64,000 bases of DNA from Candidatus Melainabacteria bacterium. GTDB taxonomy: Bacteria > Cyanobacteriota > Vampirovibrionia > Obscuribacterales > Obscuribacteraceae. Positions 1 to 64,000 of the stretch are shown in pieces. The translations under genes were made by a program, and so were the position numbers. Numbering within the stretch: the stretch's first letter is position 1; every line of letters starts with the position of its first letter. The stretch spans positions 124,532 through 188,531 of the forward strand of contig RXJR01000032.1 in assembly GCA_003963305.1 (NCBI GenBank), written 5' to 3'. Under the pieces are notes generated by a model. It ran no database searches. It saw only the letters and a list, made by a program, of their open reading frames with translations, and was not told where the DNA came from.

Positions 1-156
1 CTCCAGCATTTCAGCTGCGAACCACCAAAATGTCGAAAAAACGGCAGCTTTGGATAAATACTGAAGGAACAAACGTTTCCGCTGATTGCGAAATCATAGT
101 CGCAATCAACCGAATGAGCTTAAACTGTGAGAACGAAATCGTCCTCAGGGGTCTGT

Positions 157-2814
157 ATGGGCAGTAAGTCCCTACCGAAAAACAGTAAGAAACGCTCCTC
201 AATGGAGAAGCTGGGCAAGCAGGGCTGGGAGGCTTTGCAGTCTGGCGATTTCGAACTGGCTTTGACATCTTATTCCAATGCCGTGCAGCTGGCCCAGGAC
301 CTGGAAGATCCGGCGGCGTTTGCTGTCTTCATCAGCTACCTGGGTGTCGCCAAACAGAGCTGCGGACGATTAGAAGAAGCGCATACCGATTACAGTCAGG
401 CGGCTCAAGTGGCACGTGACAATCATCTGCCTCAAATCGAAGCACACGCGAATCTGCTGCTGGGCGAATTCGAGCGTGATCGCGGTCACTGCGACGAGGC
501 TATCCAACACTTCATGCAAGCCCTGGACGCAGCATATACCTCCGAAGACAACGTCGGAATGGAGATTTCATTCGGTAATCTCGGTCGCCTCTATCTGGAA
601 AGAGGTTGGGCAGAGCAAGCTTCTGAGTGGTTCAGACACGCACTGGAAGCAAGAGAAGAGACACCGAATCGCTCGTCCTGGCTTGGTAGCCTCGGTCTAT
701 CCATGGCAGAGTTGGGTCTCTTCGAAGAAGCTGTCAGCTACTACTCCATCGCCTTTGACGAAGCGCAGGCGCGTGGTGATTACATGACCCAGGCAATCTG
801 CCGAGGCAGTCAGGGCAACGCTTTCTTCGAATTGAAGAGATATCCGGATGCCATTATGTGCTATCAGGATGCACTGCAGCTTTCCGAAGCAGTTGGAGAT
901 GGGCGTCGCGTCGGTATATGGGAAGGGAACATCGGCACCACCTGGCTCAAACTGGACAATCTTGATAAAGCGATTGACTGTTGCGCAAAAGCAGTAGAGT
1001 TAGCACGGGAGTATAAGGATCCACAGTCGGAAGCGGCTCACCTTGATAGTCTCGGCGATTGCTTCATGGCAAAAGGTGAAGTCGAAACGGCGCTGGAGTA
1101 CTACGAACAAGCGCTTCAAATCAGCGAAGACATTGATGATAGACAGGGCGAGCGCATTTATCTATCGAACATCGGCAAAGTCTACGAGAAGCGAGAGCAG
1201 TTGCAGCCTGCTTTTGAGTGCTACGAGAAGGCGATCAATCTCTTCGACGAGCAGCGTGCTTCGATTAAAGCAGACGATTTGAAAACGAGTTTCGCCAATC
1301 GCGGACAAGAACTTTATCGAGACATGGTCAAAGTCTGTCTATCCATGGACAAACGAGTAGAAGCGCTCGAATACGTTGGTCGCGCAAAATCTCGCGCCTT
1401 ACTCGATCTGTTGAGCAATTCGCCAATCGATATTTCCGAACTGACTGAGAGTCCCGACCAATCTCTGGCTCGATTGATCAGACGCGAATCTGAACTGCGC
1501 AGTCAGATTGCTCACTTCGAACGACTCTTCTGGCAAGGTCCACCAGCCAGCGAATCTGGCTCCAGAAGCGCGACTCTGGCGCCCGAAGATTCACAGAAGA
1601 TTTACTCTGAGTGGAGAGATGTCGTTAATCAACTGCGCCGACGCCATCCCAATTACGCCGGGTTGGTGACTGCCACCACGCTCAATTTCGACGAGATCAA
1701 GTCGCTCTGGACAACACCACGTGGAAACGATCCCGAACAATATCAATTGAACCGCAGAACTGCTCTGCTGGAGTTTTACTGGACAGACCAGTACATCGTT
1801 TCCGCAGCGATCTGGTACGGGAAGGACGAACCGACCATCCACATCATAGCCAGCGAAGAAGACCGCGAGTCGTTCGACGCTGACCTGGCAAGCTTCCTGG
1901 AAATGTCAGCGACCGAAGGTTGGGAAGTGCCAACAAGTTTGTGCAAACGCTTATACAACAAGCTGGTGGCGCCGGTGATGGCAGGCATTCCAGAGTCGAT
2001 AGACAGATTGCTGATTGTTCCACACTCCAGCCTGCACCATCTTCCTTTTGCCGCATTGCATGATGGAAAAGGTTTCCTCTGCGAACAGTATTCGATAAGC
2101 TACCTTCCCACTACAAGTTTGATTCCTGTTCTCGCAAAAGCGAATCGCAACACAGCCGCTGAAGGGAACAAATACCTGGTCTCTGCGATCAGCGATTACT
2201 CCGCTACCAGACGAGAGGGCTTGGTGTTCAGCTCGAGATTGCGCTCTGCTGCTGGTCTCGAAGACTTGACCTACACCATGGAAGAAGCACAAAACATTTT
2301 CTCTCAAACATCAGACGCAAAACTGCTTACAAACGATGAAGTGAAACAATCATTGCCGGAACTATTCAGTCAATATTCGGTAGTGCACTTTGCCGGGCAC
2401 GCGGTCTTCAATCCTGAAGAACCGCTTGCATCAGGACTCGTCCTTGCCGACGGTAGCATTTTGACAGCGGCGGCAATTCTGCAAGGCAACGCTCTGCGAA
2501 CAGATCGCGGAAAACTTCTTGTGCTGTCTGCATGTCAAACAGGCGTGAACAAAATCACAGAAGGCGGCGAAATTTTAGGATTGGCGCGCGCTTTGATGTA
2601 CGCAGGCATGCCGAATCTGGTCCTCAGCTTGTGGGAAGTTGCAGACAGGTCCACAGCGGAATTGATGCAAGAGTTTCACAAAAATCTTGCTCCGGCAGAA
2701 ACTGGCAAACAGTTGCAAATTGCAGACGCTCTGCGCGAAACTCAACGTGCCGCCGCTAAGGCTGGTCAACCAGTGCATGCGTGGGCTCCGTTTGTGCATC
2801 TGGGTATTGATTGA
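157..2814 (+). CDS. TPR-CHAT protein (caspase-like peptidase)
   Basis: 885 residues. The first half (about residues 15-390) is a run of tetratricopeptide repeats with typical A/G/Y spacing (for example NIGTTWLKLDNLDKAIDCCA). The last third is a CHAT domain, the caspase/separase-like fold. The catalytic pair is readable as H748 in VHFAGHAVF and C793 in LSACQTG, followed by the EGGEILGLARALMYAGMPN segment typical of the family. I start at the ATG at 157, because AGGGG lies five bases upstream; an in-frame GTG at 127 is the alternative. No signal peptide or membrane segment is seen, so it is probably cytoplasmic. TPR-CHAT proteins are candidate proteases triggered through TPR partners; the substrate here is unknown. 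The family call is firm, the role is open. Confidence 0.9.
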   Translation: MGSKSLPKNSKKRSSMEKLGKQGWEALQSGDFELALTSYSNAVQLAQDLEDPAAFAVFISYLGVAKQSCGRLEEAHTDYSQAAQVARDNHLPQIEAHANLLLGEFERDRGHCDEAIQHFMQALDAAYTSEDNVGMEISFGNLGRLYLERGWAEQASEWFRHALEAREETPNRSSWLGSLGLSMAELGLFEEAVSYYSIAFDEAQARGDYMTQAICRGSQGNAFFELKRYPDAIMCYQDALQLSEAVGDGRRVGIWEGNIGTTWLKLDNLDKAIDCCAKAVELAREYKDPQSEAAHLDSLGDCFMAKGEVETALEYYEQALQISEDIDDRQGERIYLSNIGKVYEKREQLQPAFECYEKAINLFDEQRASIKADDLKTSFANRGQELYRDMVKVCLSMDKRVEALEYVGRAKSRALLDLLSNSPIDISELTESPDQSLARLIRRESELRSQIAHFERLFWQGPPASESGSRSATLAPEDSQKIYSEWRDVVNQLRRRHPNYAGLVTATTLNFDEIKSLWTTPRGNDPEQYQLNRRTALLEFYWTDQYIVSAAIWYGKDEPTIHIIASEEDRESFDADLASFLEMSATEGWEVPTSLCKRLYNKLVAPVMAGIPESIDRLLIVPHSSLHHLPFAALHDGKGFLCEQYSISYLPTTSLIPVLAKANRNTAAEGNKYLVSAISDYSATRREGLVFSSRLRSAAGLEDLTYTMEEAQNIFSQTSDAKLLTNDEVKQSLPELFSQYSVVHFAGHAVFNPEEPLASGLVLADGSILTAAAILQGNALRTDRGKLLVLSACQTGVNKITEGGEILGLARALMYAGMPNLVLSLWEVADRSTAELMQEFHKNLAPAETGKQLQIADALRETQRAAAKAGQPVHAWAPFVHLGID

Positions 2815-2878
2815 GACCAATCTCGACCTCACATTTCCTCCACAACCCATTGTTATGTTGGAGATGGAGGACGGAAAA

Positions 2879-3166
2879 ATGTTTCATAAATACGACTTTG
2901 GCACGGCCAGCCAGATCACGAGTAGACGCTGGACAAACGTACAACTCGAACCGGAAGCGCCGCAACAAGTTCCTCTTGCCGCCAAAATTGTTCTTCTCGA
3001 AATTGTCGCGATCGCAGGGTTATTGATCGTTCCTCATTTTTTACAAAATGCCACACGTCTATCTGAAGATGGTCGAGGCAAATTGCTGCACTTATCTCAC
3101 AGTCATAAACATGCACAACACAAGCTCAGTGCGCACTTACACCAAACAGACAGACGTGTGGGCTAG
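2879..3166 (+). CDS. Small His-rich single-pass membrane protein
   Basis: 95 residues, with GGAGG eight bases before the ATG. One hydrophobic helix spans about residues 33-52 (AAKIVLLEIVAIAGLLIVP). Residues 71-88 hold seven histidines (HLSHSHKHAQHKLSAHLH), which looks like a metal-binding tail. It ends 88 bases upstream of the CsoR-type repressor on the same strand. I do not recognise a family. Metal binding or delivery is inferred from composition and the neighbour. An upstream in-frame extension overlaps the CHAT gene and is less likely to be translated. Confidence 0.65.
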   Translation: MFHKYDFGTASQITSRRWTNVQLEPEAPQQVPLAAKIVLLEIVAIAGLLIVPHFLQNATRLSEDGRGKLLHLSHSHKHAQHKLSAHLHQTDRRVG

Positions 3167-3202
3167 ACCCGCAGATGCGTCAATCAGCTCAAGATGAGTA
3201 AA

Positions 3203-3231
3203 TTGACAATCAGGGGCACGCACTTTTACCT
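3203..3231 (+). promoter_or_regulatory. Possible promoter of the csoR-like gene
   Basis: TTGACA at 3203-3208 is a perfect -35 box. Seventeen bases later the hexamer TTACCT (3226-3231) is a poor -10. The gene starts at 3255. A CsoR operator would be expected in this area, but no clear palindrome is visible. Confidence 0.25.
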
Positions 3232-3254
3232 CTGTTTTGTCGTAAACTCTCAAC

Positions 3255-3596
3255 ATGCCGATTACTGATGACTCCAAAGAAAAACTGAAACTGCGCCTTT
3301 CAAAAGCGATTGGGCATCTCAACTCCGTCTATCGGATGGTCGACGAAAAGCGCTACTGCATGGATGTTTTACATCAGCTCAAAGCAGTGCAGGCGGCACT
3401 GGACAAGACAGCAGAAGTAATGCTGAAACAGCATCTCGAAACTTGCGTCGTCGATGCTATCCAAAAACAAGATTCGGCTCGTGTCATCGAAGAGCTAATG
3501 CAAGTTTTCCGCAAAGCGCCAGAGCTTTATGTTCCAGACGTTGATTCGATTGAACTTGATTTAACCACCCCGGCCAAAAAAGAGTGCTGCCATTAA
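3255..3596 (+). CDS. csoR: CsoR/RcnR-family metal-sensing repressor (copper type)
   Basis: 113-residue all-helical DUF156 protein. The Cu(I) ligand set of CsoR proteins is present as C35 (KRYCMDVL), H60 and C64 (HLETCV). This is the Cys-His-Cys pattern of copper sensors; the RcnR nickel/cobalt pattern differs, and the persulfide sensor CstR lacks the His. Copper binding in this family releases the repressor from DNA. The C-terminus ends in an extra Cys-Cys-His. It is flanked by two small His/Cys-rich membrane proteins rather than the usual CopA ATPase or CopZ, so its regulon here may be unusual. Family assignment is strong; the copper specificity is read from the ligand set. Confidence 0.9.
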   Translation: MPITDDSKEKLKLRLSKAIGHLNSVYRMVDEKRYCMDVLHQLKAVQAALDKTAEVMLKQHLETCVVDAIQKQDSARVIEELMQVFRKAPELYVPDVDSIELDLTTPAKKECCH

Positions 3597-3614
3597 TCCT
3601 TCTGGAGTTTGATC

Positions 3615-3767
3615 ATGCAACCATGCTGTTCTCATCATATTCTTGAAACGATGATGCAAAGCCTACCAATGCTTTCTGTGGCTGTTTTTGCCATAGTTCG
3701 CTATTACAAAAGATTCGAACAAGCTGTGCTGGTGAAAGCTTTTAGAAAGCAGAAAGCGACTAAGTAG
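3615..3767 (+). CDS. 50-residue membrane protein with N-terminal CCSHH motif
   Basis: The ATG at 3615 has GGAG seven bases upstream and follows the csoR-like stop by 18 bases, so the two are probably cotranscribed. The peptide begins MQPCCSHHILETMM: two cysteines and two histidines at positions 4, 5, 7 and 8. A hydrophobic stretch (about 17-29, LPMLSVAVFAIV) and a basic tail rich in K/R follow. A metal-binding microprotein working with the repressor is a reasonable inference; no family is recognised. Confidence 0.6.
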   Translation: MQPCCSHHILETMMQSLPMLSVAVFAIVRYYKRFEQAVLVKAFRKQKATK

Positions 3768-3800
3768 TTAATTACGAACAGTTACCAGCAACATTCTTGA

Positions 3801-3893
3801 ACTCAGGCTGCGTATAATTCGGACTCAGGCTGCATGCCAATCCGGACTCAGGCTGCATACCAATCCAGGCACTCAGGCTGCATGCCAATCCGG
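3801..3893 (+). repeat. Imperfect tandem repeat, about 22-25 bp, four copies
   Basis: Four copies begin ACTCAGGCTGC at 3801, 3823, 3846 and 3871, with linkers such as ATGCCAATCCGG. They lie in the 373-base stretch between the CCSHH gene (ends 3767) and the pilin gene (ends 4141, opposite strand). Nothing else is recognisable in that stretch. Confidence 0.8.
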
Positions 3894-4140
3894 GTGGCAT
3901 CGAGTGTCATCAGGCTGACTGTAACTGTGTTTCAGCTTGACGTAATCGCCTGACTCACTTTTGAGTTTGTAGATGTGGTTCCCATTTTTCGCAGCTTCCG
4001 TCAAAATCGCAAATTTAATAGACTCGTTGTCCATGCCTAACTACCACCGTGCCTTCCCTCTAGAAAAGCAGCGACATGACAACCGGCTTAAAAGTTCCGC
4101 TCATGCCGAAACTTCGTTGGCGCCGCGTCTTAAAAATCAG

Positions 4141-4356
4141 CTAGTTGATGTTCCAGGGAGTGGCGCTGACATTGACCATGTTAACGGGATGCTGCGACTT
4201 CTGACCGCCGTAATTGATTGCTTCTTCGATTTCATGAATCATGTGACCGTTCATATGACCCAACGAACCTAGAGCGACCATGCAAAGAGCTGCAACGCAG
4301 CCCAAACCCAAGGCATATTCGACCATGCTCTGGCCTTTGGCACTTCTTGATCTCAT
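4141..4356 (-). CDS. Flp/TadE-like type IVb prepilin
   Basis: 71 residues from the ATG at 4356, with AAGGGG just upstream; a longer start at 4383 would override this site. The protein starts MRSRSAKGQSMVEYALGLG, a class III prepilin leader. Cleavage is expected after Gly8, leaving Gln at +1 and the required Glu at +5, followed by a hydrophobic helix (YALGLGCVAALCMVALGSLG). A prepilin peptidase would cut it and a Tad/type II-like machine would assemble it, but neither is encoded in this window. A two-residue Cys content in the helix is a little unusual. Confidence 0.75.
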   Translation of the reverse strand: MRSRSAKGQSMVEYALGLGCVAALCMVALGSLGHMNGHMIHEIEEAINYGGQKSQHPVNMVNVSATPWNIN

Positions 4357-4660
4357 TTCATTCCCCTTGTGAGTAACGGGCAAATTCTAACGAGCGCTCC
4401 AACACGTTTAAAGCTAAGCCCCGGGAGGGGATAGGCAAACGCTTTGCAACCACCAGGACGTCGGTTCAATCGACAGAGAAGAAACCGTATATAGTGGCAC
4501 TGCGCATGAAGCAACCGCGATTAACTGCTCGTCGCGGCCCAATTCAGAAGTCGCTAACGGAGAATCGCAGTCATTTCCACCAGTGAAATAATATCGCTAG
4601 CCTCAATATGGAAGAAGTGGGAGAATTAGTGGGATTGCTCCACTGAAATGACGCCAAGTT
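4357..4660. other. Intergenic region without a recognised gene
   Basis: About 300 bases between the divergent pilin gene and the TPR lipoprotein gene. It presumably holds both promoters. I see no convincing -35/-10 pair, hairpin or small ORF. Confidence 0.5.
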
Positions 4661-5170
4661 TTGAAAACAACTACTAAACAGAAATACCTGGCTACCTTAA
4701 TCGTCTGCATCTTTAGCTTGTCGCTGTGCGCATGTACACAAAAACAGACCAGTGCCGAAATATTTGCCAGCGGCGTCAAATACTACAACGATCGAAATTA
4801 CGTTCAAGCAGAAAAAAAGTTTGAAGAGTCGTTGAAACTCTTTATGGAAAAAAACCCGACATCGCCCGATGTGTGCAGTAACCAGATGTATCTGGCAAAC
4901 ACAAAATGTGAACTCGGAAAGCTTAGAGATGCAGTCGAGATGCACAAAACAGCGATAGCTTCGATGATGAAACAGTACGGAGCCGATAGTGAGCAAGTTG
5001 CAGATGCTGAGTTGCGCCTGGGCATCGACTACTACACGATGAACGACAAGAAGTCCACCAAAGCCCATTACGAAAATTCTCTGGCTATACTGAAAAAGCA
5101 CCTTCCCGCAACGAAAATCAAAGTTAAACAGTTGCAGTCGAAACTTAAGGCTTTAGCCGACAACAAATAA
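4661..5170 (+). CDS. TPR lipoprotein
   Basis: 169 residues. The only upstream in-frame start is TTG at 4661 with a weak ribosome site. The N-terminus (KQKYLATLIVCIFSLSLCAC) is a lipoprotein signal ending in a lipobox L-C-A-C, so lipidation at Cys25 is expected. The rest holds about three TPR units, including one starting FASGVKYYNDRNYVQAEKKF. It is probably anchored to a membrane facing the periplasm and acts as an assembly scaffold; the partner is unknown. Confidence 0.7.
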   Translation: MKTTTKQKYLATLIVCIFSLSLCACTQKQTSAEIFASGVKYYNDRNYVQAEKKFEESLKLFMEKNPTSPDVCSNQMYLANTKCELGKLRDAVEMHKTAIASMMKQYGADSEQVADAELRLGIDYYTMNDKKSTKAHYENSLAILKKHLPATKIKVKQLQSKLKALADNK

Positions 5171-5330
5171 AAGGGAAGGGAACCCTGATGACGTTTCTCG
5201 CAGGCACATCTAGGGCTGCAGAATCCTGATATTGCTTGCGTTCACACGCCGGACACTTTCCGGGTTCAACATCAGTCTTAGAGAACAAGTAAACGGCTGA
5301 GTCGTCCCGCACTAAGGAAGTTTCCTAGAT

Positions 5331-7718
5331 ATGGAATTGAAAAGAATGAATCCCAAGCCCGAGCTGTCGGCTGTAGCAACAGCAGTCCGCCCCATCAGAC
5401 CTTGCGCCTCCACCTTGATGCAGTCACGTGATTGGTACACGGGAAAGGTCCCTGAACACGGCAGTTGCCCGGGTGTAGACCAATGGGGAAAGATTCATTC
5501 ACTACCGATCCCGAACCTGGCAACGTGCACCAGGCAGGAAGTTCAAGACTACTTCGACAACTCATGGACATTGACGGAAGTAGTCCTCTCAGGGCTGGCA
5601 TCGCCTGAGGTTTTCTATCGTGTGCCTTACCATGGACTGCGTCATCCGCTAATCTTCTATTACTTGCACCCGGCGGTGCTGTACGTCAATAAGCTGCGCC
5701 TGGGTGGCTTGATACCAGGTCCAGTCAATGCAGAATTTGAAAGTCTGTTTGAAACGGGCGTAGATGAGATGTCGTGGGACGACATGTCAAAGAACACTAT
5801 GCAGTGGCCGGAGCTGTATCAGCTTCACAACTACCGGAAACAGGTTTATCGGCTCATCTCAGATCTGATTGCAACGAGACCAGAACTCGACGAAGGTCAC
5901 TCACAGGTCACTCCTGAAGACCCAATGTGGACTCTGTTTATGGGTTTTGAGCACGAGCGGATTCATATCGAGACGTCATCGGTACTGATACGCGAGTTGC
6001 CCATTGAGTGCGTTCGGAAGCCGGACGCCTGGCCGGAGATGATTCTTGGCACCGGATCTGGTGACGCCTCATTTCCACCGACGGCAGGCGTCGACTTCCA
6101 ACCTAGTAAGATGTTGTGCATCGAGCCCGGTGATGTCACCGTCGGCAAAAGACATTCCGAGCCATACTACGGATGGGACAACGAGTATGGTTCACGAACA
6201 TCCAGCGTAAGCGCGTTTGCAGTCTCCCAAAACCTGATCAGCAACGGCGAATTCTACGCATTCGTCTCATCAGGAAGTTACCTGGAACCGAGGTTTTGGA
6301 GTGAGCAGGGATGGAAATGGCGTTCGTTCAGAAACACCAAATTTCCGACGTTCTGGAAGCTCGACGGTCCAGCCGGATTGCATCGATACAAGCTCAGAAC
6401 TATCTATGAGCTGATCCCAATGCAATGGTCCTGGCCCGCTGTCGTCAATTTCTACGAAGCAGAAGCATACTGCAAATGGAGGAACGAACGAGAAAAGAGC
6501 GAAAGTGGAAACGAAGTCAACTTCAGATTATTGACTGAAGCTGAGCACTATCGATTACGCGACCGCGCAGGTAACGTCACCGCTGACATGGCATCGAGCA
6601 AGCGGCTGAACTTGAATCTCAGCTCCGGCGCAGAGAGTCCAGTCGGAATGGACCTGAACGACATCGATTCGGATCGCGCCGGCGACCTGTTCGGAAACGT
6701 ATGGCAATGGTGCGAGGACCACTTCAATCCGCTGCCAGGCTTTGCAGTCAACAAGTACTACGACGACTTCAGCGTGCCGTGCTTTGATGGCGAGCACCAG
6801 ATGATCGTAGGCGGCTCATTCATCAGCACAGGCGATGAAGCGACAGCCTGGGCTCGCTTCCACTTCCGTCCGCACTTCTTCCAACACGCAGGGTTCAGAA
6901 TCGTGTCCAGCACCGGTGATGGTGCAGTGACGAAGCTCGGAGCCGAAGAGAGCAAAGTGAATCCTTATGAAACAGAAGCGATTTTGAACGAATACCTGAC
7001 GCTGCACTTCGCACCAGCCGAAGTTCAAATGCCATTCAGCTTCATCAGTCGAGAACTGACTGAATTCCCTCAACGGTGCGCAGAGCTGGTAATGAAGTGG
7101 ACCGAGAAACTCGGCATCACGCCGGAAAAGGCATTGGATGTAGGCTGCGCAGTGGGCGGTTCTTCCTTCAAATTGGCAGAAAAATTCGAGCATGTCACAG
7201 CGGTCGACTTGAGTCAGTCATTCATTGAGGCTGCGAAAAAACTGCAATCTGAAGGTTCGCTGCAATACAGCTGCCGCACGGAAGGAGAAAAATTACTCGA
7301 CCTGGTGGCGAGAGTTGACAGGTCATCCGCTGAGAAAGTTGAATTCAGGCGCGCCGACGCTTGCGCATTGCCGCCGGAATTTATAGATTTCGATGCAGTA
7401 TTGATGGCAAATCTGCTCTGTCGACTACCGAGCCCGATGTCCTGCCTGTCACGTATGAGCGGACCGCGGGGTATTGTGCGGAGGGGTGGAATCCTCGTGC
7501 TGACGACGCCATTTACGTGGATGGAGAACTTCACGCCGAAAGAGCTATGGTTCGGAGGGCAGGCCGACGCTGATAAATCCTCGGAAGAATCATTGATGCA
7601 ACGAATGGAAGCAGAATTCGAGTTGCTGGAAAAATTCGACATGCCACTGCTTATCAGAGAGCATCAGCGCAAATATCAACTTATATCCGCACTCGCTTCT
7701 GTCTGGCGACGGAAGTAG
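5331..7718 (+). CDS. ovoA: OvoA, 5-histidylcysteine sulfoxide synthase (ovothiol pathway)
   Basis: 795 residues with all three OvoA parts. A DinB-like N-terminal domain carries GLRHPLIFYYLHPAVLYVNK and the iron-binding H-x3-H-x-E motif at H208, H212 and E214 (FEHERIHIETSSVLIREL). An FGE-sulfatase domain covers about 265-525 (GDLFGNVWQWCEDHF, GGSFISTG). A SAM methyltransferase domain starts near residue 598 (ALDVGCAVGGSSF). The enzyme joins cysteine sulfur to C5 of histidine using O2 and non-haem iron; the methyltransferase half then N-methylates the imidazole to give ovothiol A. EgtB, the ergothioneine relative, acts on hercynine and lacks the matching SWDDMSKN and HIETSS segments seen here. 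The C-S lyase OvoB is not in the window. A hairpin follows the gene. Confidence 0.93.
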   Translation: MELKRMNPKPELSAVATAVRPIRPCASTLMQSRDWYTGKVPEHGSCPGVDQWGKIHSLPIPNLATCTRQEVQDYFDNSWTLTEVVLSGLASPEVFYRVPYHGLRHPLIFYYLHPAVLYVNKLRLGGLIPGPVNAEFESLFETGVDEMSWDDMSKNTMQWPELYQLHNYRKQVYRLISDLIATRPELDEGHSQVTPEDPMWTLFMGFEHERIHIETSSVLIRELPIECVRKPDAWPEMILGTGSGDASFPPTAGVDFQPSKMLCIEPGDVTVGKRHSEPYYGWDNEYGSRTSSVSAFAVSQNLISNGEFYAFVSSGSYLEPRFWSEQGWKWRSFRNTKFPTFWKLDGPAGLHRYKLRTIYELIPMQWSWPAVVNFYEAEAYCKWRNEREKSESGNEVNFRLLTEAEHYRLRDRAGNVTADMASSKRLNLNLSSGAESPVGMDLNDIDSDRAGDLFGNVWQWCEDHFNPLPGFAVNKYYDDFSVPCFDGEHQMIVGGSFISTGDEATAWARFHFRPHFFQHAGFRIVSSTGDGAVTKLGAEESKVNPYETEAILNEYLTLHFAPAEVQMPFSFISRELTEFPQRCAELVMKWTEKLGITPEKALDVGCAVGGSSFKLAEKFEHVTAVDLSQSFIEAAKKLQSEGSLQYSCRTEGEKLLDLVARVDRSSAEKVEFRRADACALPPEFIDFDAVLMANLLCRLPSPMSCLSRMSGPRGIVRRGGILVLTTPFTWMENFTPKELWFGGQADADKSSEESLMQRMEAEFELLEKFDMPLLIREHQRKYQLISALASVWRRK

Positions 7719-7736
7719 CGCAACGCACCGATAGTC

Positions 7737-7775
7737 CCATTGAGCCATTGATGTATGCCACCAATGGCTCAATGG
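7737..7775 (+). terminator. Hairpin after ovoA
   Basis: A perfect 14-bp stem, CCATTGAGCCATTG (7737-7750) with CAATGGCTCAATGG (7762-7775), has an 11-base loop. No T-run follows, so termination at this hairpin is likely but not certain. Confidence 0.6.
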
Positions 7776-8130
7776 TCAGGTAGGGTGTTCGCTTGCAGTC
7801 GCAAGTACGGGCGTCATGTCTCCCGATGCTCCGGACTCAGTCCCAGCCCTTGACCCTTAGACGGCAGTCTGACCGGCTAAAAGTTCGCCAGCGGGGTTTC
7901 CAAGCGTTGCCACAATTTTGAGAAAAAGTCGAATTACTATGACTGTGTTGGGACCAATCATCTCTCAATAAAAGATGGTTCCAAATTGCCCGATTGAGTC
8001 GATGCAGTATACCTGCCGATTTACTAGAGACCAAACTGCACGTTAGCCCTCCAAGCCAATACGCATCATGCTTCGTTCTGCATGGTCTCGATTGCCTGCC
8101 GCCTAACCCGATTTTTCGAAGGAGATCAAT
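7776..8130. other. Intergenic region before the EF-hand-like gene
   Basis: 355 bases with no coding signal on either strand beyond short shadows. The last ten bases contain the AAGGAG ribosome site of the gene at 8131. Confidence 0.5.
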
Positions 8131-9045
8131 ATGTCGACTTTAGATGCAAGCGCCGAAGCTACAAGAATCGCCAATCTGGACCGCCAAACCGGCAAGGGTG
8201 CTGAAGCCGCCTCTGCTACGCTCGCCGCCGACTACAACAATTATCTACAAGAGCATGGCAACGATACACAAGCCGCACAAAAGTGGCTGAAGGACACCAC
8301 CGCTGAACTTGCCAAAGCAGGCGTTTTACCAGACATCGCAATCGGCGTGCTCAGTAACGAGAAAGACAATCTCAGTTCTGATGGAGACAAAATCACGCAG
8401 CACGACATCATTCACGACAACTTCTTACTATCAGGCAGCACCGGAGCTCAACAATCATTCGACGCAGTCTTCACTGACATGCTGGCCAACAATACAAATG
8501 GAATTACAGACCAGGTAAATGAAGCTCTTGGCTCGAAGAACGGCACATACACCGAGGGGCAGTTCAACGATTTCGCAGAAAACCAGGCAGAAGCCGCTCA
8601 GAAATTGGATGCGCAGAATGCAAGCCGCAAGACGGATGCTGGACTATTCGAAGTCGTACCAGGAACCAATATGACAGTGCTGCAATACCTCGACATAGCA
8701 GCTCGTGGTGGTGACGGTGATGGAAAAATCGGCAGAAGCGATCTCGATGCAGCACTGGCCAATCCTGTACTTTCCGAGACAGCCAGAGCGTCCATTGAAG
8801 CCCTCAAACAACAACTTCATGACGAAGATTGGAACACCCGCAGTATCACAGACATCCTCAAGCAAGATGGTGTCGCTGTTGATGGCTCGCCAAAGGACGG
8901 CGCTGGATTCTACGATAAGTCGGTAACTGCGTACAAGCAAGCCAATTCAGATTACCAGGCTATTCAGGAGATGCCGGAAGCGCCGGCGGAGCAACCAGAA
9001 GCTACCAGCGCGCCAGCCAGCACAGTGACTGTTAAACGAAGCTAG
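8131..9045 (+). CDS. EF-hand-like acidic protein of unknown function
   Basis: 304 residues, GGAG six bases before the ATG. No signal peptide or membrane helix. It is acidic and rich in Ala, Asp, Gln and Asn. One loop near residue 196 (GGDGDGKIGRSDLDAA) matches an EF-hand with Asp at loop positions 3, 5 and 12, Gly at 6 and Ile at 8, but Gly instead of Asp at position 1. A second Asp-rich stretch (SSDGDKITQHDI, about residues 82-93) looks like a degenerate loop. The tail is Pro/Ala/Glu-rich. Calcium binding is plausible. The stop codon lies in a 13-bp direct repeat. Confidence 0.75.
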   Translation: MSTLDASAEATRIANLDRQTGKGAEAASATLAADYNNYLQEHGNDTQAAQKWLKDTTAELAKAGVLPDIAIGVLSNEKDNLSSDGDKITQHDIIHDNFLLSGSTGAQQSFDAVFTDMLANNTNGITDQVNEALGSKNGTYTEGQFNDFAENQAEAAQKLDAQNASRKTDAGLFEVVPGTNMTVLQYLDIAARGGDGDGKIGRSDLDAALANPVLSETARASIEALKQQLHDEDWNTRSITDILKQDGVAVDGSPKDGAGFYDKSVTAYKQANSDYQAIQEMPEAPAEQPEATSAPASTVTVKRS

Positions 9046-9067
9046 AGAAAGAGCCGAAGCTAGAGAA
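9037..9067 (+). repeat. 13-bp direct repeat spanning a stop codon
   Basis: CGAAGCTAGAGAA occurs at 9037-9049, where it contains the TAG stop of the preceding gene, and again at 9055-9067, an exact 18-bp shift that keeps the TAG in the same frame. Confidence 0.85.
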
Positions 9068-9103
9068 CTAGCGACAACTCGACCAAAGTTTCAGAGAGAG
9101 CAG

Positions 9104-9132
9104 GAACCAGCATTCACTAGGAGTGCTGGTTC
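9104..9132. terminator. Hairpin between convergent genes
   Basis: GAACCAGCA (9104-9112) pairs with TGCTGGTTC (9124-9132) across an 11-base loop, followed by TTCGCATTTTG. It lies between two convergent genes and could serve both, though only the plus strand has a short T-run. Confidence 0.55.
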
Positions 9133-9182
9133 TTCGCATTTTGCTGTTCCAGAGTTTTACTCGGAGTGCTGGTTCTTCGCAT
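9114..9182 (-). repeat. 26-bp direct repeat covering the kinase gene 3' end
   Basis: The last seven codons plus stop of the kinase gene (9157-9182) recur at 9114-9139, 24 of 26 bases identical. The core GGAGTGCTGGTTCTTCGCAT is exact. The stop triplet reads TAA in the gene copy and TGA in the downstream copy. Confidence 0.85.
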
Positions 9183-11526
9183 ATGGCTGCATCAAAAGCT
9201 CGATGCTGGCACCTTGCTTGCCTTCATCTTTAACAAAAATGTCGGCTGCTTCGCTTTGCTGATAGTCTACGTTGATATTCTGCGGAGCATTCATGTCTTT
9301 GCCGATCCGCACTTTCTCAAAGGAAACGTGCCAGCGCGGAACATCCTTTTGATATTTAACACCACGCAAAATTTGCAGCATTGTCCAACCGCGATCCTTT
9401 ATCAAAGGATATTCACCATTTTCCTTCGGAAACTTCAAAGACCCTATTTTAGACACTTCATTCGTGTCTAAATTTTCAATCGAGAGGTCATACCATATGC
9501 CGGCATCATCGCGATCGCCTTGCGATAAACGCACTCGGTAGCGATGCGCGCCCCACGGATATAGACGCCGAATCCCAATGAAGGGAGTGTCGGGGTTACC
9601 GTCCGCGAAACCACCCGGCAAGACTATACGCGCATCAGCGGGATCCATTTTGCCCCAGCGTGAATAAATCAGACCACGACCTGGTGATATGGGTTTATGC
9701 GGATCATGCACATGCGTTTGAAAGCCAAAGTAAAAGTGGCTCTTACCAATAGAACCTTCGTAAAGTCTCAAAAACAAAACCGGCGTTTTGGGAAGTTCAT
9801 CATGGAAATTTATATCAAAGGTTAGATCGCTGAATTCCTTCTGCGGCAAACGCCAATCAAGCCGAGCTGGTTGATTGGTGCGCAACGGCTCACGATCCTC
9901 AAAATGCACCGCTGCTGGAGCAAGGGTTAAAATATCGGGTTCATTGGTCTTACTGGCACCACCAGGAGACGGCGCGGTTGTTCTCGGCGACTCACCACCA
10001 GCTGATGGACCCGATGACGTAGACGTAGACGATGGCGTAGACGATGGAGTATCCGAATAACCGCCAGATGACGTAGCCGATCCAGTTCCCGTCGATGCTA
10101 TGGACTTTCCGCTCCGGCCTTGATTCGAATTCATTTGCTGGTAAAGCAACACTGACGCACCAATCGCATAAACCACGGCAACCGCACAAACACCATACAG
10201 GAAGCCGCGTGATTTGTAGAAAGGACCATCAGATTTGGACCGTCCGGCAGACCGACCAATGTCTTTTCCCAACCAAACCAGTTTGAGATCTCGACGCAGG
10301 TCATCCATCGTTTGATATCGGTCTTCAGGCTTCTTCTGCAAGCATTTCAACACGAGAGTCTCGAAGCTGCGCGGAATGTTCAACTGCTTGAACTCCAAAC
10401 TGAAAGGCGCAGGTTCCTCATTTAAGTGTTTGAAAATAGTCTGCACAGGATTCTCACCTGCTAGCGGCGGCTTGCCGGTGACAAGCTCGTACATGACACA
10501 TCCCAGTGAATAAATATCGGAGCGCACATCAAGCGGATAGCCCATGCACTGCTCAGGACTCATATAGAGCGGGCTGCCAAATATTTCGCCTGTCTGAGTT
10601 ACACGCTGCGTGGTTAAACCGCTTTCGGACTGAACTTTAGCAATGCCAAAATCGATCAGTTTTACGAAATCGAAGTCAGGTCCGGCATTTGTAAGAATGA
10701 TATTTTCAGGCTTCAAATCACGATGGATGACTCCATGCTCGTGCGCGTATCCGACAGCGGTGCTTATTTGCAGGCAAATTGCCAGAGCGCGCGGTATGTC
10801 TAAAAAGATCTCCTTCTTGAGTAAGTCGGACAGGCTATCGCCTTCAATGTAGTCCATCACCAGATATGGTGCGCCATCATCGGTGCGCCCGTAGTCATAC
10901 ACAGTCGCCAAATGAGGATGTGAAAGCGACCTGACAGCTTTCGCTTCTTGCTCGAATCGCTTCACGCTTTGTTCGTTCGTAGCAAACTCTTTACGCAATA
11001 ACTTTAGCGCCATCATTTTGTCGAGCACACTGTCAGCAGCTTTGTACACAGTGCTCATGCCGCCTTCGCCAAGTACTCCGAGCAGTTGATAGCGCTCGCC
11101 GATATTTCGTCCAACATTTCCGTCTGCAGGAAGTGGCTCTTTTTTCGAACTAACCACAGATTGGTCCAAAGTCTGGTAACCCGAGTCAGCAGCAGCGCCA
11201 TCATCGAAGCGAGTGCCTGCCGCAATTCCAGCGGATCCAACAGTTCCTGTGGTTCCTACAGTTCCTGTGGTTCCGAAATCTCCGGTGGAACCGACGCCCC
11301 CAGCAGTTCCGGCACCTCGGGCAGTTCCATCCCTTTTGTTCTGCTCGTCGGCGCAGCTGCAGTACTTCGCAGCGTCCTTCGGGCTCGGCACGGATTCTTC
11401 GCCAAAGATCCAGCCTGTCAATGAGCCACGATTTTTGGGTCTGAACGGCTTGCCACAAAGGTCACAGTCAAGCTTGACATGTACCTTCTTAGATTCTTTC
11501 GCGGTGGTGTCAGTGGGTTCGGGCAT
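9157..11526 (-). CDS. Membrane Ser/Thr protein kinase (Hanks type)
   Basis: 789 residues. An N-terminal four-cysteine patch (C21, C24, C56, C58) resembles a zinc ribbon, then comes a Gly/Thr/Val pentamer tract (GTTGTVGTTGTVGSAG). The kinase domain (146-415) is complete: glycine loop GEGGMSTVYKAA, K175, HRDLKPEN with D270, DFG at 292-294 and SPEQC. One transmembrane helix (about 438-456) and a Ser/Thr/Gly-rich linker follow. The exported C-terminal domain of about 270 residues has no recognised fold; PASTA repeats are absent. A signal sensed outside is presumably relayed to cytoplasmic targets. It is divergent from the histidine kinase at 11674. Confidence 0.92.
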   Translation of the reverse strand: MPEPTDTTAKESKKVHVKLDCDLCGKPFRPKNRGSLTGWIFGEESVPSPKDAAKYCSCADEQNKRDGTARGAGTAGGVGSTGDFGTTGTVGTTGTVGSAGIAAGTRFDDGAAADSGYQTLDQSVVSSKKEPLPADGNVGRNIGERYQLLGVLGEGGMSTVYKAADSVLDKMMALKLLRKEFATNEQSVKRFEQEAKAVRSLSHPHLATVYDYGRTDDGAPYLVMDYIEGDSLSDLLKKEIFLDIPRALAICLQISTAVGYAHEHGVIHRDLKPENIILTNAGPDFDFVKLIDFGIAKVQSESGLTTQRVTQTGEIFGSPLYMSPEQCMGYPLDVRSDIYSLGCVMYELVTGKPPLAGENPVQTIFKHLNEEPAPFSLEFKQLNIPRSFETLVLKCLQKKPEDRYQTMDDLRRDLKLVWLGKDIGRSAGRSKSDGPFYKSRGFLYGVCAVAVVYAIGASVLLYQQMNSNQGRSGKSIASTGTGSATSSGGYSDTPSSTPSSTSTSSGPSAGGESPRTTAPSPGGASKTNEPDILTLAPAAVHFEDREPLRTNQPARLDWRLPQKEFSDLTFDINFHDELPKTPVLFLRLYEGSIGKSHFYFGFQTHVHDPHKPISPGRGLIYSRWGKMDPADARIVLPGGFADGNPDTPFIGIRRLYPWGAHRYRVRLSQGDRDDAGIWYDLSIENLDTNEVSKIGSLKFPKENGEYPLIKDRGWTMLQILRGVKYQKDVPRWHVSFEKVRIGKDMNAPQNINVDYQQSEAADIFVKDEGKQGASIELLMQPYAKNQHSE

Positions 11527-11673
11527 TAATAGGCGACTTGCGGTTAGGAATCATTCAAAATAAGCGGGCCAAACAAACGAGATTCCTGCTCAATCATACC
11601 CGTTGCAAAGCATCCAACGTGTGTTGATAAACTATCATAGATAGCCCATAGCCTAAATTCATGAGCCAACCCA

Positions 11674-12780
11674 GTGCAGACCCCGCGAAACGAAGAAGCA
11701 GCCCTCGACGCAAAATCTAGATTTGGATTGCTCTGCGAAAGTCTTCCAGTCGGTCTCCTGGTCATCGACTCCGACGGAATTATTCAGCTCACAAATAGAA
11801 AGACAGCAAAAATTCTTGGTATCAAACGAGAAGATTGGGTCGGCTGCAGCCTGCTCGACCTCTTCGAAAAACAGGGATCGAAGTCGTTCGACACTTTTTT
11901 CGAGGAAGTGAAAAATCGTGGTGGTTCAATTGAACTCGAGTCTAAAGGCGGCACTGCGCTGGACGATCCATCAGGCAATACACAGAGCATTCCAATCGAA
12001 TTGTCACTGAGCGACTTTCCGATTGCCGCAAACAATAAATTGCTGCTCGCAACAGTGATGGATATAACCGAGCGACGAGAATTCCAACGATTGAAGCAAG
12101 AGCTAATCGCAATGGTCAGCCATGACATGGCAACACCGCTCGCTAGCGTGCAACTGGCATTAGAATTCATTGCCTCAAAAGAACTATCGGAACTAACCGA
12201 AGGCGATTTAAACTTAGCCAAAAAAGCTGAGAAGAGCGTAGCGCATCTAGTTAAACTCGTTGACGACCTTTTGACTGTAGAGCGCCTGGAGTCGGGCAAA
12301 ATCGACCTGGTGCCAGAATGGTTCTTGGCTGGTAGCTTACTGGAGGAATCGGCAGAGCTGCTGCAAGATTTTGCGGTGTCGAAGCAAGTAACAATTGAAT
12401 GCGAGCCGACAGAACTGCGTGTCTATGCCGATCAGAGCAGGCTAAAACAAGTGGTGATGAACTTCCTGTCTAATGCGATAAAATTTTCGCCACCAGATTC
12501 AGTGGTATCCCTTTCCGCATCATCCACTGATATCGGCGTCCGCTTTTCCGTCGTAGATAGAGGACGAGGCGTACCAAGCAGCGAACAGCAATTGATTTTT
12601 CAACGTTTCCATCAGGTAGAAAAAGACGACGCAAAGAAGAAAGGGGGACGCGGTCTCGGATTGGCGATCTGCAAAGCGCTCGTCGAAGGGCACGGAGGAC
12701 AAATCGGAGTGATTAGCGAAACTGGCAAGGGCAGCACATTCTGGTTTACTATTCCAAACAAAGAAGAGCCCGGCAAATAA
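11674..12780 (+). CDS. Soluble PAS sensor histidine kinase
   Basis: 368 residues without membrane helices. A PAS domain (about 17-135) leads into a HisKA domain with phospho-acceptor H150 ([20 protein letters not shown]). The HATPase_c domain has the N box ([12 protein letters not shown]), G1 (DRGRGVPS) and G2 ([10 protein letters not shown]). The start is uncertain: GTG at 11674 opens this frame, while an ATG at 11661 is in another frame and soon stops. Its regulator follows 25 bases downstream. It is clearly paralogous to the HATPase half of the kinase at 51071. Confidence 0.88.
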
Positions 12781-12805
12781 ACATCAAAGGCAGCTCGGAG
12801 ATCCC

Positions 12806-13501
12806 ATGGCGAAGATTCTGGTAATTGAAGACGAAAAGGAAATGGCTGAAACGGTTGCGCACGTGCTGCGAAGCGAACACCATGTTGTAGAAGTGGCGCT
12901 CAGCGGCAATGACGCGCTCGACAAGCTGCGAGTCAGTCAATACGATCTGCTTATTCTGGATTTGAACCTTCCCGGCACTGATGGGCTGGAAATTTGCAAA
13001 ACCGTGCGCCATCAGAAACGACCCGTATCAATATTGATGGTCACAGGACGCAAAACCCTGGAAGAAAAAGAGAGAGGGCTCGACCTCGGTGCAGATGACT
13101 ATCTGACCAAGCCTTTTCACTTGAAGGAGCTGCAAGCGCGGGTGCGCGCGCTATTGCGACGGGTGCCCACCGACAATTCTCATCTGGTTACGATTCACGA
13201 CCTGTCGCTCGACCGCAAGCAGCACATAGTAACCAAAGGCGGTGCCGTGGTTAAACTTCTGCCGACAGAATTCGCGCTGCTCGAATTTTTTATGACCCAT
13301 CCAGATCGTGTTTTTACCTCGACGCAAATCATCGAACAAGTCTGGCCCCAGGACACCGACGCTACTGACCGTGCCGTTACCAGTTGCTTGAATCGACTGC
13401 GCTCCAAACTCAGCGACGGCGAGAAATTCGACTTAATCGAAACGCTATACAACGAAGGCTATCGAATGAGCTCGTCGCCAAATAAAGCTCAGGGATCTTA
13501 A
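12806..13501 (+). CDS. OmpR/PhoB-type response regulator
   Basis: 231 residues. The receiver domain has the acidic pair E8/D9, phospho-acceptor D52 ([10 protein letters not shown]) and the KPF lysine (DDYLTKPF). A winged-helix DNA-binding domain follows (about 130-225: [20 protein letters not shown] and [14 protein letters not shown]). It is the cognate regulator of the kinase at 11674. Its last four bases overlap the end of the convergent hydrolase gene. Confidence 0.93.
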
Positions 13502-14706
13502 TACTGAGTAAACAAGTCGACGGCGGGCCAGTCAGTTACGTCCGAAAGTGCTTGATGCATTGCTTTCATCGCCGAAACAAGCACGTTCGGCTTTTCGCTA
13601 ATTCCAGTACCATTGAAAAACACGACCCAATCTATATTATTTGGCAAATGCTCGATGTATGTGTGAACACCGGGAACTCCACCGTTCTTGGCAAATTGCA
13701 CACCTTCAGGTGAAGTTTTGACCGAATCCCAACCAAGTCCGAATGTACTTCCATTCTCACGCACGGGAACCGGGGGTGGTACCGGAGCAACCATCGTATC
13801 GAAACTGGCTTTCGAGAGAAATGGCTTGGTTCTGGTGCCATCGACAGCGGTCAGGAATTTGCTCATATCTACGACTGACGACTCCCAACTGCCAAGCGAA
13901 CCCGTCAACTCACCATTCGGATGCCCACCGGGCAGAGGTTTGAGCATAGGCGCATAACGGTGCGCCTCATTTGCTAAATAGCGGCCCCTTTCAGGTTCAA
14001 GACGATTGCCACGAATTCCCATCGGAAACATCACGTGCTGATTAACGTAACTTTCAAAATCTTGACCCGATGCGTGTTCGATTACACTTTTAAGGGCGCC
14101 GAACTGGAAATTTGAATAATGGCACTCCGTTCCCGGCGCATAATCTAACTGTTTGTTAGCCATGACGAAGAGCAGCAGCTTTTCAAACTCAATTGGTCCT
14201 CTCGCCGTCAAAGAATTGAATGTTTCTTGATCGTAGCCGACAAAATCAGAAGCCCATCCGGCTGAATGGTGTAAAAGTTGGCGCACTGTGATGTCGAAAA
14301 CTCTGCGGTCCAGAACATTTTCCAGCCTGGGTTTACCGAGTACGTTGTATAAGGTGTCATCTAGATTCAGCTTGCCTTCATCTACCAGACGCAAGGCCGC
14401 TACGCCGGTCACAGCTTTGGTCACACTGGCGAGACTCATGTATGTGGTCGGTTCAAAAGGGCGGCGGTTCTCGAGTTCAGCGAATCCATAACCGCGCGCG
14501 AATACGAGCTTTCCGTCTTTGCAGATAGCTAGCGCGCCACCGGGAACGTTGTAGTTCTGCAGCAGACTTAGCATTATCTGATCGAATTGCTGTAGCGGCG
14601 CGCCACCGCTTGCCTGAGGTGCCTGCGCGAAACAAATCGAAGGCAGGAAAAGCGCAATGACAAAAATGCTAACAGCCCGAAATGCCACGGAATAAAGGAT
14701 GCGCAT
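13498..14706 (-). CDS. Exported serine hydrolase, beta-lactamase/CubicO family
   Basis: 402 residues with a Sec signal peptide (cleavage near residue 27, CFA-QA). The class C/PBP-like active site is present: S94-V-T-K97 in SLASVTKAVTG and the Tyr-x-Asn motif Y197-S-N199. A KNGGVPG motif near the end takes the place of KTG. The family includes esterases, D-aminopeptidases and LpqH-like peptidases as well as class C beta-lactamases; resistance should not be assumed. It probably acts in the periplasm. It ends convergently with, and overlaps by four bases, the response regulator gene. Confidence 0.87.
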   Translation of the reverse strand: MRILYSVAFRAVSIFVIALFLPSICFAQAPQASGGAPLQQFDQIMLSLLQNYNVPGGALAICKDGKLVFARGYGFAELENRRPFEPTTYMSLASVTKAVTGVAALRLVDEGKLNLDDTLYNVLGKPRLENVLDRRVFDITVRQLLHHSAGWASDFVGYDQETFNSLTARGPIEFEKLLLFVMANKQLDYAPGTECHYSNFQFGALKSVIEHASGQDFESYVNQHVMFPMGIRGNRLEPERGRYLANEAHRYAPMLKPLPGGHPNGELTGSLGSWESSVVDMSKFLTAVDGTRTKPFLSKASFDTMVAPVPPPVPVRENGSTFGLGWDSVKTSPEGVQFAKNGGVPGVHTYIEHLPNNIDWVVFFNGTGISEKPNVLVSAMKAMHQALSDVTDWPAVDLFTQY

Positions 14707-14900
14707 TTTTGATCCAACGAATCTACAAGAACGCTCTATTTTACGCCCAAGAAAACGAAGGATTTATTACGGGCTTTCAAGAGGTTGAGTGACCGGAAGC
14801 ACCCAGCCTGATGAGCCTTTCAGGCATCCCTTCATGTTAAATGCCGTTAATGCGGTGGTACATTAGTATCAATCTCCGCAGGAGCGACAATTTCAGTCAA

Positions 14901-16583
14901 ATGTCTCAACCTAAATGGCGTCAACGCCGCACTCTTAGTACTGCAGCTCAATTTCTTTCTATGTCAGTCTGGATAGGTGTTTGCCAGAACGCAGCACAAG
15001 CCGAACTGCAAGGTGGAACGGCAGCCAATTCGCTTTCAGGCGGGACTAGCCAGACCACACTCACAGGTGGAACTAATCAGACTGCACTAACCGGTGGAGC
15101 GAACCAGACAACTCTGACAGGCGGAGCCAATCAGACTGCACTAACCGGTGGAGCGAACCAGACAACTCTGACCGGGGGAACCAACCAGACAACCCTCACA
15201 GGTGGAACGAATCAAAGCTCTCTTTCAGGCGGAGCGGCACAGACTTTGCTCAATGGTGGCTTGAAAGTCGATGCAGTACCATCAGGAGCGGATCAGAATC
15301 TACTTAAGGGCACCGGAAAAGCTGGCACTCTATCTGGTGGCACACCCCAAACTCAACTGAATGGGAATACCTCATCGACGACATTGTCAACCGGTGCTCG
15401 ACACACGGCGCTGCAGGGTGGTATCAAAGATGATGCCTCTCTAAACCCTTCGCTGAAACTACTCAAACCCGCTACGGAAAAGGGAAAACCACTGCTGCCT
15501 GGTGGAGGAACTTTTATACCGGGACAGGTAACACAGATTTCCGGACACACAAGTTCAGGACCTCTGTCACCAATATTGCAACCATCCTCCGCTCAGCCCG
15601 GAGTTTATCAACGCACCATGAGCGGCACGATCGCTCCAATTTCCACTTACACCATGACTCGAAGCAACAGTCGAGTCTGGGTTGCACCAGGCTATGAGGT
15701 GACTCCAGCCAACACCAGCCGCAGTACTGACTATGTACCGCCGACCAGCAGCTCCAGCTCAGTAATGACTCAGAAAGGCGTTACAACCTGGGCTCCAGGT
15801 TTCGATGTGACCAGCATCAGCCAGGTCGCAGGCGCAACCGCTTCGATAGTGGCAGGACACGGTGTAGGCACTGGTATTGCAGCTTATCTGCCCAAATATG
15901 AAGTGCACAAGGTGACAGTCACATCGCCACCAATGGCATTTGATCCGGTGACAACAATGCAGAAAGGCGTCACAGCCTTCGCGCCCGGCTACGAAGTTAC
16001 AGTTATTTCCCACAACAAAGGTGTGGTTAGCTGGACTCCGGGCTATGAACTATCCAAGTTAGTGCAGGGAGCGTACAAAGAAACACTGAGCGGAGTCTGG
16101 CATTCCGGTTCTCCAACACCAGCACTGCTGGCTAATCAGGGAGTGTTATCGCAACCGCAGTTCGCAAAAGTTCTGGTCGGTCCTGAGCCAATGGTTGCGA
16201 CTGGTTTGCTGTTGCCACAACTGAGAGCGCAAGCCGTAGAAAAACTTACCTGGGACGAATGGTACAAACGCGTCGCACGCGCCATATATTGCCGCTGGCA
16301 GTATGCTGAGGTGGGTCCTGGTTCCGCGACTCTGCGAATGGTAGTGACGAAAGACCGCGACATTTCCTGTCAATTGATCGATTTCACTCCAGCGCCGGAC
16401 ATCAAACGAGATGTAGCAGCCGAAACGCTGTTCCGCGAAAGCGCAGTAAAAGCAGTTAACATGGTGACGAAATTCGAAATTCCAGACCTGCCACCAATGG
16501 ATACCGACAAAGTCGTGTTCGATCTGGATCTGAAACGTGTTGTGGATGGACCAATCGGTGTAGATGTTGCCAGCCGCAAGTAA
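14901..16583 (+). CDS. Exported repeat protein with TonB/TolA-like C-terminus
   Basis: 560 residues from the ATG at 14901, where a basic n-region (PKWRQRR) and a hydrophobic segment ending AAQA form a signal peptide; an in-frame ATG at 14841 adds 20 residues. Residues about 38-125 are a tandem decapeptide of the type GGTNQTTLTG, at least eight copies and later decayed ones. A second repeat family, about one per 35 residues, reads APGYEVT, APGFDVT, LPKYEVH, APGYEVT, TPGYELS. The last 110 residues (WDEWYKRVARAIYCRWQYAE onwards, with FRESAVKAVNM) resemble the TonB/TolA C-terminal domain. An envelope-spanning or surface role is inferred. Confidence 0.75.
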   Translation: MSQPKWRQRRTLSTAAQFLSMSVWIGVCQNAAQAELQGGTAANSLSGGTSQTTLTGGTNQTALTGGANQTTLTGGANQTALTGGANQTTLTGGTNQTTLTGGTNQSSLSGGAAQTLLNGGLKVDAVPSGADQNLLKGTGKAGTLSGGTPQTQLNGNTSSTTLSTGARHTALQGGIKDDASLNPSLKLLKPATEKGKPLLPGGGTFIPGQVTQISGHTSSGPLSPILQPSSAQPGVYQRTMSGTIAPISTYTMTRSNSRVWVAPGYEVTPANTSRSTDYVPPTSSSSSVMTQKGVTTWAPGFDVTSISQVAGATASIVAGHGVGTGIAAYLPKYEVHKVTVTSPPMAFDPVTTMQKGVTAFAPGYEVTVISHNKGVVSWTPGYELSKLVQGAYKETLSGVWHSGSPTPALLANQGVLSQPQFAKVLVGPEPMVATGLLLPQLRAQAVEKLTWDEWYKRVARAIYCRWQYAEVGPGSATLRMVVTKDRDISCQLIDFTPAPDIKRDVAAETLFRESAVKAVNMVTKFEIPDLPPMDTDKVVFDLDLKRVVDGPIGVDVASRK

Positions 16584-16623
16584 TGCTAAAATCTGGCAAC
16601 AGCCCTTAACCGATGAGTAGAAA

Positions 16624-17169
16624 ATGCCAGAGCCAACGGACCCGCTTCAGCTTGCGAAAAACTTCTCGAACAGAATTTCTCTACTGCCCACAATGGCGCT
16701 GAGTTTAGCAGCGGGAGCGATGTGCTTACTGCCTGGAGCGGTGACATTCGCAATCGGAGTAAACGCCCTGGCACCGAGTATGGTGCAAGCGCAAGCAGAC
16801 CCACTCGACGTCTATGTTAAGGCAGGCATAGATGCCACCCAGCATGCTCAGATAACTGAACTTGCCTCACAGCTCGAACAGACAAACATCGGACGTTCGC
16901 ATGAAATAATGGACCTGATCAAAGAAATTCGTACTCTGTCGTTGCAGCCCGATCTGGACGAAAAGAAAATTCTCGCCGCCCAAAACAAAATCAATGAACT
17001 TCAGGGAGCGATGGCAATTGACAGACTGAAGTTAAATATGAAAGTGCGAAAACTTTTGAACCCGGAGCAGCGCACCAAATTAGTTTCAATCATCCGCGAG
17101 CAGAGATCGATGCCGTCTCAGCCATCCACGCAATCTGCATCACAGAATCAAGGACACTTACAGCCGTAA
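16624..17169 (+). CDS. Spy/CpxP-like periplasmic protein
   Basis: 181 residues. The N-terminus has an unusual long leader before a hydrophobic segment (MALSLAAGAMCLLPGAVTFA) and a likely cleavage site at MVQAQA. The mature part is helical (ITELASQLEQTNIGRSHEIM, AAQNKINELQGAMAIDRLKL) and ends with LLNPEQRTKL, the L-x-x-x-Q hallmark of the Spy/CpxP/CnrX superfamily. Those proteins are small periplasmic chaperones or metal sensors. It starts 41 bases after the repeat protein gene and may be cotranscribed with it. Confidence 0.7.
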   Translation: MPEPTDPLQLAKNFSNRISLLPTMALSLAAGAMCLLPGAVTFAIGVNALAPSMVQAQADPLDVYVKAGIDATQHAQITELASQLEQTNIGRSHEIMDLIKEIRTLSLQPDLDEKKILAAQNKINELQGAMAIDRLKLNMKVRKLLNPEQRTKLVSIIREQRSMPSQPSTQSASQNQGHLQP

Positions 17170-17200
17170 GTTCATCTGAGCCAGTTTTCACAAGGCGTAA

Positions 17201-17265
17201 TAATCAGAGCTCCGGTTAATCAGAGATCCGGTTAATCTAGAGATTCGGCGAATCAGAGATCCGGT
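17201..17265 (-). repeat. 16-bp tandem repeat spanning a stop codon, four copies
   Basis: Copies TAATCAGAGATCCGGT-like start at 17201, 17217, 17233 (17 bp, diverged) and 17250. The last copy contains the TGA stop (TCA at 17253-17255) and final codons of the minus-strand phosphatase gene; the TCA is preserved in the 17201 and 17217 copies. Confidence 0.9.
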
Positions 17266-17903
17266 CTGTAAGAAACGAAGTGCACAGTAGCAAAGTTTGC
17301 ACTGTAGTCGACGCGTGAAACAGATCCTGTTGGTACAGAAATGCGCCAAAAATTGTGAACCGACATACCCAGTGCATTTACGAGAATGGCCCTGATAATG
17401 CCTGCATGAGTAACGAATGCTACAGTCTGCCCTTCGTAATTTTTGATCAGCGCTTCCAGATTGCCTCTAATCCGTTCACACAAATCCTCGATTGATTCTC
17501 CGCCGGGAGGTCGATTTGTGATCGGGTCTTTGGACCACGCAGCATAGATCTCCGGATCATTTTTCTTGATGTCCAGGTAAGTGCGCCCTTCCCATTCACC
17601 GACGCGCCATTCATCAAACCCCTGACATATAACAGGAGTCAGATTGCTGGCACCAGATATGATGTCAGCAGTCGCCTGCACTCGCTTTGCAGTATTTGCG
17701 ACTAGCACATGAGGATTATGCCTTGGAATCCAACGCGAAATAGCCTTCGCCTGCTCGATTCCTTTTTCAGTCAGTCTGGCTGCGGGGTCCGTATAAAGCA
17801 GTCCGGCTTCAGTCGCTTCAGTGTGCCCATGCCGAATCAAGAGCAAGGAAGTAATTGCTTCCTCCGGGTGCAGCGGTTCGCTCTTCTTAGAATCGTCAGA
17901 CAA
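17253..17903 (-). CDS. Histidine phosphatase (phosphoglycerate mutase superfamily)
   Basis: 216 residues. The phosphohistidine loop is R24-H25-G26 (LLLIRHGHTEA). A second arginine follows in NTAKRVQATA, an acid in VGEWEGRTY, and the second catalytic His in FVTHAGIIRA. Length and motifs fit phosphatases of the CobC/GpmB type; the substrate cannot be told. Its start lies 19 bases after the aldolase gene on the same strand, so the two probably form an operon that could process a phosphorylated sugar. Confidence 0.85.
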   Translation of the reverse strand: MSDDSKKSEPLHPEEAITSLLLIRHGHTEATEAGLLYTDPAARLTEKGIEQAKAISRWIPRHNPHVLVANTAKRVQATADIISGASNLTPVICQGFDEWRVGEWEGRTYLDIKKNDPEIYAAWSKDPITNRPPGGESIEDLCERIRGNLEALIKNYEGQTVAFVTHAGIIRAILVNALGMSVHNFWRISVPTGSVSRVDYSANFATVHFVSYRPDL

Positions 17904-17922
17904 GACTCAGTTCTCCACGTAG

Positions 17923-18624
17923 CTAATCAGGTTGACAGAATCCGGCAGTGACCAGCTTCTCTGCATCAGCTGGTTCTTTCCTTCCATAAATGCTGCAAAT
18001 GTTCAAAAGCTTTTGCACCTGGGAAGCAAGAAGAGGTTTCGGACCACCGAGAACGTGTGCCACAAGCATTGTCTGAGCGTAGTGCTCTACAGTCTCGAGC
18101 TTGTAGAATGCGTCAAATATGTCTTTTCCCAAGGTCAATGAGCCATGGTGGTCAAGCAGGATCGCGTCATACTTTTCAACATATTCGCGAACACTGTCAG
18201 GAATTTCTGCAGTGCTTGGTGTCGCATACGGTGCTGTGGGAATGTGTCCGAGCGTGCAGACGACTTCAGGCAAAACACATTGCGACAAACTGACACCGGC
18301 TACGGTGAACCCGACCGCAGCGGTAGGATGTGCATGAACGACGGCGCGAATGTCTGAACGCCTGTGATAGGCAACCAGGTGCATTTTCAGCTCTGTCGAA
18401 GGCTTGAAATCGGAAAGTGAGTTACCATTAATATCTGTGAGAACTAAGTCATCACAATTTAAGCGGCCCTTGCAGGTTCCGGCCGGCGTGGTCAAAATGA
18501 GATTATCAGCCAGCCTTACACTGAAGTTGCCTTCAAGACCGGTTATGTAACCCCGTGAGTAGCAAAGCCTGGAAACCTCGACCAGTTCCTCTCTTGCCTG
18601 CTTTTCGGAAAGCACAAATTGCAA
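17923..18624 (-). CDS. Class II aldolase/adducin family protein (FucA-like)
   Basis: 233 residues. Zinc ligands are readable as H97 and H99 (VVHAHPTAAVGF) and a third in the DHHGSLTLG segment (159/160); the catalytic acid corresponds to E78 (STELKMHL). The family includes fuculose-phosphate aldolase, ribulose-phosphate epimerase and methylthioribulose-phosphate dehydratase; which one applies is not clear. The start is TTG at 18624, supported by AAGGAG seven bases upstream. It is the first gene of a pair with the histidine phosphatase. Confidence 0.85.
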   Translation of the reverse strand: MQFVLSEKQAREELVEVSRLCYSRGYITGLEGNFSVRLADNLILTTPAGTCKGRLNCDDLVLTDINGNSLSDFKPSTELKMHLVAYHRRSDIRAVVHAHPTAAVGFTVAGVSLSQCVLPEVVCTLGHIPTAPYATPSTAEIPDSVREYVEKYDAILLDHHGSLTLGKDIFDAFYKLETVEHYAQTMLVAHVLGGPKPLLASQVQKLLNICSIYGRKEPADAEKLVTAGFCQPD

Positions 18625-18674
18625 CGGAAAACTCCTTAGAATCTGAAGAAATAAGCAATTCTTTATGACAGGTT

Positions 18675-18695
18675 ATTATATCTAGTAGACTACTA
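18675..18695 (-). promoter_or_regulatory. Probable promoter and operator of the aldolase gene
   Basis: On the minus strand a perfect TATAAT occurs at 18675-18680, about 50 bases before the TTG start. Right upstream, in the spacer position, lies a 13-bp palindrome TAGTAGACTACTA (18683-18695). No good -35 is seen, which would suit an activated or repressed promoter. Confidence 0.4.
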
Positions 18696-18773
18696 TCGAG
18701 ATGTAAGTAGCCACCTGAATCGTCACAGACTCGGTCGTGGCGGTGGCCCGACAAAGACAGAGACCACAATACT

Positions 18774-21041
18774 ATGCGGTGTCCAGAATGTTCTGAAAGA
18801 AATTCCGTTGCAGCGAGAAGTTGCGACGCGTGCGGTCACAAGTTCAAGCGCAAGCCAGTGCCGGTTGCAGTTTGGGCTGGATTGGGCATAGTTGCAACCG
18901 CACTGACCTTCTGGGGCGTTGCATCAGCGGTTGTTCCGAGCCTCACAGACCCTTCCAAATCGCTTGGACGTGTTGCTAAAAATTTCCTTGCCGGACCCAA
19001 AAACCCCGAGCACGCAACCAAACTCAAGAACGAATTTGATTCTGCGATTAAAGAATTCCTCGTCGCTAACGGCAAAGACCAATCTCCAGAACTAGTAAAG
19101 AAACTACAAACAATCCTGGCGTCAGACGCTTTCGAAGTGCATTCGTTTGAATTGCCACGCGGTTTGAGAGTCATAGAGATCGACACGCTTGTGCAAGCTT
19201 CAGACTTCGTAGTGCTCAACTCTCCTGCAGGTACAAAAGTTTATACATTGCCTGACTTCGAAGTTTTCGACAGCGCACAAATTCTCAACGACCACGCACG
19301 CAATTCGCTGGTATTGATTGGGCACTCCGCGGGTCAGGGCGCACACAGACCACAGGTCAAAGTTTTTGCGTTGCTTCCTGACGATATTCAAGACGAATCT
19401 GCCAAAGCAGTGCCAACCATTGTCGGTGAAGGCTCCGCAGCTTTCGCGCCGAACCACAAAGACATAGTTGCTGAGCTCTCGCTATTCTCCATAGGTGCTG
19501 CGCAGAAGCTGTTCACGCAACATCAACCAAGTATCGGACGCGGAGAAGAGGAACGAGTCAAGCAAGTCTTGACCTGGAAAGATGGAGCTTACACATCTAC
19601 CATCTCGAACGGCAAAGGCGCACTTGGAGCACTGTATGCAGTGGCACGATGCATGCAGTCACCAGCCGAAACAGATCGTTATTCAAACACTCTGTCAACC
19701 AAAGCAATCAACTTTATAAAGTCGAATGCCATCAAACTAGATGCGCCAAACTTCGTGATTGGAAGGACTGAAGCTCCATCGAAACAGCGCAGAACACCGA
19801 CAGTAAGCAGATTGCTGACGGGATCTGCCGGCAGCTTCAGAGTTGAATTGCAAAAATCGGGCGACGGAGCGGATGCTCATGTTGTAGCAAGCAACATCAA
19901 GAAAACGGATGAGACCGTCCCAACGCCACCACCGGTGAAGCCATCCGAAGTGGTAGCACAATCGACAGCGCCACAGGTGCAAACACAGACAACCAGCACG
20001 ACGACAGCTCAAAATACAGCACCGGTGACAGTTACGACCGTGCCAGTTCAAGTGGCTGCAATAAACGACCCCACCTTGAACCACCATCAAGCAACAATCG
20101 TCGAGAAGAAAGCAGCCGTAAAGAAAGATACCAAGACCGATATTCCAATCGAAGATCGCATCATCAATAGTGCGAAGAACATTCCGACCAACAAAGACGA
20201 GGGGACCAAAACCGCTCAGTCCAAGGAAACTAAAGAGTCTAAGGATTCCAAAGAATCAAAAGACACGAAAGATTCGTCCAGCAGCAAAACTTCCAAGACA
20301 GCAGACGCAAACCCTTCAACAGATTCCAAGAAAATCGAAGTGGTCGACCCCAAGTCGCATGCAGTGAAGTATCCGGTTGACGAGGCGTTCACCCCATCAC
20401 TCGAGAAGACTATTGACAGCAACATCAACTTGCGCCGCGGACCAAGCAATGGCTACAGAACACTGGCACACCTGAGACCAGGCGCGAAAGTCGAAATAAT
20501 CGGCAAGAAGGATGGCTGGTATAAGGTGCGCAGCGGCGGCACCGAGGGCTTCATCGCCATGTCGACCGTGGACATCAAGAGCCCGTCAGCGACCTCAAGC
20601 CCGACAAAAACCGACTCTTCGACGAACAGCAGTAAGAACAGCTCGAAGTCAAGTAAGAACAGCAACCAATCGACAGGCACACCTCAGCTGCAAGTAAGCA
20701 ACGGTCCTTCACGGACAAGCACTGCGCCGGTCAAGACAGCGTCTTCTTCGACTGGAAAGTCGAGCACACCGAAGGAATCATCCTCATCCAAATCAAGCGC
20801 CGCCAAAGAGTCCACAGAGCCCTTACAGAAAGGCTTGACGACCGGCACGCTGAACCGCAATCGAACCATTCGCGACGAGAACCACAACCCCATCGGTGTA
20901 GCCTCCAAGGGCGCCAAGGTGGTTGTGCTTACAGGTCTCAAAAATGGCAAGTATAAAGTTCAGTTACCGAACGGAAAGACAGGCTACGTGGACAAAGACA
21001 CGGTTGACGTGGTTAATAACGCGCCTGAATTCGTTCCCTGA
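18774..21041 (+). CDS. Zinc-ribbon, single-pass protein with two SH3b domains
   Basis: 755 residues. The N-terminus is a Cys4 zinc ribbon (C3, C6, C17, C20). A transmembrane helix follows (about 30-52), which places the rest outside the cytoplasm. Residues about 60-330 form an unrecognised domain. A long Thr/Pro/Lys/Ser-rich stretch contains KESKDSKESKDTKDSSSSK. Two bacterial SH3 domains are seen: about 540-600 (NLRRGPSNGYRTLAHL, GWYKVR) and about 690-748 (GKYKVQLPNGKTGYVDK). SH3b domains bind peptidoglycan or peptides, so a cell-wall role is likely. It is divergent from the aldolase gene. Confidence 0.85.
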   Translation: MRCPECSERNSVAARSCDACGHKFKRKPVPVAVWAGLGIVATALTFWGVASAVVPSLTDPSKSLGRVAKNFLAGPKNPEHATKLKNEFDSAIKEFLVANGKDQSPELVKKLQTILASDAFEVHSFELPRGLRVIEIDTLVQASDFVVLNSPAGTKVYTLPDFEVFDSAQILNDHARNSLVLIGHSAGQGAHRPQVKVFALLPDDIQDESAKAVPTIVGEGSAAFAPNHKDIVAELSLFSIGAAQKLFTQHQPSIGRGEEERVKQVLTWKDGAYTSTISNGKGALGALYAVARCMQSPAETDRYSNTLSTKAINFIKSNAIKLDAPNFVIGRTEAPSKQRRTPTVSRLLTGSAGSFRVELQKSGDGADAHVVASNIKKTDETVPTPPPVKPSEVVAQSTAPQVQTQTTSTTTAQNTAPVTVTTVPVQVAAINDPTLNHHQATIVEKKAAVKKDTKTDIPIEDRIINSAKNIPTNKDEGTKTAQSKETKESKDSKESKDTKDSSSSKTSKTADANPSTDSKKIEVVDPKSHAVKYPVDEAFTPSLEKTIDSNINLRRGPSNGYRTLAHLRPGAKVEIIGKKDGWYKVRSGGTEGFIAMSTVDIKSPSATSSPTKTDSSTNSSKNSSKSSKNSNQSTGTPQLQVSNGPSRTSTAPVKTASSSTGKSSTPKESSSSKSSAAKESTEPLQKGLTTGTLNRNRTIRDENHNPIGVASKGAKVVVLTGLKNGKYKVQLPNGKTGYVDKDTVDVVNNAPEFVP

Positions 21042-21068
21042 TATCCGACCTGTGTTATATTTGTAGGC

Positions 21069-21142
21069 CGGGACGTGGCGCAGCTTGGTAGCGCGGTTGC
21101 TTTGGGAGCAATAGGTCGCAGGTTCAAATCCTGTCGTCCCGA
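21069..21142 (+). tRNA. tRNA-Pro (TGG)
   Basis: The cloverleaf folds fully: acceptor CGGGACG/CGTCCCG, discriminator A, T-loop TTCAAAT and anticodon loop TTTGGGA with TGG at 21103-21105. CCA is not encoded. It stands at the left border of the accessory region. Confidence 0.95.
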
Positions 21143-21586
21143 GAGTTTCAGCTCTCAGAGCTTTTCATGTAATCACTGAGTAACCATTTGATCGAAGTGC
21201 GTCTTTATTCGCTTCGCTCATCCCCTTGTACCAGATTTAATATCAAAGCGCATCCAGACTCATAAATTTGACGTGCGTGAGCTGGTTGCCTGACCCCTCG
21301 TCTGCCCCATCTTCGCCTTATAGAGTTTGAAAGACAAAGCCTGTCAGGCTTTGTTTTTTGTTTTGACTGGAGTGGACACGATCTGCCACATTTTCTGCCA
21401 TGTACTTGAACATTTTGGGTAGCTAAAGTGGACAAGATCAAACACGAATTCTGATGAAATTTTGGGGTACAATTCGGGACCAACTTAAAATTCACTTTCA
21501 ATTGACCACAAATTACTGCTTGCGATCAACTCCCAGCCTGACATGCGCTCTTTTGGTTCGCAGCATATCTAGATACAGGAAAGATT
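21143..21586. other. Intergenic region downstream of tRNA-Pro
   Basis: 444 bases. It contains the terminator at 21334 and the ribosome site AGGAAAG of the next gene. No ORF is convincing, and no second copy of the tRNA 3' end was found by eye. Confidence 0.5.
21334..21359 (+). terminator. Strong intrinsic terminator
   Basis: ACAAAGCCT (21334-21342) pairs with AGGCTTTGT (21346-21354) across a three-base loop, followed by an unbroken T run to 21359. It is the classical rho-independent form and would stop transcription from the tRNA side. Confidence 0.9.
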
Positions 21587-22723
21587 ATGGTTGTTCAACT
21601 AGGCCCCACGCAACTCATACAATGGCTGAACGGCAACGGTTTTCAAAACTACGCTACGATCCTACAGAACGATCGGGATAGCGCGGCTCAACTCCTTACG
21701 TTAATGCCGGTGAATCTTATCAACGGGATTGAAATTGCACAAAGCCCCCAGCAATTAGCCTGGCAAAACGTTGGTTTATTCTACCGAACGCAAGGTCGCC
21801 TGCACGAAGCGCTAGCGGTATTTGAGCTGTTGTACCAGACAATGACCGAACGGCAGGTAGTCTTGAACCGATGGGTTCACAAAGCGATGCCGTTAGTTTT
21901 CCTATCGGAATGTCAATCCGCACTCAACTATAGAGCGGGCGCCAGAAGAAGCCTCTTGCTGTCTCTCATTGAAGATTCCATAAGTCACGGTGGACTGGTT
22001 CCTGCAACAAGCGGCACTTATTTCCGACTTGTATGGCAACACGGATATTCGCAATTGCAACTGAACGAAATCGGTCAACTTACACAAGCACAATTTCAAC
22101 CGACGTTTGATTATTCTTGGTTTCCAGAGTGGATTTTGTCTAATATTGAAACTCCAGATAGATCGATTTCCTCAGAATTTCCTACGCTTGAAGAAGCAAA
22201 TGAGTATCGCGCCAACGCTGCCTATATTCGAAGATTACTTGTTGATATAGACAACCCGACCATCACAACTGGTCTAGCGTTGGAGAGACTAGCTCAGTAC
22301 TGTTTAATGCTTGTACCAGGCATAAAAGCTTATCGCAGACGTGGAACACACAGCACCGATTTCGATGTCACATGCTACATGGAGGGCTCTGTCAATGACT
22401 TTCGGGCAGAGCTGGGGCGCTATTTCATTTGCGAGTGCAAAAGTTGGAGGGACAAAGCCGATTTTTCTACCGTAGCAAAGTTCGCACGCGTACTTGATTC
22501 AGCAAAAGTTCGCTGCGGAATATTGTTCTCGAAAAACGGAGTAAGTCGGGGAATCGGACATCAAGAGAAATTTGGTGCGCGCGAAATTTTGAAGGTGTTT
22601 CAAGACCGGGGAGTTGCAATCATAGTTTTCGACCGCCAAGACTTTAACAGAGTGGTTGCAGGCGAAAGCTTCCTGAATCTAATGCGCCTCAAATACGAAA
22701 AGATTCGAATGGACCTAGTTTAG
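21587..22723 (+). CDS. TPR-like plus PD-(D/E)XK nuclease-like protein
   Basis: 378 residues, AGGAAAG upstream of the ATG. Residues about 56-90 look like a TPR helix pair (NVGLFYRTQGRLHEALAVFE). The C-terminal third has the order of an Mrr/restriction-endonuclease fold: E233 in GLALERLAQYCL, the acid D258/D260 after a basic turn (RRGTHSTDFDV), and E283-C-K285 in RYFICECKSW, with a Q/K-helix beyond. All three catalytic positions are present, so it may be active on DNA. It is the first gene of the accessory stretch. A defence role is inferred from fold and neighbours only. Confidence 0.7.
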   Translation: MVVQLGPTQLIQWLNGNGFQNYATILQNDRDSAAQLLTLMPVNLINGIEIAQSPQQLAWQNVGLFYRTQGRLHEALAVFELLYQTMTERQVVLNRWVHKAMPLVFLSECQSALNYRAGARRSLLLSLIEDSISHGGLVPATSGTYFRLVWQHGYSQLQLNEIGQLTQAQFQPTFDYSWFPEWILSNIETPDRSISSEFPTLEEANEYRANAAYIRRLLVDIDNPTITTGLALERLAQYCLMLVPGIKAYRRRGTHSTDFDVTCYMEGSVNDFRAELGRYFICECKSWRDKADFSTVAKFARVLDSAKVRCGILFSKNGVSRGIGHQEKFGAREILKVFQDRGVAIIVFDRQDFNRVVAGESFLNLMRLKYEKIRMDLV

Positions 22724-22867
22724 ATTGAGCACCACTAATCATTGCAAACTAAAACGGAAACGAATTTCTACCATGTTTCCGAAGTGGGAGACCAGATTCT
22801 TGCTCCATGTTATTGCACCGAATCGTGACTTTTATAACCCAAACTGGTTCATGAGCTGCAATTAAAA

Positions 22868-25144
22868 ATGTCACTTAACACCGCAAAAATGTTTTCGCGT
22901 CCTCAAAAAATTGCGTTTTTGATTGATCCAACCACCACATCCGATTTGGAGATCAATTCGTTACTTCTATTCTGCATGTCGGTGTGGGGCGGACGGCATT
23001 TTCCAATCGTTCCAGTGAGCAGTATTAACGAAATGTCTGGTGATTGGTTGTCATTCTTGGCTAACTCCGAGCCAGATTTGGTTTATTCAACTATCAAAAT
23101 TAGCGACACTTTCAAAGCTCAAATTCGCGAAAGAGTCAGGCCTATCACACTTCTAAACGGCGATAGGAATGAATTTCATTTTGACAGCCAGTTCTTTGAA
23201 GTCGCCAGTGTCAGTGACGTAACGCATTCACGATTCAGAAATTTTGCGCCACAAACCTGGTGCCCTATGCTCACAGCTTTCGACACGCTCGGAACAGGCA
23301 GTGACATTCGTAGAGCTTCCGACAATTATGCGCTGCGCAATTTCGGATTTCTGCCGCGGGACATTTGGAGAAAACTGGAATTAGACCCCCTAACGTTCGT
23401 CGAGAGGTTTCAGATCGAAAATCCGAATTCGATGTTTGACTTGTACGGGTACAAAGTTTGGCCGATAGACTTCTGTAGCTGGAACATTTCCCGCTTCCAA
23501 CCTGACATACCCTTTTTCTCGTCGCATGTACAAATCATATTGGGAGATAGCTTGTACGAAGTACTCCATTGGTGGAACAGGGGTACAGTACAACGCATTC
23601 CGATGCCAGTACGAGACACAATCTGGGTTCCAAGGGAGATGCTTAACGGTGATGAATTGTTCTTCGTTGAACTAGGCAAAGTAATTGGTGGATGGACCGA
23701 CCTGTTAGGTCCAGCAAGATTTCAACTAGCTTCCTATACCGAGACTTCTCACACTCTGGAAAAAATCGCTAGGACGCTTTCTGAAAGCTCCGGTCAAAGA
23801 TTTCAAGCAAATAACTTGCGCCTGGAAGAGTTTGATCCATGCCAAGTATCAACTTCAGCGGGTTGCGCACAAGATGATATGGAGTTTCGGACCTTTGAAA
23901 GCAAGGGCACTTTGATCAACATACCGACTCCAACCGATCTTAAGAACACGAACAAGAAAAAGTTAGGTTGGATCGTGGAAATCGAATTTCAGACCCCAGT
24001 CCTCGGAAACGCTGCAACATTTAAATCAGGTCGCTGGCACCTGCCAGCCCGTGAAGGGCTCGAAAAGCTTTTCTGCAAAAACGCACGCTGCAAGATCAAT
24101 AAATCCGGGCATTTGGTGGCAGAAATTCCAAATTTAGACAGCACTCAGAATTTGCATCTTCAAATACCTGACGTTCCAGACCTGATGAATCATATTTTGA
24201 AAACGGCATCAGACAATACTGCTACGACTACTGCGCATCCTTCAGCTCTGACCCAATCCGTTGACAGCGTGCTATCTCATTTTGATGGCATCGAAAATTA
24301 TGAACGCTTTACACGTCAAAAAGGTTGGCAAAGTATTTTTGACAAACTAAGCAGTGTCGAGGAAGAATTGAAAGCTTTATTTGAAAGCGAATTACGAGAA
24401 TACTTTCAGGAATTCTTTCCGAATGATCTTCAATCCTTTGAATCTGCTGCAATCCGTTTGGTATCAGCCTACCGGAGGGAAGGCCACAAGCAACCGCACA
24501 CGTTAACACTCAAAGGATTGAAAGACCTATTTCACAAATCACAAAAAGTTTGGTCGGAAGAACAATATGAAACTGAACTGTCAGAATTGTTGGAAAGAAG
24601 AATACTTTTTGAGGGCTCTGAGCTCACTTGCACCAGCTGCGGTATTAGAGGTTGGTTCACAGTAGATCAGCTTAGCCGCCTTGTGACTTGCACATCTTGT
24701 CTTTTGCAATTTAACCTCCCTCACAATCGTAAGCAATCAGTACGAATGAATGGATTAATCTATACCGCTCTCAACAGGTTATACCTGAGACCAGTGATAG
24801 CGGCAATCTCTGCAATACGTCAGAAAACGACGGAGTCTATGTTATTTTGGCCTTGCATCGACCTGTGGAATTCGGAATCAAAGTTAAAAATCACCGACAT
24901 CGACCTATTGGTGTTAGCCGATAGCAGAACCTTGTTCGTTGAAGTAAAATCGAACGCGGCTAGCTTTGACAAACCGAACGAGTTGCTTACTTTCATAAAC
25001 TACGCTAAGAATGCTAAGCCTGACGAAGTTGTTTTTGCTGCACCTGATCACACTTTCGCACCAGTCGATCCGGCGTGGTTTGTGAACGTGACAAAAGAGC
25101 TCACAAAAGAGAACATACTCGCTACCATTCTTAGGCTTACATAA
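22868..25144 (+). CDS. Large protein with zinc ribbon and C-terminal PD-(D/E)XK-like domain
   Basis: 758 residues; family not recognised. The N-terminal part contains the phrase WGGRHFPIVPVSS and PDLVYSTIK. A Cys4 zinc ribbon sits at C588, C591, C608 and C611. The C-terminus has D679 (TDIDLLVLAD) and E692-x-K694 (LFVEVKSNAA), the D...ExK core of nuclease-like folds. A D679/E692/K694 triad is consistent with catalysis. It follows the other nuclease-like gene by 144 bases on the same strand and ends ten bases from the convergent HEPN-motif gene. Confidence 0.6.
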   Translation: MSLNTAKMFSRPQKIAFLIDPTTTSDLEINSLLLFCMSVWGGRHFPIVPVSSINEMSGDWLSFLANSEPDLVYSTIKISDTFKAQIRERVRPITLLNGDRNEFHFDSQFFEVASVSDVTHSRFRNFAPQTWCPMLTAFDTLGTGSDIRRASDNYALRNFGFLPRDIWRKLELDPLTFVERFQIENPNSMFDLYGYKVWPIDFCSWNISRFQPDIPFFSSHVQIILGDSLYEVLHWWNRGTVQRIPMPVRDTIWVPREMLNGDELFFVELGKVIGGWTDLLGPARFQLASYTETSHTLEKIARTLSESSGQRFQANNLRLEEFDPCQVSTSAGCAQDDMEFRTFESKGTLINIPTPTDLKNTNKKKLGWIVEIEFQTPVLGNAATFKSGRWHLPAREGLEKLFCKNARCKINKSGHLVAEIPNLDSTQNLHLQIPDVPDLMNHILKTASDNTATTTAHPSALTQSVDSVLSHFDGIENYERFTRQKGWQSIFDKLSSVEEELKALFESELREYFQEFFPNDLQSFESAAIRLVSAYRREGHKQPHTLTLKGLKDLFHKSQKVWSEEQYETELSELLERRILFEGSELTCTSCGIRGWFTVDQLSRLVTCTSCLLQFNLPHNRKQSVRMNGLIYTALNRLYLRPVIAAISAIRQKTTESMLFWPCIDLWNSESKLKITDIDLLVLADSRTLFVEVKSNAASFDKPNELLTFINYAKNAKPDEVVFAAPDHTFAPVDPAWFVNVTKELTKENILATILRLT

Positions 25145-25154
25145 CGTTTATAAA

Positions 25155-26084
25155 TTATTCAAAACAAGTAAGACAGCGGTGGTCGTAAGTCGAATCCGCC
25201 AAAACATTTCCAGGGCACTGTTTTCTACTTTTGCACTTCCTGCGCAACACTTTGAAGGTTGTTTGGCAGGATAAGCAGCGCAAAGCCTTAGAGTCAGGAG
25301 TATTTGGTGATAATTGGGCTAAATCTGCTTTGTAATAGTAGTTAGAGTCATAACACTCTGGGCAGAAGTATCGTCGTAGCCGAGGATCGAAACCATAATG
25401 CTTCTTGAGTTCAGCCGGTGTCAATCCAAGCTTATCTACGACGTGTAGAGTTTCTTGCGCGAAAAGTGCACCGGGATTAATATCATAGGCACCAAATAAA
25501 TTGTCTCGTTCCTCAAAATACATCTTTCTAGTACAATGCCAAGATTGAGGTCCAGTAAACACTTCGCTTATTTGCATAATCGTAATAGCCACGTCTTTAA
25601 CTGAAACGGTCGCACGTTTGTCCAGCGAATGCATTGTTGTATTTCGCAATCTTCGCAGTCTTTTAAAAGTTGTCTTAAATGAATCCGGCAGCCTCGGCGA
25701 GCAAATCGTGTCATGGAGCCTTATCAAGTCTTGCGCATCTACCGTTTTAAAGTCAGCAAAAGATTTGTCTTCAGTATCGCACCCGGAAATCCACTTCCCC
25801 GGTTCATCCGAAATAAGGAGATACGGACTGATCGCCGCTATTTTTCCTTTCAGCATAAACTCTGTTCCCTGCTGAGCGAGAGCAATCGAAATTAACAAAT
25901 TATGCTGAGAGTTTTTCCAATATTTCTCCTCAAGTCTTAGTTGCTCCTCCTCATCGTTGTAATTGTCATATTCCTTGTACCGATCAAGCTCAGTAGATAG
26001 CCTAATAATTTCTTCCCAAGCGAGATTTAAAAAGGCTTTACCGGTGGCAACAAATTCATCAGAAGTCGGCAAATCGATAATCAC
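25155..26084 (-). CDS. HEPN-motif protein with Cys-rich C-terminus
   Basis: 309 residues. The mainly helical N-terminal half contains R147-N148-T-T-M-H152 in RLRRLRNTTMHSLDKRA, exactly the RNxxxH motif of HEPN ribonucleases. The C-terminal 80 residues hold nine cysteines in CPEC, CLSC, CKSRKQC and RCLTC pairs, suggesting zinc ribbons that contact nucleic acid. HEPN proteins are RNases in abortive infection, toxin-antitoxin and CRISPR systems, but the fold also occurs in non-catalytic proteins. It is convergent with the gene at 22868. The motif match is direct, the activity is inferred. Confidence 0.6.
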   Translation of the reverse strand: MIIDLPTSDEFVATGKAFLNLAWEEIIRLSTELDRYKEYDNYNDEEEQLRLEEKYWKNSQHNLLISIALAQQGTEFMLKGKIAAISPYLLISDEPGKWISGCDTEDKSFADFKTVDAQDLIRLHDTICSPRLPDSFKTTFKRLRRLRNTTMHSLDKRATVSVKDVAITIMQISEVFTGPQSWHCTRKMYFEERDNLFGAYDINPGALFAQETLHVVDKLGLTPAELKKHYGFDPRLRRYFCPECYDSNYYYKADLAQLSPNTPDSKALRCLSCQTTFKVLRRKCKSRKQCPGNVLADSTYDHRCLTCFE

Positions 26085-26408
26085 AATGACCTTACTTTTT
26101 GAACAACATCATCAAATGATGCTATCTAGATCTAGAGTTTCAAAAAAGAGCACGCAAGTTCATTCTCGCATGAATTTTAGGCGGTAATTTGGGCGCTGAA
26201 TCAACTTCAAAATTCGTTGTGCTTTAAACTTCCACAGACTCGCTTGTCTCACCACCGTAGCTTCTAAGGTCCAGGGCTCCAACTAAAGGGCTGGCTGGGG
26301 CAGCTTGCCACCATCAGACAATCCGCCGACAGCTAAAGCGCTTAAAACCACCGCATTTAATTCCATATTTAAAAGGTATAACAGATGCTCCAAACGCCCG
26401 ATCAACTG
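26085..26408. other. Intergenic region
   Basis: 324 bases between two minus-strand genes. No ORF, hairpin or repeat is convincing. Confidence 0.4.
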
Positions 26409-26975
26409 TCATCTAATCGAGAACGAACTAGAGCAACCTTCGCCACTACATTTCAGTCGTTCTTGATTGGTGCGCAGGTTTTTAGTACCGCATATAGGGC
26501 AGATGATCTGCGCTGGGCGCCAAGACTTTGCATGCAACTCAGCCTCTGAGAACGAGCCGAATAAAGCATCAGACCCGTCTATATTGTTAGCTGCTGGCGA
26601 CCCGTCGGCATAAACAACTTGATAATCTTCCCCAGACAGCTTCAAGATGTGCAACCCGTTCGCTGTTTTGTATAGATTTGAATTTTTGGCAGGCCGACCG
26701 CCTTTCGCCCCGTTGTTTCTGGCAGCCTGTTGCTTTGCCAAGGTCGTAGACCCTCCGCCTTTAGCGCTTGCGATTAGACGAAGGTCGACAGGTTCCATCA
26801 CCAAATAAACAAAATGATTAGAGGTTGCCTGACAAATCCTAAGCGGAGTTTCGTGGTGAAAGCAAAAACCGTGTCGGATGCTGGGCTGTTTCTCAAGTTT
26901 AGGAGGGCAAGGCAGCTTAGCGCAGAGCTGTCGGTAGTGCTCATCGCATAATTCAATCAAAGTAAAGAATTGCAT
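26409..26975 (-). CDS. Unknown protein with Cys4 C-terminal ribbon
   Basis: 188 residues from an internal ATG at 26975; an ATG at 27011 gives 12 more. The middle has a basic, Gly/Ala-rich tract (QQAARNNGAKGGRPAKN) reminiscent of AT-hook-like linkers. The C-terminus has CPICGTKNLRTNQERLKC and a final Cys, a zinc-ribbon form. Nucleic-acid binding is plausible. No family recognised. Confidence 0.55.
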   Translation of the reverse strand: MQFFTLIELCDEHYRQLCAKLPCPPKLEKQPSIRHGFCFHHETPLRICQATSNHFVYLVMEPVDLRLIASAKGGGSTTLAKQQAARNNGAKGGRPAKNSNLYKTANGLHILKLSGEDYQVVYADGSPAANNIDGSDALFGSFSEAELHAKSWRPAQIICPICGTKNLRTNQERLKCSGEGCSSSFSIR

Positions 26976-27105
26976 TATCAAAACCCAAGTAACTTGGATA
27001 TCATAACCCAAGTGTCAAAAGAAGCAAGTTAAGTCGAAGACTACGCTGTCCACCTCACTATATTGCCAAGATTGTACGAAAACCAGTAAACCGGTGCAGT
27101 TCAAT

Positions 27106-27594
27106 TCACAGCTGCAATTCTGACTGCGCTTGTTTGTACGCCTCGACGAAATCCACTGCTACCGCCCTTATTTGTTCAATAATACGACTTACAAACAATT
27201 GGGAACTAACTTCCCCGGTCCTAAGCCGTGGTGACATCCAAGTGACTACAGGGTAAAAGTCATTTCGCTCCCGTCGTATGTCACGCTCTAAAACAGCAAG
27301 CTGAGTGACGTAAGCGCGGACAGCGTAGACATACGTCCCACGGTCACTTTTTATACTTTCAACGGTAATTCCCAAATTTCCGGGTGCATTAACCGCTCCA
27401 TACTGTTCACTGGTTAACGTTTTTATACCGGCGTCATTCACAAGCTTCTCGATCTCTTCCTCAATTTTTTTTGAACTACTTTGCAGATCGAATGCTTCAA
27501 TTTCACATGGCAAAGGCGTAACGGCGATCCGGAAACCATCAAGAGCCATCAAAGATTCCCGTTGGTTTCGTTCAAATTCGTTGTAGTCACTCAT
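27106..27594 (-). CDS. Conserved-looking protein of unknown function
   Basis: 162 residues from the ATG at 27594, with GGAGAG just upstream; a TTG at 27606 is the alternative. No membrane segment or metal motif. Predicted alternation of helices (KKIEEEIEKLVNDAG) and strands suggests a globular cytoplasmic protein. Base composition matches its accessory neighbours. Confidence 0.55.
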   Translation of the reverse strand: MSDYNEFERNQRESLMALDGFRIAVTPLPCEIEAFDLQSSSKKIEEEIEKLVNDAGIKTLTSEQYGAVNAPGNLGITVESIKSDRGTYVYAVRAYVTQLAVLERDIRRERNDFYPVVTWMSPRLRTGEVSSQLFVSRIIEQIRAVAVDFVEAYKQAQSELQL

Positions 27595-28649
27595 AAAGCT
27601 CTCCAATCACTTAACCTAAACATATCGCTTACCGACAGCATCAGATGCGTAACAGTAACATCCATCTAATGGTGCCCTGCCGAATGTCGAATACTCAGAA
27701 ATAGGGGTTTCACCGACAGTCGAAAGAGTAGAGTTGTAACTATTTTACATCAGCGACAGATTGAAACACTTTGAATTTTCACGAATACGCAAGAATTGCA
27801 GCACCGCATGCCGTAAGGCAGAATGAAGGTTCCGATCACGGACGCACCAAACCTTGCAGAATCGTTCATTAAACATGGTTCGATACGTACTTTGCACTGA
27901 TCGGTCCTAGACCATTAAGCCACTACATATGGTACAACTAATTCAGCACAAGTTATAAAAAACTCTGTATGGCTTGATCGCCCTTGGGCAAAAATCATCA
28001 TTTACTACGTGCTCACGTCTCATAACCTGGGTTAAACACTGCCAATTTGCAATCTAATAGTTCACCACCATTTGCCACAGCATGGTGGCGTATATGGTGA
28101 TTAATCTCAGTCGCATCTTGCCGTGAAAGGCACAATCACAAAACTTGATCGTCTTCTTATTTATCAAACCTGCTCAATGGTGCTAGTCACGGTTGGCTGC
28201 TAACCCCTAAAGAATAATAACTGTGTGTTCGAAATCCATATCCTATGTAGCTCCTATCGTAAATTCGTAAAGCGACACCCTTACTACAAGCTATAACAGA
28301 CTTCGAGCATGGCGCGCAAGCCCTTTCCGATTGTATATACGTTCGATTCATGCGCTGTTAGAAGATCCGCATGGTTCTGACTCGGTCACGACACCAGCTG
28401 GCACCTTAGTGTTGCAGCGTACCAGCTTAAGGCGTTAATAGATGAGCAGTTGAGGCGAGCAATACGCCGAAGATACCTAGCCCTCCTCATCAGGTCCACG
28501 GCGCATTTACATTTGTGCTCCAGACATTAAGGCATGAATCGCTCAGCGAATGCAGACTAAGGTCGACATGGAATGTTGAACAATTTGTGATCTGTGGGGA
28601 AAGCCAGCCGACTTCACCTATACACTCGTTCAATAAAATGAGGTTGAAA
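27595..28649. other. 1-kb stretch without a recognisable gene
   Basis: All frames are broken by stops every few tens of codons. The composition is AT-richer than the flanks. A small hairpin, CCACCAT (28065-28071) with ATGGTGG (28082-28088), is the only structure noticed. It may be decayed mobile DNA; I cannot identify a source. Confidence 0.5.
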
Positions 28650-28907
28650 ATGCAAATTTCAAAAGAACAACTGACCAAGCTTGCGGCAGCCTATGAACTG
28701 CTTACGATAATTGGTGATCACAAGTGGGAAGAACATGGCGACATGGACGAACATGACTTGGCATGCAACGCGCAACTCCTCATGAAAAGAGTCTTCATGG
28801 ATATGGGAGTTACGGACCAGTACGGAAATATGATTGAACCCTACAATCAGACCTATGAGCTGATTCGGGATGTCTACAGTAGCGGCTATCGACGTCTTGG
28901 GAAATAG
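28650..28907 (+). CDS. Small unknown acidic protein
   Basis: 85 residues from the ATG at 28650 (AGG six bases upstream). An ATG at 28638 and a longer frame from 28515 also exist. The sequence is helical and acidic (HKWEEHGDMDEHDLACNAQL) with no known motif. It is followed 17 bases later by a gene with a strong ribosome site, so the two may act as a pair. Confidence 0.45.
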   Translation: MQISKEQLTKLAAAYELLTIIGDHKWEEHGDMDEHDLACNAQLLMKRVFMDMGVTDQYGNMIEPYNQTYELIRDVYSSGYRRLGK

Positions 28908-28924
28908 TTTTTGGAGGAAGAAAA

Positions 28925-29413
28925 ATGGAATTGAGCAGCACTGAGAAGGACGAAGTTCGTAAAATTAGGGACCGCGCGCTGGATTTGATATCGGAACGAA
29001 ATCAATATGACATTAGCGAAAGGCGGGCGTTGGAGAGCCTGAAAGACGGCAGTTTGCTCGATTATCTTAAACAAAGTTTTGATTCTGTCAGATCCGGGTT
29101 GAACGCTTTCGATGATGGTCCTTTTATGACTCGCTTTATGGAAGACGATCTTCCAGGCGGAGTGATTTCGCTTAAGGATGAAGTCATTCACTTTGACTTG
29201 GTGAGCAATCCAGTCAAGATAGTTTTTAAATATCCCGGTGAAGACGTTTACATCTCGGAGCTTGAGCATCAAGTCTTCTATCACCCAGCTGATGAACGCC
29301 CCGCTTGGTATTCAAGCGTGGAACGTTACCACGGCAAGACGAGCCATATAACTACTAATTCATTGGCACTCCGCGTATTTAAGTGGCTTACGGAAAATTA
29401 CCGAACTCACTGA
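28925..29413 (+). CDS. Unknown protein, partner of the preceding small gene
   Basis: 162 residues; GGAGGAAG upstream of the ATG is the best ribosome site in the area. No signal peptide, cysteine cluster or catalytic motif recognised. It may be an operon partner of the gene at 28650. Confidence 0.55.
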   Translation: MELSSTEKDEVRKIRDRALDLISERNQYDISERRALESLKDGSLLDYLKQSFDSVRSGLNAFDDGPFMTRFMEDDLPGGVISLKDEVIHFDLVSNPVKIVFKYPGEDVYISELEHQVFYHPADERPAWYSSVERYHGKTSHITTNSLALRVFKWLTENYRTH

Positions 29414-29460
29414 TTCTAAACGTATGTAGTAAATCGGTTAATTGGTTAATTGGTCTTTCA

Positions 29461-30024
29461 ATGAGATGGTTTTTAATCTTTCAAACTGTTCTTCTACTGC
29501 TCTGGGGCTCGAAGGCTAGTGCACTAGACCACAAGAACTTGCGCAATTTCACGACAGCAGCTGTGATTGTCGAAGAGATACCAAAGGAAGCGGCTCATTT
29601 TGGTGTAAATGAAGACAGAATAAAAACGATGGTGCAGCTAAAACTGCTTAAGAACGGCATAGCCGTTTGTCGAGATATCGATGAATGTGATGCACCGACA
29701 TTCGACATTGCCGTTAATTCACTCATTCATGATGACATGCTGTTTTGTACCATCTCGATTACCGTACGAGAGCAAGTGGTTCCATGGTTGGTGCTGAAAC
29801 AAAAGCGAGATCCCCAGACAGGCAGCTTACAAGCCAACCGCATGGAACTCCTAAAGGAGTCAGAGTGGGCAATTGTATGGAAGGGGGACACTTTTGGTGT
29901 CTTTGGACGAGCGAGACTGCCCGAAGAAGTCTATCAAATGGTGAACCAGACCTTGGATGGTTTTTTGAGGGATTTCTACCTTTCAAGGCAGAAAGTCCCA
30001 GGTACGAATAAGTCGGTTTTATGA
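29461..30024 (+). CDS. Small exported protein of unknown function
   Basis: 187 residues from the ATG at 29461. A clear signal peptide (MRWFLIFQTVLLLLWGSKASA) with cleavage before LDHK points to export. The mature part has two cysteines in CRDIDEC and no recognised fold. The ribosome site is weak. Confidence 0.55.
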   Translation: MRWFLIFQTVLLLLWGSKASALDHKNLRNFTTAAVIVEEIPKEAAHFGVNEDRIKTMVQLKLLKNGIAVCRDIDECDAPTFDIAVNSLIHDDMLFCTISITVREQVVPWLVLKQKRDPQTGSLQANRMELLKESEWAIVWKGDTFGVFGRARLPEEVYQMVNQTLDGFLRDFYLSRQKVPGTNKSVL

Positions 30025-30254
30025 GTTCTGATGCCCGGCTCCAGCATAGTCTGAGACGTGTCAAGAATCGTCTCTGAGGCATCGCAAATGGTGCCTAACT
30101 TTATTTCAGGGCGGGGAAATTTTGGACTTGCGATATATACAAAACATAGCCGCCCTTTTGCTTTGGTGGAGATATTGACGGCGCATGCACCCCACGATCG
30201 CCTTTTCTTGACGTTAAGGGTGGGGGTGCCTGCCGGCGGTCGCAGCCAGGCTTG

Positions 30255-30512
30255 CTAGGCTGTCTTCAGCAGTCTTTGAAGTGTTGAGACGCTCAATCCA
30301 GTCTACTTTGCTGCTTGTCGCATGCTGAGTTCTTGGCTTACCAGCTCTCTTGCCTGGTTCCGCTCAGCAGCACGGTCTCTCGCTCGTCGACCAAGCTTCA
30401 CGCCTGCCTCACGTCTAGCCCGCAGCCCTGCCTTAGTGCGTTCGCTCAGTATCTCTGCTTCAGCCTGATCAACGACAATTAGAACTACGCGGTTGTCGAA
30501 ACTATTGTCTCA
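30255..30512 (-). pseudogene. Serine recombinase (resolvase/invertase) relic
   Basis: Reading the minus strand gives AEAEILSERTKAGLRARREA followed by GVKLGRR, the junction of the catalytic domain's long helix and the linker in serine resolvases (normally ERELISERTKAALA...GVKLG). The frame runs to SMRQAAK, meets a TAG at 30303-30305, and continues as TGLSVSTLQRLLKTA, the family's C-terminal helix-turn-helix. The N-terminal catalytic part with the active Ser is missing. This is a truncated, nonsense-containing gene and a trace of a lost mobile element. Confidence 0.8.
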
Positions 30513-30662
30513 TCAACTGACTTTTTTTCTGACTAGTATTTTCGTGCATAAGAACTGGTAACGACAGAACAAATCTGTTGTCCCTCGTTACCGAAAAGAA
30601 TCACAAGCGGCCGAATTTGCTGTGCACTAAATGCTGTGCCGTCGACTGAAAGAAATGAGACC

Positions 30663-30905
30663 CTAGTTTGGATTGTGAGCATCCTTTATTTGCGCAAAAT
30701 AATGATCCGAGTCGGCATAAGAAGACAGATTTATTTGCATTTGGCACTTCACTCCGTTAGTAATTCGAAACACAAACCAGCTGTCTTTCAATTCATCTGG
30801 AACACTCTTGAAGGCACTGAATTGCGTATTGCGGAAGACAATTGATGTTCTCTCCGCCGGAATTTTGATAGCAAAATATCTCGAACTTCGGCCTAAGTCG
30901 AACAA
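30663..30905 (-). CDS. Possible small protein or gene fragment
   Basis: 80 codons from a TTG at 30905. Composition is protein-like (RNTQFSAFKSVPDELKDSWF) but there is no signal peptide or ribosome site. It starts 25 bases after the next ORF upstream ends, so it may be a second cistron or the tail of a broken gene. Confidence 0.3.
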   Translation of the reverse strand: MFDLGRSSRYFAIKIPAERTSIVFRNTQFSAFKSVPDELKDSWFVFRITNGVKCQMQINLSSYADSDHYFAQIKDAHNPN

Positions 30906-30930
30906 TTAGTGACACGTACTCAGGTGTTTT

Positions 30931-31176
30931 CTACTTCAAATTAGCACTTTTGATAGCAGCAAGAACTCTTTTTTCGCAATCATCGGACCAAGTTCGGAAC
31001 GTTAAGCTAGGTGTTAGCCAAGTAGGGTCGCCCCCGTGATGTTCGGGCTCAAAGTAGTACCAGAATTGATACTGCTTCGAGCTTGAGCTCTGCAATCCAC
31101 CTTCCTGAAGTATTTTACTCTCGTTGCTTGCTGAGACGGAAGAGCCTGTCATGGCTATTGTGCACTGAATCACCAA
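30931..31176 (-). CDS. Possible small exported protein
   Basis: 81 codons from a GTG at 31176. The N-terminus (MVIQCTIAMTGSSVSA) resembles a short signal peptide. Upstream codons in the same frame are also hydrophobic, so a TTG at 31179 is possible. The mature part is rich in Ser and aromatic residues (QYQFWYYFEPEHHGG). No family recognised. Confidence 0.4.
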   Translation of the reverse strand: MVIQCTIAMTGSSVSASNESKILQEGGLQSSSSKQYQFWYYFEPEHHGGDPTWLTPSLTFRTWSDDCEKRVLAAIKSANLK

Positions 31177-31352
31177 AACCAGAAATTTGCAAAAGGGGCA
31201 ATAAGCAATTCCGGAATTTCATTTTCGTTTCCTCGATGGAAAGGTGCTCTCGCTGCTTACGGCACTGTATGTAGTGCCAGCAACCCCTGTCGGTTCAGCG
31301 ACTGGGCTGTTTTCGCTCACGACCAATCCCCCTCCTTTTCTTGCCACTCTCT

Positions 31353-31574
31353 TCAGACTCCGCTGTGCAACTCCTTGCGGATTGTACTCATCTGTCCTGG
31401 CTTCGTTAGACCGTGTCTGTTTTGAATTTCAGTGAAATCGAAGTGTTCTGGTCTCGCTGTCCATAGACTGTGTCCAGGGCTAACACCAGGCTGCACAATG
31501 ACGTGAGTGCACTCGATGGTGCCATCCCCGTTCATTCGAGCGCTTTCGGTAATTTCCTTTTCGGGTTCGCTCAT
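31353..31574 (-). CDS. Possible 73-residue protein
   Basis: ATG at 31574 with GAGGAGTGGAG upstream. The product, beginning MSEPEKEITESARMNGDGTI, has no recognised motif. A second frame (31480-31785) overlaps it and is less protein-like. It may be a gene remnant. Confidence 0.35.
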   Translation of the reverse strand: MSEPEKEITESARMNGDGTIECTHVIVQPGVSPGHSLWTARPEHFDFTEIQNRHGLTKPGQMSTIRKELHSGV

Positions 31575-31905
31575 CCCAATCTCCACTCCTCGTAAATCGG
31601 CGCAAACAGGCACCGTAATGAGTTCGAGTAATCATTATCATGATGTGGCGTTGCGTGCAGAGTCCCTCACCTGTCAGCCATAGGTCTTCTTCATCAGCCA
31701 ATAATCCCAACACTCGCCTAGCCTCTTTCCGGGCAGACTCGGATTTAATTGTCCTTCCGTGTAAAAGCCAACCGCAAAGTCGCATGGATAGACAGTTACA
31801 ACAGCGCTCATATTTGCGATGAATACAATAATGACTAGATTTGGTATCGCTTATAAACCAATAAGTCCGGCTCTGTCAGAGCGAAATCATGCCTCGATAT
31901 TGTAC
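31575..31905. other. Stretch with only broken frames
   Basis: 331 bases. Two overlapping minus-strand frames look partly protein-like, which would fit a gene degraded by frameshifts. Nothing definite can be called. Confidence 0.35.
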
Positions 31906-32547
31906 TTACTTATTTGAATGCCTCACCACATTAATCAATCTGTCGATGGCGTGCTTGTCGTTAAGCAAGTTCACGTTGATTTTGTCAGCAGCTTTACCAT
32001 TGAAACGAATATTGCGAGCGCTGAAATCTGACGTAGTATTTCCATTTGCCTTCGCAACAATGGCTACACGCGTAATCATCAAGCCACTGGGGATAATAAT
32101 TCTTACCGATACCGGCTGATATGTGCCAGTTTCGACTTTCAATAGACTCGAATTGAATGCCGCGCTTTCATAGGAATATATTTTAGTCGCGGGTGCAAAG
32201 AATTCAACCGATACCAGCGGCGGTGCAAATTCAGAACCGGGATTCAAATAACGGTCCATTTCAACATCAAGGTAAGCACTGTCAGGAAAAGGAGCCCCTG
32301 TCCCGGGCATAATCAAAGCAAAGTCTGCTGAGCCTAGTATTGCAGCAGCGCCAAAAGTAGGTTGGTCACTAGATAGTCTGACAACTGGTTGCTCCGCGGA
32401 AATATTCCAAACGACTCTGGGGCCGACTTGATTCGGCGGAATCGTTTTTGCGCGCTGAACTTCGCCGTACATGGTGTTAGCGTTCACGCGACCGACTGCG
32501 AGCGCAAAGGTTGCGAATAACGCGAACGCTGTTAGGCTTTTGTTCAT
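31906..32547 (-). CDS. Exported protein of unknown function
   Basis: 213 residues from the ATG at 32547, with AGGAG nine bases upstream; the open frame extends further but the signal peptide fixes the start (MNKSLTAFALFATFALAVGR, cleavage at VNA-NT). The mature protein alternates short strands with Pro/Gly turns, suggesting a beta-sandwich domain, and has no cysteines. Possibly carbohydrate- or surface-related; not proven. Confidence 0.6.
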   Translation of the reverse strand: MNKSLTAFALFATFALAVGRVNANTMYGEVQRAKTIPPNQVGPRVVWNISAEQPVVRLSSDQPTFGAAAILGSADFALIMPGTGAPFPDSAYLDVEMDRYLNPGSEFAPPLVSVEFFAPATKIYSYESAAFNSSLLKVETGTYQPVSVRIIIPSGLMITRVAIVAKANGNTTSDFSARNIRFNGKAADKINVNLLNDKHAIDRLINVVRHSNK

Positions 32548-32741
32548 AGAAGGAAACTCCTGCCACTTTGAACAGATCTCGATTTCGCCATTATAGTCTC
32601 CCGGTCGCCGCCCAGTATTTTTCAAGTAACCATACTCGAGTCGTATCGTGTGCCACACCTTGGAGCAAAGATTCGGCAGTTCGCGGCCCGACAATGTATA
32701 ATTAATCAATAACTGTCGTTGCAGACTCTGCAACCAATCGC

Positions 32742-33608
32742 ATGCAAAATTTTGAAGATCCAGAAAACTGGACCGGTGGACCGACCTTCGATTTGACGCT
32801 CATTTCTGAGGCACGATTAAGTGGAAGTTCCATCAACGAATTGCTGTTAGCTTCTGGCAAGTTTTCACTCTACTCCGGTTCTCCAAAAGAGAAAGGCATG
32901 CGGACGCTTTGGGAACTATCTCCAAATGTGAAATTGCCTGCGAGACACTCGCATTACTGGTCGACCTACAGAACTCCATATTTTTACTACAACTTCCACA
33001 TTCGACCAAAGGTGTTTCAGAAGTACATAGGTACAAAATCCTACGAAGATATTGCACAGATTGAGGATCCGACGAATCTGGCTATTCTCATAGAAGCTTT
33101 CATTGAAATAGTGTTTCTTATCAAATCTAAATTCAGTATCGAGTATGCCACCATCGCGGACGAGAACGACGGTCGAGGTCATCCAGACTGGAGAAGCGAC
33201 CTAAAAGGAATCTACATCAGCAAGTCCGTATGCGAGCTTCTGCAGATTCCTTCAGTTCCAGTTGATGAAGCTGACCTAAATTTCTCAAATTCATTTATCG
33301 ACGTGCCCAGGGCATCGTCCGAAGTTCACACCGCCCTTGCGTCCTTAAGAACCAATAGGCTCAGGCAAATAGTCAAGAAACATGATCCGGCTGGTTTGCT
33401 TGCATTAGGGGCTCCTTCTGACGAATACGATGCGGAAATCTCACAGCTAGACCACGCGCTGCAATCGATCAAATCAAGTGAGGCACTGGCGATATTCTTG
33501 CAGGATCAATATTCCGGTATCAACATGGGGAAAAGCGATTTATTGGACCGTATCAAAAAAATGTCCGATGAGATTTGGTCCTGGCAGTATGAGACTAGTG
33601 ACTACTAG
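32742..33608 (+). CDS. Unknown cytoplasmic protein
   Basis: 288 residues, no signal peptide, no known motif. It is aromatic-rich near residues 70-95 (HYWSTYRTPYFYYNFHIRP) and helical after residue 190. It is convergent with the next gene, which ends 13 bases away. Confidence 0.55.
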   Translation: MQNFEDPENWTGGPTFDLTLISEARLSGSSINELLLASGKFSLYSGSPKEKGMRTLWELSPNVKLPARHSHYWSTYRTPYFYYNFHIRPKVFQKYIGTKSYEDIAQIEDPTNLAILIEAFIEIVFLIKSKFSIEYATIADENDGRGHPDWRSDLKGIYISKSVCELLQIPSVPVDEADLNFSNSFIDVPRASSEVHTALASLRTNRLRQIVKKHDPAGLLALGAPSDEYDAEISQLDHALQSIKSSEALAIFLQDQYSGINMGKSDLLDRIKKMSDEIWSWQYETSDY

Positions 33609-33621
33609 TTCAGCTACAAAT

Positions 33622-34458
33622 TCAAATGCCTCGATCATGCTGCATTCGATATTTCTCGATGATAGGCAGAAGTTTTGAGACGTGTTGCTCGGCCATTTTC
33701 CAAACAGTTTCCGAATCGCGATTCCAAGGCCTTGTTGCCGGGTGCGCGACCTGCAGCATGTCTTTGCGCCACTCCGCGATATCCGTTTTCAGAAATGACA
33801 CTTGCGCGGTTACACGACTAAGGACATCCAGATTAAAACGTAGTGCATCCTGACTTGTTTCAGACTCCAGAAAATTTTCCTTCCCGGCAGAAACACAGCG
33901 TTCTATCTTTTTTATCAGAGCGACGATTTCCGGAATCAACAATTTATCTTCATTCCAATTGTTTTCCACTTCGTAAACGGACTGCTCATCGGGACTTCGA
34001 AGTTGCAGTTCTAAATCGCTGAAGTCGAGGTCAAACGGAAAACTCGGTAGCCTGCGGTGTAAGCGGTTCTCGTTTCGTCGAGCCAACTCGTAATAATGAT
34101 TACCTGAAACAATCATCCGACCAGTCATGGCGTGAGAAGAGCCGATCGTCGCAAACCGCAGAATCGAGGCTTCCCGATAACTGTCAAAAGCAGTAGCTTG
34201 AAAGCTCAAACAGAGTTCCGTGCCGATTTCCTGCATAATGCGTCTAAGCTGGTCAAATGATTGGACAGTTGGCGCCACAAAAGCCTTCAATTCAAGCAGA
34301 CAACGCGGATTATCGGTGAACTCGGCATTAAAAGTCAGCCACGCCTTGTGTTCACCAAAATAATGATTTGCGTCTAGTAACCAACCTACTCTATCGCCAG
34401 CCTTGTGCGAGCTTACGATCAAATCAACTACTTGTTCAAACAATTTATTTACAGTCAA
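33622..34458 (-). CDS. Unknown cytoplasmic protein
   Basis: 278 residues, mostly charged and helical, with no membrane segment. It has a Trp-containing C-terminal helical stretch (DIAEWRKDMLQVAH). No family recognised. It lies downstream of a LuxR-type regulator on the same strand, but 122 bases separate them. Confidence 0.5.
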   Translation of the reverse strand: MTVNKLFEQVVDLIVSSHKAGDRVGWLLDANHYFGEHKAWLTFNAEFTDNPRCLLELKAFVAPTVQSFDQLRRIMQEIGTELCLSFQATAFDSYREASILRFATIGSSHAMTGRMIVSGNHYYELARRNENRLHRRLPSFPFDLDFSDLELQLRSPDEQSVYEVENNWNEDKLLIPEIVALIKKIERCVSAGKENFLESETSQDALRFNLDVLSRVTAQVSFLKTDIAEWRKDMLQVAHPATRPWNRDSETVWKMAEQHVSKLLPIIEKYRMQHDRGI

Positions 34459-34580
34459 ATGACTGCTGGTTGTTCATCCACCTTAAACCAAATCAAGTTT
34501 GCACGCAAGCATCAACCAAAAAATGAGACAAAGACTGATTTGCTAGTTTATGTTGCTCATACCGAGACATAGCGCAAAAT

Positions 34581-35468
34581 TCAATCGAGTTCCCGATGTC
34601 TACGAATCGCCTCACGTGCGAATTCCTCTGCTTTCTTCTGCTCCTCAGTACAACCACTTACAGGATCTCGACCTTGCATAACTGGAAGCAAAACAAATCC
34701 ATATTGAACGCCTTTGAGCGCAGCCGCTGTTCTTGTCGGCACTTTTAGTTTACTCAGTATGCCTTTGATGCAATGCTCGACGGCGCTCGATTCTAATTCC
34801 AGTTCTTCAGAAATTTCTTTATTACGAAGATCAAGACGAACCAAAACAGCCACTTCTTGCTCTGTCAGACCGAAATCATGTGTTGAGACAGTTGGTGTCT
34901 GTCTAATCAAGTGAACAATTTTCGGCTCGCTATAACTCCTCGCAGCAATGAGTTCTTGAATAGCATCGAACAACACTTGTGGACCAGAGCCTTTCAGACA
35001 AAATCCGTTTACGCCAGCTCTGGTCAACTGATAGAAATATTTGGTGGCATAGTATGAGTCCGTCCAGACCAAAACACTAGAATTCGACGATTCCTTTCTT
35101 AGAGCGCTGCACAGAGTAACGCCACCAATATCATCGAAAACGATGTCTAAAATTACGACATCAGGTGCCAGGGTTCGAACCAATTCGAGTAAAGATGCGC
35201 CGTCTTTTGCCTCACCTACAATTTCCATAAATGGTGAAATCATCGCGGACAGACCCGCTCTAATCAAATCATGGCGATCGCATATCACCGTACGCGGACG
35301 ATAAGAAAATCTCGGACTATCAGGCCACTCGACATGAGAACCGCCACCATCCGAACCTCGTCCATCACCCGTTCCTGTTCGGGTAGGACGGTTGCGTCCG
35401 GATCCGTCACGCCCAGAACCGCTTAAACCCTTCGTTTCGGGCTCGCCAGGATGGTCAGTACTCGACAT
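34581..35468 (-). CDS. NarL/LuxR-type response regulator
   Basis: 295 residues from the ATG at 35468; a TTG at 35501 adds 11. The first 55 residues are a Gly/Arg/Ser/Asp-rich disordered tail (RDGSGRNRPTRTGTGDGRGS). The receiver domain has the phospho-acceptor Asp in DVVILDIVFDD; the switch-lysine position reads CLKGSG. The LuxR helix-turn-helix starts near residue 208 (GLTEQEVAVLVRLDLRNKEI) and has the family's VEHCIKGILSKL recognition helix. No sensor kinase is adjacent, so it is an orphan here. Confidence 0.82.
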   Translation of the reverse strand: MSSTDHPGEPETKGLSGSGRDGSGRNRPTRTGTGDGRGSDGGGSHVEWPDSPRFSYRPRTVICDRHDLIRAGLSAMISPFMEIVGEAKDGASLLELVRTLAPDVVILDIVFDDIGGVTLCSALRKESSNSSVLVWTDSYYATKYFYQLTRAGVNGFCLKGSGPQVLFDAIQELIAARSYSEPKIVHLIRQTPTVSTHDFGLTEQEVAVLVRLDLRNKEISEELELESSAVEHCIKGILSKLKVPTRTAAALKGVQYGFVLLPVMQGRDPVSGCTEEQKKAEEFAREAIRRHRELD

Positions 35469-35559
35469 CGGACCAGGTGCCCCAGAATACAGTTTTATCA
35501 ATAGCCACTACAAGCGGCGCCCTAACTCAATATGACAGAAAACCTTTAGATAGCTAGCA

Positions 35560-35949
35560 CTACCGAGTGCGCTGCCAGATCTCGTAAACTTGCCCTTGCT
35601 TGGTGTGAAATACTTCCGGGCGAGCAGTGCCTGGGAATGAAAAAATCGCTTTCAACACATCGTGGTCAAGCTCAAAAATCCCCTGTAGCGCCTGCCCGGC
35701 GAATGGACCTTCATCAGGCAGCAAATCGATCTGGTTTGGTGACACCGCAGTGTTCAGCTTCACGCCACCGGTTTTGCTTTTTGGAAAACCACCGACAAAC
35801 ATAGGATAAGACAACTCAGCCCATTCCAAATTGAATTTGTCATCTTCAGTGAAACTATAACGAAATTCCTGGAAGATGCTGTAAGGCAGCCACTTCCCAT
35901 GCAACTGGCAGCCAATCACTTTCCATTCACCGATCAGTTCCTTCAACAT
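35560..35949 (-). CDS. TIGR03067-type lipocalin-like protein
   Basis: 129 residues. The opening LIGEWKVIGCQLHGKWLP and the core NQIDLLPDEGPFAGQALQGI with FELDHDVLKA match the small domain common in planctomycetes, often fused to other domains. No signal peptide, so this copy seems cytoplasmic. Ligand unknown. Confidence 0.65.
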   Translation of the reverse strand: MLKELIGEWKVIGCQLHGKWLPYSIFQEFRYSFTEDDKFNLEWAELSYPMFVGGFPKSKTGGVKLNTAVSPNQIDLLPDEGPFAGQALQGIFELDHDVLKAIFSFPGTARPEVFHTKQGQVYEIWQRTR

Positions 35950-35969
35950 TGCGCGTTTCCTCTAGTGTT

Positions 35970-36356
35970 CTACTTGATCAATTCAGCAACCAAATTCGCC
36001 ATCAGCATCGACATTTTTTCAACAATGCTGCGATGCACAACAATTTCATATTCTTCCAGCAAAAGCTTCGGATCGCGATAGCCGATGAACGTCTGTTCCC
36101 CGCGCCAGATCACTATCTTGAGGGGCAGTTCAATCCCAACCGCAGGACATTCTTGCATCAAAGAAGTGCCCACTTTCGGGTCGCCGAAAATCACCACCTG
36201 TTCGTCTTGCAATTCCAAACCTTGTGCACGAGCCGCTTCAGCATGATCGATGCGAGCGAAGACCCGAATGTTCTTGCTGCGCAAAATATTTTCAAGCTTG
36301 TCGGCGACTGCTTGCACACTTTCGGAACTTGAATTTATGGTCAAAGAATGATTCAT
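35970..36356 (-). CDS. DUF302 domain protein
   Basis: 128 residues. ENILRSKNIRVFARIDHAEA, VVIFGDPKVGTSLMQECPAV and GIELPLKIVIW are the typical DUF302 sequence landmarks. Function unknown; it is a compact alpha/beta domain. It lies 20 bases upstream of the TIGR03067 gene on the same strand, a likely two-gene operon. Confidence 0.85.
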   Translation of the reverse strand: MNHSLTINSSSESVQAVADKLENILRSKNIRVFARIDHAEAARAQGLELQDEQVVIFGDPKVGTSLMQECPAVGIELPLKIVIWRGEQTFIGYRDPKLLLEEYEIVVHRSIVEKMSMLMANLVAELIK

Positions 36357-36474
36357 TGCGGCGAAATAACACTATCCAAACTCCAGCCCTCTGCCGGAAA
36401 TCGTCGTAATAATACAAGAGATCATTTTGATTTTTGTTGATACGGATTTCAAGCACGGCTAAAATGAACTCCTG

Positions 36475-37026
36475 ATGAAAGAAGATTGGGAAATAAACAA
36501 AGAATTGAAAGAACTGGCGGAGAAGCTTTCCGCTCTTAAGTGCGTACTGCAGCCGCTCTCTGAAGAGAAGGTAGCGGCGTGGGAAGCAAAATGGGGGGTC
36601 ACACTGCCTGGCACTTATCGCCGTTTCATTACGGAAATCACCGACGGAGTCGTCATGCCAAGAGCCACTCTGATTCCGCTGGAAGAGACAATGACAACGG
36701 CGCGCGGTAACAACTGGCTGCCTTCGCAATTACCCCGCGATTTCCTTCAAAAGCCTTTCTTGCCGGATGACGACTTCAATCCCGACACCATACCTGGTCT
36801 GGACGACATGACCTGGCGCTGGAGCGATGACGAATACTCCAAATGGTGGATGGAACACCTGCATGGCACAATAGTTATTTCGCGGCACAAAGAGGAACGC
36901 ACCTCATTTCTCGTCGTCACGGGCAAATCGCGCGGGCAGGTGTGGGCTGACCTGACCACGGTCGGCGAGGGCTATGAGAGAGCAGACTGGGACTTTCTCG
37001 ACTGGGTTTTAAGAAACGCTGCATAG
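36475..37026 (+). CDS. SMI1/KNR4 (SUKH) family protein
   Basis: 183 residues. The signature WEAKWGVTLPGTYRRFITEI, with GVVMPRATLIPLEE and the GEGYERADWDFLDWVL end, fits SMI1/KNR4. In bacteria many SUKH proteins are immunity proteins against polymorphic toxins, but no toxin gene is adjacent. It sits nine bases before trhO. Confidence 0.75.
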   Translation: MKEDWEINKELKELAEKLSALKCVLQPLSEEKVAAWEAKWGVTLPGTYRRFITEITDGVVMPRATLIPLEETMTTARGNNWLPSQLPRDFLQKPFLPDDDFNPDTIPGLDDMTWRWSDDEYSKWWMEHLHGTIVISRHKEERTSFLVVTGKSRGQVWADLTTVGEGYERADWDFLDWVLRNAA

Positions 37027-37035
37027 GTAAATCAA

Positions 37036-37902
37036 ATGGAAATTGTCAATTTAGCAGCCTACAAATTTGTAAGCATCCCCGATCCGAATTCCTGGAGACC
37101 GAGAGTCAAGGCTCGCTGCCAGGAGCTGGGCGTGATGGGCAGCATACTCTTCTCGCCCGAAGGCATAAATCTGTTTGTCGCGGGAGAGCGCACTGCCATA
37201 GACGCGTTTCTTCATTTTCTGCGAACTGATGAATTGTTTGGCGGAAGATTCGCCGACATCATAGTCAAGGAAAGCGTCTCTGAAACACAGCCGCACAAGC
37301 GGATAGTCGTAAGACTGAAAAGCGAAATCATCACCATGAAGCATCCAATGCTGGTGCAACCGACTGATGAGCGTGCACCAGCAGTAGAGCCAGCTCAATT
37401 AAAGCGCTGGCTCGATCAGGGTCACGATGATGAAGGAAGAGAACTATTGCTGCTTGATACGCGCAATGAGTTTGAAGTCAACATCGGCACGTTCGAGGAG
37501 GCGATTCACTTCAAGATAGAAAAATTCAGTGAATTCCCGAAAGCATTTGATGACACCAAACCAACTATCAATGAAGACCTGCAGAACAAAACCGTAGTTT
37601 CATTTTGCACAGGTGGAATTCGTTGCGAGAAAGCCGCTTTGTTTCTCAAAGAAAGGAATGTTCCTAATGTCTTTCAGCTCGACGGCGGCATCCTCAGATA
37701 CTTCGAAGAAATCGGCGGCGCTCACTGGAACGGCGAATGCTTCGTTTTCGATCGACGTGTCGCGCTAGACCCTGCGTTGAACCCAACTCAAAAAGAATAC
37801 GAAATAACAGCCAAGCAAAGTCGCATGGAACAATACTATCGATGGAAAGCGAAGAAAGAGTCCGAAGCCGGCGCAAATTCTTCGCAATCCACCGTTAGTT
37901 AG
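37036..37902 (+). CDS. trhO: TrhO, tRNA U34 hydroxylase (rhodanese family)
   Basis: 288 residues. An N-terminal acylphosphatase-like half (NLAAYKFVSI, LFSPEGINLFVAG) joins a rhodanese domain with the active-site loop C191-TGGIRC (SFCTGGIRCEKAALFL) and the conserved QLDGGILRYFEE. TrhO makes 5-hydroxyuridine at position 34 of tRNAs using O2; it was formerly UPF0176 (YceA). Present in one copy here, nine bases after the SMI1 gene. Confidence 0.93.
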   Translation: MEIVNLAAYKFVSIPDPNSWRPRVKARCQELGVMGSILFSPEGINLFVAGERTAIDAFLHFLRTDELFGGRFADIIVKESVSETQPHKRIVVRLKSEIITMKHPMLVQPTDERAPAVEPAQLKRWLDQGHDDEGRELLLLDTRNEFEVNIGTFEEAIHFKIEKFSEFPKAFDDTKPTINEDLQNKTVVSFCTGGIRCEKAALFLKERNVPNVFQLDGGILRYFEEIGGAHWNGECFVFDRRVALDPALNPTQKEYEITAKQSRMEQYYRWKAKKESEAGANSSQSTVS

Positions 37903-37910
37903 CCATCTAG

Positions 37911-37985
37911 AATTGCTCTTAGCGGGCGTTAGCTAAATTCGCAGTTAGCGATCGCCAGCTAATTCGCACTCAGCGGTCGCCAGCC
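37911..37985 (-). repeat. 25-bp tandem repeat spanning a stop codon, three copies
   Basis: Three 25-bp copies start at 37911, 37936 and 37961, the last two being AATTCGCAGTTAGCG-type and AATTCGCACTCAGCG-type. The third contains the TCA (TGA) stop of the minus-strand gene at 37970; the other two have TTA (TAA) at the same place. Confidence 0.85.
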
Positions 37986-39145
37986 GGCTGGTAAGGCTGC
38001 ATTGGTACGGTCATCGCCTCATATGGGTTCCAGGTGGTCTTTATGGAAGGCTCGACAGTATGCGTAACTACTTGCTGATCTCCGGACCCCGGTAAGTAGT
38101 CGTTCTTCAAACGCCTCAGACCAGTACGCAAATTAGCTTGCTCATCTGCAACATTGCCCAGAGCGCGATTCATAGCAGTCACAGCACCTTCAACGTCTCC
38201 TTCGCGCAGCAGTCGCTCGGCTTTATCGATGTGGAAACTTGCATCCTGCTCGGCACCATATCCCCCGTCGATGTGTTTTTTCGCGCTCTTATCGGCGCCG
38301 ATCAGATCTTGTAGGTTGCCAAATCCAGAGTCGAGGCGAGCACCGGAACTATTCAAATCGCCCGAGGACTGGCGCAAATTCTGGATAGCAGCATTGAGAT
38401 CACCATTACGGGCATTGCGAATTGCGTCATTCAAATCATTGGTAACCTGATCACCACCTGTAATGGCAGCACGAATATCCTTCAGCCCCTGCGGATGATT
38501 ATAAGTCTGATCGTCATGCCTTAATTGCGCGAGGTTATGGTGAAATGCCTTCTGTTCTTCCGTTATTTCCTCTGAAGTACTTCCCATCGAGCGCAAAGCA
38601 CCTTCGATATCACCTTTGCGAAGCCGTTCCTGAGCATCGTAGATGTGTGAATTTGCACGACCTTCTCGATAATAAGCCTCGCTCAATGACTTCTGCGCAT
38701 CATTATCGCCTTTAACGAGATCGCTCACGTTCGGCTGAGCGCGATCAAGAAATCCGCCGCCTTTGTCCATATCAGAAGATGTCGCTCGCAACGCAAGCAA
38801 GGCGCCGGTCACATCTCCGTTTCTAGCGCTAGCCATTGCGTCACTCAAATGAGACGCGGCATCATCTACTGCATTTAGACCACGATTAACATCCTTGATA
38901 CCAGCAGCATGATTAGGTGCTTCACTTTTGGAGTATGGAGACGAAAAATTTGACAATTCCGAAGTTAGCTGATCATCCGATTTCAACTTGTCGTTTGTAG
39001 CTTTGCATGGAAAAACAGAGGCATATGAGGTATCTTTCGGGCTGTACGCATCAGCAGCTGCATTCGCTAATGGCGGAGTTCCGGCAGATAAACGAGCTTC
39101 GACCGCGTCAAATGATTCAGGTGCACGGTGTATTGAATTCGCCAT
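37970..39145 (-). CDS. Two-fold repeated helical protein of unknown function
   Basis: 391 residues from the ATG at 39145, with GGAGG ten bases upstream; the frame is open further. Two similar halves of about 150 residues each follow the same plan. They start GIKDVNRGLNAVDDAASHLS and GLKDIRAAITGGDQVTNDLN, then share NARNGD and RKGDIEGAL/REGDVEGAV elements. The helix-NGD-helix spacing recalls TPR-like solenoids. No signal peptide. Its stop lies in a short tandem repeat. Confidence 0.7.
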   Translation of the reverse strand: MANSIHRAPESFDAVEARLSAGTPPLANAAADAYSPKDTSYASVFPCKATNDKLKSDDQLTSELSNFSSPYSKSEAPNHAAGIKDVNRGLNAVDDAASHLSDAMASARNGDVTGALLALRATSSDMDKGGGFLDRAQPNVSDLVKGDNDAQKSLSEAYYREGRANSHIYDAQERLRKGDIEGALRSMGSTSEEITEEQKAFHHNLAQLRHDDQTYNHPQGLKDIRAAITGGDQVTNDLNDAIRNARNGDLNAAIQNLRQSSGDLNSSGARLDSGFGNLQDLIGADKSAKKHIDGGYGAEQDASFHIDKAERLLREGDVEGAVTAMNRALGNVADEQANLRTGLRRLKNDYLPGSGDQQVVTHTVEPSIKTTWNPYEAMTVPMQPYQPAGDR

Positions 39146-39331
39146 GTTGATAAATCCTCCATAGAAACGATGCAATGAAGCTGCAAAACTGCACTTCAAA
39201 GTTGAATCGGCTTCCGTGTGTGTCAATTCGTTAGTAAATTGGGCGGGCAAACCGGAATCGGTTTTCATCAAGGAATCTAAATTATCGGCGTGACCACGGC
39301 ATGACCACAGTCAATATCTTTCCAGCCGCCG

Positions 39332-39721
39332 CTAAAGAACCTTCAGAGCGTTCAAAAACTCGCCCACAACAAATGAACTTAGATTCGCCAGAATGACGGC
39401 GAGCATATCTCGATAAAACGTTCGCGTCCGAAACTCTTCACGCGTTCCAAACGCCCACCAGAAAAGTGCGCACTCGCTGAGCGGAGCAAAAGTTTCCGCA
39501 GCAATCAAATAGAGAATCTTATGATGCACCGGATTTATGAAATGTGGTATCACCCATATAACGATCGGATATGAACACGCCGTCAGCCACACGCCGGCAA
39601 ATAACTTCTCACGCAAAGAATGCCGCTCACACAGACAAAAAACGAGAACCGGCGTCTCGATCAGGACCGATAGAGTAAACCCTACGGCGGTCCAGAGGAG
39701 TAGAGCGTTCACGTCTATCAT
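39332..39721 (-). CDS. Four-helix membrane protein
   Basis: 129 residues with about four hydrophobic helices (ALLLWTAVGFTLSVLIETPV, FAGVWLTACSYPIVIWVIP, ILYLIAAETFAPLSECALFW, MLAVILANLSSFVVGEFL). No family recognised. It starts directly after the stop of the larger membrane protein gene, so the two are translationally coupled and probably form one complex. Confidence 0.65.
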   Translation of the reverse strand: MIDVNALLLWTAVGFTLSVLIETPVLVFCLCERHSLREKLFAGVWLTACSYPIVIWVIPHFINPVHHKILYLIAAETFAPLSECALFWWAFGTREEFRTRTFYRDMLAVILANLSSFVVGEFLNALKVL

Positions 39722-40846
39722 TTACGATATGGTTTTCAACAGGAATGGAATCTCGGCTAGAACATGCGCCATCGCCAGTGTGAAGTATACATCTCTGGTA
39801 ATGGAATAATTCAGCGCAAAACAAACCCACAACGCTAAAACTGCAAAAGTGGAAGAAACGAATATGGCAGGCACCAAATGTCTCAATTGATCGGAGCGAT
39901 GAGCAATCGGGATCGAACCTGGCTGCCAGTTGCGCCATCCGGCACTTACCAGTGGAATCGCGACGAGCCAAACGCCGTAGTGCACCATTTCGAGAAAGGT
40001 GTGCATCGCTACAAGCATGTGCGATGAAGCGTATGGCATTACCTGAGACCCGGCATGTTTTGTTATTTGCGACGTCAACAAATCGACGGCGCCCAGGGGT
40101 GGCGCATCACGCAGAGTCCACCAGATGGCGGCGAGAAAGAGCGGCACTGTCGACAAACACAAGTGATAAATCGGACGCCAACTCGGCTTACTACGTTGCA
40201 ACTCACGGTCGAGAATCCAGCAGCCAATCAGTGGATGCAGATAGACAAGTCCCAAACTAAACCAGGCAGGAAAAACGAGAGCAAAAGAAATTGCAAGAAG
40301 ACCAAATGGCAATGCCAGGCCTGACAAATTCGAGCCCGGCAGCACCGAGCCCCGCAGTTCCGAGCTGCGCAGTTCAGAGCCGAGCAGTTCAGAGCCGAGC
40401 GGTTCCGCTCCTTGCCGATGCAAACCTTGCGCAGCGGATCCGCTGCTGGAACTTAACCGCCATCTGCCTGACAAGACAATCAGCCGAACACACCAGAGCA
40501 CGAAAGCAGCGTCCCAGAAACCGAGCAGCGCACTGTATGCGGTGCCCGTCAAAACTTTCAAGTGAACAGCAGCCATCAGCGCGATATAACAGCCTGTGAG
40601 CAAGGCTATTCCGCAAAACGACCAGACGAAGAATTGCTTGAACTTTCCAAACCGAGCAGGCAAACGCGAAAGAAAGTATCGCGCCTCGATCCAATTATGA
40701 GGACCGGCAAACAAAAAAACAGTTGCAACAGAAAAACCAATTGGCGCGCAGCCAGCCATTGCGGCGGCAGCCAGGGCAATCGCGAAGAATCCTAATCCAA
40801 ATTCAACTGCCCCGTCGGGTTTTGCTTGAGAGCGAACCGAAAGCAT
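39722..40846 (-). CDS. Polytopic membrane protein
   Basis: 374 residues with about nine hydrophobic helices. The region between helices 4 and 5 (about 130-175) carries a pentapeptide tract (PLGSELLGSELRSSELRGSV) encoded by a 15-bp DNA repeat. Many Trp and His residues occur near helix ends. No family recognised; the next gene (39332) is coupled to it. Confidence 0.65.
   Translation of the reverse strand: MLSVRSQAKPDGAVEFGLGFFAIALAAAAMAGCAPIGFSVATVFLFAGPHNWIEARYFLSRLPARFGKFKQFFVWSFCGIALLTGCYIALMAAVHLKVLTGTAYSALLGFWDAAFVLWCVRLIVLSGRWRLSSSSGSAAQGLHRQGAEPLGSELLGSELRSSELRGSVLPGSNLSGLALPFGLLAISFALVFPAWFSLGLVYLHPLIGCWILDRELQRSKPSWRPIYHLCLSTVPLFLAAIWWTLRDAPPLGAVDLLTSQITKHAGSQVMPYASSHMLVAMHTFLEMVHYGVWLVAIPLVSAGWRNWQPGSIPIAHRSDQLRHLVPAIFVSSTFAVLALWVCFALNYSITRDVYFTLAMAHVLAEIPFLLKTIS
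40332..40406 (-). repeat. 15-bp in-frame repeat, five copies
   Basis: GAGCCGAGCAGTTCA-type units start at 40332, 40347, 40362, 40377 and 40392. Each encodes one GSEL-x pentapeptide in the loop of the membrane protein, so copy-number changes keep the frame. Confidence 0.85.
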
Positions 40847-40885
40847 TGTAATCAGCCCCGCCGTGACTCAAACAGCGAGCATTCG

Positions 40886-41152
40886 CTAGCGTCTTCCTGA
40901 CAGCTGATTGGCGTCCAGAGTCGCGCCATTTCCGCCGCTCTGAGCTTGTGCAAGCTTGGCTTTTGCCGCTTTTCTCTGATTGACGAACCACAGCCCGAAA
41001 AACATTATGGCAAGGGAAAGACATATCCCAGCCAGCACAATTGGCATCGTCTGATCTGGCGGTGGTGGAGGACCAGGCGCTATATCAGCTTGAGCTTGCT
41101 GCACTGTAGCAAACATGACTAAGATTAACGCCGCCAGATTGAAGCTTTTCAT
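40886..41152 (-). CDS. Small exported or membrane protein
   Basis: 88 residues from the ATG at 41152 (GAGGAG six bases upstream). Signal peptide MKSFNLAALILVMFATVQQAQA, a Pro-rich link (APGPPPPPD) and one membrane helix (MPIVLAGICLSLAIMFFGLWF) precede a basic tail. It appears to be processed and then anchored by the second helix. Function unknown. Confidence 0.65.
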   Translation of the reverse strand: MKSFNLAALILVMFATVQQAQADIAPGPPPPPDQTMPIVLAGICLSLAIMFFGLWFVNQRKAAKAKLAQAQSGGNGATLDANQLSGRR

Positions 41153-41215
41153 TGTGTTCTCCTCTTTCAACCGATTATAGTTCAACAGTCAAATCGCCGC
41201 ATTTTAGGAGTGATT

Positions 41216-41833
41216 TTAGACTTTTTGCCCGATTTTAGGTTCCGTGCCTGCCAATAGCCGCTTAATGTTGGCGCGATGACTGTAGACTACAAAGACTCCA
41301 GCAAACAAGCAAAAGCCGGTATAGGCAGGTTCATGGCTGTAAAGCCACATCACAATTGCCGAAGTGCCCACCGCAATCAGCGATGCCAGGGAAACAAACC
41401 GGAACAGATATACGAGCAAGATAAATAAAGCGAAGGACGTAAGCGAGCCCATCCAGTTCATGGCGAAAGTCGTACCTAGCGCAGTGGCGGCGCCTTTGCC
41501 GCCTTTGAATTTCAGAAAAACCGACTTACTATGGGCGACAATGCAGATCATCGCTACGGCGCAAACAATCCACATAGAGTTGCCTATTTCGGGCAGCAAA
41601 TCATGCTTAGCGCAGTAAACAGCGAGATAGGTCGGTATAAAACCCTTGAGATTGTCGAGAAAGAAGACGAGAGCAGCAGCGCCCTTGCCAGCTGTTCGCA
41701 AAACGTTGGTGGATCCCGTCGAACCGCTACCGACAGTCAAGAGGTCGATACCGCGGGTGTATTTCACAACCCAGTAGCCGATTGGCAAAGCACCGAGCAC
41801 ATACGCTGTTATGAGCAACAAAATCGTGTTCAT
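41216..41833 (-). CDS. plsY: PlsY, acylphosphate:glycerol-3-phosphate acyltransferase
   Basis: 205 residues with multiple membrane helices. The three PlsY motifs are present: GSGSTGSTNVLRTAGKGAA, SVFLKFKGGKGAATALG, and HRANIKRLLAGTEPKIG at the C-terminus. The enzyme puts the first acyl chain on glycerol-3-phosphate, taking it from acyl-phosphate made by PlsX (not in the window). Gene start overlaps the divergent TPR gene, so they share a regulatory region or one start is misplaced. Confidence 0.95.
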   Translation of the reverse strand: MNTILLLITAYVLGALPIGYWVVKYTRGIDLLTVGSGSTGSTNVLRTAGKGAAALVFFLDNLKGFIPTYLAVYCAKHDLLPEIGNSMWIVCAVAMICIVAHSKSVFLKFKGGKGAATALGTTFAMNWMGSLTSFALFILLVYLFRFVSLASLIAVGTSAIVMWLYSHEPAYTGFCLFAGVFVVYSHRANIKRLLAGTEPKIGQKV

Positions 41834-43160
41834 GAGAGGAGACCCAAAGATTCACTCCGATCTTAGCCTATGCGCGCACCGAAAATGCTTTCACTCCAGG
41901 GTTCACAGGCAATACGAGCTGGAAATAAACACGACGGCATTAGAAGAAGGCGAGCCGGGTACAAATACTTTAGTCAGTCAAGCAGGTGATCACGTGCAGT
42001 CCAGATCTCAAAGAGACAGCAAATATGATGAGCGCGACCTTTCCGCGGTTATTGAACTGCGGGTTCCTGACGACAACCTCGTTTCAATAAACAGAAACAG
42101 CCGTCCAGATGAGCACACTGATGAGCCAGGTGTTCAGCCCGGCGAATCAGCTCAAATAGATGCGGCTTCGACAACTGAAAAGCCCTCCGAAACGGATGGC
42201 GCTCAGCAGGCGGAAGAGCCGCCTGAAATCAACCTGCAAAGCTCGGAAGAAGAATTAAGGGTCAACAATAGCCAAACACTTAATTCGAGCCAGCACGATT
42301 ACATAGAATTCTCCAACAAATTCGGACAGAGTATGGAACCTCCAGGAAATTTCTACAAAACCTGGGACCGCCATCTAAAGCAACCCTTCAATTTTGCTTA
42401 CTTCACGATTGCCGCCGCAGCTATCGCATATGTCTCCACAAGTTGGAATCTACCGACACTTTGGCTGGCAGTCGCAGGATTCATGCTATTCGCGCTTGCC
42501 GCATTTCGGACGAGCTGGAACCGCAGACTTCATCCGAACGACTTTGCGATCGTTTTCTCAAGAAAAACCAAAATGATGATAAGAGCCACTGCCATTCTCT
42601 TTCCGATTCCCTTCTTCGTAATCTCCGTAGCACAGCCACTTTCATACGCGCAACTGCATGAAGGACAAAAGCTTTTTCATGATGGGAAATACGATAAAGC
42701 CGTAACACGATTCAATCGCGCTACGATGCTAAATCCGCGACTGGAACAAGCTTACGCCGAACTGGCTGACTGCTACAACTTTACTTATGAATATCCAAAG
42801 AGCCTGGAAAGCGCAGAAAAGGCTCTGCAACTTGACCCTACAGATGGTGCGGTTTGGGCATCCAAGGCATGGGCTCTAAACCAACAGAACAAATACTCTG
42901 AAGCTTTAGCAGCGGGGCAAAACGCGGTGAAGTTCGATCCCACCAGCGGAGAAGCGCATCGTACAGTAGCAGACGCATACTTCGGTCTGGGAGAGTATGA
43001 AAATGCTCTTGCCCCCGCCAGCGAACATGCTCGTATTCATTACGAGGAAGCTGACGCATTCGATTTGAAAGCAGACATTTTGGAAAAACTGAACAGAAAG
43101 GACGAAGCAGCGCAAGAACGTGCCGCAGCAAAGGCCTTAAGCAAACGGGAAGCTGAATGA
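41811..43160 (+). CDS. Membrane-anchored TPR protein
   Basis: 449 residues if it starts at 41811; a start at 41832 or a later GTG near 41993 is possible, since the first 170 residues are disordered and Glu/Gln/Ser-rich. Two hydrophobic segments (about 190-228) and a third near 258 are followed by a cytoplasmic or periplasmic TPR array (YDKAVTRFNRATMLNPRLEQ, LQLDPTDGAVWASKAWALNQ). It overlaps the next gene by four bases (ATGA), so it heads an operon. Confidence 0.7.
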   Translation: MSNKIVFMRGDPKIHSDLSLCAHRKCFHSRVHRQYELEINTTALEEGEPGTNTLVSQAGDHVQSRSQRDSKYDERDLSAVIELRVPDDNLVSINRNSRPDEHTDEPGVQPGESAQIDAASTTEKPSETDGAQQAEEPPEINLQSSEEELRVNNSQTLNSSQHDYIEFSNKFGQSMEPPGNFYKTWDRHLKQPFNFAYFTIAAAAIAYVSTSWNLPTLWLAVAGFMLFALAAFRTSWNRRLHPNDFAIVFSRKTKMMIRATAILFPIPFFVISVAQPLSYAQLHEGQKLFHDGKYDKAVTRFNRATMLNPRLEQAYAELADCYNFTYEYPKSLESAEKALQLDPTDGAVWASKAWALNQQNKYSEALAAGQNAVKFDPTSGEAHRTVADAYFGLGEYENALAPASEHARIHYEEADAFDLKADILEKLNRKDEAAQERAAAKALSKREAE

Positions 43161-43909
43161 CACAAACAAATTCCTTTGCTCTGGACAGACACTACGAAGA
43201 CGAAAGACTGACGGCAATTTACGACTTTGACAGTGGATGGTCACCCGACCGTCAGTTTTACCTCGACCTTGCCACCTCACCAGGTACTGAAATTTTAGAC
43301 CTCGGCTGTGGCACGGGACTTCTCGCCAACGAGTACGCAGCGAAAAAGAACAAAGTCACTGGAATCGATCCGTCGGAAGCAATGCTTGCAGTCGCCCGAG
43401 AAAAGTTCTATGGCGATGAAATTGAATGGGTACAAGCGTTTGCACAGGACTTCGACCTCGGTAAGACTTTTGACCTGATTGTGATGACTGGACACGCATT
43501 TCAGGTATTGCTTACGGATGACGACGTTACAGCAACATTTAAGAGCCTGCAAAAGCATCTCAAACCAAATGGATTGATTGTGTTCGAATCGAGAAATCCA
43601 TCGATAGACTGGCAGAAAAACTGGAATTACGATATCGAGATTGAGCTTCCCACTGGTGGCACTGTAAAAGAAGCACGCCGATTCATTGCGATGGAAGACA
43701 ACAAAATGTCGTTTGAGCTGCGCTACCAGTTCAAAGATGAGCTCTTAACTTCCAATAGTGTACTGAGATTCTGGACCCTGACTGAGATTCAAAACCATCT
43801 AGCCGAAGCAAAATTGCAGGTAGAAAAAATTCTCGGCGACTGGAACGGTAATCCGTTTGCCAACACAACCTCCGAAGAGATGATTTTCTTTCTCCGCCAT
43901 CAAAGTTGA
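43157..43909 (+). CDS. Class I SAM-dependent methyltransferase
   Basis: 250 residues. Motif I is ILDLGCGTGLLANEY, then VTGIDPSEAML, and motif IV-like TFDLIVMTGHAFQVL. The C-terminal part has the small-molecule methyltransferase form (RFWTLTEIQNHLAEAKLQVE). The substrate is unknown. Start overlaps the TPR gene stop. Confidence 0.85.
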   Translation: MTQTNSFALDRHYEDERLTAIYDFDSGWSPDRQFYLDLATSPGTEILDLGCGTGLLANEYAAKKNKVTGIDPSEAMLAVAREKFYGDEIEWVQAFAQDFDLGKTFDLIVMTGHAFQVLLTDDDVTATFKSLQKHLKPNGLIVFESRNPSIDWQKNWNYDIEIELPTGGTVKEARRFIAMEDNKMSFELRYQFKDELLTSNSVLRFWTLTEIQNHLAEAKLQVEKILGDWNGNPFANTTSEEMIFFLRHQS

Positions 43910-43962
43910 CCTGGCGTGTTTGATTCCTAGCTTGTGGAAGTTAACTGTCAAAGGATTAGACA

Positions 43963-44967
43963 ATGAATCTGGATTCGCTGCGGTCAAGCCTACAACAGCA
44001 GCTAATTGAACAAGCGAACAGGCTTGAACTGAATCGAGACACGATCGAACTAAACTATGTGTTGAATTGGGGCGGTTTTGTTAATGCGTCATTCACTGCC
44101 ACCGATGGTCGCAAAACATTTCATATAAAGGTTTCTCAATCACAAGAAAGTGATGAGAGCCTTCGAAGATGGTGCAAAGTGCATCGTCCACTTGAGCAAA
44201 AATATCACGCACCAAAACTCCTGCTGAACATACAAATGCATGAAACGGGTCGTGAGGTAATTGTATTCGAACAGATAAATGGCGAGCCACCAATGGTTTT
44301 AACTCGCACACTTTCTAACAAGATATTATCCGTGCTCCAACGCCTGCATAACGACTCAGGATTGGCACAAGAGATCGATGACGAGCGCAGCTCTCAAAGA
44401 AGCTATGCTGACTGCTACAAAGGCACTTTTCACGAGCGATTCACCGAAGATTTAGCAATAATCCAGAACAATCTGCCGCCCTTCGTGGACCGAACGTGTT
44501 TTGATTGGATGAAATTGCAAGCAGAGAAACTTCTGCAATCAGTAGAGTCATCGCCCGCCTTCCAAAAGACAACCGGGCATCTGGCGCATGGAGACTTGTG
44601 GTTAAACAACATACTTGTAGATGGTGACGAAAATTTCTGGATTCTCGACTGGGACGATCTATCCATATCAGACCCAGCACTCGATATAGTAATGTTGCTT
44701 GGGCCCTCCATAGAAGAAATCAGACCATTCGAAATTACAAAACAAGATGTGCCTGAATATCCGCTCGATGAAAGCATGGAAGAACGATTAAAAATCTATG
44801 CACCAGCAAGATTGCTCGACTGGATCATCGATCCGCTTGCTGATTACGTCGAAGCTGAATCAGCACCGGAAGTCGCTGCTGAAGTACGCATAAGGAATCA
44901 ACACTTCCATACACTCGCCAGAGCAGCCTTTGAGTCAAGGTACAACAATGCACCACGATTTAACTGA
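43963..44967 (+). CDS. APH-family kinase-like protein
   Basis: 334 residues. The Brenner loop HGDLWLNN (H209, D211, N216) and the metal-binding ILDWDDL (D229) define the aminoglycoside phosphotransferase/fructosamine-kinase superfamily. The N-lobe lysine is probably in TFHIKVSQ. Such proteins phosphorylate many small molecules; antibiotic resistance is not indicated. It follows the methyltransferase by 53 bases and overlaps the next gene by 20. Confidence 0.8.
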   Translation: MNLDSLRSSLQQQLIEQANRLELNRDTIELNYVLNWGGFVNASFTATDGRKTFHIKVSQSQESDESLRRWCKVHRPLEQKYHAPKLLLNIQMHETGREVIVFEQINGEPPMVLTRTLSNKILSVLQRLHNDSGLAQEIDDERSSQRSYADCYKGTFHERFTEDLAIIQNNLPPFVDRTCFDWMKLQAEKLLQSVESSPAFQKTTGHLAHGDLWLNNILVDGDENFWILDWDDLSISDPALDIVMLLGPSIEEIRPFEITKQDVPEYPLDESMEERLKIYAPARLLDWIIDPLADYVEAESAPEVAAEVRIRNQHFHTLARAAFESRYNNAPRFN

Positions 44968-46192
44968 CGAAGAATTGTTGAAGCTGCTGGAAGCGCCTCC
45001 GCGCTACAAGGCGCCAAATCTTTACGACTCGGAACTCGACAGACTCATAACAGAGCGCGGACTGCAAACGGTGCGTCAGAAGAGACAACAATATTTTTGG
45101 AAAGTAATAATTGGCGCCATCATCGGCGGAATATTTGGCTTTGTATCGTCTTTTGTAGCGCCCTCAATCGTGTTCCAACTGACATTACTCTCGCTTGCTG
45201 TCTACTTCGCGATTGGATATTTTGTCGGAAGCCACCGCTCAAAGCTCGTTTCAAAAACCTTTAAGAGCGGTCGACATGACCTGACACTAAAAATGCTGCC
45301 TGATGCTATTTCGTGGAACACAGCGTGGTATCCGCTCACTATAAAGTCGTTGCTCAATTGCCAAAACATCGAATTAAACTTACTTTTGAACGAGGGGCGA
45401 ATATTAGAATTAGAAGCGCACTCTCGTTTTCTGATGGCACACATAAATCCGGCACGGCTACAAAACAGCCGCGCTCTTCCGCGTCTTCAGAACAACATCT
45501 GGGTGAGCTGGATGCTCGCCGGCAGATACCTCGAAGCGGCCGAGGGTTTTGCCTCGAGTGATTTGAGCAAAACTGAAAAACATATACGCACAATTATTCT
45601 GAACAACCTGGCTCTATGTCAGGTCAAAGGTGGTGATCCTAAAGCCGCGCAAGAAACTCTCGATCGAGCCTTCGCGGAAATATCGAGTCAACCGCGAAGC
45701 CCCGTAAGACCCAATCTTGAATTTATTCAAGCGACCGTTTATGTAGAGCAAAATAATTTAGGCGCCGCTGAAGCAGCAATAGATAAGGCTAAGACGCTCG
45801 CCGAGAAAATTGGTAACAGCGAGTTACAAGCAGATTGTATGGTTCTCAGCGGTCGAATACTCAGCAAGCAAAAGAGATACGATGAAGCCGAACTATTTTT
45901 CAAAAGCGCCATAGAAGTTTTCTCGAGCACCGACAACACTCACTACCTCAGCTTGTGCTTCGCCATGCACTACTATGCGCAAATGCTATTGGAAACGGGC
46001 GATGAGAAATCGGCACTGCGCTCGATGCGCAAAATTCTTGAATACACGCAAAGCTACCAACAGCGAGAAGAAAACACGTGCGAGCGGATCAAACAGCGGC
46101 TCAGAGATACCAGCAAAATCAGAACGGCGAGTGACCTGATCACCTTAGGAGAACGGGAGCCGCTTATTGAACTGGGCACCGCAGATAACTGA
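44948..46192 (+). CDS. Membrane TPR protein
   Basis: 414 residues from the ATG at 44948 (AAGG upstream). The first 40 residues are charged; two membrane helices (about 44-95, VIIGAIIGGIFGFVSSFVAP and FQLTLLSLAVYFAIGYFVGS) are followed by a long TPR region (RILELEAHSRFLMAHINPAR through DEAELFFKSAIEVF). It closes the four-gene run and is followed by a good terminator. Confidence 0.75.
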   Translation: MHHDLTDEELLKLLEAPPRYKAPNLYDSELDRLITERGLQTVRQKRQQYFWKVIIGAIIGGIFGFVSSFVAPSIVFQLTLLSLAVYFAIGYFVGSHRSKLVSKTFKSGRHDLTLKMLPDAISWNTAWYPLTIKSLLNCQNIELNLLLNEGRILELEAHSRFLMAHINPARLQNSRALPRLQNNIWVSWMLAGRYLEAAEGFASSDLSKTEKHIRTIILNNLALCQVKGGDPKAAQETLDRAFAEISSQPRSPVRPNLEFIQATVYVEQNNLGAAEAAIDKAKTLAEKIGNSELQADCMVLSGRILSKQKRYDEAELFFKSAIEVFSSTDNTHYLSLCFAMHYYAQMLLETGDEKSALRSMRKILEYTQSYQQREENTCERIKQRLRDTSKIRTASDLITLGEREPLIELGTADN

Positions 46193-46214
46193 AGCGCCTA
46201 TTCAACAACTGAAA

Positions 46215-46232
46215 GGGCGCTCACGAGCGCCC
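46215..46232 (+). terminator. Intrinsic terminator after the TPR operon
   Basis: GGGCGCT (46215-46221) and AGCGCCC (46226-46232) form a seven-bp GC stem with a four-base loop, followed by CTGTCGCTTTTAT. It separates the operon from the tRNA array on the other strand. Confidence 0.8.
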
Positions 46233-46370
46233 CTGTCGCTTTTATATTGCACTTCGAATCCCATTAGGGTGACGTCTGTTTGAAGGACTAAATCGCTTGT
46301 GCTTGTGTTTGATATGACAGCAAGCTATTCAATTTAGTTCCCAATGTCTGACTCAAAATTGCAAAAAACT

Positions 46371-46442
46371 TGCACGAACCAGGATTCGAACCTGGAGCCA
46401 AACGCTTATCAAGCGTTTGCACAACCTTTGTGCTATTCGTGC
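46371..46442 (-). tRNA. tRNA-Ile (GAT)
   Basis: Acceptor GCACGAA/TTCGTGC, D-stem GCAC/GTGC, anticodon loop TTGATAA, T-arm CCAGG-TTCGAAT-CCTGG, discriminator A. CCA not encoded. Last gene of the array. Confidence 0.9.
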
Positions 46443-46446
46443 ATGG

Positions 46447-46528
46447 CGGACGGTGCATGGACTCGAACCTGCAACCCTTTCGGGCACCTGTTTTCAAGAC
46501 AAGCTGCTTTCCAATTCGCTTACCGTCC
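46447..46528 (-). tRNA. tRNA-Ser (TGA), T-stem bulged
   Basis: Acceptor GGACGGT/ACCGTCC, anticodon loop CTTGAAA and a long variable arm (CCCGAAAGGG) define a class II serine tRNA; CCA is encoded. The 3' T-stem has one extra base (GCAGG opposite CCATGC), leaving a bulge. Confidence 0.8.
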
Positions 46529-46534
46529 ACATGG

Positions 46535-46606
46535 CTGCACAGATAGGAATCGAACCTACAACCTACCCGTTAACGGCGGGGAGCTCTACCGTTGAGCTAC
46601 TGTGCA
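46535..46606 (-). tRNA. tRNA-Asn (GTT) with C33
   Basis: Acceptor TGCACAG/CTGTGCA, D-stem GCTC/GAGC, anticodon stem CCCCG/CGGGT, loop CCGTTAA. Position 33 is C where nearly all elongator tRNAs have U. CCA not encoded. Confidence 0.85.
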
Positions 46607-46609
46607 ATA

Positions 46610-46682
46610 TCTTCCGTGAACGACTCGAACGTTCAACCTCGTTCTTGTAAGGAACTTGCGCTACCGATTGCGCCAACGGAAG
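46610..46682 (-). tRNA. tRNA-Val (TAC)
   Basis: Acceptor CTTCCGT/ACGGAAG, D-stem GCGC/GCGC, loop CTTACAA, T-arm GAACG-TTCGAGT-CGTTC. An A-G mismatch tops the anticodon stem. CCA not encoded. Confidence 0.88.
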
Positions 46683-46713
46683 TGGGAATTGGAAGTTGGA
46701 AGAAGGAAGTTGG

Positions 46714-46787
46714 ACCCCCATGCAAGATTCGAACTTGCGACAACCGACGCTCGTAACATCGTGCTCTGTCCTCTGAGCTAATGGGGG
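46714..46787 (-). tRNA. tRNA-Arg (ACG)
   Basis: Acceptor CCCCCAT/ATGGGGG, loop TTACGAG with ACG, T-arm GCAAG-TTCGAAT-CTTGC, discriminator T, CCA encoded. Confidence 0.9.
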
Positions 46788-46793
46788 AGGCTT

Positions 46794-46866
46794 CCGCCTT
46801 GCTTGGATTCGAACCAAGGGCTTTCTCGTTAGAACCGAGCTGCTCTGTCCACTGAACTACAAGGCG
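46794..46866 (-). tRNA. tRNA-Arg (TCT)
   Basis: Acceptor CGCCTTG/CAAGGCG, D-arm GTTC/GAGC, loop GTTCTAA with TCT, T-arm CTTGG-TTCGAAT-CCAAG, discriminator G. CCA not encoded. Confidence 0.9.
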
Positions 46867-46871
46867 ATTTT

Positions 46872-46944
46872 TGACCTCAGTTGGATTTGAACCAACGCAT
46901 CGACGCTTAAAAGGCGTGTACTCTACCGACTGAGTTATGAGGTC
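46872..46944 (-). tRNA. tRNA-Lys (TTT)
   Basis: Acceptor GACCTCA/TGAGGTC, loop CTTTTAA with TTT, T-arm GTTGG-TTCAAAT-CCAAC, discriminator A. One C-C mismatch at the top of the anticodon stem. CCA not encoded. Confidence 0.9.
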
Positions 46945-46946
46945 GG

Positions 46947-47019
46947 AGCCTTCGGTCAGACTCGAACTGACAAATGAGAATTTACAAGATTCTTCCTGTA
47001 CCAATTGAGGCACGAAGGC
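46947..47019 (-). tRNA. tRNA-Thr (TGT)
   Basis: Acceptor GCCTTCG/CGAAGGC, anticodon stem AGAAT/ATTCT, loop CTTGTAA, T-arm GTCAG-TTCGAGT-CTGAC, discriminator T. CCA not encoded. Confidence 0.9.
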
Positions 47020-47035
47020 AACAGACGCAGTGGAT

Positions 47036-47239
47036 TCAGATAACAACCCGAATTTTCTTAAGAAACCGCATGGTGTGCGCGGTTCGCGTCTTCGTCCCTG
47101 TAGTGTATGTTGCGTGTAGAACATGATCGTAGTCCTTGATGGTGCGTTTAACGGAAACAAAACGGGTAACTGAATTTGATCGCCTGTCGGATCGGCGATT
47201 AGATGCAGTATTAGTTCTATTTCGCAGCACAAGAAACAT
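47036..47239 (-). CDS. Possible 67-residue basic protein inside the tRNA array
   Basis: ATG at 47239 with AGGAG eight bases upstream, a good ribosome site in a region otherwise made of tRNA genes. The product is Arg/Lys/Thr-rich (RNRTNTASNRRSDRRSNSV). No family recognised. It fills most of the 286-base gap between tRNA-Thr and tRNA-Ala. Confidence 0.4.
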   Translation of the reverse strand: MFLVLRNRTNTASNRRSDRRSNSVTRFVSVKRTIKDYDHVLHATYTTGTKTRTAHTMRFLKKIRVVI

Positions 47240-47260
47240 GATCTGTACTCCTGTCAGAAT

Positions 47261-47290
47261 TGGTGTCTAACGGTGAGAGTGGAACTCTCA
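47261..47290 (-). other. Possible tRNA 3'-half relic
   Basis: The minus strand reads TGAGAGTTCCACTCTCA and then CCGTTAGACACCA: a T-arm-like hairpin followed by an acceptor-like strand and CCA. No matching 5' half exists nearby and it runs up to tRNA-Ala. Probably a decayed array member. Confidence 0.35.
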
Positions 47291-47305
47291 AAAGTATCGA
47301 ATTTT

Positions 47306-47380
47306 TGGAGACGGTGAGAATCGAACTCACCACAAGGAGTTTGCAAGACTCCCTCGCCAGCCTCGGTAACATGCATCCCC
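47306..47380 (-). tRNA. tRNA-Ala (TGC), wobble-rich acceptor
   Basis: Anticodon stem GGAGT/ACTCC with loop CTTGCAA and T-arm GTGAG-TTCGATT-CTCAC are clean. The acceptor GGGGATG/CGTCTCC needs two G-U pairs, and the D-stem is weak. No G3-U70 identity pair at the usual place can be excluded: G3 does face T70. CCA not encoded. Confidence 0.8.
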
Positions 47381-47605
47381 AGAACAAAGCGGGAAATAGT
47401 TACGCGCGGGCGCCGGTTCTGTTCGATTTATTCTTGTTACTTGAACTGTCATGACCGTGATCCTCATTGCCTGAAATCGTTACTGAAAGCGTGCGCGCGC
47501 CATTGCCGAGCCATTTATTCTGGTGTCTGCTTGTGGTTGCGAGCTGTAACGAGGAGGTCACGGTCGTCTAGTCCTATACGTGTTTGCGCCGTAAGCGCGG
47601 GATGG

Positions 47606-47676
47606 AGCGGAATAAGAGAATCGAACTCTTTTAGCCAGTTTGGAAGACTGGAGCACAACCAATATGCCAAATCCGC
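47606..47676 (-). tRNA. tRNA-Gly (TCC)
   Basis: Anticodon stem CCAGT/ACTGG, loop CTTCCAA, T-arm AAGAG-TTCGATT-CTCTT, CCA encoded. Acceptor GCGGATT/ATTCCGC has one T-T mismatch at the sixth pair. Confidence 0.88.
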
Positions 47677-47683
47677 CAATTGG

Positions 47684-47757
47684 TGGCAAGGATGGGATTC
47701 GAACCCACGATCTTCGGCTTATGAGGCCGACGAGCACAGCCGCTGCTCTACCCTGCT
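47684..47757 (-). tRNA. tRNA-Met (CAT), initiator-like
   Basis: Loop CTCATAA, D-stem GAGC/GCTC, T-arm GTGGG-TTCGAAT-CCCAT, CCA encoded. The first acceptor pair is A-C, unpaired as in initiator tRNAs, but the anticodon stem has G-C, G-C, C-G rather than three G-C pairs. First gene of the array. Confidence 0.85.
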
Positions 47758-47763
47758 ATCTCT

Positions 47764-47792
47764 AACTTAACTCATTTGTACGAGCTAGTCAA
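47764..47792 (-). promoter_or_regulatory. Possible promoter of the tRNA array
   Basis: On the minus strand TTGACT (47787-47792) and TAAGTT (47764-47769) are 17 bases apart, directly before the initiator-like tRNA. The -10 is weak. Confidence 0.3.
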
Positions 47793-47905
47793 GAAAAAAA
47801 AATTCTCAGCGCACACCGCATATGGTGCAAGACGCCCGGCACAGATAAATGTTCCCTCGTCTGTCTCCTGCATCAGGAATGCCTAGTGCGCACCGCGGGA
47901 TTGAC

Positions 47906-48024
47906 TGCAGGTACGGTTGCAGGTGCAGGTACGGTTGCAGGTGCAGGTGCGGGTGCGGGTTCGCGTGCAGGTGCGGGTGCAGATATGGGTGTCTGTCTAA
48001 GTGCAGGTACGCGTGCAGTTGCAC
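47906..48024 (+). repeat. GCAGGT/GCGGGT hexamer tract
   Basis: About 120 bases built from TGCAGG and GTACGGT units (for example GTTGCAGGTGCAGGTACG). It opens long but meaningless frames on both strands. A 14-bp tandem copy of ACACCTGTAGTCCT lies at 48083-48110. The rest of 47758-48184 holds no gene. Confidence 0.85.
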
Positions 48025-48184
48025 GGTGCAGGGATATGCGACCCTGCCGCCAACCTGGTATCATTCCTGTACCCAGCGCCCTACACCTGTAGTCCTACAC
48101 CTGTAGTCCTGGCGCCACCATGCCCGCCCCCGCATCAACATCTCGATACACAGCGTCAAGTCCCCGCACATCAAGCAGATTCAA

Positions 48185-49408
48185 ATGACACTTTCACCTA
48201 AGCACCAAACAATTGACGTCGCTGGAAGCCCTCTGCACGTACCTGAAGGGATCAATTACAGTTGCTCAGGCTGCGGTCGCTGTTGCTACGGCGTCGCTGT
48301 GCCAATGACGGAAGAAGATTACGACCGTGTTTCAGCGATTGATTTCAGTAAAGATTTACCGCAGTTCGATTGGAGCAAGCAGTATAGAAAGCTTAGCGAA
48401 AAAGAACGCGCAAACACCAATTACACGCACGCAATTAAATCAACGAGCGACGGTCACTGTCCGTTTTTGATCAACAAACTTTGCCACATCCACGGGAAGT
48501 ACGGCGAGGAAGTCAAGCCACTAATTTGTGGGTTGTTTCCATACTCTTTCAATCGCACACCGTCGGGTGTTTATTTAACGGTAAGTTTTCGCAGTAATGC
48601 AGTTCTGGGCAATGTAGGAACACCGCTGACTGAGCAGTTAGACACGCTGAAAGAAAAGCTTCGAGTTTATGAAACTGTATACGACGAAGGCAACATCATT
48701 TGGGACAAAATCAAACTTGCCACAGACAAACCTCTCACCTGGAACGAATATTTAGATCTCGAGCAACAACTGCTCGCCGCTTTTACCGAGGGCGAGCACA
48801 CATCAATAAAAGAACGCGTATATGCGGGTTCCAGCGTCTTATTCAAAGACATAAATACGCCCGCAGCACCAACAAACATGACGCCAAACAAAATGGACAA
48901 ATCATTTTTGGCCGGGTTGTATGCCTTGTATCTGCCGAACAATCCAAAGTTGAAAAACAAAGATGTACACTTCAACGGCATCAAATTTGCAGCTGAACTC
49001 TGGCTTAAACCGCCAATCTTCAAATATGGAGATAAGAGTTACACGTTTGAGAAACTAACAGAATTTCCCTGGCCTAAAGATGAAGCGATTGAAGATCTCC
49101 TGACACGATTTATTTATTCGAGAATTTTCGGCAAGTGGTATTTCGGTGGCGGCTTTGCTCAGCTCAGCGTAATAGCAGGCTATCATCATCTGGCAATGTT
49201 GGTAGCACTGGCTCGACTACACGCAACTGCCGCTGCCATCGATCGTGGTGGCGATAGCGTAACGATGCTGGATATCATGCAAACCGTGCGACAACTAGAC
49301 GAGAAGATCGGCGTTGCGGTGCTGGACGGATACAGCGCTGCCTTGTGGGAGTTGGTGCTTTTCAGTCCGAATCGCGTTCACAGAATTCTGGACGCCTGCT
49401 TCAAATAA
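48185..49408 (+). CDS. YkgJ-family cysteine-cluster protein
   Basis: 407 residues. C27-x2-C30-x2-C33-C34 (YSCSGCGRCCYG), then HCPFLINKLCHIHGKYG and LICGLFPYSF, are the conserved cysteines of the YkgJ/UPF0153 zinc- or iron-chelating domain. The 250-residue C-terminal extension is mainly helical and not recognised. Related FliB proteins methylate flagellin lysines, but their motif spacing differs. A hairpin follows the gene. Confidence 0.8.
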   Translation: MTLSPKHQTIDVAGSPLHVPEGINYSCSGCGRCCYGVAVPMTEEDYDRVSAIDFSKDLPQFDWSKQYRKLSEKERANTNYTHAIKSTSDGHCPFLINKLCHIHGKYGEEVKPLICGLFPYSFNRTPSGVYLTVSFRSNAVLGNVGTPLTEQLDTLKEKLRVYETVYDEGNIIWDKIKLATDKPLTWNEYLDLEQQLLAAFTEGEHTSIKERVYAGSSVLFKDINTPAAPTNMTPNKMDKSFLAGLYALYLPNNPKLKNKDVHFNGIKFAAELWLKPPIFKYGDKSYTFEKLTEFPWPKDEAIEDLLTRFIYSRIFGKWYFGGGFAQLSVIAGYHHLAMLVALARLHATAAAIDRGGDSVTMLDIMQTVRQLDEKIGVAVLDGYSAALWELVLFSPNRVHRILDACFK

Positions 49409-49450
49409 CTAATTCGAAGCGATAGTTACTTAATCGACCCAAACAAAATA

Positions 49451-49471
49451 GGGCAGCCTTAACGGCTGCCC
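49451..49471 (-). terminator. Hairpin 43 bases after the YkgJ gene
   Basis: GGGCAGCC (49451-49458) and GGCTGCCC (49464-49471) form a perfect eight-bp stem with a five-base loop. The T-rich side (TATTTTGTTTG) follows on the minus strand, so it is a better terminator in that direction. Confidence 0.5.
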
Positions 49472-49644
49472 CAGTTCCAGATCTGACCACTGGACCAAAA
49501 TAGCTGTCCATGGAAGTTTTCGAGCAAGGAGGTTAGCTCGAACACTTGTCAGAATTTTAGGTCGACAAAGTTTCAAAAACGTTTCTTTAACGTGTTCGAT
49601 TTCTCCCGACATGGTTTCGACACATTTCTGACTAGAGTTGAAAA

Positions 49645-49698
49645 CGAAGTCCCCCTGACTTCGCTTACTACGTTGAATTGAAGTCGTTTTTTGACTTC
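49645..49698 (+). promoter_or_regulatory. Twin GAAGTC/GACTTC hairpins in a leader
   Basis: Two hairpins, CGAAGTC-cccct-GACTTCG (49645-49663) and GAAGTC-gtttttt-GACTTC (49680-49698), share the same arms and can also pair with each other. They end 29 bases before the ATG at 49728. The rest of 49409-49727 has only the hairpin at 49451 and the AAAAGGAG ribosome site. Confidence 0.5.
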
Positions 49699-49727
49699 GT
49701 TCCTAAGAATCAAAAGGAGCTGTTTCG

Positions 49728-50993
49728 ATGACTTCTACCTTTTCACCGCGCCACACCTCAGATGCCACCCAGCGCAGCGCCGATCAACTTACCAGTTCCA
49801 AACCAGATTTCGATGTTGTTTCACTGCTGCGTGAGCACCCAAGCCGCACGAGCGACGCTTCAAAAGCAAGCGGATCATCAACTCAGGACTCGCTCGACTT
49901 CGGATCTGTACACAGCTTGTACGGTAGCGACTCAACCGGCAAGGCTCCAGAAACGCAACAACACCAGGGACCTGACGCAATCAAAGACGATCCATCGGTA
50001 CCGGTAGAGTTGATAGATGCAGCCTCCGAGCTGCGTCGCGCTCAGGATGCGTTCAAAAATGGCGACACCGAACGTGCCAATGAATGGATGAAAGACGCGG
50101 AAAAGAATCTCAAATCACTAATCTGCGATAACGCCAAACCAGACGGTTCTGATTCCGGAACACACAGCGATAATTCAGGTTCAGACTCAGGTTCTCACAG
50201 CGGCTCGGACAGCGGCTCGGACTCGGGTTCTCACAGCGGCTCAGACAGCGGCTCCGGATCGGGCTCTGATGGCGGTTCCGACTCGGGTTCAGACTCACAT
50301 CAACCAAGCGACCAACAGACTCAAATTCAACAGATGATCGAAATTTTGGCCCAGGCGTTACAAGCGCTAGCAAATGGCGACATGCAACAGTTCCAGCAAT
50401 TACTATCGGGTCTCCTGGCTCAACTCGAAGCCATGACGCAATCGAACAATGGTCCAGCCGATAACGCCGTCATTCCAGGTCAAGGGCAAGATTCCGGCTT
50501 TGGCCAATCTGACGGTACCAACAATCCGACGCCGGTGTTTGACGGGAACGGCAATCCCATATCAGGACCGACAGGCTTAGACAATCCGCTTACAGGACTG
50601 CCGCAAATCCCTGGATTGCCTGGTCTCGACGGCAGCAACCCTCTCTCTGGATTGCCACAGCTCCCCGGATTCCCTGGTCTCGACGGCAGCAACCCACTCT
50701 CTGGATTGCCACAGATCCCTGGATTGCCCGGGCTTGACGGCAGCAACCCTCTTTCCGGATTGCCACAACCGAGATTGTCCGATCTAGTCGGCACCAGCCC
50801 ACTCTCCAGACTTCCGCAGATACCTGGATTGCCGCAGCTTGCCGAATTACCACAGCTACCTGGATTGCCCCAACTTCCCGAATTACCATCTCTCCCCGGG
50901 CTTTCAGGTAACAGAGGCTCCGACAACAACAACAGCAGCGGGCTGCCATCGCTGCCCGGATTACCAGACCTGGGAAGCATTTTCGGATTCTAA
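49728..50993 (+). CDS. Low-complexity repeat protein (Ser/Asp/Gly and Leu-Pro-Gly tracts)
   Basis: 421 residues, AAAAGGAG upstream. Residues about 92-125 include a helix-NGD-helix unit (LRRAQDAFKNGDTERANEWM). A Ser/Asp/Gly tract (SGSDSGSHSGSDSGSGSGSD) follows, then a second unit (ALQALANGDMQQFQQLLSGL). The C-terminal 150 residues repeat LPQIPGLPGLDGSNPLSG about four times and decay into shorter LPQLPGLPQ units. There is no signal peptide. The NGD units resemble those of the protein at 37970. An adhesive or structural role is inferred. Confidence 0.7.
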   Translation: MTSTFSPRHTSDATQRSADQLTSSKPDFDVVSLLREHPSRTSDASKASGSSTQDSLDFGSVHSLYGSDSTGKAPETQQHQGPDAIKDDPSVPVELIDAASELRRAQDAFKNGDTERANEWMKDAEKNLKSLICDNAKPDGSDSGTHSDNSGSDSGSHSGSDSGSDSGSHSGSDSGSGSGSDGGSDSGSDSHQPSDQQTQIQQMIEILAQALQALANGDMQQFQQLLSGLLAQLEAMTQSNNGPADNAVIPGQGQDSGFGQSDGTNNPTPVFDGNGNPISGPTGLDNPLTGLPQIPGLPGLDGSNPLSGLPQLPGFPGLDGSNPLSGLPQIPGLPGLDGSNPLSGLPQPRLSDLVGTSPLSRLPQIPGLPQLAELPQLPGLPQLPELPSLPGLSGNRGSDNNNSSGLPSLPGLPDLGSIFGF

Positions 50994-51016
50994 ACCGAAG
51001 TTTCGTTTCACTGAAG

Positions 51017-51049
51017 GAAGAAATGCTAGTGTTGGGCTAGCATTTCTTC
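51017..51049 (+). terminator. Long perfect hairpin after the repeat protein
   Basis: GAAGAAATGCTAG (51017-51029) pairs exactly with CTAGCATTTCTTC (51037-51049) across seven bases. It lies 24 bases after the stop codon at 50993 and 22 bases before the histidine kinase start. Confidence 0.65.
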
Positions 51050-51070
51050 GTACTTCGGGCCCGTTAGATA

Positions 51071-52855
51071 GTGGCACTGACTCTGACAAAAAAGGTTCTG
51101 ATACTGGTTGCGATACCAGTTGTTTTTGAACTGGCGTTGGTTGGAGTGCTGCTCAATCTCATTGCAAACGTTCAAGATGCACGAACAAAATCCGCACATG
51201 CACGTGAACTGGGCAGCCACATCACAGCGCTGATGGCTTGCTTTGTCAGACGAGCGACTCTCATCGCGATGCGTCGCATGATGACAGACCAGGAAATGAC
51301 TGAAACTGAAAAAATACTAGCCTCGAAAGCGCGCGCTGAAATGGCGATCATCAAACAACTCGCATCGACCGAAGAAACTGAAATCGAGAAGTGGAACGAA
51401 CTGGAAAAGACTGGATACTACCTTGACGCCGAGTTCACAAAGACACAAGCGATCGATTTCGAAGAAGACAAATTAAGAGCCGCTAAAGCTGTCGCGACAG
51501 CGAATAAAAAGTTCAATAGAATGTTTGCAATCTGCGATGAACTTTCGGGCATGCAGAGCAACGTACAAGCTGCCAACCAGGCTTACTTCGAGAAGTACGA
51601 CACTCAGCTAAAACAAGTAATACAACTCTCCCTGGTGGCAAGCGTTCTTCTGGCAGCTTGTTTAACAGCCTATTTCAACGTCAGCACCAGTCGACGGCTA
51701 CAAATGCTGATGGACAACACCGCCGCCCTCGCCGCCGGAAAGCCACCGGAGAAGACTGTTTCAGGCGGAGACGAACTGGCCCAAATCGACTTAATCTATC
51801 ACCAGATGTACCAGGACCTTACTGTCTTGCGCCAGAAAGAGCGCGCCATCTTAGACAATGCTTCCCAAGTAATATGCTCGCTCGACAAAGATCTTCGTCT
51901 CAGCGACATAAATGATGCCGCGAACAAAATGTGGGGATTTACTCCAGGTCAATTAATCGGTAAACGTTTTCTTGACTTGATTCCAGATCAAGATAAAGCC
52001 AATATCAGCTCCATACTTCAGGCAGCAATTCGCGACAAGACTGAAGCACGCTTCGAAGCAAATATCGTAAAAGCAGATACGTTGCTCAGCGAAACTTCGT
52101 GGTCTGCAACATGGTCAGATGAACAAAGCTCACTCTATTGCGTCGTGACGGATATTTCGGAGCAAAAGGAATTAGAGCGACTCAAGCAAGAATTTGTTTC
52201 GATGATCAGCCACGATTTGCGAACGCCACTAAATTCAGTGCTAGCAGCAATAGAATTGGTCACATCTGGTCACTTTCAACTCGAAGACCAGGTGCACGTC
52301 TACATGGACAGGGCACACAGGAACCTCAAATTGTCGCTTTCTCTAATCAACCAGCTGCTGGAAATCGAAAAGTTCGAATCGGGCAACATTGCGCTGGAGC
52401 TCGACGCGATCAGCACCAGGGAGATTGTATCCAAAGCGATGGAAGCGGTTCTCGATATTAGCAACTCGAGATCAATTAAAATTGTAGTTCCAGAAACGAA
52501 CTACGAATTGATCGGTGACTCAGCACGGCTTGTCCAGGTTCTAATAAACTTCCTGGGCAATGCGCTCAAATTTTCTCCTGAAAATTCCACTATAGTTATT
52601 GCCGAGGAACAGACTGATCAATACACGCGCATCTCGGTAACCGATCAGGGACGAGGCGTTCCGCACGAACAGCAAGCAATCATTTTCGATCGTTTCAAAC
52701 AAGTCAATCCAGGCGATAAAACAGAAAAACAAGGCAGTGGACTGGGATTAGCCATCTGCAAATCGATTATCGAGGCTCACCACGGGCGCATCGGAGTGAC
52801 TAGCGAGCCAGGCAAAGGCAGCACGTTCTGGTTCGAAATTCCCGTCAGCAGCTAA
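51071..52855 (+). CDS. Membrane PAS histidine kinase
   Basis: 594 residues from a GTG at 51071; no good ribosome site. Two membrane helices (about 8-30 and 177-198) enclose a helical sensor region. A HAMP-like linker, a PAS domain (about 255-370, NASQVICSLDKDLRLSDIND), HisKA with H381 (SMISHDLRTPLNSVLAAIEL) and HATPase_c (NFLGNALKFSPE, GSGLGLAIC) follow. Its C-terminal half resembles the kinase at 11674. No regulator follows directly; the nearest is the OmpR-type protein at 54766, on the other strand. Confidence 0.9.
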   Translation: MALTLTKKVLILVAIPVVFELALVGVLLNLIANVQDARTKSAHARELGSHITALMACFVRRATLIAMRRMMTDQEMTETEKILASKARAEMAIIKQLASTEETEIEKWNELEKTGYYLDAEFTKTQAIDFEEDKLRAAKAVATANKKFNRMFAICDELSGMQSNVQAANQAYFEKYDTQLKQVIQLSLVASVLLAACLTAYFNVSTSRRLQMLMDNTAALAAGKPPEKTVSGGDELAQIDLIYHQMYQDLTVLRQKERAILDNASQVICSLDKDLRLSDINDAANKMWGFTPGQLIGKRFLDLIPDQDKANISSILQAAIRDKTEARFEANIVKADTLLSETSWSATWSDEQSSLYCVVTDISEQKELERLKQEFVSMISHDLRTPLNSVLAAIELVTSGHFQLEDQVHVYMDRAHRNLKLSLSLINQLLEIEKFESGNIALELDAISTREIVSKAMEAVLDISNSRSIKIVVPETNYELIGDSARLVQVLINFLGNALKFSPENSTIVIAEEQTDQYTRISVTDQGRGVPHEQQAIIFDRFKQVNPGDKTEKQGSGLGLAICKSIIEAHHGRIGVTSEPGKGSTFWFEIPVSS

Positions 52856-52859
52856 TGTC

Positions 52860-54431
52860 CTAATATGCGTAATAATCTTCCGGCATCGTTTCGGTCGGCC
52901 GCCAGTCAAGTTCGCCAGCCTCGGCGCCCTTGTATCGCATAAAAACCTCGGTGGCGACATCGCGATTCAACTCGGGTTTGCGAGCCAGGCTTTGCATAAC
53001 CCACTGATAGGTTTTGGTTGAATCAAGCTCTTGTGCCTTTGCAAGTCCAATCAGAAGAACCAATAAATGTTTGCACAGAGCCCCCCGTAAGCCTCCACAA
53101 ACGTTTAAATTCTGAGTGCAGCAGGAGAACTCTCCTGTGTTGGTCAAACGGCATGAATAAACCAAATCTGCATCGGTTTGACTTTTCACGATTCCAACAA
53201 TCGAGTCATCATGAACTTCCGAGAAAAGTTGAAAAGTCTCGGACTTCAACATCTTCAGCGATTTCTTCAATCGGTCTTTGTCGCACTTTTGATTGAGTTG
53301 CTCGATAAAGGTATCAAAGTCAACCGAACCGTGAATAGTTGATGCCTCAAGCTCCCGAAGCAAAAACGGATCAGAGCCACCACCCACGAACAGAACACCA
53401 TTGGGCTTTTCGAATCCATCAGGCCATTTGGTATCGGCAGAGTAAGAGCAACCAGCAAATTCGGCTCCAGTAAAGTTCACAGTCGAAAGATCTGCACCTT
53501 TGAAATCACAAAGAGAAAGCTCTGCCCCGGAAAAATCAGTATTTACCAGAGAAGCTTTGCCAAAGCCGTTTCCACGAACTGTAGCTCCCACAAGCCTGGC
53601 GTTGTCCAGCTTACAGCCAATCCAACTTCCGGTGAAACTCGAACCCGTCATATCAGCCCCGCTAAAATCACTGCCTGAGAAAAGACCATCGGGCGAAGTC
53701 GATATATCAACCAGAATCGCATTCTTAAACGAACAGTTACGAAAATCGGTGTGATTGAAATCAGCTTTGGTTAGATTGCAATTGTCGAAGCAGCTATTTC
53801 TGATATCAATGTCTTCAAAGAGAATAGACTGAAGATCAAGACCCTGAAGGTCAGCGCCTTTGTAATCGCAAGCTTTCTTCTCTGAATATCGAATTTTATT
53901 CCATTTTTGCACGCGCTCTGGATCGGTCTTCAACATCTCAAGACGTTGAGCCTTCATTTCCGCTTCAGCAGACTTCTTTTTGTCAGCCTTCGCCTTCATC
54001 TCTTTGAAGTCCGGAGCTGGTAGACCAAAGGCTTCGCACCACGCTTGGAGTGCTAGCTCTTTCAACGCCTTTCCAGTAACGGAAGCGCCTTTCGCCTTCA
54101 CATCCAGTGATTCCGGTATGACGGTGCCGCGAGTAGCGAATGTTTGCCCAGCTCCGCAAATCTCCGCGTAGTCAGCGAAAGCGTCTCGAACTGGGCCGCC
54201 ATACCAGAAACAATCGAAGTTTTGAAGTTCCATCAATGTCGTCGGCTTTTTATGTCGGACACCCCCTGAATGACAGATCGTCAACTTTGCTTTCCGGGGT
54301 GAATTTATTGGAACCGGTTTGTCAGGATTGAACTCGATAGTAATGCTGGTCACAAAGCTTGTTGCGGAATTTGCAACTTGCTCCAATTCAAGAACTTTAG
54401 GACCCGCAGACCGCACTTCTTGTTCTAACAT
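52860..54431 (-). CDS. Pentapeptide-repeat protein with SWIM-like Cys/His motif
   Basis: 523 residues from the ATG at 54431, chosen for AGGAG seven bases upstream. The first 150 residues are unrecognised (ITIEFNPDKPVPINSPRKAK). Pentapeptide repeats (A-x-L/F-x-x) fill about residues 187-330 (for example SGADMTGSSFTGSWIGCKLD). The C-terminal 190 residues include a SWIM-like arrangement: C437/C438, C445, C453 and H455 (ALCKHLLVLLIGLA). SWIM motifs bind zinc and nucleic acid. The combination is unusual. The upstream region is a triplicated ribosome-site/start unit. It is convergent with the histidine kinase, four bases apart. Confidence 0.7.
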   Translation of the reverse strand: MLEQEVRSAGPKVLELEQVANSATSFVTSITIEFNPDKPVPINSPRKAKLTICHSGGVRHKKPTTLMELQNFDCFWYGGPVRDAFADYAEICGAGQTFATRGTVIPESLDVKAKGASVTGKALKELALQAWCEAFGLPAPDFKEMKAKADKKKSAEAEMKAQRLEMLKTDPERVQKWNKIRYSEKKACDYKGADLQGLDLQSILFEDIDIRNSCFDNCNLTKADFNHTDFRNCSFKNAILVDISTSPDGLFSGSDFSGADMTGSSFTGSWIGCKLDNARLVGATVRGNGFGKASLVNTDFSGAELSLCDFKGADLSTVNFTGAEFAGCSYSADTKWPDGFEKPNGVLFVGGGSDPFLLRELEASTIHGSVDFDTFIEQLNQKCDKDRLKKSLKMLKSETFQLFSEVHDDSIVGIVKSQTDADLVYSCRLTNTGEFSCCTQNLNVCGGLRGALCKHLLVLLIGLAKAQELDSTKTYQWVMQSLARKPELNRDVATEVFMRYKGAEAGELDWRPTETMPEDYYAY

Positions 54432-54492
54432 CACCGCACTCCTTGCTCTGACATCACCGTCAGCCTTGCTCTGACAGCAGCGCACTCCTTTC
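54424..54492 (-). repeat. Triplicated translation-start unit, 23 bp
   Basis: Three tandem 23-bp copies at 54424-54446, 54447-54469 and 54470-54492. Read on the minus strand the gene-proximal copy has GCAAGGAGTGCGGTGATG, the middle copy GCAAGGCTGACGGTGATG, and the distal copy GAAAGGAGTGCGCTGCTG. The middle ATG opens a seven-codon ORF whose TGA overlaps the main ATG. Confidence 0.85.
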
Positions 54493-54626
54493 GACTATCG
54501 AAAAGATACCCAGACGACGGTCTTAATACACGTCTGAGATGGGAATTTTAAGTATATTGAGGGTGAAAAATCGTCAGGGAGAAGGGGTTGATCGCGATAC
54601 TGTATGTAGTACCACACAAAAGGTTA

Positions 54627-54748
54627 TGCACCCGAGACGGGTGCGCTCCATGATGCATTCAATGAAATTTCTCTGCACCCGGGACGGGTGCGCTCCATGA
54701 GGGCGCTCCGGATTCCGTGTTTTGCACCCGGGACGGGTGCGCTCCATG
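54627..54748. repeat. REP-like palindromic repeat, three copies
   Basis: TGCACCCGGGACGGGTGCGC followed by TCCATG occurs at 54627, 54674 and 54723; each forms a GCACCCG/CGGGTGC hairpin. Copies are 47 and 49 bp apart and lie 18 bases beyond the end of the response regulator gene. The rest of the 334-base gap (54432-54765) has only the start repeat at 54424. Confidence 0.85.
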
Positions 54749-54765
54749 GTGGTCCATGAGAGGGG

Positions 54766-55437
54766 TCAGGTTCGGTTTAGCCTGTAGCCTACTTTACTGA
54801 TCGTCTCGATCAACGATTCCTGGCCATCCACATCAATAGCAGAACGAATGCGCTTTATCGACGAACGAACGGCATCCGTTGAAGGAAATTTGTCAGTCGG
54901 CCAGACTCTGGCAATAAGCGTTTCGGCTGAGAAAACCTCATCCGGATGCCGCATCAAAAATTCGAGCACCGCATGATCGATAGGCAGAAGATTGATCGCT
55001 TCTCCGTCTTTGAGAATCCTCCTCGAACCAGTATTCAGAGTTAGATTGCCGATTGTGTAATCACTGTCGAACGTGCGCGGTCGTCTGAGCAGCGCCTTAA
55101 TGCGTGCCACCAATTCGCGCACGCTGAAGGGCTTTGTCAGATAGTCATCCGCGCCAGACTCGAATCCAGTTTCTTTATCATCAATGTGCGTCTTACCCGT
55201 GAGCATAATCACAGGCACTTTGCTTCCGCTTTCGCGAACATTGCGAACGATATCAAAACCATTCATTCCCGGAAGCTGAACATCGACAACCAGTACTTCG
55301 TAGCTTCCATTCAGAGCAAATGCGAGCCCGTCGCTTCCATCGTTGACCACATCTACGGCATATCTCTCCAGCTTGAGACACTTGGATACAGTGCCGGCAA
55401 GTTCTTCATCGTCTTCGATAAGAAGTATTTTGGCCAT
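54766..55437 (-). CDS. OmpR-type response regulator, next to creD-like gene
   Basis: 223 residues. Receiver with E8/D9/D10 acids, D52 (EVLVVDVQLPGMNG) and the KPF lysine (DDYLTKPF), then a winged helix (LLPIDHAVLEFLMRHPDEVF, ESLIETISKVGYRL). Close to the regulator at 12806. It lies 149 bases downstream of the CreD-like gene on the same strand, as in Cre systems where the regulator controls creD. Confidence 0.92.
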   Translation of the reverse strand: MAKILLIEDDEELAGTVSKCLKLERYAVDVVNDGSDGLAFALNGSYEVLVVDVQLPGMNGFDIVRNVRESGSKVPVIMLTGKTHIDDKETGFESGADDYLTKPFSVRELVARIKALLRRPRTFDSDYTIGNLTLNTGSRRILKDGEAINLLPIDHAVLEFLMRHPDEVFSAETLIARVWPTDKFPSTDAVRSSIKRIRSAIDVDGQESLIETISKVGYRLNRT

Positions 55438-55586
55438 GAAACTTGGAATCCAATCCCAACAAGGCTTCGAACGTGCAGTGGGTTGCCAGACTTATAGTAG
55501 CAGAACTATTTGCCCAAGTTAAACGTCCAGGTCAAGGTAAATGGCAAGCCCTGAATCGCCGAGCCGCAAAGGTATTGCCAGGTTTC

Positions 55587-56852
55587 TTAAGTCGATGCAA
55601 CCGGAGTCGAATCTGAATTTTTGGCAGTCGCCTTCTTGAATGCTTCGTTCCAATCGATGCGACCGGTAAATTGCATGAGAACGAATAGCGTAATGATACA
55701 CATGATCGTCACAACCAGGCCGGTGAACTGTTCAAAGAAGAAGGTGTAGGAGAACAGAACAAGGTAAATAAGTTGCGACAGCCCCACTTCGAAAAACGCG
55801 AACTTGTTTGATACCACCAATCTCATGTAGGACACAACTAGAAAAATCGAGACAATAGAGCTGACGATAAACGCATGGTCTACGGAGATGTGGTCGACCA
55901 GGTAGGCGAGAAGCAGATGGAAGCTAAAGAAAGCTGCCCCGATAAAGAAGTAATTCATCGGATGCACGCGAATGCCTTTGATCGTCGTAAAAACAAACAG
56001 TATGAAGAAGAAAAGAAACAACGAGACAGGAGCAAAGAAAGTAACCTTACTTACCCACGGACCAGGATTCAGTCTTTCAGGCATTTTCAGACCGATATCG
56101 TAGCCCGTCAACAAATTCTTATAGCGCCAGGTCAATTGCCAACCGTTACCAACTTTGCTCTTTTGAGATGGCGACATACTTCCATCAGGGAAATCAATCG
56201 CATCAAAATTGGTGATGATATTCATCGTAAAATCTTTGACTTGATTTACGCTAGAGCCGAAGTTATAGCGCCACGTAGTCAGCCCCTGCGAATCGTAAGA
56301 GATGGAAACATCCTCGAGCTGACTGGGTTCGATGTTGAAAGTCTGTGACAAGGAATTTCCCGTAGGCACGATGTTTCCGATGGTTTTATTAGCCAGACTG
56401 AGCTGAAAGTTGTCGTATATCGCTTGCTGAGCAGGCAGAGGAAACTCCATGTGCAGTGATTGTGGTTGCCCCGTCGGATTCGATACTTTATACGCGCCGC
56501 CGAAATGGACTTTGTATGTGGAGTACCACAACAAACCTTTTTTGCGATAATCCAGATTAATTGTCGCTTTTACATCACTTTTCTCTATTGGAACGTAATG
56601 GCGTTCAGTTTCTGTGACTACCTCTGTGACTGTCTTGCCGTCTTTCACAGAAGTCTGCTGCACTTGCTTCTTTGTCTCATAGTAAAAGCTCGGAGCCGAC
56701 TGAGACTGAGCTGTGCCCCAGAGCTGATTAATGCGTTCACCATTGGTACTGTCTGAAGAATACGTGCGCTGAAGAACAGTCCCACCGAGAATGCCCCACG
56801 CAATCGCAGTACATACATAGATAAAAATGATTGCCAAAATCTGTTTGATCAT
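55587..56852 (-). CDS. CreD-like inner membrane protein
   Basis: 421 residues. One N-terminal helix, a periplasmic domain of about 250 residues rich in beta strands, then five to six helices beginning near 270. The segment VHPMNYFFIGAAFFSFHLLL with LAYLVDHISVDHAFIVSS matches CreD. In enterics CreD is induced by the CreBC two-component system and helps envelope integrity. The adjacent OmpR-type regulator supports the same logic here. Confidence 0.8.
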   Translation of the reverse strand: MIKQILAIIFIYVCTAIAWGILGGTVLQRTYSSDSTNGERINQLWGTAQSQSAPSFYYETKKQVQQTSVKDGKTVTEVVTETERHYVPIEKSDVKATINLDYRKKGLLWYSTYKVHFGGAYKVSNPTGQPQSLHMEFPLPAQQAIYDNFQLSLANKTIGNIVPTGNSLSQTFNIEPSQLEDVSISYDSQGLTTWRYNFGSSVNQVKDFTMNIITNFDAIDFPDGSMSPSQKSKVGNGWQLTWRYKNLLTGYDIGLKMPERLNPGPWVSKVTFFAPVSLFLFFFILFVFTTIKGIRVHPMNYFFIGAAFFSFHLLLAYLVDHISVDHAFIVSSIVSIFLVVSYMRLVVSNKFAFFEVGLSQLIYLVLFSYTFFFEQFTGLVVTIMCIITLFVLMQFTGRIDWNEAFKKATAKNSDSTPVAST

Positions 56853-57041
56853 GAGCGCTCCACCTGATGTGCCTCTAGCTGGATACCTTCGAGCATCATA
56901 ATTGGCGAGGGTTGGAGTCGCGTAAAATCAAAGATCCATTTCTCACAAATTGCTGATCAGTTTTCGGCAAACGAACCTGGATTTTTACGTGCACTTAACC
57001 GAAGGAGCGGTTATGCTAGGTAAGAGATCGGGAGATGTCTT

Positions 57042-57806
57042 ATGACCAGTGAAAAATCGGTCAACGTCGACGAAATTACCAGTATCAACAAAATCAAGCT
57101 CGTTGTTACGGATGCGGTAGTGGAAACGGAAGATGGTGCGACACAAACCACTCATTCCAGTCAACCGCCGTCTTCGAGTCAGTCAGCAACACCAATCAAA
57201 CCAATGCCAGCCAGGCAGCAGGAACCGGCAGCGACGCAAACTGCATCAGCTCGGTCAGAAAGTGACGTAGAAACAGAAAAGATCGCAAATGAAATCGCTA
57301 ACCCGGAAAAGTTAATGCGCGAACTTCCGGTCGATGATTTTTTTAGAGTCCTTGAACAAGCGACTCCAGAACAGCTGCAAACTCTTATTCACACATTCGA
57401 AAGAGGCGCACGCACCAGAGGTGGTGCAGCAATTCTCAAGAAAGTAATAGAAGTTCCGCAAGAACCACGCAATCTAATGTCGATAATTGCATGGTGGGAA
57501 TGGCGAAGACCTCTGTACAACCTGATTGTAGGATTGAGCGGTCTGCCGTCAGTCATAGCTCTTTCGCTGTTTTTCGGACTGCACTTAGGTCTCACCGTTA
57601 TGAGTGGACTCTGCTACCTGTTCTTCGCAAACATCTGTTATACGCTTGGTACTCCCGCCGAAGTGGTGGCACGCACCTGCTACAAAGACAAAGCAGAAAC
57701 TTACGGTCCAGTACTGCTTACCCTGGGAACGATTTTCTCAGTAATCCTCACCGTGACACTCGAATTAGCAGTCCTGGGACTGATGCTGCTCGGCGCATTT
57801 CATTAA
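57042..57806 (+). CDS. Membrane protein with disordered N-terminus
   Basis: 254 residues, GGGAG upstream. The first 90 residues are Ser/Thr/Gln-rich; a charged stretch follows (PVDDFFRVLEQATPEQLQTL). Three hydrophobic helices occupy the end (YNLIVGLSGLPSVIALSLFF, VMSGLCYLFFANICYTLG, VLLTLGTIFSVILTVTLELA). No family recognised. Confidence 0.6.
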   Translation: MTSEKSVNVDEITSINKIKLVVTDAVVETEDGATQTTHSSQPPSSSQSATPIKPMPARQQEPAATQTASARSESDVETEKIANEIANPEKLMRELPVDDFFRVLEQATPEQLQTLIHTFERGARTRGGAAILKKVIEVPQEPRNLMSIIAWWEWRRPLYNLIVGLSGLPSVIALSLFFGLHLGLTVMSGLCYLFFANICYTLGTPAEVVARTCYKDKAETYGPVLLTLGTIFSVILTVTLELAVLGLMLLGAFH

Positions 57807-57979
57807 CCGTTCGCTTCCATACGGATGAGGCAGCTGCTAACGAAACAATTTCTTACAAGCGATCTGGGGAACTTCACGCAACATCCACGCTTTCGCTAGT
57901 TCAATGTACGTATTCGCCTCAGCCGAGGCGGACTCGCCTGAGCATCACCAAAAGCGACATGAGTCAAAGGAAGGAAACC

Positions 57980-58528
57980 ATGAATTGGAAAGCGCTTTTA
58001 CCGGCGGCGACACTTTTGGTTGTTTTGGCACCAAGTGCAGCATTTAGCAGGAATCATCACTATTACGGCAATGTCTCACAAAACGGAATGGCAAGCCAGT
58101 ATGGGAATACGGCCTATTATGGCGGCAATAATATCAACGCGTTCGCGAACCATGGCATGAATCCCTACGCGGTGGCACCAGTAACTCCTCCAATAGCAAA
58201 TATTGGAAATATGGGTATGGCACCATTCGCTAATAATGGTATCAACTACGTCGGCAATAACGGACTGATGGGCTACAACGGCATGAATGGCTCTTGCGGG
58301 CGGCATCACCACAAACACAAAAGACGTGGTTTGCTGCAAGCGCTACTTAATCAGAACGGCTATGGCTATGGCAATATGGGTTACGGCGGATACGGCAATG
58401 GTCTGGGATACGCCAACGGCATGGGATACGGTGGCTATGGCAACTACGGTAACGGATTCTTCGGTAACTCATACGGCTACGGAAACGGTCTGACCGGTGG
58501 TTTGCGCAATATTCTGAACCGCATCTAG
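57980..58528 (+). CDS. Gly/Tyr/Asn-rich exported protein
   Basis: 182 residues from the ATG at 57980, with AAGGAAGGAAACC upstream; longer frames are not needed. Signal peptide MNWKALLPAATLLVVLAPSA, cleavage near AFS-RN. The mature protein is low-complexity: NGM/NYG repeats, a basic patch (CGRHHHKHKRRG), and a GYGNGMGYGGYGNYGNG tail. Such proteins often form surface films or fibres. The 3' end lies in a 39-bp tandem duplication. Confidence 0.65.
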   Translation: MNWKALLPAATLLVVLAPSAAFSRNHHYYGNVSQNGMASQYGNTAYYGGNNINAFANHGMNPYAVAPVTPPIANIGNMGMAPFANNGINYVGNNGLMGYNGMNGSCGRHHHKHKRRGLLQALLNQNGYGYGNMGYGGYGNGLGYANGMGYGGYGNYGNGFFGNSYGYGNGLTGGLRNILNRI

Positions 58529-58573
58529 CTGAGCGGTGGTTTGCGCAATATTCTGAATTGCATCTAGCTGAGC
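58496..58573 (+). repeat. 39-bp tandem duplication of a gene end
   Basis: The last 11 codons, stop and following six bases of the Gly/Tyr-rich gene (58496-58534) recur at 58535-58573 with two differences. The TAG stop is kept in phase in the second copy. Confidence 0.9.
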
Positions 58574-58594
58574 GGAACTTGAGCAAGGTCGCTC

Positions 58595-59437
58595 TCAGGA
58601 ATACTGAATGCGATGCGCACCGGAATAAATATTGAAACGTCCATCTCTGACAAATCCAAGCAGCGTGATGTCGCATTCAGCTGCCAACTGCACGGCAAGA
58701 CTGGATGGCGCACCGACCGCAGCTATAAGCGCAATGCCGGCATGAGCAGCCTTCTGTATAAGCTCAAAACTGGCGCGTCCGCTTAACATCAAGAGGCGAT
58801 CCGTGAGAGGCAACGTATCAGCGAGCAACTGTGCGCCGATAAGCTTGTCCAGAGCATTGTGGCGTCCCACATCTTCGAACAGCGCAAGCAAATTTCCTTC
58901 CGTGTCGAACAAACAGGAAGCGTGAATGCCGCCTGTATGATCGAAATTTTCCTGCTGAGAACGCAATAGATCCGGCAATTTATGAATCAACTGATATGAG
59001 ACAACTGGTTTGTCTTTCTGACACTCATATTGCCGCTTGACGCGCACGGCATCAATCGATCGTTTGCCGCAAATACCACAGCTGGAAGCGACGAAGGAAT
59101 GTCGGGCAAAGACAGCAGGGTCTAATTCGACCTGATCAACTAAATTTACTGTTACGCCATTGCATCGCTTGTCCAGTTCCACACCAGCGATATCGCCCTT
59201 CGCTTTTATCACTCCTTCCGTAAACAAAAAGCCTACTGCAAGCTCAGTATCAGTTCCCGGTGTGCGCATCGTCACGGCGACTTGCTGCACCGCCCCTCTG
59301 CTGCCGACACGAATCTCGAGAGGCTCCTCCACGCTAACAGCATCGAGCACCTGCTCACACAGAACCTGACCAGGCGCTCCGCTGATTCGAGTAGTCTCGA
59401 CCTTATCGATGCTCCGATTTTTGGCGATGTGTTTCAT
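58595..59437 (-). CDS. fdhD: FdhD, formate dehydrogenase sulfurtransferase
   Basis: 280 residues. The sulfur-carrying C120-x2-C123 (SSCGICGKRS), the MRTPGTDTELAVGFLFTEG segment and FEDVGRHNALDKLIGA are typical. FdhD takes sulfur from a cysteine desulfurase and delivers it to the molybdenum cofactor of formate dehydrogenase. Its ATG overlaps the stop of the oxidoreductase gene by four bases, which fits the joint function. Confidence 0.95.
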   Translation of the reverse strand: MKHIAKNRSIDKVETTRISGAPGQVLCEQVLDAVSVEEPLEIRVGSRGAVQQVAVTMRTPGTDTELAVGFLFTEGVIKAKGDIAGVELDKRCNGVTVNLVDQVELDPAVFARHSFVASSCGICGKRSIDAVRVKRQYECQKDKPVVSYQLIHKLPDLLRSQQENFDHTGGIHASCLFDTEGNLLALFEDVGRHNALDKLIGAQLLADTLPLTDRLLMLSGRASFELIQKAAHAGIALIAAVGAPSSLAVQLAAECDITLLGFVRDGRFNIYSGAHRIQYS

Positions 59438-61758
59438 GAGCCAGATTTGCCGGGCACGACCTCAACCAATACCTGCTTCATCATCGGCTGGTCGCTCTGG
59501 GCGCTGAAGTCGCTGATCGGGCAAAGAACGTTAAGCTCGGGCATATAACCGGACGTGCAACCTTTAGGAATATTGTATTTCACAGCCCTGAAGTTTTTAA
59601 CACTGCGGCTGGTACCATCTTTTGCATAGCTGGTTATATCAATCAAGTCGAACTGCTTCAATCCACGCTCCTTCATATCTTCTGCGTTCATAAGAAGCAG
59701 ATTGCGCAATCCTTTCACACCTCTGTATCGGTCGTTATCCGAATAAATCGTCGTGTTGAATTGATCGTGTGAGCGCATCGTGCTGAGCATCAATTTTCCG
59801 GGAGGGGGCAAAGTATTGTTCAGTTGAGTGGCTGAGAAATTTGCCCGACCGGTGCTGGTGTTGAATACAAGTTCGCGAGCGTTTTGTTGAAGCCGAAAAC
59901 CTAACGGCTCTCGAACACGCTGGTTGAAATTTTCAAAACCTGCAATTGCTTCACCCATCTTGTCGCGAATCAGATCGTAGTTGCCGACATATTCGTCCCA
60001 CGGTGTCACCGTGCCAGGAAGAGTTGCTTTAGCTATGCCTGCGATAATCGCCAACTCTGAACGGAGATGCTGCGATGCGGGCTCATTCATACCGACCGAC
60101 AAATGAACCATGCTCATCGAGTCTTCGACTGTGACTTGCTGATATCCGCCTGCCTGCATGTCCTTCTCTGTGCGACCAAGACACGGCAAAATCAGCGCTT
60201 CCTTGCCGTGCACCAGATGACTGCGATTCAGTTTTGTACTGACTTGCACAGTCAGTTTGCATCGGCGCAGCCCCGCAAATGTCTTCTCGGTATCGGGCGT
60301 TGCAATAGCAAAATTACCACCCATACCGAAAAATGCGTGCACATCGCCGTTATACATTCCCTCGATAGTTCGGACGGTATCGAGACCTTTCGCGCGTGGA
60401 GACTTGATCCCGCAAGCCGCATCCATCTTAGCCAACCATGCCTCGGGAGGTGAATGATGGATGCCGCAAGTGCGATTGCCCTGCACATTACTGTGTCCGC
60501 GGATTGGGCAGGGACCAGCTCCCGGTCTGCCGATGTTGCCCCGCAAAAGAAGCACGTTGACCATTTCACGAATGGTATCAACACCGAATTCCTGCTGACT
60601 GATACCCAGGCACCAACTGATGATTGCGGCAGGAGCCTGTCGATAAATCTCACCAGCTTCTTTAATCAAATGCACCGGAACGCCGGAATAGTTTTCAATT
60701 TCGTCCCATGAAGTCTTTTCACAACAGGCTTTATACTCGTCAAAGCCGGCTGTGTACTTCTCAACAAACTCCATGTTGATACTGGTTTTGTCAGTCTGGA
60801 ATTTTTCGAACAAATACTTTCCGATACCACGCATGATGGCATGATCGCCACCGATTCGAGGCTGCAAATTAAGAGCACTCGTCGGAGTAGCTCGAAAAGT
60901 CACCATGTCCATAATTTCGTGAGGCGTAATAGCCGTGGTGGCAGCAACTTCAATAAGCGGATTGATATGAACAATTTTCAGTCCGTGCTCTTTCACACCA
61001 TCGGCAAGGGCACTGAGCATGCGAGGAGCGTTGGTCGCAGCATTGACGCCGATCACGAAAATCGCGTCAGCTTTCTGCCAGTCGACGATATCGACTGTTC
61101 CTTTGCCCGTTCCAATCGACGCAGCCAGGGCGCGTCCGCTGGCTTCATGACACATGTTCGAGCAATCGGGAAGATTGTTTGTGCCAAACTCCCTGGCAAA
61201 AAGTTGATAAAGGAATGTCGCCTCGTTAGACAACCGACCTGATGTATAAAAGCTCGCTCTGTTTGGCGAATCCATAGCCTTTAGATGCTTCGCAATCAGA
61301 GCAAAAGCATCGTCCCACGAGATTGGCTGATAGCGATCCGTAGATTCGTTGTAAACCATGGGCTCGGTTAATCGGCCTTGATTCTCTAACTCGAAATCGG
61401 TCCAATTCATCAATTCCGTGACGGTGTGCTCGGCAAAGAACTCACGGTCTGTGCGCTTTTTGGTCATCTCCCACGTGACATGCTTGATGCCGTTTTCGCA
61501 GATGTCCATTTTCAAACCATGGCGATCATCAGGCCAGGCGCAGCCCGGGCAATCAAAACCACTGTTCTCGTGATTCATTTTGAAAATGGCACGCACGCCA
61601 TCTACCATCGCATTCTGTTCGACGAGAATGCGTCCAACACTGAATGCGGCACCCCAGGCAGCCGCGGGGTGGTGATAGTCTTTCTGAGAAAACTTCTGTC
61701 TGTCCTTGTCGACCGACTCAGAATTAGGTCCCTGGCCCTGTTCGTCAGAATTTGCCAT
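59434..61758 (-). CDS. FdhF/YdeP-type molybdopterin oxidoreductase
   Basis: 774 residues, GAGGAAG upstream of the ATG. The N-terminus (HPAAAWGAAFSVGRILVEQN, CPGCAWPDD) is that of the YdeP/TIGR01701 group; molybdopterin segments GRLSNEATFLYQLFAREFGT, CSNMCHEASG and GRPGAGPCPIRGHSNVQGNR follow. There is no UGA in frame, so no selenocysteine. No Tat or Sec signal: cytoplasmic. Formate oxidation is inferred from the fdhD link; in this group the true substrate is often untested. Confidence 0.9.
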   Translation of the reverse strand: MANSDEQGQGPNSESVDKDRQKFSQKDYHHPAAAWGAAFSVGRILVEQNAMVDGVRAIFKMNHENSGFDCPGCAWPDDRHGLKMDICENGIKHVTWEMTKKRTDREFFAEHTVTELMNWTDFELENQGRLTEPMVYNESTDRYQPISWDDAFALIAKHLKAMDSPNRASFYTSGRLSNEATFLYQLFAREFGTNNLPDCSNMCHEASGRALAASIGTGKGTVDIVDWQKADAIFVIGVNAATNAPRMLSALADGVKEHGLKIVHINPLIEVAATTAITPHEIMDMVTFRATPTSALNLQPRIGGDHAIMRGIGKYLFEKFQTDKTSINMEFVEKYTAGFDEYKACCEKTSWDEIENYSGVPVHLIKEAGEIYRQAPAAIISWCLGISQQEFGVDTIREMVNVLLLRGNIGRPGAGPCPIRGHSNVQGNRTCGIHHSPPEAWLAKMDAACGIKSPRAKGLDTVRTIEGMYNGDVHAFFGMGGNFAIATPDTEKTFAGLRRCKLTVQVSTKLNRSHLVHGKEALILPCLGRTEKDMQAGGYQQVTVEDSMSMVHLSVGMNEPASQHLRSELAIIAGIAKATLPGTVTPWDEYVGNYDLIRDKMGEAIAGFENFNQRVREPLGFRLQQNARELVFNTSTGRANFSATQLNNTLPPPGKLMLSTMRSHDQFNTTIYSDNDRYRGVKGLRNLLLMNAEDMKERGLKQFDLIDITSYAKDGTSRSVKNFRAVKYNIPKGCTSGYMPELNVLCPISDFSAQSDQPMMKQVLVEVVPGKSGS

Positions 61759-61791
61759 TAAAACGCTTCCTCAAACTGCTTCCTCGGACTA

Positions 61792-61807
61792 TCAATTGAT
61801 CAATTGA
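61792..61807. promoter_or_regulatory. 16-bp perfect palindrome between divergent genes
   Basis: TCAATTGATCAATTGA lies 33 bases upstream of the oxidoreductase gene and 151 bases before the oxalate decarboxylase gene. It looks like an operator half-site pair; no regulator is encoded nearby. Confidence 0.45.
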
Positions 61808-61958
61808 ACCAAACACTTGTCAGCACCGAGCTGGCATTAGAAACTCTACCAAGAATAAGTCAAGAATTCCGCGACTGCCTTAAATAGTCAGGATGACAAG
61901 GCTGTAAATGATGCGCCAGTGACTGATAGACTAGCTAGCTCAGCATCGAGGAAAACCC

Positions 61959-63170
61959 GTGAAGAAAGTTCTGAAGTTAGCCACATCGCTGGCTCTGTTT
62001 GCATTTTTGGCCGCAAACGGCACCTTGCTCACTGCTAATCCAGCATCTGCAGCCCAAAAACATCTGACAGGCAGCAAAACCATTAACACAGTCGCAGAAG
62101 CGGTGGAACTAGCCAAAGAATCCATGCCTGAAATCAAGTACGAACTGGGCAAACAGCCCATGAAAGCGTATGAAGGCGGTCGATCGAACGAAGCTACGGC
62201 AGTCAACTTCCCGATATCAAAAGGTCTTGCAGGTGTGAACATGTACCTCAAGCCGGGTGGTCTGCGCGAATTGCACTGGCATGCCAACGCAGCCGAGTGG
62301 TCCTACGTCATTAAAGGGCATTGCCGCATCACGGTTATCAACCCGCAAGGAGAATATGAAGTAAAAGATTTCGGACCAGGAGACGTCTGGTATTTCCCTC
62401 GCGGGCATGGACACTCGATTCAGGGTATCGGTCCTGAGGAATGTCAATTCATTCTGGTGTTCGACAGCGGCTATTTTTCTGAATTTGCTACTTTCAGCTT
62501 CAGCGACTGGCTCGCCCAGACCCCCAAGGAAGTGCTGGCAAAAGAGTTCGGCATGCCGGTTTCAGCATTCGACAAATTCCCCAAGAGCGAAGTCTACATA
62601 GCGCAAGGTCCAGTGCCCACAGCGCTTCCGGCTGAGCCGCCGCCTGAAAGCCAGAACCCGCCTCCGCTGACTCACAGATTTCGTTTAGGTGCGAAAATTC
62701 CTGATGTCGTACCTGGTGGCACGTTCAACATCGTGTCCCAGAAAGAGTTCCCGATCTCAACCACGATGTCTGGTGCGATTTTGCATCTCAAGCCGCTTGC
62801 CATGCGTGAAATGCACTGGCATCCGAATGCTGATGAATGGCAATATTACCTGAAGGGTCGCGCGCGAATGACAGTATTCGGCTCACAGGGCAGAAAAATC
62901 ACCAGGGAATTCGGTCCCGGAGACGTAGGCTACGTGCCTATGGGCTACGGGCACTACATCGAATCAATCGGCACAGATGACTGCGAAATGCTTGCTGTGT
63001 TCAACAGCGGTGACTACCAGGAAATCTCACTGTCGCAATGGCTGGCGAGCAATCCCAGCTATCTGTTGCAAACGAATCTAGGTGTTTCCGCCGATATCGT
63101 CAAAGGCTTGCAGAAGCCGGAAGGGCTCTTCAGCGATCCCAACGCACCTAAGAGCAAATTACCGCAGTAA
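61959..63170 (+). CDS. Exported bicupin oxalate decarboxylase
   Basis: 403 residues with a signal peptide (cleavage near PASA-AQ, residue 31). Both cupins keep manganese ligands: H106, H108, E113, H152 and H286, H288, E293, H332. The lid loop reads SEFAT at 174-178; E175 matches the Glu that favours decarboxylation over oxidation in Bacillus OxdC (SENST there). It converts oxalate to formate and CO2. The product would feed the adjacent formate dehydrogenase-like enzyme, after import. Confidence 0.9.
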   Translation: MKKVLKLATSLALFAFLAANGTLLTANPASAAQKHLTGSKTINTVAEAVELAKESMPEIKYELGKQPMKAYEGGRSNEATAVNFPISKGLAGVNMYLKPGGLRELHWHANAAEWSYVIKGHCRITVINPQGEYEVKDFGPGDVWYFPRGHGHSIQGIGPEECQFILVFDSGYFSEFATFSFSDWLAQTPKEVLAKEFGMPVSAFDKFPKSEVYIAQGPVPTALPAEPPPESQNPPPLTHRFRLGAKIPDVVPGGTFNIVSQKEFPISTTMSGAILHLKPLAMREMHWHPNADEWQYYLKGRARMTVFGSQGRKITREFGPGDVGYVPMGYGHYIESIGTDDCEMLAVFNSGDYQEISLSQWLASNPSYLLQTNLGVSADIVKGLQKPEGLFSDPNAPKSKLPQ

Positions 63171-63206
63171 AACTGGAATCGACTCTGGTTTAAGGGGCAC
63201 CCGGGT

Positions 63207-63262
63207 ACTCAGGTGCACTCAAATGCACCATACTCGGGTGCACTCAGGTGTCTCAGGTACCG
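63207..63262 (-). repeat. 10-bp repeat at a gene end
   Basis: ACTCAGGTGC-like units begin at 63207, 63217, 63232, 63242 and 63252. The last includes the TGA stop (TCA at 63253-63255) of the minus-strand gene; several others keep TCA. Confidence 0.7.
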
Positions 63263-63915
63263 CGAATGTAACCGATTTCTTTAATCTCGTCAGACAACTG
63301 ATCGAGATTGCGTTCGCAATGCAGCCGTATCAGCAACTCTGCGTTGAGCGGTTTGAGCTGATAGACGTGTTTTACGTCTTCTTCGGCGATCTCCAGATCA
63401 AAATACTCGCGAGCATAATCAACATAAGTCTTCGGTTTGCCATCTAAGATTTTGAGCATGGTCCGCGACCCATCAGGGTCGGTGCCAACATTTGCGGGAA
63501 ATTTGATTTTGCCTGAATGCCACTCATTATCACAGTTCCGCCGCCAGTAGCAAAATGTGGTGTCGTCGATCATGAACGCAGCTTCCTTCAAAAAGTAAGA
63601 AAGCTCAGCGGGAAATTGAGCGAAGATTTCTGGAAACGGATGACCATCATTGTGCACAGGATTGAGAAGAGAGTCCTGTGCCAGACCTTTAATCGCCGCA
63701 CCCTGCCTGGTAAACCATATGAAGTAATGATCACCGGTACCATCTCGCATCGAAGCCATCATTTCACTCGCATCGTCTTTGTTCCAAAACGAATTGAAGG
63801 AGTAATAGCGAAGTGACCAGTCTGTACAAAGAATCGCATCAAGCATCGCGATCGCTTTGCAAACGCGCACCAGATTCGGAATATCCGGCAGCATTCTTGA
63901 TACTGTGTTCGGCAA
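63253..63915 (-). CDS. Unknown cytoplasmic protein
   Basis: 220 residues, aromatic-rich (FCYWRRNCDNEWHSGKIKFP, SLRYYSFNSFWNKDD), no signal peptide. The layout of strands and helices somewhat recalls SMI1/KNR4-like small domains, but I do not claim that family. Confidence 0.6.
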   Translation of the reverse strand: MPNTVSRMLPDIPNLVRVCKAIAMLDAILCTDWSLRYYSFNSFWNKDDASEMMASMRDGTGDHYFIWFTRQGAAIKGLAQDSLLNPVHNDGHPFPEIFAQFPAELSYFLKEAAFMIDDTTFCYWRRNCDNEWHSGKIKFPANVGTDPDGSRTMLKILDGKPKTYVDYAREYFDLEIAEEDVKHVYQLKPLNAELLIRLHCERNLDQLSDEIKEIGYIRGT

Positions 63916-63930
63916 ACGTTATTTCCTCAG

Positions 63931-63999
63931 CAGACGCAGACTCAAACGTAGCTCCAGACGCAGACTCAAACGTAGCTCCAGACGCAGACATATATGCGG
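63931..63999. repeat. 24-bp tandem repeat at the window edge
   Basis: Units starting CAGACGCAGACTCAAACG begin at 63931, 63955 and 63979, the last cut by the window end. Each contains TCA; a minus-strand gene ending here beyond the edge would fit the pattern seen elsewhere. Confidence 0.8.
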
Positions 64000-64000
64000 G

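Follow-up and report, generated by a model that had tools for sequence, protein, structure and literature searches.

The interval at 21587-26084 of the window (by which we mean the whole stretch of 64,000 nucleotides that was analysed, from a Candidatus Melainabacteria bacterium) probably belongs to a variable, defence-type hotspot beside a tRNA-Pro gene, and probably carries independent single-gene candidates rather than a three-gene machine; we put the odds of this reading at about two in three. The candidates are P0003, a putative abortive-infection RNase, P0002, a putative DNA-cutting defence nuclease, and P0001, which may be Mrr-like. All three open reading frames lie where an earlier note on this DNA had placed them (P0001 at 21587-22723 and P0002 at 22868-25144 on the forward strand, P0003 at 25155-26084 on the reverse strand), in a host genome of 7.48 Mb in 44 contigs whose named close relatives are Candidatus Melainabacteria MAGs. 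From motifs and genomic context we infer that they are nucleases, which substrate they cut (RNA or DNA), what triggers them and that they act against viruses, and our certainty descends from the nuclease identity of P0003, through that of P0002 and then the defence role of both, to the identity of P0001. None of the three gave a significant match to the PADLOC-DB profiles, and a sequence search of solved structures returned no credible match for P0001, P0002 or P0003.

A variable interval beside tRNA-Pro

DNA similarity to two genomes of the same genus, G001 and G002, ends at most about 100 bp past the tRNA-Pro gene (TGG; 21069..21142, forward strand) and restarts from 37030 at the rhodanese gene trhO (37036-37902), which forms the right border of a variable region (21143..37030, unstranded). 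The interval from tRNA-Pro to trhO measures 15.9 kb in the window; in G001 it is filled by other genes over about 7.2 kb, and in G002 by different genes again over about 19 kb. Genes of the variable region have a lower GC content than the genes that flank it (0.464 versus 0.495; Mann-Whitney p=0.004). The strong terminator that the earlier note placed after tRNA-Pro corresponds to a hairpin with T run, terminator-like in form, at 21328..21360 on the forward strand, with 15 stem pairs counted, the longest stem among the five terminator-like hairpins found. A promoter scan yielded sites no more numerous than in shuffled sequence, and a repeat search of 21140-37040 found nothing CRISPR-like.

The final 45-47 bp of tRNA-Pro serve in G001 and G007 as the repeat of integrase elements and recur at the element's far end, with an integrase adjoining in G007. 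In the window, the native flank of tRNA-Pro (21143..21246, unstranded; 87% identity to L062 12804-12950 of G001, where this flank is kept beyond a truncated tRNA copy) lies directly 3' of the tRNA, so that no element is inserted in tRNA-Pro itself, and the integration site appears unoccupied. With the native flank in that position and no second tRNA 3' end in the window, insertion of P0001-P0003 within a tRNA-Pro-borne element is ruled out here. No integrase was recognised in the variable region of the window, and none of the variable-region genes scanned against PADLOC gave a convincing match, which leaves the window itself with no known defence neighbour.

Several further observations concern the site and its counterparts. 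Direct repeats at L062 12906-12950 (G001) and L055 12994-13040 (G007) mark elements integrated at tRNA-Pro, the interior of the G007 element containing an integrase gene (L055 11448-12797) and encoding a 1920-aa RHS-like protein. The corresponding interval of G002 holds JAB and CBASS-type ThiF/E1-E2 genes and an integrase (L052 2773-5176, 13085-14529). Within the variable region of the window, a 278-aa ORF (33622-34458) has a weak HepT-like Pfam match (E=0.039), and a 200-aa ORF adjoining P0003 (26409-27011) has a C-terminal CxxC motif and weak matches only.

P0003, a predicted HEPN RNase with a C-terminal zinc ribbon

Active HEPN RNases are defined by an Rx4-6H motif together with an Ex3[KR] motif (Anantharaman et al. 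2013, PMC3710099), and HEPN domains in which these motifs are intact are RNases that, in defence, commonly drive cells into dormancy or suicide (PMC3710099). P0003 encodes a protein of 309 aa with C-terminal zinc ribbon(s), read from a GTG start and convergent with P0002, which we aligned with twelve relatives from plasmids, E. coli, an IMG/VR contig and cyanobacteria. The catalytic motif R144-x2-R147-N148-x3-H152 (RNTTMH; 25629..25655, reverse strand) occurs in 13/13 sequences, as does the second HEPN motif, E75-x3-K79 (25848..25862, reverse strand). An RNxxxH motif alone is weak evidence, since it arises in 1.6% of shuffled P0003 sequences, but its conservation in all thirteen is not. The exact motif and the Cys-rich end of the convergent protein had both been noticed before, and both are family features: among the C-terminal pairs C241/C244, C270/C273 and C304/C307 (25164..25364, reverse strand), the first two are found in 12/12 full-length sequences and the third in most. 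The GTG start is likewise supported, by relatives that have their own start, M-I-I-D-x-P-T, at the same column.

A structural model of P0003 made from three sequences was of moderate quality in its N-terminal half (pLDDT about 45-79). The top structural match of that half was the HEPN protein 2hsb (Z 10.4, rmsd 3.2, 116 residues), a score below the helical-bundle background of about 13. Other HEPN chains (1o3u, 8xdj, 7bxo, 5yep) were also among the best matches; as designed and unrelated helical bundles score nearly as high, the fold match is not decisive by itself. The designation of P0003 as a HEPN RNase is nevertheless a well supported prediction. Like the HEPN superfamily RNases (PMC3710099), it carries an Rx4-6H motif in which N follows R, an upstream Ex3[KR] and a helical N-terminal half, and its relatives occur in mobile and defence contexts. 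Unlike them, it is a stand-alone protein of about 310-420 aa with a conserved C-terminal zinc ribbon that matches no named family. The family gave no significant match in Pfam, NCBIfam or PADLOC, the nearest weak ones being DUF3644, HEPN_Swt1 and HEPN_Cthe2314. Phage genomes contained no match to P0003, and the sole match among viral contigs (L032) was discarded, because a large protein of another kind had been matched spuriously through its CxxC.

The neighbourhoods of the relatives of P0003, and of P0002 below, were read locus by locus, and the statements that follow refer to individual loci. Relatives of P0003 stand alone in accessory DNA. In Sphingomonas they adjoin Gabija GajA/GajB and a HamB-like helicase, with a tyrosine integrase gene adjacent; in Klebsiella the neighbours are LeoA and PDC-S26, and in Agrobacterium they are Qat genes and an integrase. 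The relative in E. coli HS (WP_000627053) lies among prophage remnants at ssrA, and a P0003 relative is present in 14 of 5426 E. coli genomes. A cyanobacterial relative is carried by an integrase element together with an AbiEii/HEC-01A-like ATPase. On two Sphingomonas plasmids (L009 7001-9297; L010 7001-9327) the relative is a longer protein of about 415 aa, and its gene is overlapped or directly adjoined by a tyrosine integrase gene of the same orientation.

Alternatively, P0003 might serve mobile elements as a toxin or maintenance gene, through toxin-antitoxin-like addiction, and not be antiviral. HEPN domains are common as toxins (PMC3710099), and the relatives are frequent on plasmids, in prophage remnants and near VapBC and integrases. 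However, the loci read around P0003 relatives have no conserved small partner gene, so that any antitoxin would have to reside within the protein itself, and we regard this explanation as rather unlikely. Most likely P0003 would be an abortive-infection RNase that works as a stand-alone effector: the C-terminal zinc ribbons would sense a signal, upon which a probably dimeric HEPN domain (R147-N-x3-H152 with E75/K79) would cut RNA and so stop the growth of the infected cell.

P0002, a predicted PD-(D/E)XK nuclease with a zinc ribbon

The earlier note had read P0002 as a 758-residue zinc-ribbon/PD-(D/E)XK protein, and the alignment of its family bears this out. The protein has an N-terminal region of unknown fold, a zinc ribbon (C588-x2-C591...C608-x2-C611; 24629..24700, forward strand) and a C-terminal PD-(D/E)XK nuclease domain with the triad D679, E692 and K694 (E692-V-K694; 24902..24949, forward strand). 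The four Cys and the D-ExK residues are invariant in 9/9 sequences; since the relatives are only 15-25% identical to P0002, this conservation is not due to chance. Further invariant positions are M1, G41, G42, D70, W236, P393 and G414. We consider the prediction of a PD-(D/E)XK nuclease well supported, here too on the grounds of sequence. The family is unnamed and its proteins measure about 760-860 aa, with full-length relatives in genomes G012 and G013, in Burkholderia glumae and on Piscirickettsia plasmids, and more distant ones on Bradyrhizobium and Rhodococcus plasmids and in two cyanobacteria. A profile search of genome contigs with the alignment returned only the two Melainabacteria already known, and viral contigs gave no match to P0002. 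An AlphaFold2 model from two sequences had a pLDDT of 37 and was unusable for fold comparison.

The PADLOC CARF_PDDEXK profiles match three distant members of the family, with the best cyanobacterial match at E 2e-4, and it was these matches that suggested a CARF domain in P0002. They cover the nuclease domain only, and hhalign of the N-terminal half of the family against eight CARF-PDDEXK proteins gave a probability below 1, in an insensitive comparison that missed the shared nuclease domain too; the CARF candidate gained no support from it. Thus, the nuclease domain of the cyanobacterial relatives resembles that of CARF-PD-(D/E)XK effectors (Card1/Can2 type; PADLOC CARF_PDDEXK), but the resemblance is confined to that domain, P0002 having a zinc ribbon and, within the reach of this insensitive comparison, no CARF signal in its N-terminal part.

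Relatives of P0002 are also found near defence genes. In G012 (L007) the relative lies 36 bp 3' of a SoFic gene (PADLOC E 5e-123), and genes for Avs2 (E 8e-295) and for McrB-like and Mrr-like proteins are found no more than 10 kb away; in G013 (L006) it lies near HEC-05 and Mrr-like genes. In Bradyrhizobium it is located 3' of abortive-infection, PDC-S31 and YhaV/PrlF genes, the YhaV toxin gene being 3 bp upstream, and in G033 a Fic gene lies directly upstream of a truncated copy. The loci of the cyanobacterial relatives are not clear defence islands. Taken over both families, the co-occurrence with defence genes that the earlier note had proposed as a check was indeed found, with P0002 or P0003 relatives beside SoFic, Avs2, Gabija, LeoA and Qat. 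Two side observations belong here. Two Melainabacteria (L007 8243-11922; L008) pair a P0002-like gene with a Fic gene, SoFic in the case of G012; Avs2 adjoins the pair in one of them, and the two genes may form a unit. In Burkholderia glumae (L015 1-6671) the relative is preceded by a row of three tyrosine recombinase genes, an arrangement like that of recombinase-trio mobile elements.

The close spacing of the upstream genes in G012, G033 and Bradyrhizobium raises an alternative in which P0002 works together with a toxin-like gene located upstream of it, and in the window is either a solitary remnant or uses P0001 instead. Family members in cyanobacteria, Piscirickettsia, Burkholderia and G013 have another upstream partner or no close one, which speaks against such a pair as the rule, and we hold this alternative to be unlikely. 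P0002 would most likely be a DNA-cutting defence nuclease, whose N-terminal region may sense or bind a trigger or partner, whose zinc ribbon may contact nucleic acid and whose C-terminal PD-(D/E)XK domain (D679, E692, K694) would cut it. A bolder and tentative proposal, possible rather than probable, is that P0002 represents an undescribed, self-contained family of antiviral nucleases, spread over Melainabacteria, Cyanobacteria, Proteobacteria and Actinomycetota, whose members would join a new N-terminal sensor via a zinc ribbon to a PD-(D/E)XK domain and would detect a phage product without an ATPase or second messenger.

P0001, an orphan gene

P0001 is an orphan ORF of 378 aa: searches of 60 related genomes, of 244 from the phylum, of the plasmid collection and of viral contigs returned no relative. 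Its N-terminal part is weakly TPR-like (TPR_7, E=0.037, below the Pfam cut-off), and its residues 275-321, which include E283-C-K285, match Mrr_cat with E=0.039 and 14.5 bits, short of the gathering score of 21. When P0001 was compared by hhalign with three Mrr-type proteins of relatives, the score was 27.2 over residues 275-321, and 60 shuffled versions of P0001 reached at most 20.9. Like Mrr-type restriction endonucleases (PF04471), P0001 aligns to Mrr_cat over the ECK block in this segment; it differs from them in that the match is below the Pfam cut-off and in its N-terminal part. A nuclease role is thus likely by prediction but plausible only, and of the three potential nucleases originally proposed, P0002 and P0003 stand by their conserved catalytic residues, whereas P0001 has a weak, sub-threshold Mrr-like signal. 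Probably this gene came into the region on its own and encodes an Mrr-like nuclease whose N-terminal part is helical.

An orphan gene, a region in which no integrase was recognised and a truncated copy of P0002 in G033 could together mean that P0001-P0003 are of foreign origin and are now decaying or merely neutral, serving no current function. The three reading frames are intact, however, and P0002 and P0003 retain all the conserved catalytic residues, so this explanation strikes us as quite improbable.

Independent genes rather than one cassette

The interval had been put forward as a possible antiphage module of three genes, with the lack of linkage in other genomes named as the observation that would speak against it. 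We searched 138 kb of loci surrounding P0002 relatives and 220 kb surrounding P0003 relatives (about 358 kb) with HMMs in six frames, and recovered neither a member of the other family nor P0001: relatives of P0001 and P0003 never occur near those of P0002, nor the reverse. Of the 60 nearest genomes, none but that of the window has P0001 or P0003. Since the families are never near each other in the relatives' loci, and since two of them are found only here among those genomes, the three genes do not form a conserved unit, and a three-part system made of P0001-P0003 is unlikely. What stands of the original proposal is the association with defence, seen in the neighbourhoods of P0002 and P0003 relatives and in the variable hotspot at tRNA-Pro; what falls is the module.

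A cassette of three genes, or of P0001 and P0002 only, could still exist in this lineage alone. P0001 and P0002 are co-oriented with a gap of 144 bp, a further 10 bp separate P0002 from the end of P0003, and all have a similarly low GC content. Against this, P0001 has no relatives in any of the collections searched, those of P0002 and P0003 are never found near each other, and P0003 is convergent and hence shares no operon with P0002. We therefore consider a lineage-specific cassette very unlikely, and favour independent genes that share a hotspot.

Implications

The DefensePredictor report (PMC13092281) describes validated E. coli systems that place HEPN or PD-(D/E)XK domains in new arrangements, 13 with PD-(D/E)XK and four with HEPN. 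P0002 and P0003 resemble the single-gene E. coli defence systems of that report, in which a known nuclease domain appears in a new arrangement. The two proteins stand for two compact, unnamed families that extend across several phyla and join the likely antiviral genes, and each offers residues that lend themselves to mutation. Around tRNA-Pro lies a hotspot of gene exchange, in a little-known lineage that neighbours Cyanobacteria, and it illustrates that three adjacent nuclease genes need not be one system.
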